From Bryoerythrophyllum caledonicum (lineage: Eukaryota; Streptophyta; Bryopsida; Pottiales; Pottiaceae), in assembly GCA_963971425.1 (NCBI GenBank), contig OZ020515.1, forward strand, positions 38,731,198 to 38,795,197: a DNA stretch of 64,000 nucleotides, read 5' to 3'. Below are positions 1 to 64,000 of the stretch, in pieces. The first letter of the stretch is position 1; each line of letters begins with the position of its first letter. The notes under the pieces were generated by a model. The model was not told the origin of the DNA. It saw only the letters and a program-made list of their open reading frames with translations, and made no database searches. The position numbers were made by a program, and so were the translations under genes.

Positions 1-890
1 TTGAACCTTCATTTTTTCCTGAGTGGGCTTGCGGAATTAGACACTAATTTAGTAAGTGAAAAAATGACCACATGCACATTGCATAGTAGTCTTTATGTGA
101 GAACGCGACAATTTGCAATGCATTGGCTAAATAAAAAGTTTTAGTCAATGAGAAGAAAAAGACAAATGGTAATGTGAAAAGTATCACTATTGATGTCTTT
201 TTTACTTGCTCTGTAATGCAATTGGCCCAATGTGGCATAAAAAGACAAGTTTTGGTGGTTGGTTCATTTGATTAGAATGTAGTGACTATTTTTTGGTTGC
301 AAACTGCTTATAAAAAGGAATCATGGATCTTTCGGGATATGAAAAAGGAAGGACAAATTTGGGACTTTATTTACCATGTTGAATAAGACACTGATTTGGT
401 TGGTGAAAAAGATGACTACATGCATTGTAGTGACATGTGAAAAAGTTGACTAGATGCAATGCATTGACTTCGTAAAAAGAATAATCCATTGACAAGGTGG
501 AAAGAGTGATCAACTTTGACAATAATTTAGCACAACTTTTATTTGATAAAAGAAAGGTAATCATTCATTGAGTGCATGACATATGTATGATAAAAAAGTG
601 TTGAGTCTATTGAATTATATAATAAAACAGGACAATTTATAGAAACCCAATAAATATTGTAGTGACTTTTTAGACTGCAATCAAAATGGTTAGTGAAAAT
701 TACGACAATATGCATTGTATGTGAAATTGATGTTTAATGTAGTATTAGGGTAACAAAAAATTGGACTTGACAACAAAGTTTGAATAAAGAAAGAGTGTAC
801 TCAAGTCAACCTTGACAATTAAGACTATTAAGGCAAGCTTAGTCGAGTCAACACAAATTACAACTTCTTCTTCTTCTTCTTCTTCCCCTT
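1..890. repeat. Degenerate dispersed repeat, no gene seen
   Basis: AT-rich DNA without a recognisable coding region. A motif of the form 'gtgaaaaa-tgac-a-atgcattg' recurs at about 50-110, 395-475 and 685-725. The reverse complement of the same motif occurs near 32230-32290 and 32770-32850, so it belongs to a dispersed family. A short TTC microsatellite lies near 865-890. Confidence 0.45.
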
Positions 891-899
891 ATATAGTTC

Positions 900-1070
900 C
901 CCATTGATAGGGATGGGTCGGGTCATTCCAAAATATTCTTCAACGTATGAAGTGGAGGAGTGGGTATTTATGCTTCCAACTAGTGCAATAGCGTCTGTAG
1001 GGTATCCTAATCAGATATAATTGCAAGTAATCTAGCGTGGTCAATGGAGCCAAATGTGTTTTGGAAATAA

Positions 1071-1113
<43 letters not shown>

Positions 1114-3480
1114 TTGGTTTGTAAATTGTGCCTCTTTGAGTGCAGCTATTATGGTTTGAAGTTGTCTAGCGGTACTCCTTTCCGTACGGAAGCCTTCTTG
1201 ACTATCATGTAAGATTTGGTGTTTTTCTCCATATGAATATAATATGTATGTGAATGTGCTTGTGAAAAGTTTATAGATTGTATTGGCTAGAGCAATTGGT
1301 CTATGGTTAGGGAGCATTGATGGGTCACCTTTTTATATAGTAATATTGTAGAACTAGTTTTCCATGAGGTGGAGATTTGTTTTTGTTCAAATGAGTGGGA
1401 GAAGAATAGGGAGAGAAGTTCATGGAACCTATGGGGCATTAGTTTAATATGGAGTTTGGAATGCCGTCTAGCCATGGGGCTTTGTTATTGCTAGGTTTTT
1501 GAAGCACATATCATGTGGCTCGCTTCAAGAAGGTATGTAGTGGGGTTTGTGGTTGACCACGTTTATCTACAGTGAAGCCCTCAAGGTCGTGCCATGGATA
1601 TTGTCTTACCACACATGTACTAGATGGGTGGTCTGGTAATTAATTACATGTGGGTACATTAGGTTTGTTGTTTTTGGTTTGTTGGTTACATATCTCATTT
1701 GCAATGTCTTCAGGGCTAATTAGGATATTATTATATTAGTTGGGATAATTTTCTTTGGGCTAGTTTTGTATAATTGTCTGTATTTGGAGATGGTTTTTCT
1801 GATGTTTTCTTTGGTATACTTGGTAGTTATTTTCCTGGCTTGTTTGTTGGTCTCTTTTGCGATTAATGCAATATTGTCTAGCCATTCATTTGATGATGTG
1901 TGGAGAGGTGGTGGGGGTGGAATTTGGATATGTTGGAGGTTTTGTATATCTTGGCAGATGGGGTGAGTAAACCATTGTGGATTATTTATAACATTGTGGA
2001 TTGTTTTTCTGATAGTGTGGTAGGTGGCTAAGTGTTGTTTCCACTTCTTTGCGAGTTTTTTTTGGTAATAGCCTCCCTGTTTAGATGTTTTGGTTGTTAG
2101 TTAGGAATAGGTGGAGCTTTATATGTTTTTCCTAAAGTGTTGGAGATATTATTTATTAATCTGTCTAGGGTGTTGCAAGCTTCAAACCATTGATTTTGAG
2201 AGAGTTGGTCATTGTGGTTTAGAGAGTTAATAAGGAAGTTAATTTGTATAAATTTTTCTTCAAAAAAACATTGTGTTGAAATCTTGGATGTTTGAATTAG
2301 GGATGTGATTGAGTATTTGAACATTTACATTGTTTGGTGTTGTGTGTGTTTTGCTAATGAGTGTTTTGCGGGATATTTAAATGGATTGGTGAGTGATATG
2401 AGTTTTAAATAATTTTTGTTTTTATAATGCATGTGTATTGTGCATGGTTGGGATTTAGTATGTAAAAGCCGTCTATTAAATTTAAGTCTTTATAGTCATA
2501 GCCACCATGTCCGGAGTATTGTGTATGTGTAGGAATGTATGTAAGGTTTAGGTTATTGGTGAAGTTACGCCATTGTTGATCAATGTCTTGTGGCCGGAAG
2601 AATTGGTCTCCATATTGTCTGCCAATAAGTGCAACGTCTCTATTAAAATCACCACATAATTAATATGTGTGGTTTGGATGATTGTAAATTTGAGTGGTAA
2701 TGATATTTTTTATGTCTGTGATGAGTCTAATGTTTTTTTGGGTGGGATGGCATATAAATGTAAAGTATTAGCTATGGTTGAAGGGGTTGATTATTAATTC
2801 TTAGTCCCTGTAGGTATAAGGAGATATGCATTGATGTGGGGATTTAACGATGTTGCTAGGGAATGCATATGATTTGTGTATTAGTGTGAGAAGGACACAG
2901 TGGCCTAGTGTATATGGACGGCGTTGTTGGATGCAACGTATGAGTGCATGGGTATTATTAAAGATGAATTTATAGTTAGGAAAAATTCATTGTATATATT
3001 TAGTGGATTTTGTGGGTGTGAGTTTAGTTTCTTGGATGGCAATAATGGCAGGGAGAGTATTGTTGTATGTGGTAAGATTTTGGATGTATGGGAGGGCACT
3101 GTTGACGGATGAAACATTCCATGTTAGAATAGATGTGGTGTTGTTTATTGTGTTTGTGTTGTGATTTAGAAGGGGGATGTATGGGGGCAATGGAGGTGGG
3201 TGTGAGTATTATGGTATAGGTTCAAAGCATCTCAATGATTCATTAATTAGTTCATTGGAGGGGAATGGAATTTTTTGTTTTATTGTGTTTTGCATTGAGG
3301 GTGGGTTTTGATTGTGGATGAAGTCGTATAGTTTTTAATGAATTGAATATTTATAATGTATAATGTCTTGATTTTCTTCAATGAATATTTTATTTGGGTG
3401 CTTTGTGATAATGTGTCGTTTGGGTGGATTATTTAGGGCGGCTAGTTTGTTTAGGAGAGTGTTGGTCCATTGTATTACTC
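900..3480 (-). mobile_element. Degenerate non-LTR (LINE) retrotransposon remnant
   Basis: Read on the minus strand, two LINE domains survive in the right order. An AP-like endonuclease (about 3190-2400) shows LTWNVSSVNSAL, then IQETKL, then GDFNRDV, and a region around YSGHGGYDY with LIDGFYI at the position of the usual endonuclease C-terminal motif. A reverse-transcriptase start (about 1475-915) shows LYKKGDP, NHRPIALANTIYK and QEGFRTERST. Stops and frameshifts are scattered through both, and the RT breaks off before the catalytic YxDD box, so the element is dead and 3'-truncated. The conserved strings are typical of jockey/L1-type LINE proteins. The outer limits are approximate because no target duplication was found. 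Confidence 0.8.
1074..1110. repeat. (TA)n microsatellite inside the LINE RT
   Basis: A pure TA tract of about 37 bases sits within the LINE reverse-transcriptase relic and makes the Ile-Tyr run seen in translation. Confidence 0.95.
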
Positions 3481-4540
3481 TGAAGTATATATTTCAAATC
3501 AAGACACCAAAATCTTGTTTTTCAAAATTTTCAATGAAAAAGTAAAGTTTTCTTGGAAAAAACTTATGTGATCAGATAGAATTACGTATGGTTTAGAAGA
3601 TTAAATAAGAATTCAGAGCAAAAACCAATATTTATCTCTAATTAGAGAGCCGTAAAAAAATAGCTTGTTTTTTACCAATAAAAGTCAATTTAAGTTTCAA
3701 ATCTAGAATTTTCAATGATAACATGTGAACAAAATATGGTGTGAATGTGTCACAAAATTTTCAAAGTACTTCACCCCATGAACTTCACACAGGAAGTATT
3801 TTTTCCCGATTGAAATAGGATAATAAATGTTTAAAATATTCATCTCATTTTGAGTCTTGACGTTTGCATTTTCTACCGTAAATCTATGGACGACATTTTT
3901 CATTATTGAATTATAAATTTCCTCCTCTACCAGACAGCTACAACCCTTCGTTTAAGGTCACTAGGTACTTACGTCCCTGACTCTTGCGTTCTTTATTTTG
4001 TTTTGACATTTGTCCAAATAGTCTAAATGTAAACGACGGTTATAGGCGTAATTTTATTATTTAAGAAAATATAATGCAGCTCAAGGTCCACGTTTTTTTG
4101 CCCTTCTACAATGTTTTTCTTAAATTTGTAAAAAAATTTGCCTATAACCACGTGCGGGAGTCTGGAACTCCCTCTTGGTTGCCCCTATCAAAAAAATTAG
4201 TTAATTTGTGAATTTTAGTCTTAGATAACCAGAAAAGTAGTTAGTATTACGTAGAAGTAGGTTGTATAATAATTAGTGAAAGACGGTGAATCCTTCATTA
4301 GTTAATTAGTGTTAAAGTGGTGATAAAATCGGGCCTTAAAACTACCAAAGTTGTGCCCGGAAAGACCTAGAAAGAATGACCGGGAAGGATCTCTGGAACA
4401 AAACTCCAAATCACCACTTAAAGACTAAACTAACTAGTCAAAGTCTTTATCAACTAGATAGCATACTTAGTAGTGTTAGTAGTAGTTGTTAGGTTTTTAG
4501 GATTGTTGTTGTAGAGGTTTTAGTCCCCATTTATGGACAC
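3481..4540. other. No gene recognised
   Basis: AT-rich intergenic DNA. Small open frames on both strands have no recognisable motif, and I see no structural RNA or clear repeat boundary. Confidence 0.5.
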
Positions 4541-7340
4541 TTCATTTTATATGAGGAAAAGAAAAGAAAAAGAATAAAAGAAAAAAATAATAATAATAAA
4601 TAAAAAATACATACCTGGGTATCAATCCGGGTATGAACTGGTCCGGATATTAATCCAGGTATGGGCTGATACCCGACTACCCGGGTATCACCTGGGCAGC
4701 AGCAGCCGATCCCCCTCTCAACAGCCGGCCAGAATCTTTCTCCCCAAATTTGAACCCCCCTCTAGACTCCTTCCTTCTCCAGCTACTTTCCTCTCTCCTT
4801 CCCTCTCAAAATTTTTCCCTCCCCCCTCAAATTTTTCCCTCTATCTCCCTCTCTAGTTCTCTTTCTCTCTCATAGTTTCTCCCTCTCTCTATTTGGGTAT
4901 TTTTTGGAGTTGGGGTTTTGAAGAAGAAGTGGAAGAAGAAGAAGAGGAAGAAGAAGTGGAAGAAGAAGAAGAGGAAGAAGAAGTTGAAGAAGGAGATTTG
5001 TGAAGGAGATTTCAAGGTGATTGGGGAGACTTTTGGGAGGCTTCTTTAAGTGTCTTGAAGGTGGTAGAAGAGGTGTGCTCAAGCTAGGGTTTGGAAGAGA
5101 TTGGCTGCACCTAAGGTTTGGTGGTGGAGGAGCCTTTTTGACAAGTTGGTGGAGTTTCCTAGGGTTTGGTGGTGCAAGGAGGTTCGTGGCCACGGTGAGA
5201 AGATCCAAAAGACAAGAGTTGATGGAGGTTGCGGGTGCAAGAAGGAGGTGGAAATAAGTTGGGAAAAAAGATGATTCTTGCCCATGTTGGGTTTATCTTG
5301 TTTGCGCAAACTTCTTTGTTTGTTCAAACTTCTTTGTTTGTTAAGTCTTTTTCTCTCTCTTTCTACCGAGATGACCTCCGGTAACATCCTCTCCGGTCTA
5401 GAGAAAAAACCACCGGTAGAATTTATCAAGACCTTGTATGTCCTAGGTCTTAGTTTCTTGCACTTGCGAGTCTACCTTAGTGTCCCACCGTTTGGCAGAA
5501 GTATTATTTTCTATTTTCTCTACTTCCCCCCCTCATCTCTAGATCTTGCCTAATTTTTCTATCTTTTTCCTCGTCTTCCCGATCAACCGGGAAACCCTCT
5601 TCCAACTTCTTGTTTCCCAAGTCACCTCTTCAAAGTAGTCAATTGTGATGTTGTTTTATTTGCTGTATTACTAGATACGTGAGATATCTACATCCACGTT
5701 AGTCTAGTAAAGTTTTCGGGAGAAAGTACACCGGTTGTCCGGTATACTTATGTTTTCCCGGCTGGACCGGAATTCGTGATAGGTGATTGGTGTAAATATA
5801 AGGCATAACTGGGAGTGAGTCTATCCCGGACAACATGACTCCACCGATAACACGGACGCTTTCCTAGATTGACCCGAACAAGTGGGAAGGGATTGCGAAA
5901 AGAGAATACTTTGAGGAAGGTAGTTGAATTTTTGAACTCAATATTCCAATCAATCCTTCCATGGATCTACCGGGAGATAGTTCCACTCTTCCGGTTTGGT
6001 CTTCCGGTTTGGCCTTTGTTATATGTTATGTGTTATTGTTGATTTATCCCACTGGTTGATGGGATGTTGTTAAAGTTGCTAGATATAAACCCTAGGGTGA
6101 GAGTAGTGATGTCGATGGGGCCCCATCGTACACTCGGTCTCTACCACTTGAGTGGTTTCTCCGGCTACTTACTTTTGTTAGTGAATGGTTTACCGGTCTC
6201 GGACTGGGAGTCTTCTGATTTACCGATCTACTGGTAATCCGCCGGTGACTAGGCTATCTTTGATTTTAGGATCTAAATGCCATTTTGTCCTTTTGCGTAT
6301 CTACTTTTGGACGGTAGCTATTGACTTTAGTGCACTCTCTAAATGCCATTTCCACCTTTTGGAGATCTAGTTTTGGAGGGTAGCTAGTAGCCTTTGTGTA
6401 CTTAAGGAGCCTTGGGCTCTTGTGTCAAGTACTCTTCTCTTTGTTCATTTGCTGGTGTCTTGCCTTCATTGTTTGTGTCTAGAGTCTTTGTTGAGTTTGT
6501 GTGAGTAGACCGGGAGCGAGTTGAGTCCTCCTAGTGTGTCTTTGCTAGGTGTGCAAGGTTGTGACTTGTTGTGTGTTATGTGATTGAATGTAAGTAGAGA
6601 CTTCCCGAGGGTGTAGGATATCCAAGTTAGATAGGTGAAGTAAGATCCGGGATGTAGACTCTAGAGCGTTCACCGGTGGGACGGGGAAGAGTTGTTTTAT
6701 CGTATGAGATCCGGAAAGCCCACGGCTATTCATGATAGCCTTCCTTAAGTGGGAAGTGTTTGGATTGGTGGGGAGGAGGGGTGATATCCCCCCTCTTAGT
6801 ACACCGGGAGAGATCTTGGCTATGCCTAAGTCTGGAGAATTTTGGGGTTTCTATCCATGCAGTGGACGAGTTCCGACGATCCCCGTGGAAGGTTGTCTTA
6901 CTCATATGATTTGCTTAATACTAACTTATTGTGATTCTTGTATCTTCTTTGTTTGATTCATTGGGTGTGGTTGTAGTTGGAACCCGGGCTTGCGTACTCG
7001 GTTTACCGGGACAAGTTTCCGGTAGATTGTGAACATCCGTAAACCGGCTGCAACCTTTTTAACTCTTTCAAGGTGTAAGGTTAGATTGTGGATATTGTGG
7101 CCTCTGGACTGCAAGAACGGAGGGCAATGACTTTTCGGGCACTATAATAAATTACCGAAAAACTACTCTGACGCTCAACAGAGTTTAACTTAAACACTTG
7201 TGGTTACTTGTTACCGGTCACTAAGGTACCGGGGAAGCCATCTTTTGGGATGTGTTGAGGTATTAAGTGTGAAGTGTTGTTAAGATTTAAAGAGTTTGAT
7301 GCACGATAAAAATCCCTAGAAACGATCTGGTTAGGTGGGC
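4541..7340. repeat. CCGG-rich non-coding block, possible LTR or retroelement leader
   Basis: This block differs from its surroundings. It contains a pyrimidine-rich tract (4735-4880), a GAA/GGA microsatellite (about 4915-5000) and many 'accgg', 'ccggt' and 'cccggg' words up to about 7260. No gag or pol motif is visible in any frame. The texture resembles the leader and internal part of the LTR element at 13447-17535, so an old LTR or non-autonomous retroelement is plausible. No paired LTR or target duplication was found. Confidence 0.3.
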
Positions 7341-7447
7341 TCGCTTACGGTTCATTTTGGTTAACTTTGAGAATTACAAACCACTAGACTACAACACGAC
7401 GGCGATAGGCGTTTCTTTCAATTCCATAAAAAAAACTATGCAAATAA

Positions 7448-7520
7448 CCGTCATAAATTCATTACTCACTGTTTGCCGCTTGCCGTTCACCGCTTACAAG
7501 ATAACATTCCTACCTATAAC
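7448..7520. repeat. Relic of a TIR-element terminus
   Basis: Read on the minus strand, a GGAATG start followed by clustered GTGAGC/GGTGAAC-like heptamers resembles the right end of the DNA transposon at 23356-25609 (GGAATGCTAG...GTGAGCAGTGAG). It is probably a decayed fragment of that family. Confidence 0.35.
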
Positions 7521-7659
7521 ATGTATGTAGTTGAGACAAATACACTTTTCCAAATTGAAGCATAAGGCGTAATTCTAAAAAATTTAGAGTCTTGAATAGT
7601 TGACAAAGTAAAAAAATTACATTCCATCATCACAAATCCAAAATCAAAGCCAGGTTCGC

Positions 7660-7881
7660 ACTCGGCATATAAACAAGAGACTTACCTACCACAACAATAC
7701 AAAACAAACCCTCTCTCAACTAAAGACTTCAACTCTTTAAACTCCAAATGTAATGTTGTGATCAATACATGATGTATTCCTACATGATGTTGTACCCACA
7801 CAAGGTCTACCACGTGTCAAGGTCCTTGATCTACTTTGTCGGTAATCTATTGTACCCACAATAGGTCCACCACATGTTCTC
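7660..7881. repeat. Satellite-like dispersed repeat, segment 1
   Basis: First visible piece of a repeat recognised by 'acaatacaaaacaaaccctctctc', 'caatacatgatgt' and by 55-60 bp subrepeats of the type 'ccacactaggtccaccacatgtcc...ccttaatctactttgtca' (key words only). It is cut at 7881 by the copia element and resumes at 13076. Confidence 0.7.
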
Positions 7882-8129
7882 TATTAAGGTAGAGACTTGA
7901 ACATGACGAAGTCTAATGCACGAGAGATGGTTCTGGCTTGGTTAGGCCAGGTTTATATACCCATGGTTACCACGTGGTGGGTGGTAACCATCGATTACAT
8001 CTCTAACCACCTTGGTGAGTGGTTGGTTAATGAGTGTATTGGTGGTAGGTGAGGTAGTTAGGCTCTTAACTACTAACTAGTAAATGACGAACCCTGGAGT
8101 AGCTAGAGGAATCTCGTGCTATCTCAACA
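7882..8129 (-). repeat. 3' LTR of copia element 1
   Basis: 248 bp, matching 12828-13075 with 6 differences, five of them transitions, including two at CpG sites. On the minus strand it starts TGTTGAGATAGC. Its outer end is TA rather than the canonical CA. Confidence 0.95.
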
Positions 8130-8198
8130 CTCCTCCTCGAATGATATGCTTCCTCGTTAAAAAACTACCGTGTGCTACGGAGAAAAAGAGTGAAGTTA

Positions 8199-11100
8199 TC
8201 ATTCGGTTCCTAATTCTGTAAGGGTTCGCATACCAGCTATCTTGATCAACTTGCGATGTTGGTGAGCTGGTAGAGCCTTTGTGAGCATACCAGCGATATT
8301 CTCAGCTGATGCAACCTTCCTTGCTTGAATCTCCTTTGCTTTGATGAGGTCCTGTGTGTAACTGAATAGATGTGGGCTGATGTGCTTTACCCGATCGGCT
8401 TTGATGAAGCCTGAGGATACTTGTTGGATGCATGCCGCATTGTCCTCGAAAATTGTGATGGGCTCCTCCTTGATCGGTATTCTGCTCATCTAAGAGATGG
8501 CATGATGCATTGTTTGTAACCAAACCGCCTCCCGGGACGCCTCGTGAAATGCTAAAAGCTCGGCATGATTTGTTGACGTCGCGGTGATGGTCTGCTTTGT
8601 TGATCTCCAGGAAATGGGTGCTCCATTTTTGGTGAAGATGTAGCCCGTCTGTGACTTCCCGTTTGTTGGGTCAGTCTGGAAACCGGCATCTGCGTAGCCA
8701 GTGATGCTGCTGATAGTGTTCTTGCGGTAGTGAAGTACGAGGTCCTCCGTGCCGCGAAGATAGCGGAGAAAGTGCTTGATGCCGCGCCAATGCCGTTCCG
8801 TTGGTTCTTGGTTGTGGCGAGCTAATACGCTGACCGCAAATGCGATGTCCGGGCGTGTGTGGGTGGCGAGGTATAAAAGTGCTCCCACGGCCGCCAAATA
8901 CTTACTTCTGTCAAGCTCCTCCTTGTCTTCTTCGGCAGGGCGATAAGGGTCATCTTCAGTTTTGCTCTTTCCAATCATCGGAGCGGAGAGTGCGTTTGCA
9001 TCGGCCATGTTGAATATACTCAACAATTTCTTCACATACGTCTGCTGGTGGAGTAACAAACTCCCATCTGTAAAGTGCTTGATTTGGAGACCAAGACAGT
9101 ATGTTGTTCGGCCTAAAACTTTCATCTCAAACTTGTTAGTAAACATCTTTTCTACTTGTTTACTCAATGCTAATGTCCCTATAGAGTTAAGGTCATCAAC
9201 ATAGACCGCTAGAATAACAAATCATGTTGTATCTTTCAGGACAAAGACACATGGTAGTGTCGGGTGATTCGTGAACCCTAGGGATAGGAGAAAAGATTTC
9301 AGGTGATGATACCATGCGCGCCCCGCTTGCTTAAGTCCATATAGGGCTTTTTGGATTTTTAATCCGGAGAATCTCCCATGTACTGGTGGGGTTTGGTTTG
9401 TAATAAAACCAGGGGGCGGCTTAATATGAATATCGGTATCGAGGTCACCGTATAAGTAGGCAGTGACAACGTCTAGGAGTTGAGTCTTGAGTGATAATTG
9501 AACAGCTAGGCTGAGGAGATATTTAAAAGATGTGCTATCCATAACCGGTGAGTAAGTTTGTTCAAAGTCTATCCCTGGTTTCTGTGTGTAACCCTGAGCA
9601 ACTAATCGAACCTTAAATCTGAGTACATTCCCTTGTTTTTCTCTCTTGCGGGTAAAAATCAACTTGTGGCCTATGGGTTTGTCTATTAGGTCATTCACAA
9701 GGGGCCCAAATACACCGCGTTTTCTAAGCGAGTTATACTCTGCATTTATGGCTTTTTCCCAATGGGGCCAGTCAATGCTTTTATGGGCTTGTACTAACGA
9801 GGTTGGATCTGTATCTATGGTTGCTAGGCTGGATAGAAATGTCGCGACATCATCCCATGGTGTGTCGTGAGAGGTAAGACTGGTGTGTAGCACCGTACGT
9901 GCCCTGGGGCGAGGGGTAGGGTTCAGTTTCCTTTTCATAGCGGGCTCGGGAGGGGCAGGATTTCCCGATCCAGGAACTGGACTTCTAATGATACGGGGGC
10001 CGGAATGAAATCCATTTGGGATTTTATCCGCCAGGTTCTGAAGATTGATTAACTTCCTCACCTCGGAATCGGCTAATGCTGTACGCGGATCAGGGTTCAA
10101 GGTAAGCGTCTCTATGGCTTTAAAATTTAATTTTGAGTGATCCGCCTTGGACTGTGAGCTAGGGAATTTGTTTTCTACGAATCTACAATTCTGAAATCCG
10201 GCTTTGTGTATGTCGTCACTATGCGGTAGTTTGTACCTAATGACGCTCGGGGAATCATACCCAAGGTATGTCCCTCGTTGCCGGTGGGGTGTGACTGTTT
10301 TCTGCTTTGGTTCAGGTACCGGGATCCACACCTCACATCCGAATGTCCTGAGGTGTGCTACGTGGGGGGTTCTACCTGAAGCCATCTCTAGAGGTGACTG
10401 GGTCAATAACAGGGTAGGTCTGAGACGTAATAGAACAGTTGCGTGAAGGACAACATGTCCCCAAAAACTGGGTGCTAAGTTTGCGTGTATCAGGAGAGGT
10501 CTAACTATGAGCTGAACTTTCTTGATGTACGCTTCGGCTAATCCATTTTGGGAATGCTCATAAGGAGCCGAATAGGTCAATTCTATGCCTCACGCGACAC
10601 AGAAATCCTCAAAGGCCTGGGATTTGAATTCCATGGCATTATCCATGCGGAGGAAACATACGTGGTTATTGGGAAAGTGGTTTCTAAATCGGATAAGCAT
10701 CGCTAGGGTTTTCGGGAACACCATGTTCCGTGTCGTAAGTAGTGACACCTCAGCATGTCGTCCAAAAGCATCGACAAGAACAAAGAAATACTGAAACTGA
10801 CCTGATTTGGGAGTGATTGGTCTGCATATGTCGCCGTGCAAGCGATGTAGCGGAGCTGGCATCTCGGTCGGGAGTCGCCATCTTGACGGTTGACGTATGA
10901 GTTTGCCTTGTATGCATGCCGCGCACTCCTCGATCCGCTCAACATCACTTGTACATAGGTCGTGACCAATGAGTGTTGGAACCATTTTCCTCATCATGGT
11001 AGTCCCAGGGTGTCCCAGCCGGCGATGCCAGAGATCTGCCTTGGCGCTCGTGGTCATAAATGACATTTGGACACCCTCCAAGGGTAGGCGTGGGGAATCT

Positions 11101-12566
11101 TGTCCGCCACCCTCTTCTTCACCTTTGCAGGCGGGGCTAGGTATAGTTCCCATTAAGGGTAACTCATACAGGCCGTTGTCCTCCGCATGTGCGGTGGCGA
11201 GGAGTCTCTGCCCTCGCCTGAGCTCTAGAACCTCTTCATCATTCTCCACCGCAGTGGAGACGTGGATACGATTGGCCCTAAGGTCTCGGTAGTTGATCAA
11301 GCTCCGAAGGGCATCCGGGGCGTACATCGCCTTTTCATAGGTGTGGGGGGCTCCCCCGGGCAAGACTATGTTTGCCCGGCCCTCGCGAAACTTAAGAGTC
11401 CGCTTGCCTGCTATCGTGACTATGTCACATGTTTGCCACGGCTCATTTCGAGTTCCAAACTCAAAGAATGCCTGGTCTTGGAGTATCGTATGGGTGGACG
11501 CACTATCAAGCAAAGCTATTCTCGTTTTGCTTGCAGGTGACCCATAGTGGACCATATAGTTTTCAGGATCCAACCCATGAAGTGTAAGAGAGGGGGCATC
11601 AAGGGTATGTGTTTCCTTTTTTCCATCTCTTAGTGACTTCAGCTCTCGATACATGTCAACTATGTACTGAGACGCTCAACACTCCTTGACAAAGTGCCCT
11701 TGACGACCACACTTATGACATGATCCCTTCAATACCTTTCCCAATGATTGTGACGAGCTAGACGATTTGTCGGGTCTGGGTCTGTACCTGGAGTTTCGGT
11801 TTGAATGATTCCATTCATGTTTTGGGCGCCAATCTCCCTTGCTCTTCCTCCGTGGTGCCTCCAAAGCGTGAGTTTCCCTGTTGGGATTGCCTGATTTTGG
11901 TGGCGGAGTTGGCGTAGAGTTCGACTGCTTCCCTTCCTTCATCTCGGTCGCGTGTATCTCCTTGGCGGGGCGTGCTTCGGCATTCTTCAACAACATCTGC
12001 TGTTGCTTTTCTGCAAGGAGAAGATAAGACATAAGCTCTGAATGTTGGGTGAACTTCATATTGCGGTACTGCTGCGCTAGAATTGCACAAGCTGGTGGGA
12101 AGGTTGAGAGCGTCTTATCTATCATGTCAATGTCGGTGATGGTGTCGCCGCATAGCCTGAGTTGCGCCACGATCCGATGGAGTTCCGAGTTGAAGGCGAG
12201 AAAGTTCGGGAAATCAAGGACTCTGAGGCTGATCCAATCGTTGCGTGCTTGTGGCAAGAAGATGGTCTCCTCATGTTTGAAGCGCGCCTCTAATGCTGTC
12301 CACAGTTCCGCCAGGTCTTCCACTTGGATGTATTGTTGACGTAAAGATGCATTGAGGTGTCTTCGCAGTATCAGTAAGGTTTGCCACATGTACGGCGCTG
12401 GGATCTCCTTTTCAGGCTCTGTCTCCAACGTCGCGTCCAGTTCTTCCGCGTAGAGGTACGTCCTCATGTCCACGTTCCAGCCGAGGTAGTTCGACCCGTC
12501 CGGTTCAAGAGGATCGAAGAAGAGCGGCTGTATGCGGGTGTCCCGTGTGCGTGCGTGTGTCGCCAT
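8199..12566 (-). pseudogene. Copia gag-pol polyprotein with four in-frame stops
   Basis: One continuous frame of 1,456 codons from an ATG at 12566 to a stop at 8199. GAG lies at residues 1-296 and ends in a CCHC zinc knuckle (CHKCGRQGHFVKEC). The protease has LDSAST (Asp about 354). Integrase has the HHCC region (H514, H519, C548, C551), then D579, D642 and E678, a DD35E spacing. RT has LDVVTAYLYGDL, ALYGLKQAGRAWY and YVDDL. RNaseH has YADAGF, AELLA and EDNAA. Nonsense codons sit at 11676-11678 (TGA), 10590-10592 (TGA), 9222-9224 (TGA) and 8490-8492 (TAG). There is no frameshift. Every stop is one transition from a sense codon (CGA, CAG or TGG). The protein would be made as four fragments, so the copy is probably non-autonomous now. 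Confidence 0.95.
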
Positions 12567-12814
12567 GACTCTGATCTCTATCTTTTATAATTCTAGATGG
12601 TTGCCCTAATTTGTATCCGACACCCTTCCCCTAACACCCATAAGCGCAAGTCTGACCTCTACCCGAAGGTGTGCATATGTGAGTCAAAACTATGCATGGT
12701 CTGAGCTACGGATGAGAAAGACTGTGGACACCAAAAAAAAAATCAGAGTAAAAGAAAAGAAAAGAAATGAATTAACAATGATAGAGAAAAAAAAATCAGG
12801 ATATCGAGCAAAAA
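12567..12814 (-). other. Copia 1 leader
   Basis: Untranslated leader between the primer-binding site and the gag ATG. No further coding sequence is seen in it. Confidence 0.7.
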
Positions 12815-12827
12815 CGTGCTGATAACA
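12815..12827 (-). other. Putative primer-binding site of copia element 1
   Basis: Directly inside the 5' LTR, the minus strand reads TGTTATCAGCACG. This resembles the common plant TGGTATCAGAGC (initiator Met-tRNA) site but with differences, so the primer tRNA is uncertain. Confidence 0.6.
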
Positions 12828-13075
12828 TGTTAAGGTAGAGACTTGAACATGACGAAGTCTAATGCACAAGAGATGGTTCTGGCTTGGTTAGGCCAGGTTT
12901 ATATACCCATGGTTACCACGTGGTGGGTGGTAACCATTGATTACATCTCTAACCACCTTGGTGAGTGGTTGGTTATTGAGTGTATTGGTGGTAGGTGAGG
13001 TAGTTAGGCTCTTAACTACTGACTAATAAATGACGAACCCTGGAGTAGCTAGAGGAATCTCGTGCTATCTCAACA
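12828..13075 (-). repeat. 5' LTR of copia element 1
   Basis: 248 bp with TGTT...AACA ends. It would drive minus-strand transcription of the polyprotein. It contains the inverted word GGTTACCACGTGGTGGGTGGTAACC, present also in the other LTR and centred on a CACGTG (G-box-like) core. Confidence 0.93.
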
Positions 13076-13446
13076 TTCTCGTCCTTGATCTACTTTGTCA
13101 ATAAATCTGTCAGTTGGGATGGCTCTATTTATCTCCATCAAAAAAATTCTTAATCTCTCTTTATCTCTATCAACAATTTTCTTCATCTCTCTCCATGTGC
13201 TAAACCTCAATGTCCTACCTCAAACAATACAAAATAAACCTGCTCATAGAGAGACAAAGTCCCAATGTCCGGTTGTAACCAATACATGATGTGTTCCCCA
13301 TATTTGAGGGTATATAATTGAATCGACAGTAGGTCCACCACATGTCTAGGCCCTTTATCTACTTTGTTAGGAATTTCTTGTATCCAAATTGAATACACTA
13401 CATGTAAAGTCCTTTATCTATGTTGTCAGTACATCTATTGCAAGGG
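13076..13446. repeat. Satellite-like dispersed repeat, segment 2
   Basis: Continues segment 1 after the copia insertion. Removing the copia element and one TTCTC restores the subrepeat '...cacatgttctcgtccttgatctac...'. It is cut again at 13446 by the LTR element. Confidence 0.75.
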
Positions 13447-13935
13447 TGTTAAGCAGAGAACCAGGATTAGAGGACCACGGTAGTAATTTTCATTTTTTGA
13501 CTCCGGTTGAGTTTTTGAGCTCTCCAGTGGATGAACCTGGCCAGGCGGATGATTTTCGTCCTGACCAGCTTCATCCGTCAGTCGGATGAACCTGGGCAGC
13601 TGGATGACTTCCATCCAGCCTAGTGTTCATCCGCCGGATGACTTCAATTAGGGTTTGGTGCACACGGAGGGGGAACTTGGAAGCTCTCTCTCTCTCTCTC
13701 ACTCTCACACACTTGCAACTTAGAGCTAGAGCTTAGGAGGATTAGGGTTAGAAGAGTTGTAGAGGTTTGAGGTCACATTGAGTTGGAAAGACTTTGCCAT
13801 GTACAAAACTATGAACTAGCCAATAAAATCCGACGTGATTTGAGGTTTTATGAGGAGTTTTGAGCAAATCAGGGTTTCATTAGGGTTTCTAGGGTTTATG
13901 TGAAAGTGAGTTTGTAGGTCAATCTTCCTTTAACA
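13447..13935. repeat. Left LTR of the LARD-like element
   Basis: 489 bp. It contains a CT microsatellite (about 13683-13700) and short direct words 'ggatgaacctgg', 'ggatgacttc' and 'catccg' repeated in the first 200 bp. Confidence 0.95.
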
Positions 13936-14189
13936 TTGGCGACCATGCACAAGTTCGAATCATGTGGCTCTTGCTACAAGTAGGCAACTAGGGTTTAAAG
14001 CTTTGAGATCTAGATCTAGGGTTTTGGAAGCTTGTTTGTGAAAATTTTGGTTGTTTTTGAGTTGCATCATAGGTTTAGAGTGTTTCTCTACTCATTGCAC
14101 TACTAGGGTTTTGTGGGTTTTTGTCAAAATCCCAACATTTGTGATTTTTTAAAAAGAAAAAAATTTAGGGTTTCTGGCCATATTAGTCG

Positions 14190-14420
14190 CAGCTGCCCAG
14201 CCGCAGTCTAGGCCGGCAGCCAGCAGTCCAGGACGAGTCGCAGCCGCAGTCCAGCCCAGGTCCAAGCAGCAGTCCAGGACCAGCCCCAGCCGCAGCCCAG
14301 GCCAGGTCCAGACAACAGTCCAGGACCAGTCCCAGCCGTAGTCCAGCCTGCCCAACGTGCCCAGGTGCAAGAGGTGGAGGTGACCAGGAGCTGGAGCAGG
14401 CCGGGCAACAGCTCAGGAGT
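14190..14420. repeat. CAG/CCAG-rich tandem repeat
   Basis: Repeats of the form 'cagtccaggacca-ccccagccgcagtccag' (unit roughly 50-60 bp, about four degenerate copies) just inside the left half of the LARD-like element. Translations in several frames are repetitive (Gly/Leu/Trp-rich or Pro/Ala-rich) and do not look like a folded protein. Confidence 0.75.
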
Positions 14421-14529
14421 CGGCCAGGGTAGGCAGCCAACAACTAATCTCCAGGAAAGTTTTCCCCCTTCCCATTTCGAATTTTGGATTTTTAAAATTT
14501 TTGCTCCCGGTCACACCTTAGTAATTTGT

Positions 14530-14700
14530 GTGGATGTTTAGCGGAGCTTTCTAGACGGTTAGCGGAACTTTCTTGATGTTTAGCGAACTTTTTTAGACGT
14601 TTAGCGGCAATTTCAGAGGCAATTTGAGAGACAGTTTTTAGAGGCCATTTTAGAGGCGGTTTTAGGGCAATTTTAGAGGCAGCTTTTGAGGTAGTTTTGG
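14530..14700. repeat. Short tandem repeats 'gtttagcggaac' and 'ttttagaggcaat'
   Basis: Three or four copies of an approximately 22-bp unit (about 14535-14605) followed by about six copies of an approximately 20-bp unit (14608-14695). They directly precede the 74-bp array. Confidence 0.7.
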
Positions 14701-14704
14701 CTGA

Positions 14705-16045
14705 AATCAACCCGGAGTCCCAACCCGGACATCCGAGCACTTCCGGTGACACAAAGAGACAAGGAGACCTTCCAGCTGACGTCAACCCGGAGTCCCAACC
14801 CGGCCATGAGCTCATTTCCGGTGATACCCGGAGACCAAGAGGCCTTCCAGTTGAAGCCAATCCGGAGTCTCAACCCAGACATCGGGCAACTTCCAGTGAC
14901 ACCCGGAGGCTTCCTGCTGCAGCCAGCCCGGAGTCCCAACCCGACCATCCGATTATTTCTAGTGACACCCAGAGACCCAGGGGCCTTCAAGTTGAAATCA
15001 ACCCGGAGTCACAACCCGGCCATCTGATCACTTCTAGCAACACCCGGGGACCCGGAGGCTTCCAGCTGCAGCCAGCCCGGAGTCCCAATCCGGCCATCCG
15101 ATTATTTCTAGTGACACCCAGAGACTCGGGGGCCTTCAAGCTGAAATCAACCCGGAGTCACAACCCGGCCATCAAATCACTTCTAGCAACACCTGGGGAC
15201 CCGGAGGCTTCCAGCTGCAGCCACCCTGGAGTCCCAACCCGGCCATCAAATCACTTCTAGTGACACTCGGCGACCCGGAGGCTTCTAGCTGCAGCCAGCC
15301 CGGAGTCCCAACCCGGCCATCCGATTATTTCCAGTGACACCCGGCGACGCGGAGGCTTCCAGCTGTAGCCAGCCCGGAGTTCCAACCCGGCCATTTGATC
15401 ACTTCTGGTGACACCCGGCAACCCGGAGACTTCTAGCTGCAGCCAGCCCGGAGTCCCAACCCGGCCATCCGATTATTTCAAGTCACACCCGGCGACCCGG
15501 GGGCTTCCAGCTGCAGCCTGCTCGGAGTTCCAACCCGGCCATGCGATCACTTCTAGTGACACCCGGCGACCCGGCGACCCGGAGGCTTCTAGCTGCAGCC
15601 AGCCCGGAGTTCCAACCCGGCCATCCGATTATTTCCAGTGACACCCGGCGACCCGGAGGCTTCCAACTGCAACCAGCTTGAAGTCCCAACCCGGCCATCC
15701 GATTATTTCCAGTGACACCCGGAGACCATGAGACCTCCCAGTTGAAATCAAACCGGAGTCCCAATCCGGACATCCGAACACTTCCAGTGACACCTGGAGA
15801 CCCGGCGACCTTCCAGCTGCCGCCAACCCAGAGTCCCAACCCGGACATCCGATCATTTCCAGTGACACCCGGAGACCCGGAGGCTTCCAGTTGGAGCCGA
15901 CCCGGAGTTCCAATCCGAACATACGATCATTTCCAATGACACCCGGAGACCTGACGGCCTTTCGGCTGCGGACAACCTGGAGTCCCAACCTGGACTTCCA
16001 ATCAGTTCCGGCGACACCCGGAGGCCGGAGGCCTTCCAGCTTCAA
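14705..16045. repeat. About 18-copy minisatellite, 74-75 bp unit
   Basis: Each unit carries 'cccggagtcccaacccgg', 'catccgatcatttcc', 'agtgacacccgg' and 'aggcttccagctgcagcc' in that order. Successive 'cggagt' words fall at 15301, 15375, 15449 and 15523, giving a 74-bp period in the middle. Earlier copies are 75 bp, so the first five keep one frame (NPESQPGH repeated) and later copies rotate through all three frames. That argues against coding function. The array makes up over 40% of the element interior. Confidence 0.93.
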
Positions 16046-17032
16046 CTCAACCCGAAGGTTTCAGACCGGATACCCGAACACGTTCGATGAAGATTGGAGA
16101 CCCGGCAGTCTTCCAGCTGCAGTCAACACCGGCGTACCACCCGGACCAGGGGACTGTTCCACTCCAGAAGGGGGATGGTGCATCCAGACTAGGTAAGTTT
16201 CCGGAAACACATCTTTCAAGTTAAAAATTAAAAATTAAAAAAGAAATACAAAGGGGAGGGGAATTTTTTTTTTAAATAAAAATAAAAATTAAAAATTAAA
16301 AAAATTAAAAAAGAAGATTAAAAGATGTTATGTCAGGAGGTAATAATTGCAAAGGAAAATTCCAGCTACAATATGCGGACACTACTCACTAGGCAACGCC
16401 TGCACTAGAGGAATGCACTGCTAACCAGAAAGGAGGAAAGACAATGGATGGTTGGCGGGATTGCATGACCAGGGCAGTATATCGGCACCCGGAAAGGGAG
16501 GACCACAAGAGGGACGGAGGATAAAGGAGATCCCCGATCACTACCCGGGCACCCAGGAAAGACCAGATACTGAAGCGCTGGCAAGACAACTCGACTAGGC
16601 CAACACCGGCTGTCAGTCATCGGAAGCAGAAGACAATTCACTCAGCATGGATGGTGACCAGGGACGAGGAGGTCTAGAAGATGTAGGGAGTCAATTCCAG
16701 CAACCGCGTACAACCCGGCTAGTATTGTGGCCGGATAAATTGGAGGTTCACACGGTCATGGGCAGACCACATATTAGCTCCGAGGTGAAGCTTGGAAGTT
16801 GGTGTCAAGGCGGAGATTTTGGGACTTGGACAGGGTATTGGCACCCGGGCGGACTGAGGAGAAACGGAGGACGAGGAGATCCACGATCTTTACCCGGCCA
16901 CGGAGATGGCTTGATAACTGGAGCAGCTGGTGAGAAAACACGTTGGGGGCATACTCAAAGGCAACACCAGAAGGAGTCATCGATGACCTTCAACCAAAAA
17001 AAAAAAAAAAACATTGGAGGACCGATGTAGTT
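16046..17032. other. Unique 3' interior of the LARD-like element
   Basis: About 1 kb with no recognisable protein. It includes an A-rich stretch (16220-16325) and a poly-A run near 16996-17010. Small frames here have no motif. Confidence 0.6.
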
Positions 17033-17046
17033 TAGAAGGGGGATAA
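17033..17046 (+). other. Putative polypurine tract
   Basis: A purine run with GAAGGGGGATAA lies immediately before the right LTR, the position expected for the plus-strand primer of reverse transcription. It indicates plus-strand orientation of the element. Confidence 0.6.
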
Positions 17047-17535
17047 TGTTAAGCAGAGAACCCGGATTAGAGGACCACGGTAGTAATTTTCATTTTTTGA
17101 CTCCGGTTGAGTTTTTGAGCTCTCCAGTGGATGAACCTGGCCAGGCGGATGATTTTCGTCCTGACCAGCTTCATCCGTCAGTCGGATGAACCTGGGCAGC
17201 TGGATGACTTCCATCCAGCCTAGTGTTCATCCGCCGGATGACTTCAATTAGGGTTTGGTGCACACGGAGGGGGAACTTGGAAGCTCTCTCTCTCTCTCTC
17301 ACTCTCACACACTTGCAACTTAGAGCTAGAGCTTAGGAGGATTAGGGTTAGAAGAGTTGTAGAGGTTTGAGGTCACATTGAGTTGGAAAGACTTTGCCAT
17401 GTACAAAACTATGAACTAGCCAATAAAATCCGACGTGATTTGAGGTTTTATGAGGAGTTTTGAGCAAATCAGGGTTTCATTAGGATTTCTAGGGTTTATG
17501 TGAAAGTGAGTTTGTAGGTCAATCTCCCTTTAACA
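17047..17535. repeat. Right LTR of the LARD-like element
   Basis: 489 bp. It differs from the left LTR at three positions, near 17063, 17488 and 17526. Confidence 0.95.
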
Positions 17536-18076
17536 AAGGGTCCTATCTTCTTAACTATCATGACGATGTAGTCTATACTTGATTGCAAATGCACTCCAAA
17601 ATCAAGCGAGTTTGTTCAAACCACCCCATTATATTGGATATTCCAAAGATCCATATTTCCTTTTTATACATACCATGTGCACTCAACATAGTCACCACAT
17701 CTCCATCAAACAAACCAACCACTAGTCCATCTAGTCTTTTTACACCACAAGTTATTAAAAAGGTAAAAAAGGCACCTATAATGATAGTTTTCACACAATT
17801 CTCAAATATGTCTCTTTATTCCTATCATAATGTTTCTTGATTTTTATCCATGTGCTAAAGCTCAATGCCCTATCACAAAAATACAAAACAAACCCTCTCT
17901 CAAAGACACAAAAGACTTTAAATTTTAAAACTTCAAATGGGTTTTTTTGGTCAATACATAATGTGTTCCTATATGATTATGTATCCACATTGAGTCTACC
18001 ACCTGTCCAGGCCCTTAATCTTCTATGTCAGCAACTTATTGTATCCACATGGAATCCACCGTTGAAAAGTCCTTAA
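17536..18076. repeat. Satellite-like dispersed repeat, segment 3
   Basis: Begins with the second AAGGG. It contains the block 'actccaaaatcaagcgagtttg...aaccaccccat' and the 'caatgccctatcacaa' block, then ends at a TTAA (18073-18076) where a TIR element inserted. Confidence 0.75.
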
Positions 18077-19020
18077 CCCCTAAAGGACCAAGTGTCCAAA
18101 ACGGGCTTTTTGAAAATTCGGTCAGGTTCCTATGCTGTCAATTTCAAACATTCATCTTTGAAATTCTTACCATAGAAGGGCATTACCAAGACCTTAGTGG
18201 GAAAACAATTTTTTCCTAAATTGGACATTTGATGAAAAAGTTATAGGATTTTTAATTTCAAATGGGGAGGGCGGGCACCTCGGGCACCTCCAAAAACTTT
18301 TGATAGGACACTCTATTGAAAGTGAGATTTTCAGTACTCGCAAGTAATATTATTTCCCTTCATGCTGTCAAAAAAAAGTTCTTGTCTTTAGTGAAAAATA
18401 GCATACCAACCCAAGTCAAACATTTTCACACATTGTCACTCATTGTCGGGCAAGGTACCAAAAAAACTTCTTCTCTTCCACATAAAACCTAGAGATCTTC
18501 ATATTTTTCACTTTTTATTTTTTCCACAACAATATGTAATGTAAACCTTCTTATTAACCATTCGGATTATCAATCGAAAACATATTAAGTTCAAAAAAAT
18601 TAAAGTGTGAATTAACAAATTTCGAGCCTCCACTCCTTGCACACTTGTTTTGAATATGCTACACCCCGTCTCTACCTCTAAAAATTGGTGTGTAAGGAGC
18701 TAACATCATGCTTAACAAGATGGTAATAGATTTAGACCTTGTGTAGTGAAATTTTTTGACACCAAGTGAAGTCAAAGTCTGCTGATCCACTAAACGCAGG
18801 GAAGAAAATGAACCATTTGCTTGACTTCAAACACTATAATCTTTCAATCCGTGCGGTCAAAGTTTATGAAATTTTGTACATGTATTAGTTAATAAGCCTT
18901 TATTGAGATCCTACGGTCAGAACTAAAAATAAAAGTTTTTGTTACCTTCTTTATTGATTGCACTAGAATCCATTAATTTTGAAGTGTTTTTGGTGTAAAA
19001 CTGCCTTGGTACCTTAGGGG
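18077..19020. mobile_element. TTAA-flanked TIR element, copy A (non-autonomous)
   Basis: 944 bp starting CCCCTAAAGGACCAAG and ending CTTGGTACCTTAGGGG, so the ends are inverted repeats. TTAA precedes it. After it comes TTGT, apparently a mutated TTAA, because the host repeat elsewhere reads 'gtccttaatctac' at this site. There is no coding capacity. Internal landmarks ('cttcaaacact-taatctt-catccgtgcggt', 'tggggagg-gggca') are shared with copy C at 53966-55120. TTAA targets and C-run ends are the signature of piggyBac-type elements. Confidence 0.8.
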
Positions 19021-19024
19021 TTGT

Positions 19025-19875
19025 CTACGTTGTCAGTACATCTGTTGTAATGGTCTTATTCTATTAATCTACGTGTTTGAGGATGTAGACTCCAAAATCA
19101 AGCGAGTTTATTCAAACCACCCCATCTTATTGGATATTCCAATGATCCATAATTCCTTGTGGTACATAAGTTGTGCATTGGACGTACACTTACCACATCT
19201 CCATTAAACAAACCAACCACTAGTGGACCTAGTCTCTTTACGCCACAATGGGCTAACTACATTACCAATGAAATAAAAAAGACCCCTATACTGATAATTT
19301 CACACAATTATTCAATATCTCTCTTTATCTCCATCAACATTTTTTCTTCATCTCTATCCATGAGCTAAACCTCAATGCCTACAACAGAGAAACATAATAT
19401 ACCTTCTTCTAAAGACACAAAGGACTTCCATACTTAAAACTCCCAAAGTGCCATTGTAACCAATACATGATGCGTTTCCCAAATTTGAGGATAGATGATT
19501 TTGTATCCACACTAAGTCTACCACATGTCCAAGTCCTTAATCCACTTTGTCAACAATTTGTTGTACCCACACTAGGTCCACTAGGTGTCTAGGTCCTTAA
19601 TCTACTTTGTCAATAATATGTCAGTTGAAATGACTCTACTTATCTCCATCAAAGAATTTCATAATCTCTCATTTTCCCCATCAATAATTTTCTTAATATC
19701 TCTCCATGTGCTAAACCTCAATGCCTACCACAACAACACTAGATAAACCTTCTTCTAGAGACACAAAGGAATTTCATACTTAAAAGTCCCAATGTGCCAT
19801 TGAAATCGATACATGATGTGTTTCCTATGTTTGAGGATACATGATTTTGTACAAACACTAGGCTTACTTACATTT
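19025..19875. repeat. Satellite-like dispersed repeat, segment 4
   Basis: Resumes the host repeat after copy A, with another 'gactccaaaatcaagcgag' block (about 19087) and two 'catgtgctaaacctcaatgcc' type blocks. The 55-60 bp 'ccacta-gtccttaatctactttgtca' subrepeats continue. Confidence 0.7.
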
Positions 19876-20409
19876 GGGCAAAAACAGAGAATTCAATAAA
19901 ATTTTGGAAAAAAGACTTTTACATTTTGATCGATTGGTGGTAGAAGTTAACTTGATGCTACATATAGGCCTAATTTTTTTGTTATTTAATTCCTTCTACA
20001 AGGAATTTTTTAGGAACGCTAAACTTAAGAGGAGGGTCATTGTGACACTAAAAATTCCTAATTCTGAATTTAAAGTTATTTCAACAATGATCTAATTTTT
20101 ATAATATCAGAACTACGTGTACAATCTTGTTACTATACAATCTTCCTATCAACACAAGTGCAAAAAAAAATTGTTCTTGATTCTTTATAGAACTCCCCAT
20201 TATTAGTGATTTTAGTGAATAAAACCAAATATTGATCACAAAGGCCAAATTGCCCTTGGACCCTAGGATTCATTAGTAATGTCAATCATTCTTCCATATT
20301 CATCAATGTAATTTTCTTCATTTATGTACCCTAGAAATAAATAAGTAGTGTTTTTTTTTTCTAATTTTATGACACTCTGACACCAAAAGTGGTACATCCT
20401 GTGTGCTTT
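19876..20409. other. No gene recognised
   Basis: AT-rich spacer. A 73-codon open frame (19874-20095) has no recognisable motif and I do not call it a gene. Confidence 0.5.
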
Positions 20410-20980
20410 CACCTTGTAGACTCCAAAATCAAGTGAGTTTGTTCAAACCACCTCATTGTACTGGATATTCCAAAGATCCATAATTCCTTTTTATACATAC
20501 CATCTACACTTAATGTAGTCACCACATCTCTATTACATAAAAACCAACCACTAGTCCATCTAGTCTTTTTACACCACAATGGGCTAACTACGATACTGAA
20601 AAGGTAAAAAAGGCACCTATAATGATAATTTTCACATAATTATCAAATATGTCTCTTTATCACTATCAACATTTTTCTTGATTTTTATTCATGTGCTAAA
20701 ACTCAATGCCCTACTACAACAATTCAAAACAAACTCTCTCTCAAAGACACAAAAGACTTTAAATTGTAAAACTTCAAATGTGTTGTTGTGGTCAATACAT
20801 GATGTGTTCCTACATGATTTTGTACACACCATAAATCTACCACGCGTCCAATTCCTTAATCTACTATGTGAGCATTCTGTTGTATCCAGATTAGGTCCAC
20901 GACATGTCCTGGTCCTTAGTCTACTTTGTCATTAAATCTGTCACATGGAATGACTCTATTGCCTACTTTGAAGATGTGGA
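20410..20980. repeat. Satellite-like dispersed repeat, segment 5
   Basis: Another copy of about 570 bp carrying the same ordered landmarks as segment 3, from 'gactccaaaatcaag' to 'ggtccttagtctactttgtca'. Confidence 0.75.
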
Positions 20981-21705
20981 TACATATTTGAAAATATAGA
21001 TACCACTCGCGTGGATTGTTTAAGGATTAAACTTTTAAAAAAACAAAAATTGCCCTTTGGACTCCGGAAGGGGCAAGAAAGGGTAAAAGAAAGGAGAGCT
21101 CTTGCAAGTCACATCATCATTAAAGTTTTAGGCAAAAATCAAATTAATTTGACACAAGTGGCCATCACGTCCACAACAAGCAAAGTACGTCTCTTCCAAA
21201 GCCTCCAGATCATGTATAATAGCCATTGCCATATGCACAGGAGCAACACAACTGACTTCCTTCCTCACCTTCACAAAACTAGCCCTCCACCAACCTGTAT
21301 GTTACCTCACCCTTCTCCTTCTCCTTCACTTACCTCTTGTTTTGATCATGTCTGTGTCTTGCCATGGTGTTGGTTTCAAGCTTATGGTATAGTGTTTTTG
21401 TTAAAACATGGAAACTGCCACGGATGTTTTGTTGGAGTTTTTGAAGTTTTGTCTCATGTGATGGTGTGAATGATGGTCAAGTGGGAGCTAAAAACCAATG
21501 CAATGTGAGCTTTGCCATCGTTTTTGGTTTCAAGTAAAGAACTATAATTCATTTTTGTTTTCATTATCATCTTTGCCTTAAAGGTTGGTATTTGTGGTAA
21601 GAGTTATTTAAAAATGGAGGTCTATATTACATGAAAGTGAGCATAAATCCTTCACATGAAGGATTCATGCTCACTTTTGTGCAGTACGCACCTCCATTTT
21701 TTCCC
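20981..21705. repeat. Duplicate of the F-box gene 5' flank
   Basis: Strongly similar to 33130-33850, which lies just upstream of the intact F-box gene. Shared words include 'ggactccggaaggggcaagaaa', 'ttaggcaaaaatcaaattaa' and 'aactagccctcc'. Open frames of about 150 codons occur in both copies, but they are offset by single-base indels and begin with different codons, so they look like chance frames. This appears to be the promoter/leader half of an F-box paralogue whose coding relic lies at 31228-31597. Confidence 0.8.
21610..21701. repeat. Palindromic (foldback) element of about 92 bp
   Basis: The left arm runs from 'aaaaatggaggt' to 'gtgagcataaatcctt', a CACATG loop follows, and the right arm runs from 'aaggattcatgctcac' to 'acctccattttt'. 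Arms are about 43 bp with few mismatches. A less perfect copy is at 33753-33842. Confidence 0.85.
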
Positions 21706-21819
21706 CTCCAGGTTTAAATAAACATTGCCTAAAGGGGAAAAAAATGGTGTTGATTACTAGATTTTTAGTTTCATGAGGTTCAGAAGTCTTAAAAGACTTT
21801 TAGAGAGGGCTTCTTAAAG

Positions 21820-22032
21820 TGTTGAACTAAGAAGAAAGTGATTGCATAGACAAGAGTGTTGTTGAAGTATTCTCATGCGTCTCCTCTCATCCATTGCACT
21901 AGTTGTTACTGTATCATTAATTTGTCCTTTCATCTAGCTGCGGCTTGATGTATATATCTGGGCCTTTGCCCTTCTTAAACAGAAAGACACACAGATGCAA
22001 TTGTATTACTTCATTTCAGCTTGAGTTTAACA
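21820..22032 (+). repeat. 5' LTR of copia element 2
   Basis: 213 bp with TGTTGAAC...TTTAACA ends. A TATA-like 'gatgtatatatctggg' lies about 80 bp before the LTR end. No matching 3' LTR occurs in the window. Confidence 0.85.
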
Positions 22033-22044
22033 TGGTATCAGAGC
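22033..22044 (+). other. Primer-binding site of copia element 2
   Basis: TGGTATCAGAGC, complementary to the 3' end of initiator Met-tRNA, directly adjoins the LTR end. Confidence 0.92.
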
Positions 22045-22236
22045 AATTAGGTAGATGAGCCCAATCTAGACTAGAGTAGCACATAGTTCAGAAGTGAAGC
22101 TCTGCTCTTACCTAGGCACAATTAAAGAGAGAGGAATAGTTGCAGAAAGCTGAGAAGAGAAAAAAAGAGGCTAATTGCTGCAAGCTGAGATAAAAGAAGA
22201 TAGTTGCAGACAGTTGAGAGAAGAAAATATGCCGAG

Positions 22237-23355
22237 ATGGCAGAAAGCTAATCAATCACAGAGTCGGACAGGCTCAAAGGTCTGACCAACTACCACATCT
22301 AGAGCACCAAGATGAGAGCAATCCCGAGGTCAAAGAGGCACTGGAGCATTACGGAGAATGAACAGGATCTTGCAGCAGATCCAGTGATCATAGACGATGA
22401 GCAAGCACTAGATGAAGAACTTGAGAAGAAAAAGGCGCCAACTTATGAACTTATCTTGATGTTTGTAGCTCATGAAGTTGTTGAATTGATAGCAGAATAC
22501 ACGCATTCGGCTAGAGCTTGGAAGATACTACGAAAACAATTTGAATCTGGGGACCAATCGTTGATTCTTACACTCACCAACTAAATCAAGAATATATAGA
22601 TGCAAGAAGGAGGCTCAAAGAAGACTACCTGAGGAAGGCGTACGAGATTCGGAACCGTTTAACCAACATGGGAGAGGATCACTGATAGGAACATAAAAGT
22701 TGTTCTCAACGGGCTCCCATGCACCTACGGCACCATTCAGACCTTTGCTGATATAGATCCGACTATGACTTTTGACATTCTTAGCTCTAAACTGATATCC
22801 AAATTTTACGACAGAGAATACAAGAATGTGCTCCTTGGGGACAATAAGCCCTCTCTGCAACTTTCAAGAAGTAGGCAAACGTGACCAATACCAATTAGGC
22901 ACAACAACAAGGTCAAAACGGAAGAACAAGACGATGGAGTCGTGGAGGGGGTCGTCACTTTCAAGGGCGCGGCTACTAATACTTTTGTGGCGGCAACTTG
23001 CAGTTTGGTGGAAGGGATGTGGTCCTATGCCGGGACGTGGAGCAATGAGCAGATGTATGTCGCACAACGGCGGTCGCCAAACAGTTCTCTGCTACAACTG
23101 TGGCGGTTCTAGTCACTACGCACGCGACTGCAACTTGCCACCGACGGCACCTACACTTGAAGTCTTTGCAAACTTTGCTGAGATGATTGATGAATACTAC
23201 AGTTACTACGATCAATATGGCAACAAACTTTGGTACTTTGATAATGGCGCTTTTGGCTACATTGCAGCTAATGCACAGAAACTAGATGTATAACCTAGTT
23301 TTTCAGGAATTAGCCATGTTATCAAGATGGACGGAGGTGAATCTTATCCCGTGAG
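22237..23355 (+). pseudogene. Copia 2 gag and start of protease, broken
   Basis: From an ATG at 22237 the frame reads a copia GAG (ESDRLKGLTNYHI, STKMRAI, HWSITENE) with stops after a few codons, and later a CCHC knuckle CYNCGGSSHYARDC near 23090. The protease start (WYFDNGAFGYIAANAQK) corresponds to the 'W..DSGA..H' region. Stops and frameshifts break it repeatedly. It is split at 23356, inside GGESYPV, by a DNA transposon. Confidence 0.88.
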
Positions 23356-24065
23356 CAACGACGCTAGGATGTGAGCAGTGAGCGGTGAGCGGTGAGCGGT
23401 GAGTAGTGAGGAGGGAGGATAAAAATGGACATGAATATTCTAATTATAAGAATTTTCTATAAATGATATTTGGAATTTTCTTTAAAAAGTAAAATTTTGC
23501 AACCTATTACCGTGGTTTACAAATGTCTTCTGTGATTTTTCACTTACAAATGGGCTATGAAATTGCTTCACATAAAAATAAATGTTGAATTTTAGGGACA
23601 AACTTAACCAAACTTTAATATGGAGTTGACTATTTCTCGTTATTAAATGGATGAATAAGTTTGGATGATATATTTCATGGATGGACAGAGTTTATGGATG
23701 AATGAAGTTTAGGGCATCCATTCAAAATCTCATCTAGTTTTACGAAAATTTCTCCATGAGCGACATGAAATTTAATGGGAAAAAAAATTATGTTAGTTTA
23801 CAGTGCTTCATAATTCATGCTGCAAAAAAAAATATACCTTTCATGAGTGAAGATGAATCACTAAACTACAAGATTTTAAAGAAGTCAAAAGAGGTTCTTT
23901 TGTGCCAAAGAGCCTACTAGGCCCATTTATTTCTTTATTTTTTTGTCTAATTTTTTTGATTTTTTTTCCATTCCCAACAACAGGTAAAACATGTTTCAAA
24001 ATTTTTTTCCTCAACAAATTCTACTATTTCTATAAGTGAAAATCGTTGAACTTCACAAGTTTTTT

Positions 24066-24565
24066 GTGAAGCCCAAAAGGGTTCCTCGGTACCAAGGAGC
24101 CATTTTGGCCCTCCAAAGTTTTGTGTAGTTTTCAAAGTTAAACTATAAATGAGGCAATAACTTGCCATAACTACTATGACCAAAACAAGAAAAACTTAGA
24201 GATTACTACTACGGAGTAGGAGCTGTACTTCATTGAAACTAAGACTTGGTGCATGTATTTACTTGTTGTCTTCCAGGTTTGCCTTGCACAAGAATCTTTA
24301 TATATAATACAAGTGTTTGCAATTCACCCTCGCTTTGCGTTGGCCTAATGCTCCACTGCGATGAAGATTATAGTGGAAGCAAGAATTTTAGTGTTCAAAA
24401 TTACAAAAAATTTTGGAGTGTCAAATGGGCACTTCGTTACCGAGGTGCCGTTTTTTCCCTCACTCAATCTATGTAAAGTTATAGTGAAAGCAAGAATTTT
24501 AGTGTTCAAAATTTCATAAAAGTTTGGAGTGCCAAATGGGCACTTTGGTACCAAGGTGCCATTTT
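24066..24565. repeat. Diverged palindromic units of the hairpin array
   Basis: Imperfect palindromes centred on GGTACC or GTTACC occur at about 24070-24092, 24427-24450 and 24537-24561. Each is followed by a T-run and 'ccctca', the same layout as the dense array downstream. A weaker relative lies near 23892-23914. Confidence 0.7.
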
Positions 24566-24789
24566 TCCCCTCACTCAAATTGTAGTGGAAGCAAGAATTG
24601 TAAAACTATGTAACATTGTAGTGAAAGCAAGAATTTTTGTATTCAAATATACGGAGAAGTTTGAAGTGCCAAATGGGCAATATGAATAACCCCTAAACGA
24701 AAAAAATTCTTAATGGGCGATAATTTTAAATTTTTTTTTTTTTTTTTGGTATTCTTTTTTTGGTTTCCCTTGGTTTCACCCTCAAGGCA

Positions 24790-25208
24790 CTCCTCGGTAC
24801 CGAGGAGCTCTTCAGCCGCTTTTTTTTGGTTTTGCCTTGAAGGCACTCCTCGGTATTGAGGAGCCCCTCAATTGGTTTTGTTTTTTATTTATTTATTTAT
24901 TTATTTTTTTGGTTTCGCCCTCATGACCCTCCTCGGTACCGAGGAGCCCTTTGGCTCGTTTTTTTTTTGTTTTTTGTTTTTTTTTTGTTTTTTGGTTTGG
25001 CCCTCATGGCCCTCCTCGGTACCGAGGAGCCCTTCGACTGGTTTTTTTGTTTTTTTGTTTTTTTGTTTTTTTGTTTATTTGTTTTTTTTTTGGTTTCGCC
25101 CTCATTGGCCCTCCTCGATACCGAGGAGCCCTTCGACTGGTTTTTTTGTTTTTTTTGTTTTTTTTTTTTTTTGGTTTCACCCTCAGGGCCCTCTTCGGTA
25201 TTGAGGAG
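24790..25208. repeat. Dense array of six palindromes separated by poly-T
   Basis: The 18-bp core CTCCTCGGTACCGAGGAG, a perfect palindrome, occurs at 24790, 24929 and 25012. One- or two-base variants occur at 24845, 25111 and 25191. Each core is followed by 'cccttcgactgg' or similar, a long T-run (broken by single G or A) and 'ggtttcgccctca'. Spacing is 55-99 bp and varies with T-run length. Open frames here (Phe-rich) are by-products of the T-runs. Confidence 0.93.
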
Positions 25209-25609
25209 CTCCTCGGTTGGTTTCTTTTTTCTTTTTTTTCTTTTATTTACCAATATTTTAGAAGTTGCTATATTTTTTTTAACAATAAGTTGAGCAATCA
25301 TTCATCTACATTCATCTATCTACATTCATCCATCTATCTACATTCATCCATCTATCTACATTCATCCAAATATCCTCCAAATAGTTTATTTTGGGGTCTT
25401 TTAATCCAACGTTCTCCCATTTTGATCTTTTTTCATACCACATAAATAGGTCACAATGTAAAATTGTTTCTTGTAAATCACCCCAAATCTGTGGTTATAG
25501 GGTGCCCAACTGAAAATAATAGATTGCTTACTACTCACTGCTCACCGCTCACTGCTCACTGCTCACTGCTCACTGCTCACTACTCACTGCTCACATTCTA
25601 GCATTCCTG

Positions 25610-26495
25610 ATCCCGTGAGGAGAACCAACTCTTCGGCTTTGCGCACCAAAAGTGGTGAAATAAAATTGATTAATATTTGTTATATACCGAGAATGAAGGA
25701 AAACCTCATTTCAGTTGGATCTTTTGCAGATTCAGGACATGTTACTGTTTTTATAGCTTCTTGCTACTACGTTTATGACAAGAATCACCCCAATCAGACC
25801 ATTGCTATTGGAACTAGAGATCCCCCAAACAGTCTCTACGACTTTCATGAAGATGTGTAAGCCAACTCAGTAGAAGTAAATGATAACGCAAGCTGTGGCA
25901 CATGAGACTACAACGCCTAAGCTATGTTAGTATGAAATCTTTATCCTCATTGGATGAAGATCAAGGTTTATCTATCATTGACTACACGCATAGAGTTTGT
26001 GAATGTTGTCCAGCCGTTCAACAACATCGTGAGCGTTTTCCACAAAAATTACATATTAAACCTTCGATACCAAGAGAGAAGGTGCACACAGACGTCATCA
26101 AACCAATGCCACACATGTCTCTTGGAGGATCACAATATGTACTTGTTTTCATTAATGATTATTCACGCAAGAGCTGGATTTATCTTTTGCAATATAAGAG
26201 CAAAAATTTCAACAAATTCCGCACCTTTAGAAGCATGATTGAGCTGGAGACAGGGAATAAGCTTAAAAACTTACAGCTCAACCGCGGAGATAAATAATTA
26301 TCTCAATATTTTATTAAACATTGCAACCAAGCTGGAATTCACCGTGCTCACTCAGACACGCACTCCACAACAAAATGGTGTATTAGAACGGTGCAATAGA
26401 ACAATCATGGAGCGTAGAAGGAGTTTAGCAGTTGGCGCAAACTTACCAACATATTTATGAAGTGAAACAGTTGCAACAACCACCTATCTAATAAA
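25610..26495 (+). pseudogene. Copia 2 protease end and integrase, broken
   Basis: Reads RRTNSSALRTKSGEI and the GAG-pre-integrase region (MKENLISVGSF, YDFHED), then integrase with C-x2-C (CECC), the first Asp in KVHTDVIKPM, a degraded second Asp motif (LNRGDK) and the Glu in QQNGVLERCNRT. Stops and frameshifts are present. The frame is cut at 26495, within the codons for T-Y-L-I-N, by a TTAA-targeting element. Confidence 0.88.
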
Positions 26496-27729
26496 CCCCG
26501 AAAGGTGCCTAGGCGTTTTTTGGAAATTAAAATTTTAAGATCGGCTTTGGTGTGCTCTGGTGAAAATTGGAGAAGAATTTAGAATTAGGAGTTCAATTTT
26601 TTTTCCAATGTAGGTGGTTTTACAAGCATGGCGTTGAAATTTTATCAAAATTATCTAATGTATTTTGGTATTTTTAAAAAGACCGTACACAACTAGAGAC
26701 TCGCCAAAAACATTGGAAAATTGACAAGTTTTGCCAAAATTGACTTTTAGAATTGGAAAATTGGAATTAAAAAACATTGGAAAATTGACAAGTTTTGCCA
26801 AAATTCCCAAAATTGTGAGTGTTTCAAACCACAATAAATGCAAAACATGGTCAATTTGCACAAAACATATCAATTCTAAAAGTCATGAAGTGCTAGAATA
26901 CAATGATAAAACTCATCACACAAGAATCAAGTCAATGATTTATAAGGAAGTTTTCAAAGGAAGGGGGTCCATTGTTTGGTAGAGTTGTAGAAATACAGTC
27001 TACGAAAGGAAGGAAAAGCGTGAACAATAGACTACAAAAGGTAGTACAATTGATCAATGCAAGAATCTTAGCAATATTGAAAAGAGTGTAAACACCAAAA
27101 TCAATACCTACCTTACAAATGGTGTATTCATTTTGGATATACATAAACAAATTATATACCCACCTTACAAGATGAATATATACATATTATAAATAAACAA
27201 ATTATATACATACATACATATATATATTTTATAATTTATAGTTATTTGGTATATAAATTATATACCCACCTTACAAGATGGTATACAATTTGTTTCAATA
27301 TACCAAATTGTATATTGAAACAAATTATATAAATTTTAAGGTATATTGAAAAAAATATAATTTATTTCAATATAATGTATATTGAAACAAATTATAACAT
27401 AATGTATATTACAATATAATTTAAATTATAAATTGTAAGGTATAAATGTGGTATATTGAAATAAATAATAATATAATAAATGTGGTATAAATTGTAAGGT
27501 ATATTGAAACAAATTATATACCCACCTTACAAGATGAATACACCAAAATGAGCCTTTGAATCAATCCCTTCTTCACATTTGAGATCACATTATTTTCCAC
27601 AAAATTTGACAATCAGGTCTTCATTGCAATGCTTTACACCAAAGGATTTTTTTTTTAAAAACAAAACATCACGGAGATGCAATGCAAAAGTGAGAGGGGA
27701 AGCCACACATCCCTTGGCATCTTTAGGGG
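26496..27729. mobile_element. TTAA-flanked TIR element, copy E
   Basis: Starts CCCCGAAAGGTGCCTAGG and ends CTTGGCATCTTTAGGGG (inverted). The right flank is TTAA, and the left flank TAAA is one base from TTAA. Excising it with one TTAA gives CTAATTAACAAGAGTCCA, which reads L-I-N-K-S-P, the expected copia integrase sequence. This proves insertion at TTAA. The interior is non-coding, with a 33-bp repeat (about 26710-26810) and three copies of 'aaattatatacccaccttac' (27148, 27254, 27508). Confidence 0.88.
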
Positions 27730-27733
27730 TTAA

Positions 27734-30005
27734 CAAGAGTCCAACTCAACTCAAGAAAATTTTAGGACTCCGCTAGAGAGTAAATTCTCAAGTACTAAAT
27801 TTGACCTCCACAACCTTAAATTTTTTGGCTACATTTCTTGTGTGCACATTCTCGAGGAAGATAAGAACAAACTTGACAGCAAGATGTAGGTGTCTATTTG
27901 TGGAGTATGATCTTGAAACCAAAGCATATAGATGTTATGATCCAAAAAGGCGTAAAGTTATTTTAAGAGGATGTCATTTTTTATGAAGAAAAAGTTGGTT
28001 ATCATTTTCTTGAGCAACCACAGTTGAATATCGTGTCCATATTTAGCACCAACACGATTTCCCAAGATATCACACCTACCAACTCTAGCCCGCTATCACC
28101 AAGATTTCTTGAATCCTTAGCAAAAGGCGGCAAGGACGCCACCTACACCAATGCACGGCGCAACACAAATAGAGTAGATGACACGGATTTACCTATTGCG
28201 ACCACAGAGACCGGTCTGACGACCACGCCGCCCCAATCGTCGTGCCCTCGGCGCAGAACCAGAGACAGTGGAGGAGGCCCGATCCAGGCCTTGATCCTAG
28301 ACACTTGGCTGACCACCTGTACACAAGCCAACGGATCCAAGGAGGGTTGAGTCAAGAGCCCGAACATGCAAACTCCAAGTGCCCAAACATCAACCTGGGC
28401 GAGGGGCCCATGGGCAAACTTAGCCAACTCCATCATCAACATCGCTAGGCATCCAGCCCAACCCTCATTCCATTGTTGCCCCTCGTCGGAGCTCCAACAA
28501 CAAAAGACCATCGGTGAAGCTTGCCGATTTTTGAATGCTCACACCTGAGACACCATCAAAGCTCCAACCCTGTGCAAAAGCTAGACAACATTGCAAGTAG
28601 ATAGAAGCAGTTGCATAAGAAACAAGCTCAAATTTGAGAAGTAACACATGGAAGATTATCAATTGACCTATGAATAAGAAACCCATGACGACAAAGTGGC
28701 TTTTCAAACTCAATTGCATTGGGGAAGCCAACAAATACAAGGCACGTATTGTTGCACGAGGTTTCCAATAGCGCGAGGGCATTGACTACCTCGAGGTTTT
28801 TGCCCAAGTTGTGCGTTGGTCCACGATTCAAATGATATTGTCTCTTGCCGCCAAATATAATTGGCATATCTACCAAATCAACGTCGTAAGTGCATTTCTA
28901 ACAACAATCTCAAGGAGGAAGTCATCATAGAAATAACACTTGGCTTTCCTTATGCCAACGATTCCAGCATAGTACGACGATCGAAGAAGGCGTTATATGG
29001 CTTGAAGCAAGCTTCAAAGGCATGGTATGATGAAGTTAACATGTAGATGCATGCACAAGGACTTACACAAAGCGCTTATGACCCAAATCTCTATTATGCA
29101 ATTGTGGGCGACGAACGTATCATCATACTGTTATATGTGGATGACCTCCTTATCACCGAAGACAACGCAGCTGAAATCAAAAGACTGCAGGATGCATTAT
29201 GGAGAGATTTTGACATGACAGATCTAGGCTTTGCTGAGATATACTTGGCTAAAATTGCAAGATTTAAAGCTGGAGTTTTTCTCACTCAATGCAACTATAT
29301 CAAACAACTCCTCAAGAAATTCAACATGCAAGATGGTAACTCTTACCGATTATCCATGGACCCCGACTTTTATTTGCAATGTCATACAAATACTTAGAAG
29401 GTGGACGCTTTTCTCTACCGCTCCCTAGTTGGCCATTTGATACACTTCACCAACACTCGACCAGACGTATGTTATGCGGTAAGCAGAGTCTTTTGTTTTA
29501 TCGAATCACTCGAGGAGGCACACTTACAAGCCGCCAAGAAGATCTTAAGGTATCTGCAAGTCACCATTGACCACGGACTCTGTATGCCATCAGGGAATTT
29601 AGATAGCTATCACACCTACACCGATGCCGGTTGGGGACGGGACATTAACACAAGGAAGTCAACATTGGAAATTCTACACAAAATTGGAGATATGAGCATT
29701 GTATGGAGCAGTAAATTACAATTGGCAGTCTTGTTATCCAATACCAAAGCTGAATACCGAGTACTTACCGATGCTATGAAGGACATCCTTTATTATCGAC
29801 AACTCTTAAGCAAACTTGGACTTGACATCATTCAACCAACTTAAATCCTTAGCGGCAAAAAATCATCCATAAAACTTGCTCAAAATCCAGTACTACACTC
29901 AAGAACAAAATATACAGCCATTCAAAAATAATTTAATAGAAAAACCTTTCAAAATGGAGTAGTATAAGTCACACACATTTCTACCACACTACACCAAGTT
30001 GGCTT
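27734..30005 (+). pseudogene. Copia 2 integrase end, RT and RNaseH, broken
   Basis: Continues with 'CRCLFVEYDLETKAYRCYD', a Pro/Ser-rich linker (28024-28450) and RT blocks: KWLFKLNCIGEANKYKARIV, VARGFQ, ALYGLKQASKAWY and LLYVDDLL (about 29130). RNaseH shows YTDAGWGRD, then KAEYR and a degraded 'KYTAIQ' end near 29930. Several stops and frameshifts are present, including one before ILSGKKSSIKLAQNP. It ends without a 3' LTR. Confidence 0.9.
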
Positions 30006-30054
30006 TTTCGCAAAATCCCTATCCTATAGGAAATTTATTGCAAATAGGGATAGC

Positions 30055-30560
30055 ACATCATGATGTAGGAATACATCATGTATTGACCACAACAACACAT
30101 TTGAAGTTTTCAATTTTAACTCTTTTGTGTCTTGGAGAGAGGGTTTTTTTGGTGTTGTTATGGTAGGGCATTGAGCTTTAGCACATGAATAAAAATCAAG
30201 AAAAATATTGATGGATATAAAGAGACATATTTGGTAATTGTGTGAAAATTATCATTATAGCTGTCTTTTTGACTTTTTCAGTAAACGTAGTTAGCCAATT
30301 CTTGCATAAAGAGACTAGTTCATATGAGGCAGATAGTCTATTTGAAAGAAATGTAGTACTTGTAGGTTCAGTGCACGACCTATGTGATAGAAAGAATTAT
30401 GGATCTTTGGAATATCCAATAAGATGGGGTGGTTTGAATAAACTCGCTTGATTTTGGAGTCTACATCCTCAAATATGTATCCACATCCTCAAATTAGTAA
30501 ATAGGATAGGACCATTGCAACGGGTGTACCAAGAATATAGATAAAGGACTTGTATCTATA
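30055..30560 (-). repeat. Satellite-like dispersed repeat, inverted copy
   Basis: Reverse complement of the segment 3/5 type: 'catgatgtattgaccacaac', 'gagagggttttt', 'gggcattgag', and finally 'gtttgaataaactcgcttgattttggagtc' (in pieces). It adjoins the broken end of copia element 2, so it may mark a rearrangement breakpoint. Confidence 0.75.
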
Positions 30561-30599
30561 GCGGATTCAATTTGGATTCAACAAATCGCTTACAATGCA

Positions 30600-31020
30600 A
30601 TGAAGCTAGTTTGCTAGTGGTGAGTAGTGAGTTGAGAGCAATGAATTTAATTTTAGAAGGGAATATTTTAGGATGTCAAATATTCTTTTATTAAGATTTC
30701 TTATGTGCTAAAAATAATATTTTTTTAATCTTATTACCGTGGATTTTGGAAGGATTTAAGGTGATATTATGGTTTGAATTGCGAGGTAAACCAATGTGAT
30801 GTGATAGAAATTATAGAATATATGGTAGGATTGAATAGCACCTTTTGTGGCGAGGGTGGCATTTTGTGCCATGGATTGGATGAACCATTTGGATGATAAA
30901 TTCAGTGGATGGACATAATTTTATCTTTCATCACCATTATAAGAGTTGGGCCTCACGTTAGAGAAACTAGTCATTCAACAACAAATAATTTCGATCATGG
31001 AAAATAAGAACTTTGATGCA
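30600..31020. repeat. Relic related to the 23356-25609 transposon
   Basis: Begins with a GCTAG and 'ggtgagtagtgag' like the left end of that element. It shares 'tattaccgtgg' and 'ttggatgata-a-ttcatggatgga' in the same order. It is truncated and lacks the hairpin array. Confidence 0.5.
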
Positions 31021-31227
31021 AAACAGCCTAGCGCCCTGTTTCATTTGACTTTTTTTAAATTGATTTTTTTCCTTTCACATGATTTGAAAAACCAGGGTCC
31101 TTGATAGGGACGTGCCCTGATTTTGGCCTTTGGAAATCATATCCGGATCAACATAAATCAAATTCTATTTCTTCATAATGGAAAGACCTTGTAAACCTAC
31201 CTTGTTTTCCCAAGTGGTTTCTCCTCC

Positions 31228-31597
31228 TATCCTCCTTGTGCTAGAGACGGGGTTTGTCTTTGGAGGGTGTGGCTCCCTGCAACAATTTCAGCGTAAAGCT
31301 CCGGTGGTTTAGGATTGTGCGAAGAAATTGTTTTTGGTACGTGACAAATCAGGTGTTGGTGTAGTAGCCGTACACCTGGATAGGAGCCAAGGACTCTGTC
31401 GTGGTGCTTCCTGATACTTGCGGCCTCACCAAGCTTGCATGATGGGAGAAATTGTACTCCATCCAGAGAACCATGACGCTTAGGCCGTATCTATACAGGT
31501 CCAAGGCGCTCCACCTGATGTTCCTATTTGCCACGGAGAGGTTTCTATTTGTGGTCAGGGATTGCAATGTGAAGGTGTATGGAAGATTTTAGATGTT
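31228..31597 (+). pseudogene. Decayed fragment of an F-box gene paralogue
   Basis: About 370 bp strongly similar to 35095-35455 of the intact F-box gene (for example 'tggctccctgcaaca', 'agccgtacacctgg', 'gtactccatccagagaac', 'aatgtgaaggtgta'). It has stops, small indels and a marked excess of C-to-T and G-to-A differences relative to the intact gene. Only the middle-to-late beta-propeller part is present. The matching 5' flank copy is at 20981-21705, so the paralogue was apparently split and eroded by TE insertion and deletion. Confidence 0.88.
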
Positions 31598-31834
31598 TTA
31601 GATTTCATATCATCGATGTTATTTTGGAATTTATAAAAATTACTTGCTTCTTTTTTATTCAATCTTTGTGAAATCTCAATCCAGTATCCATCCATTCCCA
31701 TGTTTTTTTATGTGTTTATATAAGGAAATTGCATAAAAAGGATGTGATTTTTTATGTATCTAGGATCCATTATTCAATTGTTTTGGATAACTATTTTCAC
31801 CTACTAAGTCAGTGCATATATCATCAATGGTAGA

Positions 31835-32825
31835 ATTTAAGACTCCAAATTCAACCCAGTTTGTTCAAACCCGCACACAATGTACAAGTCTCTTTATGCC
31901 ACATTGAGCCAGCTGCCAATGAAATAGACTCACCATCAAATCCAGTCTTTTTATGCCACGTTGAGCCAGCTGCCAATGAAATAGACTCACCATCAAATCC
32001 AGTCTTTTTATGCCACGTTGAGCCAATTGCAAGCTAGATACAGAACAAGTCTCTTTATGCCACGTTGCCACATTGAGCTACAGAACAAGTCTCTTTATGC
32101 CACGTTGAGCTACAAAACAAGTCTCTTTATGCCACATTGAGCCAGCTGCCAGCTGGTTGCAGGGCAAGTCATAATGACACATGTGGTGATTAATTTCACA
32201 TTACCAATTATTTATCTTTAACCTTCATTTTTCACCCACTCAATGCATTGCATATAGTCACTTTTATCACCTAGTAACCAAGTTAGCGCATATTTCATTA
32301 ATAAGAGAAAAGACTCCCAAATCAACCTTGTTCATTCAAAACATCCCATCCTATTAAATATCCCAAAGAGCCATACAAATTTCTTTCAATATGTACGTCT
32401 GGCACTCAGCAAACGTCACCTCCTTCCATCCAATCTCTTTACATCACATTGAGCCAGCTAGTTACACGTCACCTCCTTCCAGCCCTTTTTTTTTAGTTCG
32501 CCAGATTCTCTTTCGGCCAGTGACATAACTTCCTTCCAAAATTTTACCCAACCCACATCTCACAGCAAAGCGAATCTGTCAGAGTGTCGCCAAAAAAAAA
32601 AGCCCTGCCTCCTTCCATCCAATCTCTTTACATCACATTGAGCCAGCTAGTTACACGTCACGTCCTTCCATCCAATCTCTTTACATCACATTGAGCCAAC
32701 TGGTTACAGAACAACTCGAACAGACACTTGTAATGATTGCCTTCATATTACCAATTCTTTTTCTTTCATCCTCATTTTTTACCTAGATAGCGCATTGCAT
32801 ATAATCACTTTTTTCACCTACCAAG
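31835..32825. repeat. Complex tandem repeats upstream of the F-box gene
   Basis: About seven copies of 'agtct-tttatgccacgttgagcca' type words at 31885-32160, including a 57-bp unit ending 'ccagctgccaatgaaatagact' in two exact copies. Then come copies of 'ccaatctctttacatcacattgagccagctagttacacgtcac' (in part) at about 32424-32700. No gene is seen. Confidence 0.75.
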
Positions 32826-33095
32826 TTAGTGCATACATCATCAATGGTAGAAAAGACTCCAAAATCAACCCAGTTTGTTCAAGCCACCCCATCTCATTAG
32901 ATCCATAATTCCATTTGATACATACACTATGCACTCAACATATAGCCACCACATCCCGATTTAGTGCATACATCATCAATGGTAGAAAAGACTCCAAAAT
33001 CAACCCAGTTTGTTCAAGCCACCCCATCTCATTAGATCCATAATTCCATTTGATACATACACTATGCACTCAACATACAACCACCACATCCCGAT
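32826..33095. repeat. Exact 135-bp tandem duplication
   Basis: Units 32826-32960 and 32961-33095 start 'ttagtgcatacatcatc' and end 'cacatcccgat'. They differ only around 'catatagcc' versus 'catacaacc'. Near-identity implies a recent duplication about 1.2 kb before the F-box start codon. Confidence 0.95.
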
Positions 33096-33129
33096 TAAAT
33101 AGATCAGCCGCCACATGATGTAGATACGT

Positions 33130-33850
33130 ATTCGAGAATGTAGATACGACTCCCATGAATCGTTTAAGGGTTAAACTTTTCAAATGTACAAAAATTGCCC
33201 TCTGGACTCCGGAAGGGGCAAGAAAAGGTAAAAGAAAGGAGAGCTCTTGCAAGTCACATCATATTAAAGTTTTAGGCAAAAATCAAATTAATTTGACACA
33301 AGTGGCCATCGCGTCCATGGCAAGCAAAGTACGTCTCTCCCAAAGCCTCCAAATCATGTATAATAGCCATAGCCATATGCACAAGAGCAACACTTCTCAC
33401 TTCCCTCCTCACCTTCACAAAACTAGCCCTCCGCCAACCTGTATGTTACCTCACCCTTCTCCTTGTCTTTCACTTCCCTCTTGTTTTGATCATGCCTCTG
33501 TCTTGCCATGGTGTTGGTTTCAGACTTATGGTGTAGTGCTTTTGTTGAAACAGAGGACCGCCGATGTATTGTTAGAGTTTTTTAAAGTTTTGTCTCATGT
33601 GATGGTGTAAAATGATTGTCAGGTGGGAGCCTGAAAGCCGGCGCCACGTGAGCTTCGCCATTTTTTTGGTTTCAGGTGAAGAACTACAATTCACTCCTCT
33701 TTTCATCATCATCTTTGCCTTAAAAGTTGGTGTTTGTGGTGAGAGTTGTTTAAGAATGGAGGTGTGTATTACATGAAAGCAAGCATAAATCCTTGAGATG
33801 AAGGGTTCATGCTCACTTTCATGCAATATACCCCACCATTTTTTCCTGCA
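33130..33850 (+). repeat. 5' flank of the F-box gene, duplicated at 20981-21705
   Basis: Similar over about 720 bp to the copy at 20981. It includes the foldback element (33753-33842). It probably contains promoter or leader sequence, since it ends about 440 bp before the F-box ATG, but no TATA box or splice site can be assigned confidently. Confidence 0.75.
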
Positions 33851-34293
33851 GCACACACCACCACATTCAACCTGGGCATTCTTTCGGTTAAAACACTGAT
33901 CTCCACTTCCAAAAAACTAGAACCTAGACTTTCTCAGGTGATGAAGAAACAGTAACTTGATGTACCATGTTCTCACACCCTTGTATGTAACATGTATCTC
34001 ACACCTTCGTGCATCACCTTCCAAACTTGCTGCAACCGAAGGAGGGAGGTGAACTATTATTCGTTGCCTAGTTTGCTCTCATAATAGTAAAGATCAGTGA
34101 TGTCGTTTCAACTGAACATTGAACTCCACAAACTGCTTAGATCGCATCGCCCTGCAGATGAACATCTCGTAACTTATCACTTGCCATAGAAAAGTGCTAC
34201 TGTTACACCAGTTTGTGGAAAAATATGTATCTCACGCCCTCGTTCTTATTCCAAGAGCTTGTTCTCACATGATCCTTGTACATATCAGCAGTC

Positions 34294-35580
34294 ATGGGGG
34301 AAGAGCGAAAGGCGGTCATGGCTCTCTCACGGGCGCAACTCATCCTGTTTCGCACCTTCGAGAACCTAGAAGACCTGCTGCGCGAGCAATTCGCCGATGA
34401 CCCGAAAGGCTTCAAACTCACGATGTGGATCAAGGAGAATTTTCTGAATAATATCCCTGCCGCGCAATGCCAGATCTTGGACATAATACACGCCAACCGC
34501 CACCAACGCCACCACTTCCCCTACTACCTTCACCCCTGTATCTGGAGCGCGCTCCCCCAGGACCTCACCGAGATTGTGCTCTCCAAGCTACCCGTGAAGC
34601 ACATCATCGACCTGACGCGCTCCACCGGCAGCTCCACCTCCGCCTGCTTCCGCCGGAGCGCCGCGGAGCGCCACCCGGACCTCTTGGCCCTCATGAGATG
34701 GGGCGCCTGCGGCACCGTCCGCGCCACCGTGTACGACCCCTCCTGCAGCGACTGGACCGGCTTCGACCTCAGGGGCTTCCCTGCCTGCAGCAGCAACCAC
34801 CGAGATCACGGATACGAAAACTCCATGTACGCGCACGAGAGAGGGCTGGTGTGCTTCGTACCGCCCCTATCTAGGCCTGTGCTCGTCTCCAACCCCTTGA
34901 CTGGCGAATGGAGGATGCTCCCCGTTCTGGAGCACAACCCGACTCTCGCAGTGCAGATTCTCGTGGAGGACAGCGGCGTCTACAAGGTGAAGCTCGTCTG
35001 TGGCGACACCGACGTGAAGAAACTGGTGTATACTCAGACACACACGCCTGAGAACAACGCCTTTTGCTACGACTCCACAACTGGAAGATGGGAGACTCTG
35101 GAGACGGGGTTCGTCTTCGGAGGGTCTGGCTCCCTGCAACAGTTCCAGCGTAAAGTTCCGGTGGTGTTCGACTGTGCGAAGAGGCTGTTTTGGTACCTCA
35201 CGAATCTGGTGTCGGTGCAGCAGCCGTACACCTGGGCCGGAGCCAGGGACTCCGTCGCGGTGCATTACGACGCCTGCGGCGTCACCGAGCTCGCATGGTG
35301 GGGGAAAGCGTACTCCATCCAGAGAACTATGTCGCTCGGGCCGTATGTGTACAGGTCCAAGCCGCCCCACCTGGTGTTCCTGTTTGCCACCGAGAGGTTT
35401 CTGTTTGTGGTCGGGGATAGCAATGTGAAGGTGTACGGGAAAAGCTGCCAGTTGCTGCAGGTGTTTAATCGCGAAACGCGTAAGTGGTTCCTTGCGCCGG
35501 ATCTCGGCGAGTCTGACTCACACCCTCAGTGCTTGAAGAGGGCGTTCGTTTGTGAGCTCCGCTGGGACTCCGTCCCTTAA
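34294..35580 (+). CDS. F-box/kelch-type protein, 428 aa, single exon
   Basis: Predicted substrate receptor of an SCF (Skp1-Cullin1-F-box) ubiquitin ligase. The F-box lies at about residues 84-134 (WSALPQDLTEIVLSKLPVKHIIDLTR...), and the C-terminal two thirds look like a kelch or F-box-associated beta-propeller, with NPLTGEWRMLP and CYDSTTGRWETLE repeats. The N-terminal 80 residues are helical-looking and unassigned. The start is the ATG at 34294. The frame is open slightly upstream but has no other ATG. The gene is intronless and markedly more GC-rich than its flanks. No substrate can be inferred. A decayed paralogue fragment lies at 31228-31597 and a duplicated 5' flank at 20981-21705. The family call is firm; the individual identity is not. 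Confidence 0.92.
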   Translation: MGEERKAVMALSRAQLILFRTFENLEDLLREQFADDPKGFKLTMWIKENFLNNIPAAQCQILDIIHANRHQRHHFPYYLHPCIWSALPQDLTEIVLSKLPVKHIIDLTRSTGSSTSACFRRSAAERHPDLLALMRWGACGTVRATVYDPSCSDWTGFDLRGFPACSSNHRDHGYENSMYAHERGLVCFVPPLSRPVLVSNPLTGEWRMLPVLEHNPTLAVQILVEDSGVYKVKLVCGDTDVKKLVYTQTHTPENNAFCYDSTTGRWETLETGFVFGGSGSLQQFQRKVPVVFDCAKRLFWYLTNLVSVQQPYTWAGARDSVAVHYDACGVTELAWWGKAYSIQRTMSLGPYVYRSKPPHLVFLFATERFLFVVGDSNVKVYGKSCQLLQVFNRETRKWFLAPDLGESDSHPQCLKRAFVCELRWDSVP

Positions 35581-36120
35581 GTGGATAAAGATCTGCAAAA
35601 TGTGGAAGGCCATGGCGGTTACAATGGTAGAGAAGTTTAAGTAGACCAAGTACTGGAATTTCTAGACATGTGGTACTTGTTTCCACAGGATATGAAGTTG
35701 AAGAAGATGAAATAAGCATGGAGCTAGATTGTAAGATCAGTTGATATATGGTGTATACGCACCTTGGGATGCCGTTCCCTGACTAGATGCAGTTGGAAGA
35801 AGAATCAGTTTAAAATAAGCTACAAACGTAAGTTTACGAATGCGGTCAGTGTTTGGATGTAGGTGCAACTTCTAGGATGTGATTAACTACTAGCAATAAC
35901 GCTTATGGTTGTAGGGAAGTTTGAGTAGAAGAAGACTGGACTTGTTCTCATGTAGATGACTTCAAGACAAACGTGATGGAATGCCGTTTCCTCACTGGCT
36001 GGAACTCCTGCATGTGAAGAGGAGCTCCTCTTTCTCATGAGAATCAGTGTCAAAACTTATAAAGTAATCCAAATGAGGTCACTGTTCAGATGAAAGTGCA
36101 CTACAGCCACAACACTACAA
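35581..36120. other. F-box gene 3' flank
   Basis: No gene seen. It presumably contains the 3' UTR, but no convincing polyadenylation signal can be singled out. Confidence 0.5.
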
Positions 36121-36940
36121 GATTCTAACTACGACTATTAACTCATCTTGAAATCCACAGTGGACACAACCTCATTCTGATGCTCCTAGAACAAGAATGT
36201 GAAGAAGATGAAACACACATAGAACCAACTGTGCCGATAGAGATTTGACAAAAAATCTGCACAATAGGCCATAGAAGTGGGAATACATTACTTCATAGAG
36301 GACTTAAAGCAACTAACTTATACACGTTGCCCAGGTCACATAACCGCCACACCAAGCACAGTGATGATGCGCTTTCCTCACATAACATTGTACATAATCA
36401 TCTCTACACGATTCTAACTACGAGTATCAGCACATCTTGAAATCTATAGAGGACACAACCTCATTCAGATGCTTCTAGAACAACAATGTGAAGAAGATGA
36501 AACACACATGAAACCAGATGTGCCGACAGAGATTCGAGAAAAAGTCTGCACATTATGCCATAGAAGTGGGAATACATTACTACATAGAGACTAAGAGCAA
36601 CTAACTTATACACGTTGCCCACGTCACATAACCGCCACACCAAGCACAGTGGTGATGCGTTTTCCTTACATAACTGTGTACATGATCATCCTTACAGAAT
36701 TCTAACTACGAGTATCCTGAAATCCAGAGGACACAATCTCATTCTGATGCTCCTAGAACAAGAACGTGAAGAAGATGAAATAGACATTAGAACCAGCTGT
36801 GCCGACAGAGACTCAAGAAAAGGTCTGCACATTATGTCATAGAGTGGGAATACATTACTTACAGCAACTATACACGTTGTCGAGGTCACATGACCGCAAC
36901 ATCAAGCACAGTTGGATGCTGCGTTATCCTAACATAAGCA
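36121..36940. repeat. Three-copy tandem repeat, about 288-bp unit
   Basis: Copies start at 36121, 36410 and 36697 with 'attctaactacga'. Each contains 'tgaagaagatgaa', 'gtgccga-agagatt', 'tgggaatacatta' and 'acacgttgcc'. The third copy is shortened and ends within about 10 bp of the stop codon of the next gene. It therefore probably forms the 3' UTR of that minus-strand gene. Confidence 0.9.
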
Positions 36941-36947
36941 TCTATCT

Positions 36948-38014
36948 CTATGACGAAGGGTAAATCATCCCGAACCCGGTGGTGGTGGCCTTCACCAAGG
37001 GATCGAAGAGCTTGCCCCACTGATCCGCACTCCAGCTCTCGTCCGCTCCCACCACACTCACTCCATTCACTAGATACGTCGGCGTGCCAACCACTCCCCT
37101 CGAGCATCCATACTGCAAACAACAAATCCACAGAATCCACACAATTCAAGCTCACACATGAATTCAAGCTCCATTACCATGACGACTGTACAGAAAACCT
37201 TGTTTTATGTGAGGAATCTACACAGGCTAGGGTTTGATTGCTTGCCTTGAAGGAGCTGCGGGTGGCGAGATCGGTGACTGAGTCGTTGAACCCGGCTTCG
37301 AATGTGCTGGAAGAGACATTCCCGAGGTCGCTCGCCAGAGTGATGAGCCGGGAGACGACGTGCGCGGCCGTCTCGTGGTTCGTGTTGGCGTTCAGAAACG
37401 ACTCCTGGTTCGTGAAGATGAGCTCCAGCAGCGGGTAGACCAGCGAGGAGTTGGCCATCTGCGCGATGTGCAGCGCCCGCGCCGCGAAGAACGCATTATG
37501 ATGGAACCTGGAAATCAGCGAAAAAAACAAACAAATCTCAAAACCAGAAAAACCAAACCTCGAAAACCTCCCTACAAGCTGGAATTGCAAACAACCAAAT
37601 CTCAAAGATCCCCACAAGCAATGAGCTCTGGAATTGCAAAAGCAAACCTCAAAACTCTCCAAACAAGCGATGAACTCTGGAATTGCGAAACCAAAACTCA
37701 AAACCTTGATGGCTTTCCGGAAACGGAGAGGGATTGGAGGCTTGTTGTTCTTACGGCGCGGGGAAGGGGTGGACGATGACGAGGAGCGCGGAGCCGTAGC
37801 GGTCCGCGATCTGCTTCACCACGGGCCACACAATCTTGCAGTCGATGCACAGCGGGTCCACGAACACCTCCCACATCACGGGCCCCCGCCCAGGCTTCTC
37901 CCCGGGCGCCTTCGCGTTGTACACGAACCCATCGTACCGCTCCGGAATCGAAAACTGCGCAAACCCCGAGCCCACAAACAACGCCAACAAAACAACACAC
38001 ACACTCCTCGCCAT
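36948..38014 (-). CDS. DsbA/thioredoxin-fold secretory protein, 228 aa, three exons
   Basis: Exons are 38014-37755, 37507-37246 and 37112-36948 (687 nt including stop). The N-terminus (MARSVCVVLLALFVGSGFAQ) is a signal peptide with likely cleavage near residue 19, so the protein should enter the secretory pathway. A CIDC pair (residues 56-59) sits where thioredoxin-fold oxidoreductases carry CxxC, and GTPTYLVNG (residues 183-191) gives the cis-proline loop. Together these support a DsbA-like thioredoxin domain with an inserted helical region (about 90-170). Intron 1 is GT-AG. Intron 2 has a GC-AG boundary (AAG|GCAAGC ... TTTGCAG|TAT), which keeps phase 0 and joins SSFK to YGCSRG. The ATG at 38014 is the first in frame. 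The substrate is unknown. Confidence 0.88.
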
Positions 38015-38218
38015 GACCTCACAATTGTGAACCCACAAACCTCCTCGAAGTGTAAATAGTTCACAGAAAGCGCTCCTTCGTCGTCGAAACTCGTCCGTCT
38101 GGGGACGTTTCGTTGAGGATGCTGGGGTTTGTTGGCTTTTCTCTCTCTAGTTTGGTGCAATGAAGTTGAGAATTCGTAACAGTACTACCTCAACCTGGTT
38201 CTAGCTTCTTTCACACAT

Positions 38219-38552
38219 CATGGCTGCTTCTTCCGGCCTTTCCAGTGCTTTGTTTCGTGGTTTTTCACACATTCATGGCTGCTTCTTCCGGCCATTCCAG
38301 TGCTTTGTTTCGTGGTTTTTCACACTCATGGCTGCTTCTTCCGGCCTTTCCAGTGCTTCGTTTCGTGGTTTTTCACACATTCATGGCTGCTTCTTTCCGG
38401 CCTTTCCAGTGCTTTGTTTCGTGGTTTTTCACCCATTCATGGCTGCTTCTTCCGGCCTTTCCAGTGCTTTGTTTCGTGGATTTTCATACCTTCATGGCCA
38501 GGTTTGTGCTTCTTCTTCCGGCCTTTCCAGTGCTTTGTTTCATGGTTTGTCA
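38219..38552. repeat. Six-copy minisatellite, 53-56 bp unit
   Basis: Copies begin 'catggctgcttc' at 38219, 38274, 38327, 38382, 38438 and 38493, and contain 'ccggcctttccagtgctttg' and 'cgtggtttttcac'. Each unit begins with an ATG in a good context followed by Ala-Ala-Ser-Ser-Gly-Leu-Ser-Ser, which looks like the start of a transit peptide. The array lies about 200 bp from the start codon of the DsbA-like gene, on the other strand. Confidence 0.92.
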
Positions 38553-38930
38553 GATAGTTTAACATCATGTTGTGTATGCTGTTCTCGCATGTGCAGGGGT
38601 TGTTTTACGTCTTTGAGAGGGGAACTAAGGTTGGCATCGAGAGTCTTCTTTTTGTGGTGATCAATGGATTTTGACATAATGTGTATGGAGTTGTTTGCTG
38701 TGTGTGGATTTTCGCTGAAGGTTTTGCTGGAGGATCATGTGGCGAAGATGGCCCGCCTGAAGAGCTCAGTGTCATGTTGTATATGTTGTTTATTGCATAA
38801 GCAGGTCATGTTTAACTTCTTTGAGAAGGGTATAGGTGTTGGATTTGGCAATTAGAATTCTGCGGTGATGAGGCTTTTGGTGGATGTGCAATCTTCGAGT
38901 TATGGTGCTGGAGAATATGGCGACAACAAG
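38553..38930. other. Unassigned DNA with a diverged internal duplication
   Basis: Two related segments of about 80 bp (near 38570-38640 and 38770-38850) share 'tgttgt-tatg-tgtt' and 'tttgagaagggtataggtgttgg'-like words, each preceded by a 'gcag'. They may be relic exons, but I recognise no protein. Confidence 0.4.
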
Positions 38931-39053
38931 AGCTTGGTAAGTGGTGGCATGGTTTTGTGAACTTGTGCATAAACCATGCCACCACTTACCAAGCTCACAA
39001 AACCATGCCACCACTTACCAAGCTCACAAAACCATGCCACCACTTACCAAGGA
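38931..39053. repeat. Perfect 25-bp stem-loop plus tandem copies
   Basis: Arms 38931-38955 and 38971-38995 are exact reverse complements around a 15-nt loop. The right arm is the first of three direct copies of an approximately 29-bp unit (to 39053) with core CCATGCCACCACTTACC. Confidence 0.95.
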
Positions 39054-39087
39054 CCATTACAAGGTTGAGTTTTTAGGTGAGTAATGT

Positions 39088-39365
39088 GAGAGCATCCTCA
39101 ATACATACCCTAGATCCCGAACTGCAACTTCCGGGGCACACTTGGTAATCCCCCCTCAACCCACCCGTGAACAAACCCTCAATATTTCCGGGCTTGCAAA
39201 GTTTGGCTTTCCGGGCTTGTAAAGTGTGGCCTCCCACATGCCCACATTTGCCACCCTTTAAAAGCCCTCAACATCTCCCTCTACATGACCTTCCATGTTG
39301 ACCATGATCCATGTTGTGTGGTCTTGTTGCCATGTTGTATGCCTGCATGCATTGAGGGTGCTTAG
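39088..39365. mobile_element. Putative small MITE
   Basis: The ends read GAGCATCCTCAATACAT at left and, in reverse complement at right, TAAGCACCCTCAATGCAT. These are inverted repeats of the GAGCATC type common in plant MITEs. It is about 278 bp and non-coding. The target duplication is unclear. Confidence 0.5.
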
Positions 39366-40136
39366 ATGCAGCCGGCATCTTATGCTTGCACGGAATCGTT
39401 ACAGTTCTTCACCATTGCATTGTCGTCGACGTTAAATCCTTCCTACATTTATCTTTCACTTGGAATCTTGGATATATAAAGATGTGGCCGGTAAGGTAGA
39501 GGTGGATGGTAATGAACTGACATACCTTAATATAAGATGTCATATTAGTGGTTGGGAGTTTGGATGTGCATTAATCATGTTGGATTTCCTCATACGGTAA
39601 AATTTACCCATATATTTTAGGTACTATGTACATCTACAATAGCTTTAATTTAGTAGATAGCACCTTTTATTTCAATTTTATAACAAAATCTAAGGTCATG
39701 CCTAGTTCTTCATTGCCTAACTCCTAACCTTTATGAATATTCGTATTTTAGTGCAAGAGTTTCACTCACCAACTTTTGCTGCTACAGAAAATTTACAAGA
39801 AGAAAGGAGGTGTTGCACAAGTTCAAGAAAGATGGTATGAGATGACCAATGAGTATATCAAAACAATGACTAATATTACTAGAAAGATAGTGTGAATTGC
39901 CATTGAGTATACCAAAAAGTAGCAAATTATACTAGAACCAATTACTATTCGATTACTCATTGGTTGTGTCCTACCACCTTTCTAGTAGTATAACTATGGT
40001 ATAAATTGCCAATACTTGATATAATCAATGGTCATTTCTAGGCCACTCCACATGATGACTGAGTCGAAAAGTTGGCCGTTAAGATTTTAGCCCAAATAAT
40101 GGCGAGAGTCTAAAGTCTTGAATTGGAAAAATTCAT
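39366..40136. other. No gene recognised
   Basis: AT-rich intergenic DNA. I see no coding or structural feature apart from loosely repeated 'gagtat-ccaaa' words near 39850-40030. Confidence 0.5.
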
Positions 40137-40140
40137 TTAA

Positions 40141-41319
40141 CCCCTAAAGGCCCTTGGTGTTTTTGGAGCCAAAACTGCCAAAAACATACCCCTACTGATA
40201 GAAACCTACTGATTTCTAAATTTAGACATAAAATTGAATATTTAACCGTAAGATCTTGTAATTACCTTATTCAAAAAGGTTTATACCAATTTTGAGGACA
40301 ATCCACCGTACAGATTGTGAGGTTATAACGTTTGAAGTCACTGTAAAAGTTTTTTTTGACACTGCCCCGTGAGTATACCTAAGTTTTGATGCCCAAAAAC
40401 TATACTTTGCAAACACATTTGATCTATGGAGGATCATCAATTTCTTTAGGTATGGAAGTTAGGTTTAAGCTCACAAATTTTGAGCCTCATACGGGCTTAG
40501 AAAGGCAAAAAAATCCTTGATTTTATGAAAGGGGGTGTGCTGAAATCGCCTTACATTCTCCAAAATTAAAACTACTTAAAGGGTAATCTAAAAATGTCCA
40601 ATTGGAAATCCGAACGGTAGATATGTTGAAGTCAATGAGGGAAAGAAGCACAAAAAATTTCAATGCAATCTGAGTAGATCTCAAATTTCTAGAATTTTTC
40701 GAAGTGTAAATTGTATATTTTGCTTTTATTTCAAAGGGCAGTTTTGGTAAGAGGGGGTCCAGTGGATGGACCCCCTGCCACGTCATAGATATTGGATGAA
40801 ATTTATTAAGTTTGGATGAAGAATGAAGATGGGATGAAATATTTTACATGGATAAACATGTATTTTGGATGAAAACTAAGCTCTGGATGATAATTGTCAT
40901 CTGGATGAAAAAAATCAGCAACCTCTTTAGATGGAAATGGTTACTTAGATGAAAATTTTCTATTCGATGAAAACCGTCATTAATGTGTATGGATGAAAAA
41001 ATATTGGGCCCATCATTTTGCAAGCGCCCACCCTTTGAAAATTTGTCTTGTCACTTTCTGCCCTATTGAATGACGGGCAACTTGGGCAGAAAATGGGAGA
41101 TTTCCATTGGTTATTGGCTGCCCGGATTTAGAGCAGATTCTTCTAAAATTCATAACTTTTGCATCGTAACTCCAAATGCTTTGAAATTTGCGCCATTGGA
41201 AAGCTGTCGTTGAGAGCTACATGGAGTAAAAATTTCAGAAAATAATAAAATTCTGAAACCTTAGAATAGCCTGCCCAGAAGTGCTGCGACCCGAATCCGG
41301 TCTCAAGGGCCTTTAGGGG
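40141..41319. mobile_element. TTAA-flanked TIR element, copy B
   Basis: 1,179 bp between perfect TTAA tetramers (40137-40140 and 41320-41323). The ends are CCCCTAAAGGCCCTTG and CAAGGGCCTTTAGGGG, a perfect 16-bp TIR. The interior is non-coding and contains a run of 'ggatgaa' words (40790-41000). Confidence 0.88.
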
Positions 41320-42092
41320 TTAAATATACAAATTGAAGCTCTTTGCTAGTCATAGTGTGAAGCCTAATGGCCAAGTCCAAAAGCCAAGCCCATGAAGGCA
41401 TGTGAGAGACAAAAAGAAAAGACCCACTCTAGAGATTTAGTTAGATTTTCATTATTTTACTAAAAATCTAATGGACTCTCAAAGGAAGTTTAGATTGGCT
41501 AAAAATTGTAACCCAAGATCTGCTTGAGAAGCCATCATCTGGGCACCAAAACTCTCTAAAAGTGCTACCATGTAGACCCAATAGAATGCGATAGACTTTA
41601 GACATTGGTTTCTATTCTAAAGACCAAGAGATTAGACTTTGGTCATTTTTGCAATCAAATTGGTGGAACCAGATGGACTTTTGATGCCTTGTAAGTTCTC
41701 TTCGAAATTTGTTTTAAGGTAACGCCTTTGGTAATCGACAGAAATCCATAACCGACACTTATAAAATTGGAGTATATCTAATCCATTGACATCCCATTAC
41801 CACCCATTCAGCTTCAAATGGAGGTTTGCTATTAGTCAAGACCTCTTACTTTGGTCAACAACTTGAGGGAATACCTATTGATGGCCAGCGGCTAAAGATG
41901 GCAACACACTTAAAAATTCATAACTAATTTACATCCCATCGGAAAAATATGAAATCATTTAGGCTGAAATTGTAATTGTATTGGCTATCACTAAATAATG
42001 AATGCATCATTATTTGTTTACTCCATTTATGCATATTGCTTAACTTGTCATTTATAGGGGGTACCTTATTGATATAGTTCCAAAATATGTCA
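41320..42092. other. No gene recognised
   Basis: AT-rich spacer between two DNA transposons. No motif found. Confidence 0.5.
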
Positions 42093-42298
42093 GTGCCGCT
42101 TTACACTACAGTGGAGAAGGTCACCGGTCAAGAATTCAAGGGAAGTGAAGCAATATGAGTGGAGAAATATTTGTTCTTCACCGGATTGGATTTACACTAC
42201 AGCCAAGACTTGATTGGTGGAGAACTTCAAGCATGGATGAAAAAATGACATGGGCGCCTATGTGGTAGCACTTTTTAGAAGAGCTCTTCTCCGGTGTT

Positions 42299-42346
42299 TT
42301 AATTTCTTGTCCAGCCTCAACCCCCCGGACAAGAAATTGGCCACCA
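42299..42346. repeat. Hairpin near the left end of the Harbinger-like element
   Basis: AATTTCTTGTCC and GGACAAGAAATT form a perfect 12-bp stem around a loop of about 16 nt. Confidence 0.85.
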
Positions 42347-42670
42347 AAGTAGAACAACTTTCATTAAAAAAAAATGATTCAGCCATAGATGTTTTAGGGT
42401 AACTTTTGAAGGCTGCAACTTTGGCGTCTTATATCTTCCTCATGCAAGGTCCATTTTCAACTATTTTTGTTGGGGTGGTTGCGCATTTCTCTCTAGTCTT
42501 TGTAGTTTTTATTTCAAACCATTTCAATACGTTTTGAGTGACTGACTTGCATTTTAGTACAAGGAGGTTCAGCCTTAGATGGATTTCTTGCAACTTTTCT
42601 TACCACTGAGGTTCTTGCATTTTGGTTCTTATGGTGCTTTTGAGGTTGAATGTAATTTTCTATAGTCTAA

Positions 42671-43690
42671 ATGTGTTTTGCATTGAGTTTACTTCATGTT
42701 TTGCATAGGATTCTACTTCATTTCTTTAGTCCTCCAATTCAAAGTGAGAGTGTCTTCAAGTCCTACATTCAATATCCTTCTTCAACCAATAGTGCCTTAA
42801 TTGGAGAAAGTGAACCGTATGAGAACAATTCGGATGTTGGAGGGAAGGAAGTAGAGGAACATGAAGATTGTCATATTGTTGAACTCACAAGCAAGGGAAG
42901 AGGTGGACCTACAAAAAAGAAGACTCCAACCAAGAAGAGAGCCAAAAAAAGTGAAGGTTGAAGGAGAAGACATATAGAGAAGAAGAAGAATTGGCCTAAT
43001 AGTGACGTTGAACAACTTATTGCAATTTGAGGTGAAATGCATGCAAAGTTTGTGAGGAATGCTAAAAAGCAAGGTATGCTCTTCATTATTGTGGTTAAAT
43101 TTTCTTTTGTTGACATTTATAGATTGCTCTCAATGTTGAAGATCTATGACTTTTACATTTAGTGTTTGAATTCACTAAACTTTGTTGAAAAACTTTGTTA
43201 TGTCTTCTAAATTTTTTAACGTTTTTTAATATAATTATGAGTAGTATTGAATTTTTGGAAATCATTTTAGTGCATGTAATTTTGTATTGATTTGCCAATG
43301 TCCATTTTCATGACCACAACTTCCATGACGTCATAATGTTTTAGCATAAGATACTTCCATCATATTTAAGCTACTAAAATGTATTTGAATCATGTATGTG
43401 TCTAATTTTGAACTCTTTACTATCTTAAGTTTCATTATTTACTTATGTAATTGTTGTCTATAATTTTTCAAAGTCATTTGTAAAGGTTTAGGCATTGTTT
43501 TTGAGCATTTCTATATGCATTCACATATAAAAACAACTACTTTTGTAACAACATTCTACTTTTTTTTTGCAAGTGTGGATACACGGATTTGACTTCAAGC
43601 ACAAATGCTTGCTACAATTCCTGGATTTTCCCGCACTCTTGAAGCATGTCGGAAGAAGTTTGAGACCATTTTCAAGTCTTACTAAGAGGA
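42671..43690 (+). pseudogene. Myb/trihelix DNA-binding protein relic inside the Harbinger-like element
   Basis: The first part (42671-43070) has an acidic stretch, a Lys-rich segment (KKKTPTKKRAKKSE) and KKNWPNSDVEQLIAI followed by GEMHAKFVRNAKKQ, with stops in between. After about 500 bp a second part (about 43604-43690) reads IPGFSRTLEACRKKFETIFKSY, ending in a stop. This is the W...E...L / trihelix pattern of plant Myb-SANT-like proteins. A possible intron lies between, with donor CAAG|GTATGC, but the downstream frame does not join cleanly. It therefore looks broken. Confidence 0.7.
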
Positions 43691-44270
43691 CAAACTCGCT
43701 TAATGCTCATGATGCTAAACCAATATAAAAGAGAGGAAAATCGGAGAGGAAGAACACGAAGAACACATGTGTTGTGTAGTGGAGAAGAGTAGTTCTTCAT
43801 ACAATGAATATAAGATTTCTCTTCTCCATCCTTGACTATGTTTTCCAAACAAAAACTATAATTAAATCCCGTGTATTAAAATGAGTCCCAAAATTACATT
43901 ATATGTTGAATTGATCTGAGAATCTTTCCACATCAACTAGACAAGTAGATTTACTATTTTGGGCGCTAGATGCAAAAGTTACAGATTTTTAAAGTTGAAT
44001 GCAGCCCAAAAACGTACATAATATGTCCACAGGGACCATTAGGGATTGTGGTTCCTATTAACTAGCCTAAACTTTCTTGGTGGTGAAGTTGGCTGGTGGA
44101 CTTCACAAGTGCAGAATTTACACTACAAACCGGTCAAGACTTGTGCATGCATTATTTTATTGTCTTTTTATCTTGTCCAACATTCACCACTTGCCTCAAA
44201 TAACCATGTCTTGGCCGAAACCTCTTGACCGACCAATGGAGCTCTCCACCGTAGTGTAAAGCGGCCCTTA

Positions 44271-45559
44271 GACTGAGTCAATGAGAGTGGTCAATTGTTT
44301 GGGCATTGTAGAATAATAAATTACCATCGTACTTACAGCGTTGTCAAGCATTAGTCATCCCCAGGTCAATGATGGCATATTTTGTAGACTAACTTATTCA
44401 ATGGACCTCATACCAACCATGAGCTCATTTTTATCCTCTTATTTTGATGTTTTTGGAACTTGTGATTTCACTTTAGAATACATTTTGGTAGGTGAAGTTT
44501 TTACTTAGACTTTGTTGTGGAATCCGTATAGCATGCTTTTGTGGCACCAACATGAGCACCATTGAAGCAAGAGCTGCCAAGTTGCAAAATGCCCATGCAC
44601 AAGTTACGTTTTTTTAATCGTTTCACAGACACCTGTTGCATTAAACTTACATACCTTCATCTTGGTTTCCGCACAGGTTTTTACTTGTAAAGCTGTAGCT
44701 TAAGTGCTATCACAAGACCACATTGGACAAGACCTCTCAAGAGACATTGTGAAGGCATTACACTTAATTGTTTAGTCCTCGTGTGTGTGCTCTTGAGTTT
44801 TGACCAACAGGATTGTTTGAAATCACATGTTGAGAATCATACCACTTGATTGTAAAATTCGCATGTGTGCCTCTCTTCAATTGACTAGCCCCATTTTTTA
44901 TTTATTTATTTTCAAATTTAAATTTATTTATAAAAAAAATTAATTATTTAATTAATTTTTTTTTTTTTTTTGTAGGGGTGACTCATATGGTGGGATGTTT
45001 GACATGGTCAGTCCTTCAAATGTTGCATTCAATAAAATGATCATAAGGGGATCCTAATTTCTTTCAATGTTCTATCTTGAATTTTTCATAATTGGTTGTA
45101 GTTTCTATTTGACATGTTTTATTTTAGAATCACATGTGTTATTTCTAGTTTAAAACTTAAACCATTAATGGCATATTCATATGAGCTCCATAAGTCATAT
45201 AAACATGGGTAGAAATTGATAGTATATTATTAGTGTTAAATGTTTTTCAATATTTAAATATAATAATTTAGGCATCAAGTCAGTTTTTTTATATAGATTT
45301 CAAAAAAATAAGAATTTTAATAGTACACAATAAATAAGTATCATTTGTTTGAAGTTCTGTGATAATTGGTTTTTAATTGTTTTTGAATTTGGTGATTTTG
45401 TACATCACCCAGAACATTAGGCTGCTATGACATTACATAGCATTTTTAAAAAGCTTTCTTTCTCCAAAATTGTAGATAAAAAATTATAATGCATGTATCC
45501 ACTTTTTAAACAACCCAATTATGACGTTACTCACACTAGAAAAAAATTTGACTAGGATA
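44271..45559. other. No gene recognised
   Basis: AT-rich intergenic DNA with no recognisable motif. An AT-rich low-complexity stretch lies at 44890-44975. Confidence 0.5.
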
Positions 45560-45561
45560 TA

Positions 45562-46088
45562 AGGTAGAGGCACCCAATTCCCATTAGTAGAATATGCACG
45601 GCATGGTGCATGAAAATGGTAAATGCATGAAATGGTGCATGAAGTGACCCAAAACTGATAACTCAAAATCTGAAAACACGAGTCATTATCGGCATTGGGT
45701 CATGAAATGTGCAATTTTGGGTTGCTCCACCTCAATTGAACTCTCATTGGTGGCATTGCCTTGAAAGTCGAACAAGGCCGATTGGCATTGGGTATCCTCC
45801 ATGAGTTGGTTATCCATGGCATGTCTTCTCTCTTTTACTCACTCTCACTTATTGGCATTGGGTAAAGGAGGCCACTAAATCTCACCTACTCTATAGTTTG
45901 ATTATGGGCTCCGGTGGTTTTTGGGCTTCTAAATTCCATATCAACTCCAAATCTTTGTAATTAAATTTGGAAAAATAGTTGTTGATTTTCATTCCTAATT
46001 CCCCATCTTTCTACATAAATGTTTTTGACATACAATGTCATTTGAGTCTTCAACTGGCTTAAGTGATCGGAATTGGGTGCCTCTACCT
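45562..46088. mobile_element. Stowaway/Tc1-mariner-like MITE, 527 bp
   Basis: Starts AGGTAGAGGCACCCAATTCC and ends GGAATTGGGTGCCTCTACCT, a perfect 20-bp TIR. It is flanked by TA on both sides (45560-45561 and 46089-46090). The interior has several 'ggcattgggt' words and no coding capacity. The TA duplication suggests a Tc1/mariner mobiliser. Confidence 0.9.
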
Positions 46089-46090
46089 TA

Positions 46091-47014
46091 ATACCACAAG
46101 GATACAGGTAAAAATTAAGCTGCAAACTTCCATATTGCATGAATGTTTTTCATTTGTACTTATAATGAGTTCGTTACACTTTACACCATAAAACTGCAAA
46201 TCAAGTCAAAGACAACAACTCTCCCACCAACTCAAGGTTGACTACTACCCCACGCATTACTTTACCATGACTCACAAGATGTGCAAGAAAAAATGGCCAC
46301 TGTTATGGCAATGAGGACTATTGTGTCCTATTGCCCCAGACAAAACTCAACCCAATCTCCACCTCAAAAATTTGTCCTTTTTATACTGTTCCCTACAGCA
46401 TGTTTTCATTTTGATTTTTTTACCTCTTTACTGTTCCCCAAAACTTGTTTAGCATTTTGACTTAGCCAGCCCAAATACATGCATCATGCCCACTGTAGGG
46501 TGTCTAACGTGCATCATATTGTTGCCATACACTAGGTTGCGGTGGCGTATTTAGTTGCACATATACTTGATTCATGTGAGTATGTAGGCTCGCATTCCCC
46601 CTCTCTCTCTCACCACCACCATCATTTCACCATCCTTGAAAAAAATACATTTCCAAAATGTCTGAAGCCATTCCTCAAAAACATAAAATCCAAATTCCAA
46701 AAAAAATTCAAAGCCAAAAATTAGAAAAAAAAATAGACATATTTATCAACTCATCCGAATCTATACTACTTTAGCTCACGTATTTCACAAAATAAACCAC
46801 ATTAACTCCGAAAGATCCAAATATCCACATACTGGAGTACATATGAAGTTACCTTTCATGTTTAATTGCATTTCTTGTCAATGAATATTATTTTCCTCCA
46901 TCCATTTTGTGAAGATTATTCAATCAATCGGGGATAATTCAAATATATTCAATATCACAATACAAATATTACTAGATTTGAAGTGTGAATTTCCAATCTT
47001 TTAAGTATGAACAT
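46091..47014. other. No gene recognised
   Basis: AT-rich spacer. A short CT/CCA microsatellite lies near 46597-46630. Confidence 0.5.
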
Positions 47015-47483
47015 TTAACCCTTAAATGTCATAACTGCCATTAGTGGCTGCAGTATTCTATATGTATGGTGTCGTATTTCAACATGATAAGGTTCACATA
47101 CTGAAATGCCCTCCAAATGAAAGTTGTTAGTTGAAGAATCTTCAATCCAAAGGTGTAGGGTGCTTGCTAGACTTTGGATACATTTTTTGTATTCTACAGA
47201 GTAAAATATGTGACCATACATACGGGTCCCTAGGGTCGTTCAAGGGTTAACTCTTGAACGTCAGCCGGGAACCATATATACAAACACATATTATACTTAG
47301 TAGAATACAAAAAATGTATCCAAAGTCTAGCAAGCACCCTACACCTTTGGATTGAAGATTCTTCAGCTAACATCTTTCATTTGGAGGTCATTTCAAAATG
47401 TGAACCTTATCATGTTGAAATACGACACCATACATGTAGAATACTGCAGCCAGCAGCGGCACCTTATGACGTTCAAGGGTTAA
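47015..47483. mobile_element. Two TTAA MITEs in head-to-head inversion (long foldback)
   Basis: The left arm 47015-47250 and right arm 47247-47483 are reverse complements over about 230 bp with modest divergence. Each arm is itself an element with ends TTAACCCTTRAAYGTC (left) and inverted CAAGGGTTAA. They share the central TTAA at 47247-47250, and the outer flanks are also TTAA. A transcript through this locus would form a long near-perfect duplex. Confidence 0.93.
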
Positions 47484-48023
47484 TTCATTCTCAATCACAA
47501 AAAGGGAACATGATTGAAACACATGATTCAAGGGTGTGTGTGTGAGTGTGAGAAAGAGAGAGAGTGAGTTTTGGGAAGCTCCAATGGCCAGGAGAATTCA
47601 AAATTTCCAAAAGCGAGCAGCCCTCAAGTATTTATGGAAAACTGGCCCGCAATGCACGTGGAACGAGACGAAGATGTTCACCTGCTTCGCGAAGCAAACA
47701 ACATCAATAGAATAGGGTTGGTGAATGCATCTCCTCATTAAATAACTCACTAGTCACCACCGTCACCGTCACCGCATCATCATCTTCCTCCTCGTCGTCT
47801 CGCACCTTTGCAATCAACCAAGCAACTCATCTCTTCCCTTGCACCTTCTCTCCAAACACGCGAAGGCAGAGACGAGAGAGAGAGGGAGAGGGAGAGGTTA
47901 GATATGGTAACGGCGAGAGAGTGAGAGAGCGGGAGAGGAATCGAGAGGGCAGAGGAATCGAGAGGATTCATGGTTGGAGAGTATTCTTCCAGATCTGGAG
48001 GGGTGAGGCTAGGGTTTGGAGCG
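47484..48023. other. Upstream region of the At5g19025-like gene
   Basis: Contains a GT/GA microsatellite (47525-47565), 'caccgtcaccgtcaccgc' repeats (47757-47775) and a long GA-rich leader (47865-47960), typical of a plant 5' UTR. No other gene is seen. Confidence 0.55.
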
Positions 48024-48680
48024 ATGGCGAACACGGTGACGCTGACGGATCAGTACGCGCCGTGCCAGTACAGGGCGCGGCAGCGAGTGCGGAAGGGGTG
48101 CGGGGGAGGGGGAGGGCCGTCGAGGATGCGGGACTTGCTGGCGCACTGCGATCACCTGACGTCGAGCGTGGCGATAGATGTGGTCATTCTTGTCGTGGTG
48201 CTGGTGGCGTGCGGGTTTCTGTTCACGCCGTACTTTGCGTTTCTCGCGGCTGAGGCCGCCCAGGTGGTGCCGGCCGCGCTGATTCTGCTCGGGGAGGTGG
48301 TGATCCAGGCGCCGGTGGCGTACGCGAGCGCCACGCTGTTCATGTTCGCGGCATTACTGGTGACGTACGAGATTCTGCAGTACAAGTCGCGCCGGTGCGA
48401 CAATCCGGATTGCCGCGGCCTCAGCAAGGCGATGGAGTTGGACATTCAGCTTGAGACCGAGGATTGCGCCAAGACGTCGCCTACGCGGGAGTTGCAGCTC
48501 TGGAACAAGGGGCATATTACCGGGCCCGGCCATGACCAGCGGGAGCTCGAGGCGGAGCTCAGGCGGATGGCGCCTCCGAATGGGCGAGCGGTGCTCATAT
48601 TTCGAGCGCCGTGCGGATGTCCTGCGGCGCGATTCGAGGCGTCGGGTTCCAGAAAAGCCGTTCGGAGGAGCAAGAAGTAA
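48024..48680 (+). CDS. At5g19025-like membrane protein (annotated 'ribosomal protein L34e superfamily'), 218 aa
   Basis: Plant-specific two-pass membrane protein of unknown function. Hydrophobic spans lie at about residues 50-74 and 81-115. The soluble C-terminal half carries the family landmarks RRCDNPDCRGLSKAMELDIQLETE (key part CDNPDC, 125-130), GPGHDQRELEAELRRMAPPN and the Cys-Gly-Cys-Pro of RAPCGCPAARFE (197-200). The name 'L34e superfamily' is an automatic label; nothing here indicates a ribosomal role. The gene is intronless and very GC-rich. I chose the ATG at 48024 for its context (G at -3 and +4). An in-frame ATG at 47970 would add 18 residues. The paired Cys clusters suggest metal binding (inference). 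Confidence 0.9.
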   Translation: MANTVTLTDQYAPCQYRARQRVRKGCGGGGGPSRMRDLLAHCDHLTSSVAIDVVILVVVLVACGFLFTPYFAFLAAEAAQVVPAALILLGEVVIQAPVAYASATLFMFAALLVTYEILQYKSRRCDNPDCRGLSKAMELDIQLETEDCAKTSPTRELQLWNKGHITGPGHDQRELEAELRRMAPPNGRAVLIFRAPCGCPAARFEASGSRKAVRRSKK

Positions 48681-50730
48681 TCACGTTAGGGTAGCGTGAG
48701 TCATCTCAACCCTAATCGCTTTGTCAATTGTTTATAATCTCATCCACATCTTTATTCACATGCAATTCTGTGCATGAACCTTCTAAATTCGTTCATGCCA
48801 AGAGATGTTTTTCTAACGGATTGGGATTAGGAGAGACCTTGCAATTCGGGTGGTTGCTGGTAGCAGATTATGAGAATTGATACTTATGCTGGCACCAGAT
48901 CATGAGGACGGATGCTTCTTAGATTATTTTCGTAAAATTCGCGGATCGTTTCCCTTTCCTCTTTGTCGTTTGTGTTGATTCACGGCAATTCTGCTCTTTA
49001 CCCCTCCTTCTCTGAGTTTTAGTTTCCTTAGTTTTTATCCACTTTCTGCCCCTCCTGTTTAGTCGAAGTTTTAGAAAGTTTCTCTACATGATGGATCTAT
49101 GGATTTTTTTCCTTTTCCCATACTCTCCGAATTTAGATGAGGATAGACAAATTTGATTCATGGCAACTGCAAAAACTTTTTGCCATGAGAACTTTCGCCT
49201 CGACTAGTCAATTCTCACAACGAATTTCATAGTTACGTTGTAGTACCGTATTTCGCCCTTTCATCATTTGTGCTGATGGTGATGGTGGTGACGGTCAATT
49301 TTGTTCCTGGACCTACCGTGGTATCGGCCTGTTCTCCTTCGTCCCACCCAATCGGAGAGATTATTTCTCTTCGGACAGTGGACAAGAGACGTCAGAATGA
49401 GTAATCGTGCATGACTTTTGGGCTATGTAGAGGCTACTATCGGAAGCAATTTGGGGCAAGTAACAGGGGGAGTCTTTTGAGAAAGATGTAAGATGTAGTG
49501 CCAATGGCTGCAGCGTGGCTCACCGGAACCGGCTTGTGACATTCATGCAGATGGTCAGTTAGGAGCAATCTGCAGACTGTTCATTTTGGGCTGATACTGG
49601 GACTCAACATATTTTCAGGTTTACATCATGCTGAGTGTCTCTTTTCACTTTCAGCTGATACGTAGTTTACGCAGACCGTGAGCATTGCTCCTTAATTTGC
49701 AGTCTTATTAACTAGGAGCACTATTGAATGGCCTCCTCTTATCACTGAGTTGTAACTGTCCAACTCGCCTGCATTGCCCAGAACGAATGTAGCATTCTTT
49801 CCTAATTGTGGTATCTCTGATGTACTGCATATGCCATCTATTTCATGTTGTGGCTCTTTGTTTGCTAGATTCATTTGATATATGTACTTCACTAATAACT
49901 GTCTCCGAATACGGCTGATCACCTACACTTGAGTGGCCTATGATTAGTTTGCCTATTGAACTAAACCAGATTGTTGGAACGCTTTGCAGATATAGCGAGA
50001 TCTATGGAGCGGGTCAAGCAGGCGTCATTTACCGTAGCACGGACGGTTTTGATTCTACAAACACGCTTCTATAAAGGGGTAATTATTGCAGCGACTTCCA
50101 GTCGTTATCCTTCTCATCAGGGAATCAAAGCACTGGCAGCTCTGTACTCCATTAAAATCCTTCGACTGCATGCCATTTACCCTCTAGAAGCGAGAATTTG
50201 TAAGTTCTTCCGGCTGAAAACAATGCCTGTAGCTGAGAGTCTACTACCAGTCTACAGGAGATGTCTATGTCCCCCCCTTAGTAACTCTAGCGGTATGTAG
50301 GCCTAACAATTATACAGAAAAATTGGACATATTTTTATATCTTTGTGTGATAATCTATATGATAACCTATTACGAATAACTCTTGGTAATTTCCAACATC
50401 TTTGCACAGTGATGAATGCCTCAGAATGTCTTCGCTTTGGTTCCAAACATGTTTCCAAAGAACTTAAATCTATTTCTTCCATATCCTTCTACCTTGGTTC
50501 CCAACGACTTGATGTATGCATAACACTGTTATGTCCACTTTGGGTGCCCTTGTTACCTACATTATTGCTACTTTAGTACTTTGACAATCCATATGAGCTC
50601 TGAAAAACACATTAGAAATATTAGAGATATTTAAAAAGGTTCAAAGGCTTAAAAAAAGATGCATCATACAAGACCACATCATACCTAAAATGACCACATC
50701 AATCAATTGAACATTGTACATGTTTTCACA

Positions 50731-50732
<2 letters not shown>
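48681..50732. other. No further gene recognised
   Basis: 3' flank of the At5g19025-like gene and intergenic DNA. Open frames such as 49971-50300 have no recognisable domain and no codon-usage signal like the host genes. Confidence 0.5.

Positions 50733-50817
<85 letters not shown>
50733..50817. repeat. (AT)n microsatellite, about 85 bp, upstream of FAX
   Basis: Uninterrupted AT dinucleotides ending about 145 bp before the FAX start codon. Confidence 0.98.
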
Positions 50818-50818
<1 letters not shown>

Positions 50819-50961
50819 TAAATAGGATAAAATAAAATAGTAGGAATACATCCAAGTCGCCCTACAAATCTCGAAGCAGTCTTTCAATCGCGAACTCAAA
50901 CTTCCGGCAAACAACTCCTTTGATCACCGATAAGGGTTTTCCATTTGCGAGTGCAGTAGCG

Positions 50962-52758
50962 ATGGCGCTCTGTTGCGCGGCCGCCGTGACGGTGTCCTCG
51001 TTCAAGGACGTCACTGGATACCGATCGAGCGCATTCCTGCCATCTCTGTCGTCCTCTCTTGGTGTGCGCAGAAACGGTCGTGTTCGGGTGGTGGCGAGCT
51101 ACGGCATTCCGAGCTATGGCGCGAGACGTATTGAGAGGACGGGGACGGGTGAGTTGGCGATCCGGGGCGAGTTGCGGTGGAGCTACGGCGCGCCGTCGAC
51201 TCCCGTGAACTACCGTAGCGTCGCGCCGCGGGCGTACGGGGCGGGCGTGGAGACCACGGAGCTCGGGCAGGAGGGAGAGACGCTGGAAGATGTGAAAGAG
51301 GCGGAGCTCGATGCGGGAGGCGGTGGCGGTGGCCGCGGGGATGAGAATGGCGGGAGCGGCGGAGGCCGCGGCGACGGCGACGACGGTGAGGAGGAGAAGC
51401 CGAAGAAGACGACGAAGGGGGGGATGTCTATGTCGCAGAAACTGACCCTCGCGTATGCGATTCTTGTTGGAGGTGCGTCTCGATCGTTTTTAGGTTGTGC
51501 GCCTTGGAAACCCTAGGTTGTTGCGGCGGTTGTGAGTGTGCGTTGGACTCCTGCTGCATCGTGCATTGGAGAGGAGTCTTGAGTTGAAGAATCCTGGTTC
51601 TTTGCGTCGTTGGAAATCGTTTCTGTGTTTCTTGATCACTCGTTGAAGAGGACGGTACTTGTGCTTGAGTGTGCATTGGAGCTTGGCACTGCATTGGAGA
51701 GGAATCTTGAGTTGAAAAGTCCTGTTTTTTCTATTGGATCCATGCTGGATCGGAGCTTGGCACTGCACGTGGTTTGCAAACCCTAGGTTGTCGTGGTGAT
51801 TGTGAATGTTCATTGGAGCTTGGGCTTCATTGGGAAAGAAACTTGAGTTGAAGAATCCTGGTTGGGAAATCACTTTTGCGTTTCTTGATCATTTGCTGAA
51901 GAGGAAGGAGTTCCATAAGCAGATTCTCCTGTCGGCTTTAGATAACTAGAGTCGATCGTATTTTGGGAGGCCTAGGTTGTCGTGGTGATTGCGAGTGTGC
52001 ATTGGATCCATTCTGCATCAGAGTTTTGAGTTGAAGTATCCTGTTTCTTTGAAACCGTTTCTACGTTTCTGCATCGCTTGTTGAAGAGGGAGGTGTTTCA
52101 GAAGCAGATGTTTTTGTCAGCTTGAAATATCGAGGAAACGCAATCTGAGACATGTCCCCGTTTGCGTCTCTAACGTGTTCATTGTTTTGAATGGATGTTT
52201 GTGGTGGCAGTTGGAGGCATCATGGGATTTGCGAAGTCCGGGAGCAGCAAGTCTCTCATGGCGGGCGGAGGATCAGCCTCAATTCTTTACTACGTCTACC
52301 TGAACCTTCCCTCAAACCCCGTGTTGGCTTCAGCCATCGGTCTTGGTAAACCCTAGCAACATGCATTTGTTTTTATGTGAAGGATGTGAATTCCCTTGAT
52401 TGATCTCTGTGTTGAACAATCTGGACGTATAAGCATATGTCCTGATTATAATGTAAGCATATTATAATCTGGACACATGAATATAAACTTGGATTTTTTT
52501 GTTTTCACACGTCCAGATTATTCACGATCATACGCCATTACAGGATTCAATATTCCCTAAAATGTGTGTTCCCTTGATTGATTCCCTTGATTGAACTCTG
52601 GTTTTCGCTTTTTTGCAGGCATTTCAGGCATGCTGCTGTTCATCATGGGCTCCCGGTTTATGGAGTCTGGAAAGGTCTTCCCAGCTGGAGTTGTCTCCTT
52701 GTTCTCGCTGGTCATGACAGGAGGATACATCCATGGAATCGTGCGATCTGCGCACTGA
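50962..52758 (+). CDS. FATTY ACID EXPORT (FAX/TMEM14) family, plastid, 261 aa, three exons
   Basis: Exons 50962-51472, 52211-52345 and 52619-52758 (786 nt with stop), all introns GT-AG. Residues 1 to about 45 are Ser/Ala/Arg-rich, as in chloroplast transit peptides. Residues 115-153 form a Gly/Asp/Glu-rich then Lys-rich linker (GGGGGGRGDENGG...). Residues 157-261 are the TMEM14 (Tmemb_14) domain: LTLAYAILVGVGGIMGFAKSG, LPSNPVLASAIGLG and SGMLLFIMGSRF, giving about four hydrophobic helices. Arabidopsis FAX1 exports free fatty acids through the plastid inner envelope; a similar role is inferred. The paralogue number cannot be fixed. The ATG at 50962 has a good context and no upstream in-frame ATG. 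Confidence 0.92.
51500..52130. repeat. Diverged tandem repeats in FAX intron 1
   Basis: Three imperfect copies of roughly 200-270 bp share 'ccctaggttgt', 'gtgcattgga', 'cttgagttgaagaatcctg', 'gtttcttgatca' and 'gttgaagagg', starting near 51505, 51670 and 51965. They account for most of the 738-bp intron. Confidence 0.8.
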
Positions 52759-53202
52759 CGACTAGATTTTGACCGTCCAAAATGCAGTGATTTTAAGCCC
52801 TGACTCAATGAGGCAACGTCAGGGTTAGGCTCATCTTCGTACCATTCCCACTTGGTAATCAGAACTCTTGTACAGTAGATCACTCTCTTGATGTTTTTGC
52901 AATGGCATCTGTATACATTTGGCAGACATTCACTTTTACTGTTCCTTTGTATGAAGTGTGCATGGCTTTTTTATTTGAGTTGTCCCTCAAAGCTTGATGA
53001 TTCTGGTCAGTGAGTGCGCTGTAATGAAGTCCTTGAAATACTGGAATATTGTCAATTTGATTGATGGTATTTTTAGTCTGATTACGTGCCCTAGATTGTG
53101 TATATTTTAGCTATTATTGTAGCGACCTGTTGTCCCTGATGGGTTGTCTCCAGTGACGGAAAACTTGTTTAAAAATTGGAGTTGTTGGTGAATCAAATTG
53201 GA
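52759..53202. other. FAX 3' flank
   Basis: Probable 3' UTR and spacer. No other feature is seen before the helicase remnant. Confidence 0.5.
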
Positions 53203-53562
53203 TTAAAATGCGATTACAGAAGTGCTTCGTTGTAGACAACATAGCACATTATTTTGTTCTCTATCTGTGCTACTCCTTCCAAAAGTATGGAAACGTTTTT
53301 TGGACTCGCTGCATGCAAAAAATGCAACACACAATTGTGCATGTGATAAAATGTCTTTGGTGAGGTAAATGTCAACTTTGGGAAGCGTTTGTCCTTGTGG
53401 CTTATTAATAGTCAAGACAAATGTGATGCTGATTAGAAATTGTTTGTGGCACATTGAAAAAGGAAATTTGGTGTTTCAGTAATCAAAGGAATTCATGGTA
53501 TGAATGCAACATCCTTCAAATGATTACATGTAAGGACTGTTGCAGTAATCACTAGAGTCAAG

Positions 53563-53871
53563 TACACTAAACATCACATTTAGTGTCGTCTACACTAAAT
53601 ACAAACCCTTACACTAAAAGGAAGAATTACAGTTAGTGTAAAGAAACATTACACTAAATGTGAAACATTACACTATATGTAAAAATGGGTGGTTTTCTTT
53701 TTACTTGTGTACAATTAGTGTAAATGTATAAGTATGCCACAGTGAATAAAATCACTATTAGTGTATGAAACAGCTTGCCGCAACTAACACTAATTGTGAA
53801 CAAGTTTGCAAATAGTGTAGTCGAGTAATTACACTATTTGTGTGACTACACTAAATGTGATGTTTAGTGTA
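53563..53871. mobile_element. CACTA-like foldback MITE, 309 bp
   Basis: The ends TACACTAAACATCACATTTAGTGT and its inverse form TIRs that are themselves partly palindromic. The interior holds more than ten further ACACTA/TAGTGT words in both orientations, the kind of subterminal repetition seen in CACTA (En/Spm) elements. The expected 3-bp target duplication is not evident, so the superfamily is tentative. Confidence 0.7.
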
Positions 53872-53965
53872 GTGGTGGATAATGAGTTTGGTGCCACTGC
53901 ATAATCTATTTGATGAATCTAAGTAGTACAGAAGTATCACCAGTAAACCAACTTTAATCCTTGAA

Positions 53966-55120
53966 CCCCTAAAGGACCAGAGTCTCCTTCAGGGGGATTT
54001 CACATTTTGGGCAGGTTCCAAAAATTCGATAAAAAATCCTTTTATTTAAAAACTTTTACTATAGATTGGCCCTGATAAGAGCTTCGTGGAGGTATTTAAA
54101 AAAAAAAAATTGGATTTACGATTTGAAAGTTAGTACCACCTATTGTCAAAAATGGGGAGGATGGGCAGCCTGGGCACCCTGGGAACCAATGAAACACAAG
54201 TGTGAAAGAGGGGCAGTAAGTAGGGGCACAAAGGGTGGAGGGAGGGTGGGGCAGCCCAAATCAAGGGGAAGAATAGTGGAAGGGAAGACCCCACAAATTC
54301 CAAGAAAAGAGATAAATAGAAAATTTTAAAAAATAGCAAAAAGTGGTGCATGGCAGGGGCTGTGGGTACTGAAAGAGATGGCACTTGTGAAGAAAAAAAA
54401 AATTAAAAATTTTAAAAAAAAAATGCCGCCTTGCAATGGCGGGCCACCTCCTAGGAGCTGTGCGGGTCCCGCACAAGGGAGTGGGTGAATGACATGGCCC
54501 TTCATTTCTTAAAGGGTCCCCATTTTGAAGCCCTGCCCTCACCTATAATATTTGAATAATTCAATAAATTCATTAAAATTAGAGATTTTACCCGTTTTAG
54601 AAGAAAAAAATCTTTAAAATAAGTAAAAAATTAAATTCCACATTTCAACCGTACGGCTTTCTAAATTTGTAAATTCATACTTAGCAAATAATTTCTCACT
54701 TCATTTGTAGTGGTTTGCATTGTTTTACACCCCCTTTCACTAAAGTATTTATTTGAGCATGATGTACCCCTCGAAATGACCTCAAATTTTGCACACTTAT
54801 CTAACATCATATTCTTTACATTGGTAATGGTTTCCAACACAATGTACTATAAATACTAGAAGATATGCTTAGTCAAAGTGAGCTGGCTTTGTCGGGCAAG
54901 AGGGAAAAATAACTACTTCTTGCACTTCAAACACTGTAATCTTTACATCCGTGCGGTGGATTGCAATTAAAATTTTACAGGATTATTATACATGAGTCTA
55001 GTTTTAGATCTTATGGTTCAAAGTTGAGAATTCTTCTAAAAATTGTGGTTATTGCGGCCATGTTTGACTATGGCAGTTTTGGACTAGTTTTGGATAGAAA
55101 TTGTCAAGGAACTTTAGGGG
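53966..55120. mobile_element. TTAA-flanked TIR element, copy C
   Basis: 1,155 bp starting CCCCTAAAGGACCAGAG and ending GGAACTTTAGGGG. TTAA follows it, and TGAA, one base from TTAA, precedes it. It shares ordered internal words with copy A. It lies inside the helicase remnant. Non-coding. Confidence 0.82.
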
Positions 55121-55236
55121 TTAAGGACAAGGTGGCTATGGATGATGAAAGAATCTATGAATGTAATAGATGATATTACACATGATCTACTATGCTCATA
55201 GATTCTTCTATCATCCATAGCCACCTTGTTCCTAAA
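55118..55236. repeat. Inverted repeat with arms of about 37 bp
   Basis: 'aaggacaaggtggctatgg' continuing to 'gaatctatga' (to about 55160) is matched in reverse by 'tcatagattc' to 'ccatagccaccttgttcct' (about 55199-55233). One arm adjoins the end of copy C. Confidence 0.88.
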
Positions 55237-56700
55237 TTAATCGTAAGCTTATGTGGTGGCTAGGCAGTGACTTCCAACGTATTCAAGAACTCAGATGTGA
55301 TCACACTAGCATCCTCTACATTGTCCATTTTACAAAAATTTGATTTCCCCTAGATACCATGTCAAGCACCAAGACGTTGATTCTTGCTATGTCTTCCTTG
55401 TGTACTGCAAGAATGGTGCGATTGATGTAATAGTCCCTTCTGTTGTTGTTAGTTGCAATTACAAGATAAATCACGTCCATCAAGCCCTTCACAGTCTATT
55501 GAGGCAATACCGTATTGGATGGACAACAGAATTAATCTTTCTAAACAATGTCCAATTGCCTTCAATCACTAAAAGCCAATCCGCAAACGTTTGGTTCAGC
55601 AAGTCCACAAACCGTTGTTGCAATTGCAACAACATGCATATTTTGAAGTAAGGTAGACACTTCAACGCGGCTCCACATAAAAGACTCCTTGTTTAATGCA
55701 ATGACATGTCTAGCCGCAAGCCCTTTAAAACAATAGACAAAGTCTGTTTGAAATTCAATTAGACCCAACTTTTGAATTAGAATTTAAAATTTTGAATGAG
55801 CGGTCTTGCATTTGTGTAGCAATGCTACAACAATTCCTAAAGAAGGAACGGCCAACGCAATTTGATTTTGCACACGCATGGACTTCATAATGAGATTATC
55901 TAAGTAGATATTTCTTGTACCTCATGATTCATTGACAAATGAATTTTGTCAGAGATGTCAAGCGTGCTCAATTGCATGACTCTATTGTAAATGTTTTGTT
56001 GCTCGTTGTTCAAGGTTTCAAGCTGCTTTTGAACCTTTTTCCTCAAATGTGCGGCATAGATGTTGAGCTCTAAATTAAGTTGATTTGCATGCAACGCTCC
56101 ATGGCAATTGTAGATTGTGGCAAATTGAAATCGTCCAACAACTTTTTAGATTTTGTAGGGTGTTCAACAATCTCTTTCAATGCAAAAATGTGAATTTGCT
56201 CTTCCAATGGTTGCTCCACTCCATCATATTGTATACGACGTCCGCAATCTTTCTATAAACTTTCACAGAACATCTCCCTAGGTTGTCGTGAGTCTGCAAA
56301 CGGTCCATGCGTCAAGATTGTTACAAAAAAGTGCATGAAGCTGAGCACCTGACTAGATCACTATAGCTTCATGGAAGAGTTGTTCCCCTCCCTCATTGTT
56401 AATATAAAATCCAGGTGCAACATAGACAACCTTGAAAGTATCATGGACAATGTCTTCAAAAAATACTCAGGTCTTGAAAAGATGTTGCACCTTTGAGTAG
56501 CGTAAAAAGTGTCCGGAGACAATATCTCTTGCCTGTTGATGGATTGACAAAGTGGATACGCTCCAATGCAAATCCCCTCTTTCAAATTGCTCATTGTTTC
56601 TGCGGCTGCTATGTGAAGCGGGAAGGAAAGTATACGTACGACATCTCCTTGACAAGCGGGATTGTCTAATTTGCCTTAAGTCATTCCGTTAGAGTTGTCT

Positions 56701-57194
56701 TCCTTGTTTGATTTGTGTTAAGAATGTCTGGTAGATTTCCGTTTGCATTAAACGTCAAAAGTTGTATATTGGTTAAATGAACTTGCAAATGTTAAATTGC
56801 TGGAGTTCTATAGTGTAGTAGAAACTTGAATAGCCTCCACAATGCCTCCAATACAGAGACATAGCGAGCATCATTGTACTCTTGAATTTTGTCAGTGCTT
56901 TCCAAGACAACAATTGCTCAATTGTGAACTAAATACACGTATATAAAAATGTATTTTACATCAGTGATTAATGAACATATTTGTTGGCAAAATTGAGCAA
57001 TAAAGTATTATGTTGACCTTTAAACAATATTGGACAAACAATATAGAAAGCTTACCTCAAGGATAATGTACGCGTTGTATTGTTACACTAAATATATATT
57101 ATGTAGTACGATCCAATGGTTGTCAACATGATGACATTTGTTGTCAACAAAGGAGTGTGCGTCATCTCTTCCTATGTACACATGATAGCCATTT
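56701..57194. other. No gene recognised
   Basis: AT-rich spacer before the large transposon. No convincing motif. Confidence 0.5.
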
Positions 57195-57202
57195 CTATCC
57201 AT

Positions 57203-57241
57203 CTGGGGGGGGGGGCACTTAGTGTATAAATCTAGAACTAG
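57203..57241. repeat. Left TIR and subterminal word
   Basis: CT, eleven G, CACTTAG, then a less conserved stretch and AGAACTAG at 57234-57241. Confidence 0.88.
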
Positions 57242-58063
57242 CTGCAAACACTAGGTATTTTCAGGGGGGGTATTATTTTTGATGGGACGAATATTGTACT
57301 ATGTTCAATTACATAATACCCTTGTTTTGCTCAATTGAATGTACCGTTGTTTTTATTACAATTTTTTTTTTTGGGAATAGATTGCATGCTAAGTTAGTTT
57401 AAAAAATTAGTTTTAGACGGTTTAAGCTCGAAGCTAGTACAAAATCAGAAAAATGACAACGAATATAGAAACTACAACCAATTGCCACTAAAATGCAGAA
57501 CATTCATTAAAACGCATACATTCAAAACTAGACATACAAAAATCGCACCGCAATACAGTATTCCCAATTCGCATGCATTAACATCCAAACTCAAACATGC
57601 TCAGAAACTGGACTCTTTAATAACCTGATTGCAGCTTGACATTCGCTTACAAAGTCGAGAGCATTCAACTGTACACAAGTATCCACAAGTCACAGGTGCA
57701 CAAAATAAGATCAACAACAACCAAAGTCAAAGTCAAAGTACTTTCCTCCGACGAGGTCTTGTGTCTGTCAACACAGCTTGGAGGATGAACACCCTAAAAA
57801 AAGGAAACAAACAGTCCAGCAAGTGGAGTCAGTACGAGGTGAACATCTCCCGGTAGCTACTGTGCATAAGTCCGTTGTGCAACTACGACTAGCCTCTACA
57901 TGTTCCTGTAATCTAATGGTTACAAGCACCATGAAGAAGTAAAAAAACCGAAACAACCAAACTGCCACGGTAACGGAGGAATGTCTGTTGTTACCCTCCG
58001 TGGGCGGTTGCAAAAAAAGCAAAAATCAGCTAATGATTATACCTCCCGCTCATCACGATCCTT
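57242..58063. other. 3' flank of the transposase-like gene inside the element
   Basis: Non-coding. It contains a second G-run (about 57264-57271). No accessory gene is recognised. Confidence 0.55.
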
Positions 58064-61000
58064 CTACGACTTCGAGTTGCCGCTTTGTTTCTGCTCATCT
58101 AGCGCGTCCCGTACAGCCGCCAAATCCTCCACGAGCAGTGTGCCGAGCTCCTCAGCATTCACCGCAGTCGACGCGAAAGCCTCGAAGTTGCGCTGCCAAC
58201 GCCCTCTGATGAAGGCGACCTTGTCCACCCACCCCACATCCGCAACCAACTGGTACTCCCACACTGCAAGACGAATTCATCGCAGCTGCGGCGTATTAGG
58301 AAATGCCTCCAGCACCCGACACAGCAGCGACGCACAAAGCAAATGTGGAAACGAAAGACGAGTACATCGTGAGGACAGACGCAAAGTATGATTGACATGC
58401 AAATCAAGGTCTTACCTTGTTCGATTTTGGGAAGGGCAGTCGTCATGACATTGGAGCTCAATGCTTCGAAACGAAGTCATCCAACACCTGTCTGTCAGAA
58501 TCCGCAAGACAATACAAGTTTTGCCTACTGTTAAAGGTAAGAGCAACGCTGGAGATAATGCAGTCAACATCGATCCATTGGGTATCTGTAACATCGTACT
58601 TGAATTTGTTCCGGCCTGGTCCCTTCGAGAACCAGTTAAACATAACCTGCACCGTCGGTGCTGCACTTACCTTCGTACCGTTAACAGTTGATCTGTTCAT
58701 TAAATCGATGGGGTTCCGTGAAGGGCCCCATTTTGTACCATATGACCGCCTGATTTTTTATACCCTCCCTATCCACCACGAACTAGAGTCTGCGCCGGCT
58801 GATACAACAACCGGAGTCCCTCTTCTTTGCATCGATTGCCTACTACGTTTTTGAGCTGCACGACATGTAGAAGGGGTAGCAGTTGTCTCATCCTGCTCAA
58901 AATACACCCCACAGTCCGTCCCTAATCCAACAAGGCAAGTGCTATTTGAACTAGAAGTAGACAGATAGTCTTCAGCGTTATTGAAATAAACCGAATTCCT
59001 TATTCTCGTAAGACGATCCTTAGATAGGAAGGGATTACCGTTTAATTCAGAAACCAACGTTGATTTATATATGTGCTTACCAGAATACTCGACCAGTGGC
59101 GAAATCCTTACAGTCCCTTCTTGCGATGTGGTTTCACTACTTGGTGTTATATCAGACGTACTCAGCAGGTCCCGAATTGCATGTCTGCACTCGTCTTCGG
59201 CAACGACAAGGGGATCCAGACCATCCTCAGTGAATGCAATGTCTTCTTCTGCACAATCTCGCGTGTTTTCTTCATGCTCCCCGAAAGTGACATCCGCAGC
59301 AAGACTCTCCCTCATCACCTCGCCGTCACCGTCTTCTCCTGGAACCGGTTGAGATGGCGGGCTGTAAGTCCAATGTTTCGTATCGGCTGCCTCGAGCGTC
59401 CACGGCTGTAGAAACCATTTCTTCTCCCTTGCTACCGTTGACGGAGCCATATTCAGTCCTCGCAGCATACTCTGTGCTGATTTAAAGCCCTCCTGCAGAC
59501 AAGAAATCAGAGCTGCATCTGTTTCAAGTCCACCGTAGTCACCTAAATTTGCCGCACTCTCGTTCTCTCCGAACGGGTGAAGCTTGGCCCAGATGTTAGC
59601 TTGTTTGTTGTGGGCCCTATTGAACTTCAAGCCATTCTCGCCATATTCGATGTCTGCAAGGTGGTTGACAGTGTTTGCACAACCCAGTAGCTCGTGAAAA
59701 TCATATGACCTCTCCATTCCCTGCATACCACCTACTTTGCTAAAGAAAATCTCACATGAGTCTGAGCCAGTTAAATGCAACGGAACTGGTAAGTCGCTAT
59801 GAAAGTCCCGGAAATATTTAACTAAAAGAACCACAAAGTGACACGACAGCTGAATGTCAATGAAGCATTGGTTACTCACAAAACACTCTTGAACAGAAAG
59901 GGTTTTAGTATTACCGCCAACGCTGTGATCACCAAATTTGAACCAGAGTTTCCAAAGTCGGAAGAAAAACGAAACCTTGGCTGCGAGAACAACTCTATCT
60001 CAAAGACTCAAAGACACCGACAAGAACACATCTACGTAATCTGATACAATCTGTAGGTACATTTCGGTACCAAGAGTCCTCTCCTGATGTGCGTCACGTT
60101 CTACCTGCAATTTCCGAAGACTATCTCTTACCTTCTTCGAGCATAGTCGTTGCGCACTCGCCCAATTTTGCCTGTCAGTTCGTTGGACGTCCTCGAGTCT
60201 AAGGCCGTGATCATCATATGAAAACTTATTGTACACCTGTCCTATGTGCTCAAGCAAGCAAACATCAGCCCCTAATTGGAGACTCCTCACGGCACTATCC
60301 AACGGATTTATCAATTTCTTACCATTGTGCACATAATCTTGATCATGCAACCCTACAACCCGAACAGAGTTTAGAAGCAAACCTGAGAGAGTCCACCCCG
60401 CCCAATCTATACTGTACCTTACCCCATCTTTCCCGGTCAAATCCTGGATCATCAGCTGACGCCGTCGTGAATCTCCATCCGACGCATGTCCGATTATCGG
60501 ACCTACTGCCTCCTCACACTCAACCTGCCAGAGCACGTCAATGGCGTCCCATTGTTCCCGTACCCATGCAGAATTGAAACAATTGCAAGTAACGTTGACC
60601 ACGAGCACAAGTCTAGGCAATTTATCATGCAATGGATTGACCACTATAACCCTGGCGAAGCTCCCAATGCGGTTAGTCCTAAACGCATCTACAATGTTAG
60701 TATATCCTGTATCTCCAGAGCCAACCACAGGCTTGAAATGTGAGTCACAGCAATGATTCTCTTTGGAACCACAGAAACCGACGAGAACATCAGTACGTGA
60801 CTCCCACGAAATTTGACTTTTAACCTTGGTCTCATCTTCGGCAAGTATCACCGGCACTTGCCCTCTGATCCCGTGGGCAGCCTTTACTTCTCGGTAAATC
60901 CCTGCAACACAGGTGAAAATCTGCACATGTTCTCCCGCAACAAACTGCATCCCTTTCTTATGCTCCCCTTTAGTTTTGGAATAAGAAGGTGCAGCATAAT

Positions 61001-62948
61001 TCAGAGCAAACAAGTCACACATGCGGCGCCCACCGTATATCTTCATAGCCTGAGAAAACGACTTGGTATTCTTAGAGTACCTAAATCCTTCTTTCTGACG
61101 GTTCAAATTAGTGGCGACATCCCTGAGGAAGTCCCACAGTGCTGGCTTTCCCCCGAACGCATTGGTTCTGTGAGCAGCGAGTATATTGTTACAAAATGCT
61201 AACACATCTTTCCTATTAAAATTCTCTACCGCACACAATTTCAAACCCTTCGTCGTCAGTTTCATTTGGGCCATTTTAGCCTTCAGCAGCCAGTGAGACG
61301 TTTTTTCATCTTTGAATTTCCTAGCGAGGACTCTACTACGACCAGCCAATTCTCTAAGTGACAGATAATCAACCCTACGTCCTGGACAGTTATCAAGGAA
61401 ACCTCTCTTCACTACAACGTGATTCTCTCGCAAAACCCGAAGGCGAAAATCATTTTCTTTAGGGATTTTGGTACATTCAGAGCATGTGAAATTAAAGAAC
61501 GGTTCTCCTGTCAAGCTCAGACGTTTACACCTAACATGTCGAAAACATCCGTCCACTGTACTAACAACTCCCCGATACAGGAACTCTGCCGAGGTTGCCG
61601 GCTCTGGAACCCACTCTTTCCCTAGCTTCGGGTCGTATAAGAGTCCCAAGAACTCATACTCCAAATCCCCATACGTAGTAGACGGACCCCTTAATCTCCA
61701 GCAAAGCAAACTAAGGGGGCAGAAGCATTCACCAGAATCAGTCGATGTTGAAGTTCTCTCGGAAAGCCTGAACCAACTGTGCAGATCCTACTGGTTTCCG
61801 ATTGTACGCGTGGAGGACGACGGCCTGCCCTTGCGACCATTGTAAATCGCATTGGAGGAAGACCTCTCCCCCGGAGCTAAGTCCTGTAGCGCTTTGGTGT
61901 GCTTTAATCCGTGTACATGATTCTCGAGGTTCGCCTTCAAGTTCTTCCTCACTGGACAGAGGTGGAAAATCTCCCCGTCCACCTTGCACCGAACTTTGTA
62001 CCAGAATGACTTCAATTTAGTCGCCTCTTCATCACCAATGACTACAAACGGACCCTGCCCACCATCGACAGCCATGTTCACCTCTTCCAGAATCGTGAGA
62101 CCTTCTTCGACCAGCCGCTTATGGTCAGCGGCAGTGAGGATTATCGATTTGCCTTTCGAAGCTTGAGATTGCGGATGATTGGAATAATCCACGCCTTTCC
62201 TTTGACACCAAGACCTTATGTGCAACGACGACTGAAGGTGGGACTTCTTGAAATTCGCAAACAAATTGTGAATGGCAGATTTAGAGTGATCTCCAGTCGT
62301 CCCTCCGAAATCTTTACCGCATTCACCACAGTGCAACTTGACGACACCAACATCGTTTAGGTCACAAGATTTCAGGTGCCAGAGATGGTCGTCAAAGTCC
62401 ATCTGTTGTAGTTCCTTCTGTAATTTTAGTACTTGAGCCTTAAACTTCTCCATTACGTCTTCTGAAACTAGGATTGACAACAGATTAGCTGCGGAGTAAG
62501 GGTCACTGACTTCCGGCAACGCCACAGATGGGGTGGTAGGAGAAGGGGTTGCAGGATCCGTAGCGAAATCGTCGTCAACTGGGAATTGTGCCTGCTCGAA
62601 GGGGGGGCTAAATCCGAATACTTCCTCACCATCTCTGATTCCTTGGTCATCCCTCGACGATCCAGCGTTTAATCTTCTCCGCTTTGCTGGTCCTTCGTCG
62701 ATGACTTCACACGTTGGAATAACGTACACACGTAAATCAACTGTGTTCATACCCTCGAATGTTCTCTTTATCCTGCATTTCTCCTCGACGTCCTAAAACT
62801 CAAACGGCCATCCCACGCAACCCGCGGACTCAAGCTTTGCCCTCAAATCCCTGTAGGAGTCGTTCTCACGGCAAACAAGAGGACTGATTAGTACCGGGTT
62901 TGAATCTTCATCAGCCAGACCATACAATTTCACCTTGCACGACGACAT
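58064..62948 (-). pseudogene. Giant transposase-like ORF (about 1,500 codons) with four in-frame stops
   Basis: From the ATG at 62948 one frame runs to 58458 (1,497 codons). Nonsense codons lie at 62793-62795 (TAG), 61788-61790 (TAG), 60000-60002 (TGA) and 58758-60 (TAA). There is no frameshift until the end. Features: basic KRRR (about 89-92), zinc-finger-like CGEC...H...H (207-243), a second Cys/His cluster (HLCPVRKN to HGLKH, about 329-350), and a third (CFRHVRC...FTCSECTKIP, about 468-496). The catalytic-like core has LAEDETKVK (D705), ASDGDSRRR (D824), GLHDQDYVH (868) and SDSCEIFFS (E1066). The C-terminal part holds NGNPFLSKDRLTRIRNS, WWIGRV and DTQWIDVDCI. A last exon (58263-58064, after donor CAAG|GTAAGA at 58415) adds VWEYQLVADVGWVDK and continues to NSKS. 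Joining to it needs a 1-bp shift near 58470. Confidence 0.85.
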
Positions 62949-63605
62949 CTTCCCTCGAACATAGAAGATATAGAATCAGACGCACTAAACCTCCAAACCC
63001 TAACCCAGTTCACAATAGGAAACCAGAAAACACAACCATACACCCATAAACAGTAACCCTAGCAGGAGAGAGGTTAAGAAATCAATTGAATCTCAAGGCT
63101 TGCAGAAGTTCTGTTGCGGTGATGCAAATCTCCATGAAAACAACGCGAAATCAGAACCCTCCCGCATCGACACCATTGCCCGACGATTGCATCTGGAGCG
63201 GAAACAGAATTGGAAGCGGGAAAACCTAGGCCGCCACCCTAAACCGCTGGCAGTGGAAGTGAATCATTACTGATTCAAAAACCGTGGTATTTTCTTACAA
63301 GATCTCCCCCGTTCAGACTTGAATCTCATCCAACGGTGAAAATAAACCCTAAACCCTAACCCTGTACCCTAGACCCTGATTAAAAACCCTAAACCCTATC
63401 ACATTGTAGTAATTTAGATTCTAGTCACAGCTAATTAATATATGGCACACTACCTTAATATTAATAAAAATCTAACATGGTCTATATATTTGCACCCTAT
63501 ATTACTTATAATTTATCTCCACTATTTCCTTGACGCCTATAATAAATCAAATATTCTTATAATTTTTTGGCCAATGTAATAAAATACACCGTATATTTGT
63601 TCTCT
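62949..63605 (-). promoter_or_regulatory. 5' region of the transposase-like gene with telo-box motifs
   Basis: Contains several AAACCCTA/AACCCTAA words (about 62990-63002 and 63053-63062, and a cluster at 63344-63400), degenerate copies of the plant telomere unit. Such 'telo boxes' occur in plant promoters. The cluster lies about 400-450 bp upstream of the ATG. No clear TATA box was picked. Confidence 0.5.
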
Positions 63606-63643
63606 CCTAGTTTCTAACTCAACCGCTTAGTGCCCCCCCCGAG
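63606..63643. repeat. Right TIR and subterminal word
   Basis: Reverse complement reads CTC, eight G, CACTAAGCGG, then AGAAACTAG (forward 63607-63615), mirroring the left end. Confidence 0.88.
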
Positions 63644-63651
63644 CTATCCAT

Positions 63652-63943
63652 GCATGTTTCTTCAGCATAATTGCAAGGGTACATTAACCATCCTTCATAC
63701 AAGAGGCGCTTGGATTTAGGGTGCCGCAAGGTTCTTGCACCAAGCAACTTGTCAGTGTCTCTTACGCATCAAGGAAAGTGATTGGATTTGATAGTTTGAT
63801 ATTAACTCCAAAGTTCATCTTGTTTGTAGAATTTTGACTGGTCGTGAAAACGAGCAGAATGTATGTGCAGGGTAGGCATCTTTTTAATATTTCAATCACT
63901 CAAGTATATCTTTGCACCTTGTCAAACACTTTGCAGTCCTTAA
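63652..63943. other. No gene recognised
   Basis: Spacer between the large transposon and the next TTAA element. No motif seen. Confidence 0.5.
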
Positions 63944-64000
63944 CCCCTAAAGGACGACGACCTAATTCGCTCTAAAACCAGTCCAAAACTGCCACTGTCA
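63944..64000. mobile_element. TTAA-flanked TIR element, copy D (cut by window end)
   Basis: TTAA (63940-63943) is followed by CCCCTAAAGGACGACG. The next 40 bp ('accagtccaaaactgcca') match the reverse complement of the right end of copy C, so this is the family in inverse orientation. The other end lies outside the window. Confidence 0.75.

Follow-up and report, generated by a model that had tools for sequence, protein, structure and literature searches.

Few transposases have been studied as thoroughly as that of the Drosophila P element. Its superfamily signature is given as D230, D303, [C/D](2)H at D339 and E531, with the D339xxH342xxK345 motif starting the insertion domain (residues 339-528; PMC8230255). 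Use of GTP as a cofactor is described as peculiar to P within its superfamily, and P carries subterminal repeats (PMC7776569). Six terminal inverted repeat (TIR) superfamilies are enumerated for land plants in a 2022 review, P not being among those it names there (PMC9033089). In a 2015 survey, P-element is among the superfamilies recorded for every taxonomic group covered, including land plants, and a degree of P-like annotation in plants is therefore already known (PMC4438587). A family with the same core, placed far from P, would be an outgroup for telling what is basic to the P mechanism from its other parts. The window analysed here, a 64-kb stretch (contig C2, positions 38731198-38795197) of the 437-Mb genome of the moss Bryoerythrophyllum caledonicum, holds a copy of such a family. 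We read it as a cut-and-paste DNA transposon with a P-like transposase mechanism, belonging to a deep-branching sister group to the P superfamily, and inactive in the window copy (probability roughly 0.87).

The window element belongs to subfamily A (Table 1). An earlier note on this DNA had described an 8-bp duplication and G-run inverted ends, and both are present as described, with CTATCCAT directly abutting the outer edges of the two terminal inverted repeats. When one mismatch is allowed, GGGGGGCACTNAG occurs twice in the 64 kb, both times at the element ends, against an expected 0.15 occurrences. The second conserved word, placed by the same note about 30 bp inside each end, is weak in the window copy (10 of 14 bases at about 32-47, a score reached by 56 of 500 shuffles) and equally so in subfamily A (10/14; 44 to 59 of 500 shuffles in the three copies tried), but it is clearer in the one copy each of subfamilies B, C and D that was scored (11/14, 11/14 and 12/14, with 6, 11 and 6 of 500 shuffles as good). 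Near 32-48 at both ends it reads GTGCGAACA in B, TATGAGCGA in C and GTGAGAACAA/GTGAGACCAA in D. The usual terminus across copies is CTCGGG, which makes the 3′-terminal base of each end a G; some 3′ ends read CTG, CTTGG or CT[CT]AGGG.

Table 1. Features of the window element and its reading frame (positions in the window).
Feature	Position	Strand	Basis or remark
Whole element, subfamily A, 6441 bp	57203..63643	-	siblings L009-L012 6420-6441 bp, ~97% identical
Target-site duplication, left copy, CTATCCAT	57195..57202	.	sequence; end pair re-found by script
Target-site duplication, right copy, CTATCCAT	63644..63651	.	sequence; end pair re-found by script
Terminal inverted repeat, gene 3′ end, CTG11CACTTAG	57203..57222	+	sequence
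Terminal inverted repeat, gene 5′ end, CTCG8CACTAAG	63626..63643	-	sequence
Subterminal word AACTAGCTGCAAAC	57236..57249	+	weak in window copy, clearer in subfamilies B-D
Subterminal word AACTAGGAGAGAAC	63599..63612	-	weak in window copy
Transposase coding frame, from Met to natural TGA; 1496 codons precede that stop, four of them premature stops	58458..62948	-	similar end point in homologs P0003 and P0016 (by eye)
Zinc cluster 1, C207 C210 H237 H243	62205..62387	-	conserved in alignment rows
Zinc cluster 2, C321 C331 H344 H350	61899..61988	-	conserved in alignment rows
Zinc cluster 3, H471 C474 C489 C492	61473..61538	-	conserved in alignment rows
RNase H fold, first part, D705 (codon 60836-60834) and D824 (codon 60479-60477)	60435..60857	-	predicted structure and alignment
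Insertion domain, almost all-helical, predicted counterpart of P GTP-binding insertion, starts at D871xxH874xxK877xxxN881	59760..60338	-	predicted structure and alignment
RNase H fold, last helix, E1066 (codon 59753-59751)	59643..59759	-	predicted structure and alignment
C-terminal beta-rich domain, BAH / chromo-barrel-like (tentative)	58461..58943	-	predicted structure; Foldseek not significant

Other sequence features were observed within and around the element. At 57264-57280, roughly 60 bp in from the left end, a second G-run precedes TATTATTTTT; subfamilies B, C and D carry a similar word, AGGGGG..TATTA.TTTTT, within their 3′ ends. Some 240-310 bp in from the 5′ end, at 63337-63405, are AAACCCT-type repeats resembling those of plant telomeres. 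Elsewhere in the window, several minus-strand frames at 8490-12566 make up the body of a Copia-type LTR retrotransposon (gag, gag-pre-integrase, integrase and RVT_2, some matches being below cut-off), and a tandem array of 74-bp (149-bp) units in about 18 copies at 14700-16054 overlaps a 187-codon open frame.

A genome search with the 569-aa core gave 164 first-look candidates, of which 77 were scored, yielding 77 matches, the window's own included; the matched core lacks a stop in 26 of these 77 rows, again counting the window (from the printed table). Flanks were examined at 24 loci, namely the window, 20 other copies and three more. Both ends and a duplication were found at 15 of them, 12 matching at 8/8 and 3 at 7/8; a search for further copies had been proposed in the earlier note. 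In subfamily A, the window, L009, L011 and L012 show 8/8, and L010 and L013 (the latter 74% identical) 7/8; in B, L014, L015 and L017 show 8/8 and L018 7/8; in C, L019, L026 and L028, and in D, L020 and L027, all show 8/8. Both ends were not found at the other nine (L016, L021-L025 and L029-L031), an end there lying outside the stretch, being lost or going unrecognised. The exact ends of the family are now defined from 15 copies, and together with an intact-looking copy they make it directly testable and annotatable.

Chance ends around a host gene would suit the broken state of the window copy, but the same end type recurs with different 8-bp duplications in 15 loci, which refutes this reading and leaves it a negligible probability. 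A script test on 14 loci likewise found the duplication at the true offset at 8/8 in 11 and at 7/8 in 3, against 8 (8/8) and 57 (7/8) of 52,080 shifted pairs, with a slight selection built into the counts because the flank match served to pick each end pair from the 1 to 6 candidates at a locus. The end pattern of that test missed the window ends, which a script with a different pattern recovered. The TIR transposon with 8-bp duplications claimed by the earlier note is thus found again in other loci. At the 3′ end of L012, immediately internal to the terminal repeat, about 20 bp flanked by two TAG words are absent relative to L009-L011; the terminus and 8-bp duplication are intact, so the loss looks like a short-repeat deletion.

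The window frame runs as a single frame of the same length as full homologs, yet it is not open: premature stops lie at 62795-62793 (TAG), 61790-61788 (TAG), 60002-60000 (TGA) and 58760-58758 (TAA). The window copy therefore cannot make the whole protein and, judged from its sequence, is inactive. The word autonomous, used in the earlier note, fails for this copy but may hold for the family, since L014 (C12, 6280 bp) has both ends, the duplication TTCTTCCC, an unbroken 1557-codon frame and all four motifs looked for. LAEDETKVK, ASDGDSRRR, HDQD and SDSCEIFFS, as named in the earlier note, are all present in the window frame, and the three Cys/His clusters reported there are conserved, 11 to 18 of 26 rows having letters at the Cys/His positions. 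Copies within subfamilies are ~94-99% identical, L013 excepted. Among eight copies compared, dN/dS was 0.12-0.19 in six B-C pairs and 0.35-0.97 in five within-subfamily pairs, every pair of A or D with another subfamily being saturated at silent sites. At the level of coding sequence, these values demonstrate purifying selection between lineages B and C; the overall pattern fits a moving lineage kept under selection while its copies drift. The transposon family is real and probably recently active.

An AlphaFold model of the core (761 aa, 84 rows; mean pLDDT 87.9, pTM 0.79) bears out a DDE/RNase H transposase with an insertion domain and the catalytic residues named earlier, whose numbers are right when counted from the Met. 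D705 is part of the first strand, D824 comes directly after the strand at model residues 380-385, and E1066 is in the helix after the almost all-helical insertion. The predicted RNase H fold is split by this insertion, as in the P superfamily. In a fold search with this model, P element transposase (6p5a, 6pe2) was the best match by far. A hAT or KDZ transposon, in which 8-bp duplications also occur, is improbable. hAT (Hermes) had a far lower fold score than P, and the Pfam scans made of family proteins gave no hAT match and no match to any KDZ model that Pfam may contain. SDSCEIFFS also speaks for hAT in resembling the hAT dimerisation end. Slightly less improbable, though still unlikely, is Novosib, a green-algal superfamily with 8-bp duplications, here in a land plant. 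Table 3 of the 2015 survey (PMC4438587) catalogues it as a superfamily, under protists only, but nothing seen links our family to it, the comparison containing no Novosib sequence.

At the residue level, hhalign and plain MAFFT pair the window protein with P in the same way. D871xxH874xxK877 aligns on P D339xxH342xxK345 in both, N881 on N349 in hhalign too, and the P signature string is found in the window protein, whose identity to P is ~13%. Fold search, profile-profile comparison and signature tie the family to the P superfamily, and the undescribed superfamily proposed in the earlier note, if taken to mean one without kin, is not supported. The refuting conditions set in that note give a mixed outcome: the profile points to P without falling cleanly inside it, and the ends and duplication recur at 15 of 24 loci. 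By sequence, the family profile matched no P chain in PDB. None of the P models in Pfam was matched by the family consensus, and the window protein gave no family match in the Pfam scan. In all 39 proteins scanned, the P catalytic models PF21787, PF21788 and PF21789 were below cut-off (at best 21.7 bits against 24.6 in P0031 and 13.1 against 24.8 in P0016). Pfam P models match single distant members at the right places and the window protein not at all, most of the 39 being without a P match; the P-type helix-turn-helix PF12017 exceeds its cut-off only in P0129 and P0131 and not in the window protein, and the THAP domain PF05485 in none of the 39, the N-terminus being absent from some of them. 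These results do not establish the family as a member of P as currently modelled.

Relatives were found by protein searches that each scored only the 7999 candidates with most words in common. The window protein retrieved 35 proteins at E<=1e-3 and a ten-row profile 140, of which 120 are listed, giving at least 134 family ids; the relatives with SSDGDSRRRKLM in other eukaryotes that the earlier note mentioned are confirmed. The family occurs in liverworts (Calypogeia fissa, Riccia sorocarpa), a fern (Adiantum nelumboides), a coral (Desmophyllum pertusum), a mussel (Mytilus edulis) and a brittle star (Amphiura filiformis), and no relative was confirmed in the viral contigs or the bacterial and archaeal genomes searched. 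It is mostly missed by Pfam: a precomputed domain is attached to one of 134 ids, the fern protein P0034, and is that of a retroelement. The annotated P0034 joins a transposase piece to Pol_BBD and may reflect two mobile elements fused in one gene model.

Two placements relative to P share most of the probability. The family may simply be a divergent part of the P superfamily in its present definition, sharing its catalytic signature, insertion, duplication length and by far best fold match; this is plausible but falls short of an even chance, given that no THAP was found, the sub-threshold catalytic models, the other termini and C-terminus, and a quick tree built from 70 cores of the family and 51 of P. 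In that tree, for which the program warns of long branches meeting, each of the two groups forms its own clade (support 100), and a very long branch of ~2.8+2.8 changes per column (~5.6 in all) connects them. These reciprocal clades, the disjoint match lists (none of the 120 listed Drosophila P-search proteins is among the 134 family ids) and the family's own ends and domain make-up favour a separate superfamily of equal rank within one P clan, which comes close to even odds. However, rank is a convention, both searches were limited to 7999 candidates, and the P sample stems from one query (Drosophila P), arthropods predominating among its named members; P lineages of intermediate position may therefore close the gap.

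For the P-like transposon that we favour, CTCGGG-type ends, an 8-bp duplication on insertion, a long single-frame gene, many copies and an intact-looking relative are established, and a P-type mechanism is very likely from the predicted fold and alignment. The zinc clusters and helix-turn-helix would bind the ends and subterminal words, the RNase H domain with D705, D824 and E1066 would cut and join DNA, and the insertion, a predicted homolog of the P GTP-binding domain, would hold the ends; joining at target positions 8 bp apart would yield the duplication. GTP or another nucleotide might be used, the cut geometry at the donor may follow P, which cuts with a 17-nt stagger (PMC7776569), and the C-terminal domain could read chromatin. 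Its model (pLDDT 76.6, pTM 0.63) has VIA neighbours that look like BAH and chromo-barrel proteins (DIM2 7.7, ZMET2 7.6, EBS 7.4), a likeness without significant support in Foldseek. With a probability well short of even, the family could be a sister of P at superfamily rank in land plants, animals and other eukaryotes, with CTCGGGG termini, THAP lost or never had, its own zinc-cluster DNA binding, a BAH-like chromatin-reading C-terminus steering insertion, and possibly movement still in its moss host.

Among known systems, Transib/RAG1 has a far lower fold score than P, and the Transib duplication is 5 bp. P and THAP9 typically have an N-terminal THAP, in place of which three zinc clusters are found here; the Drosophila P protein has 751 aa, about half the ~1500 aa of this family, which also differs in its CTCGGGG ends and beta-rich C-terminus. 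In the hhalign alignment, three of the eight listed GTP-contacting residues of P (PMC7776569) are kept in the window protein (D528, S409 and D444), and K385, K400, V401, F443 and N447 are not matched. P also has a 3′-terminal G at its ends, as we read the 3′ terminal guanosine mentioned in that paper. The P superfamily is alike in the split RNase H fold, the D-D-D(2)H-E signature, the 8-bp duplication, and terminal inverted repeats accompanied by subterminal words.
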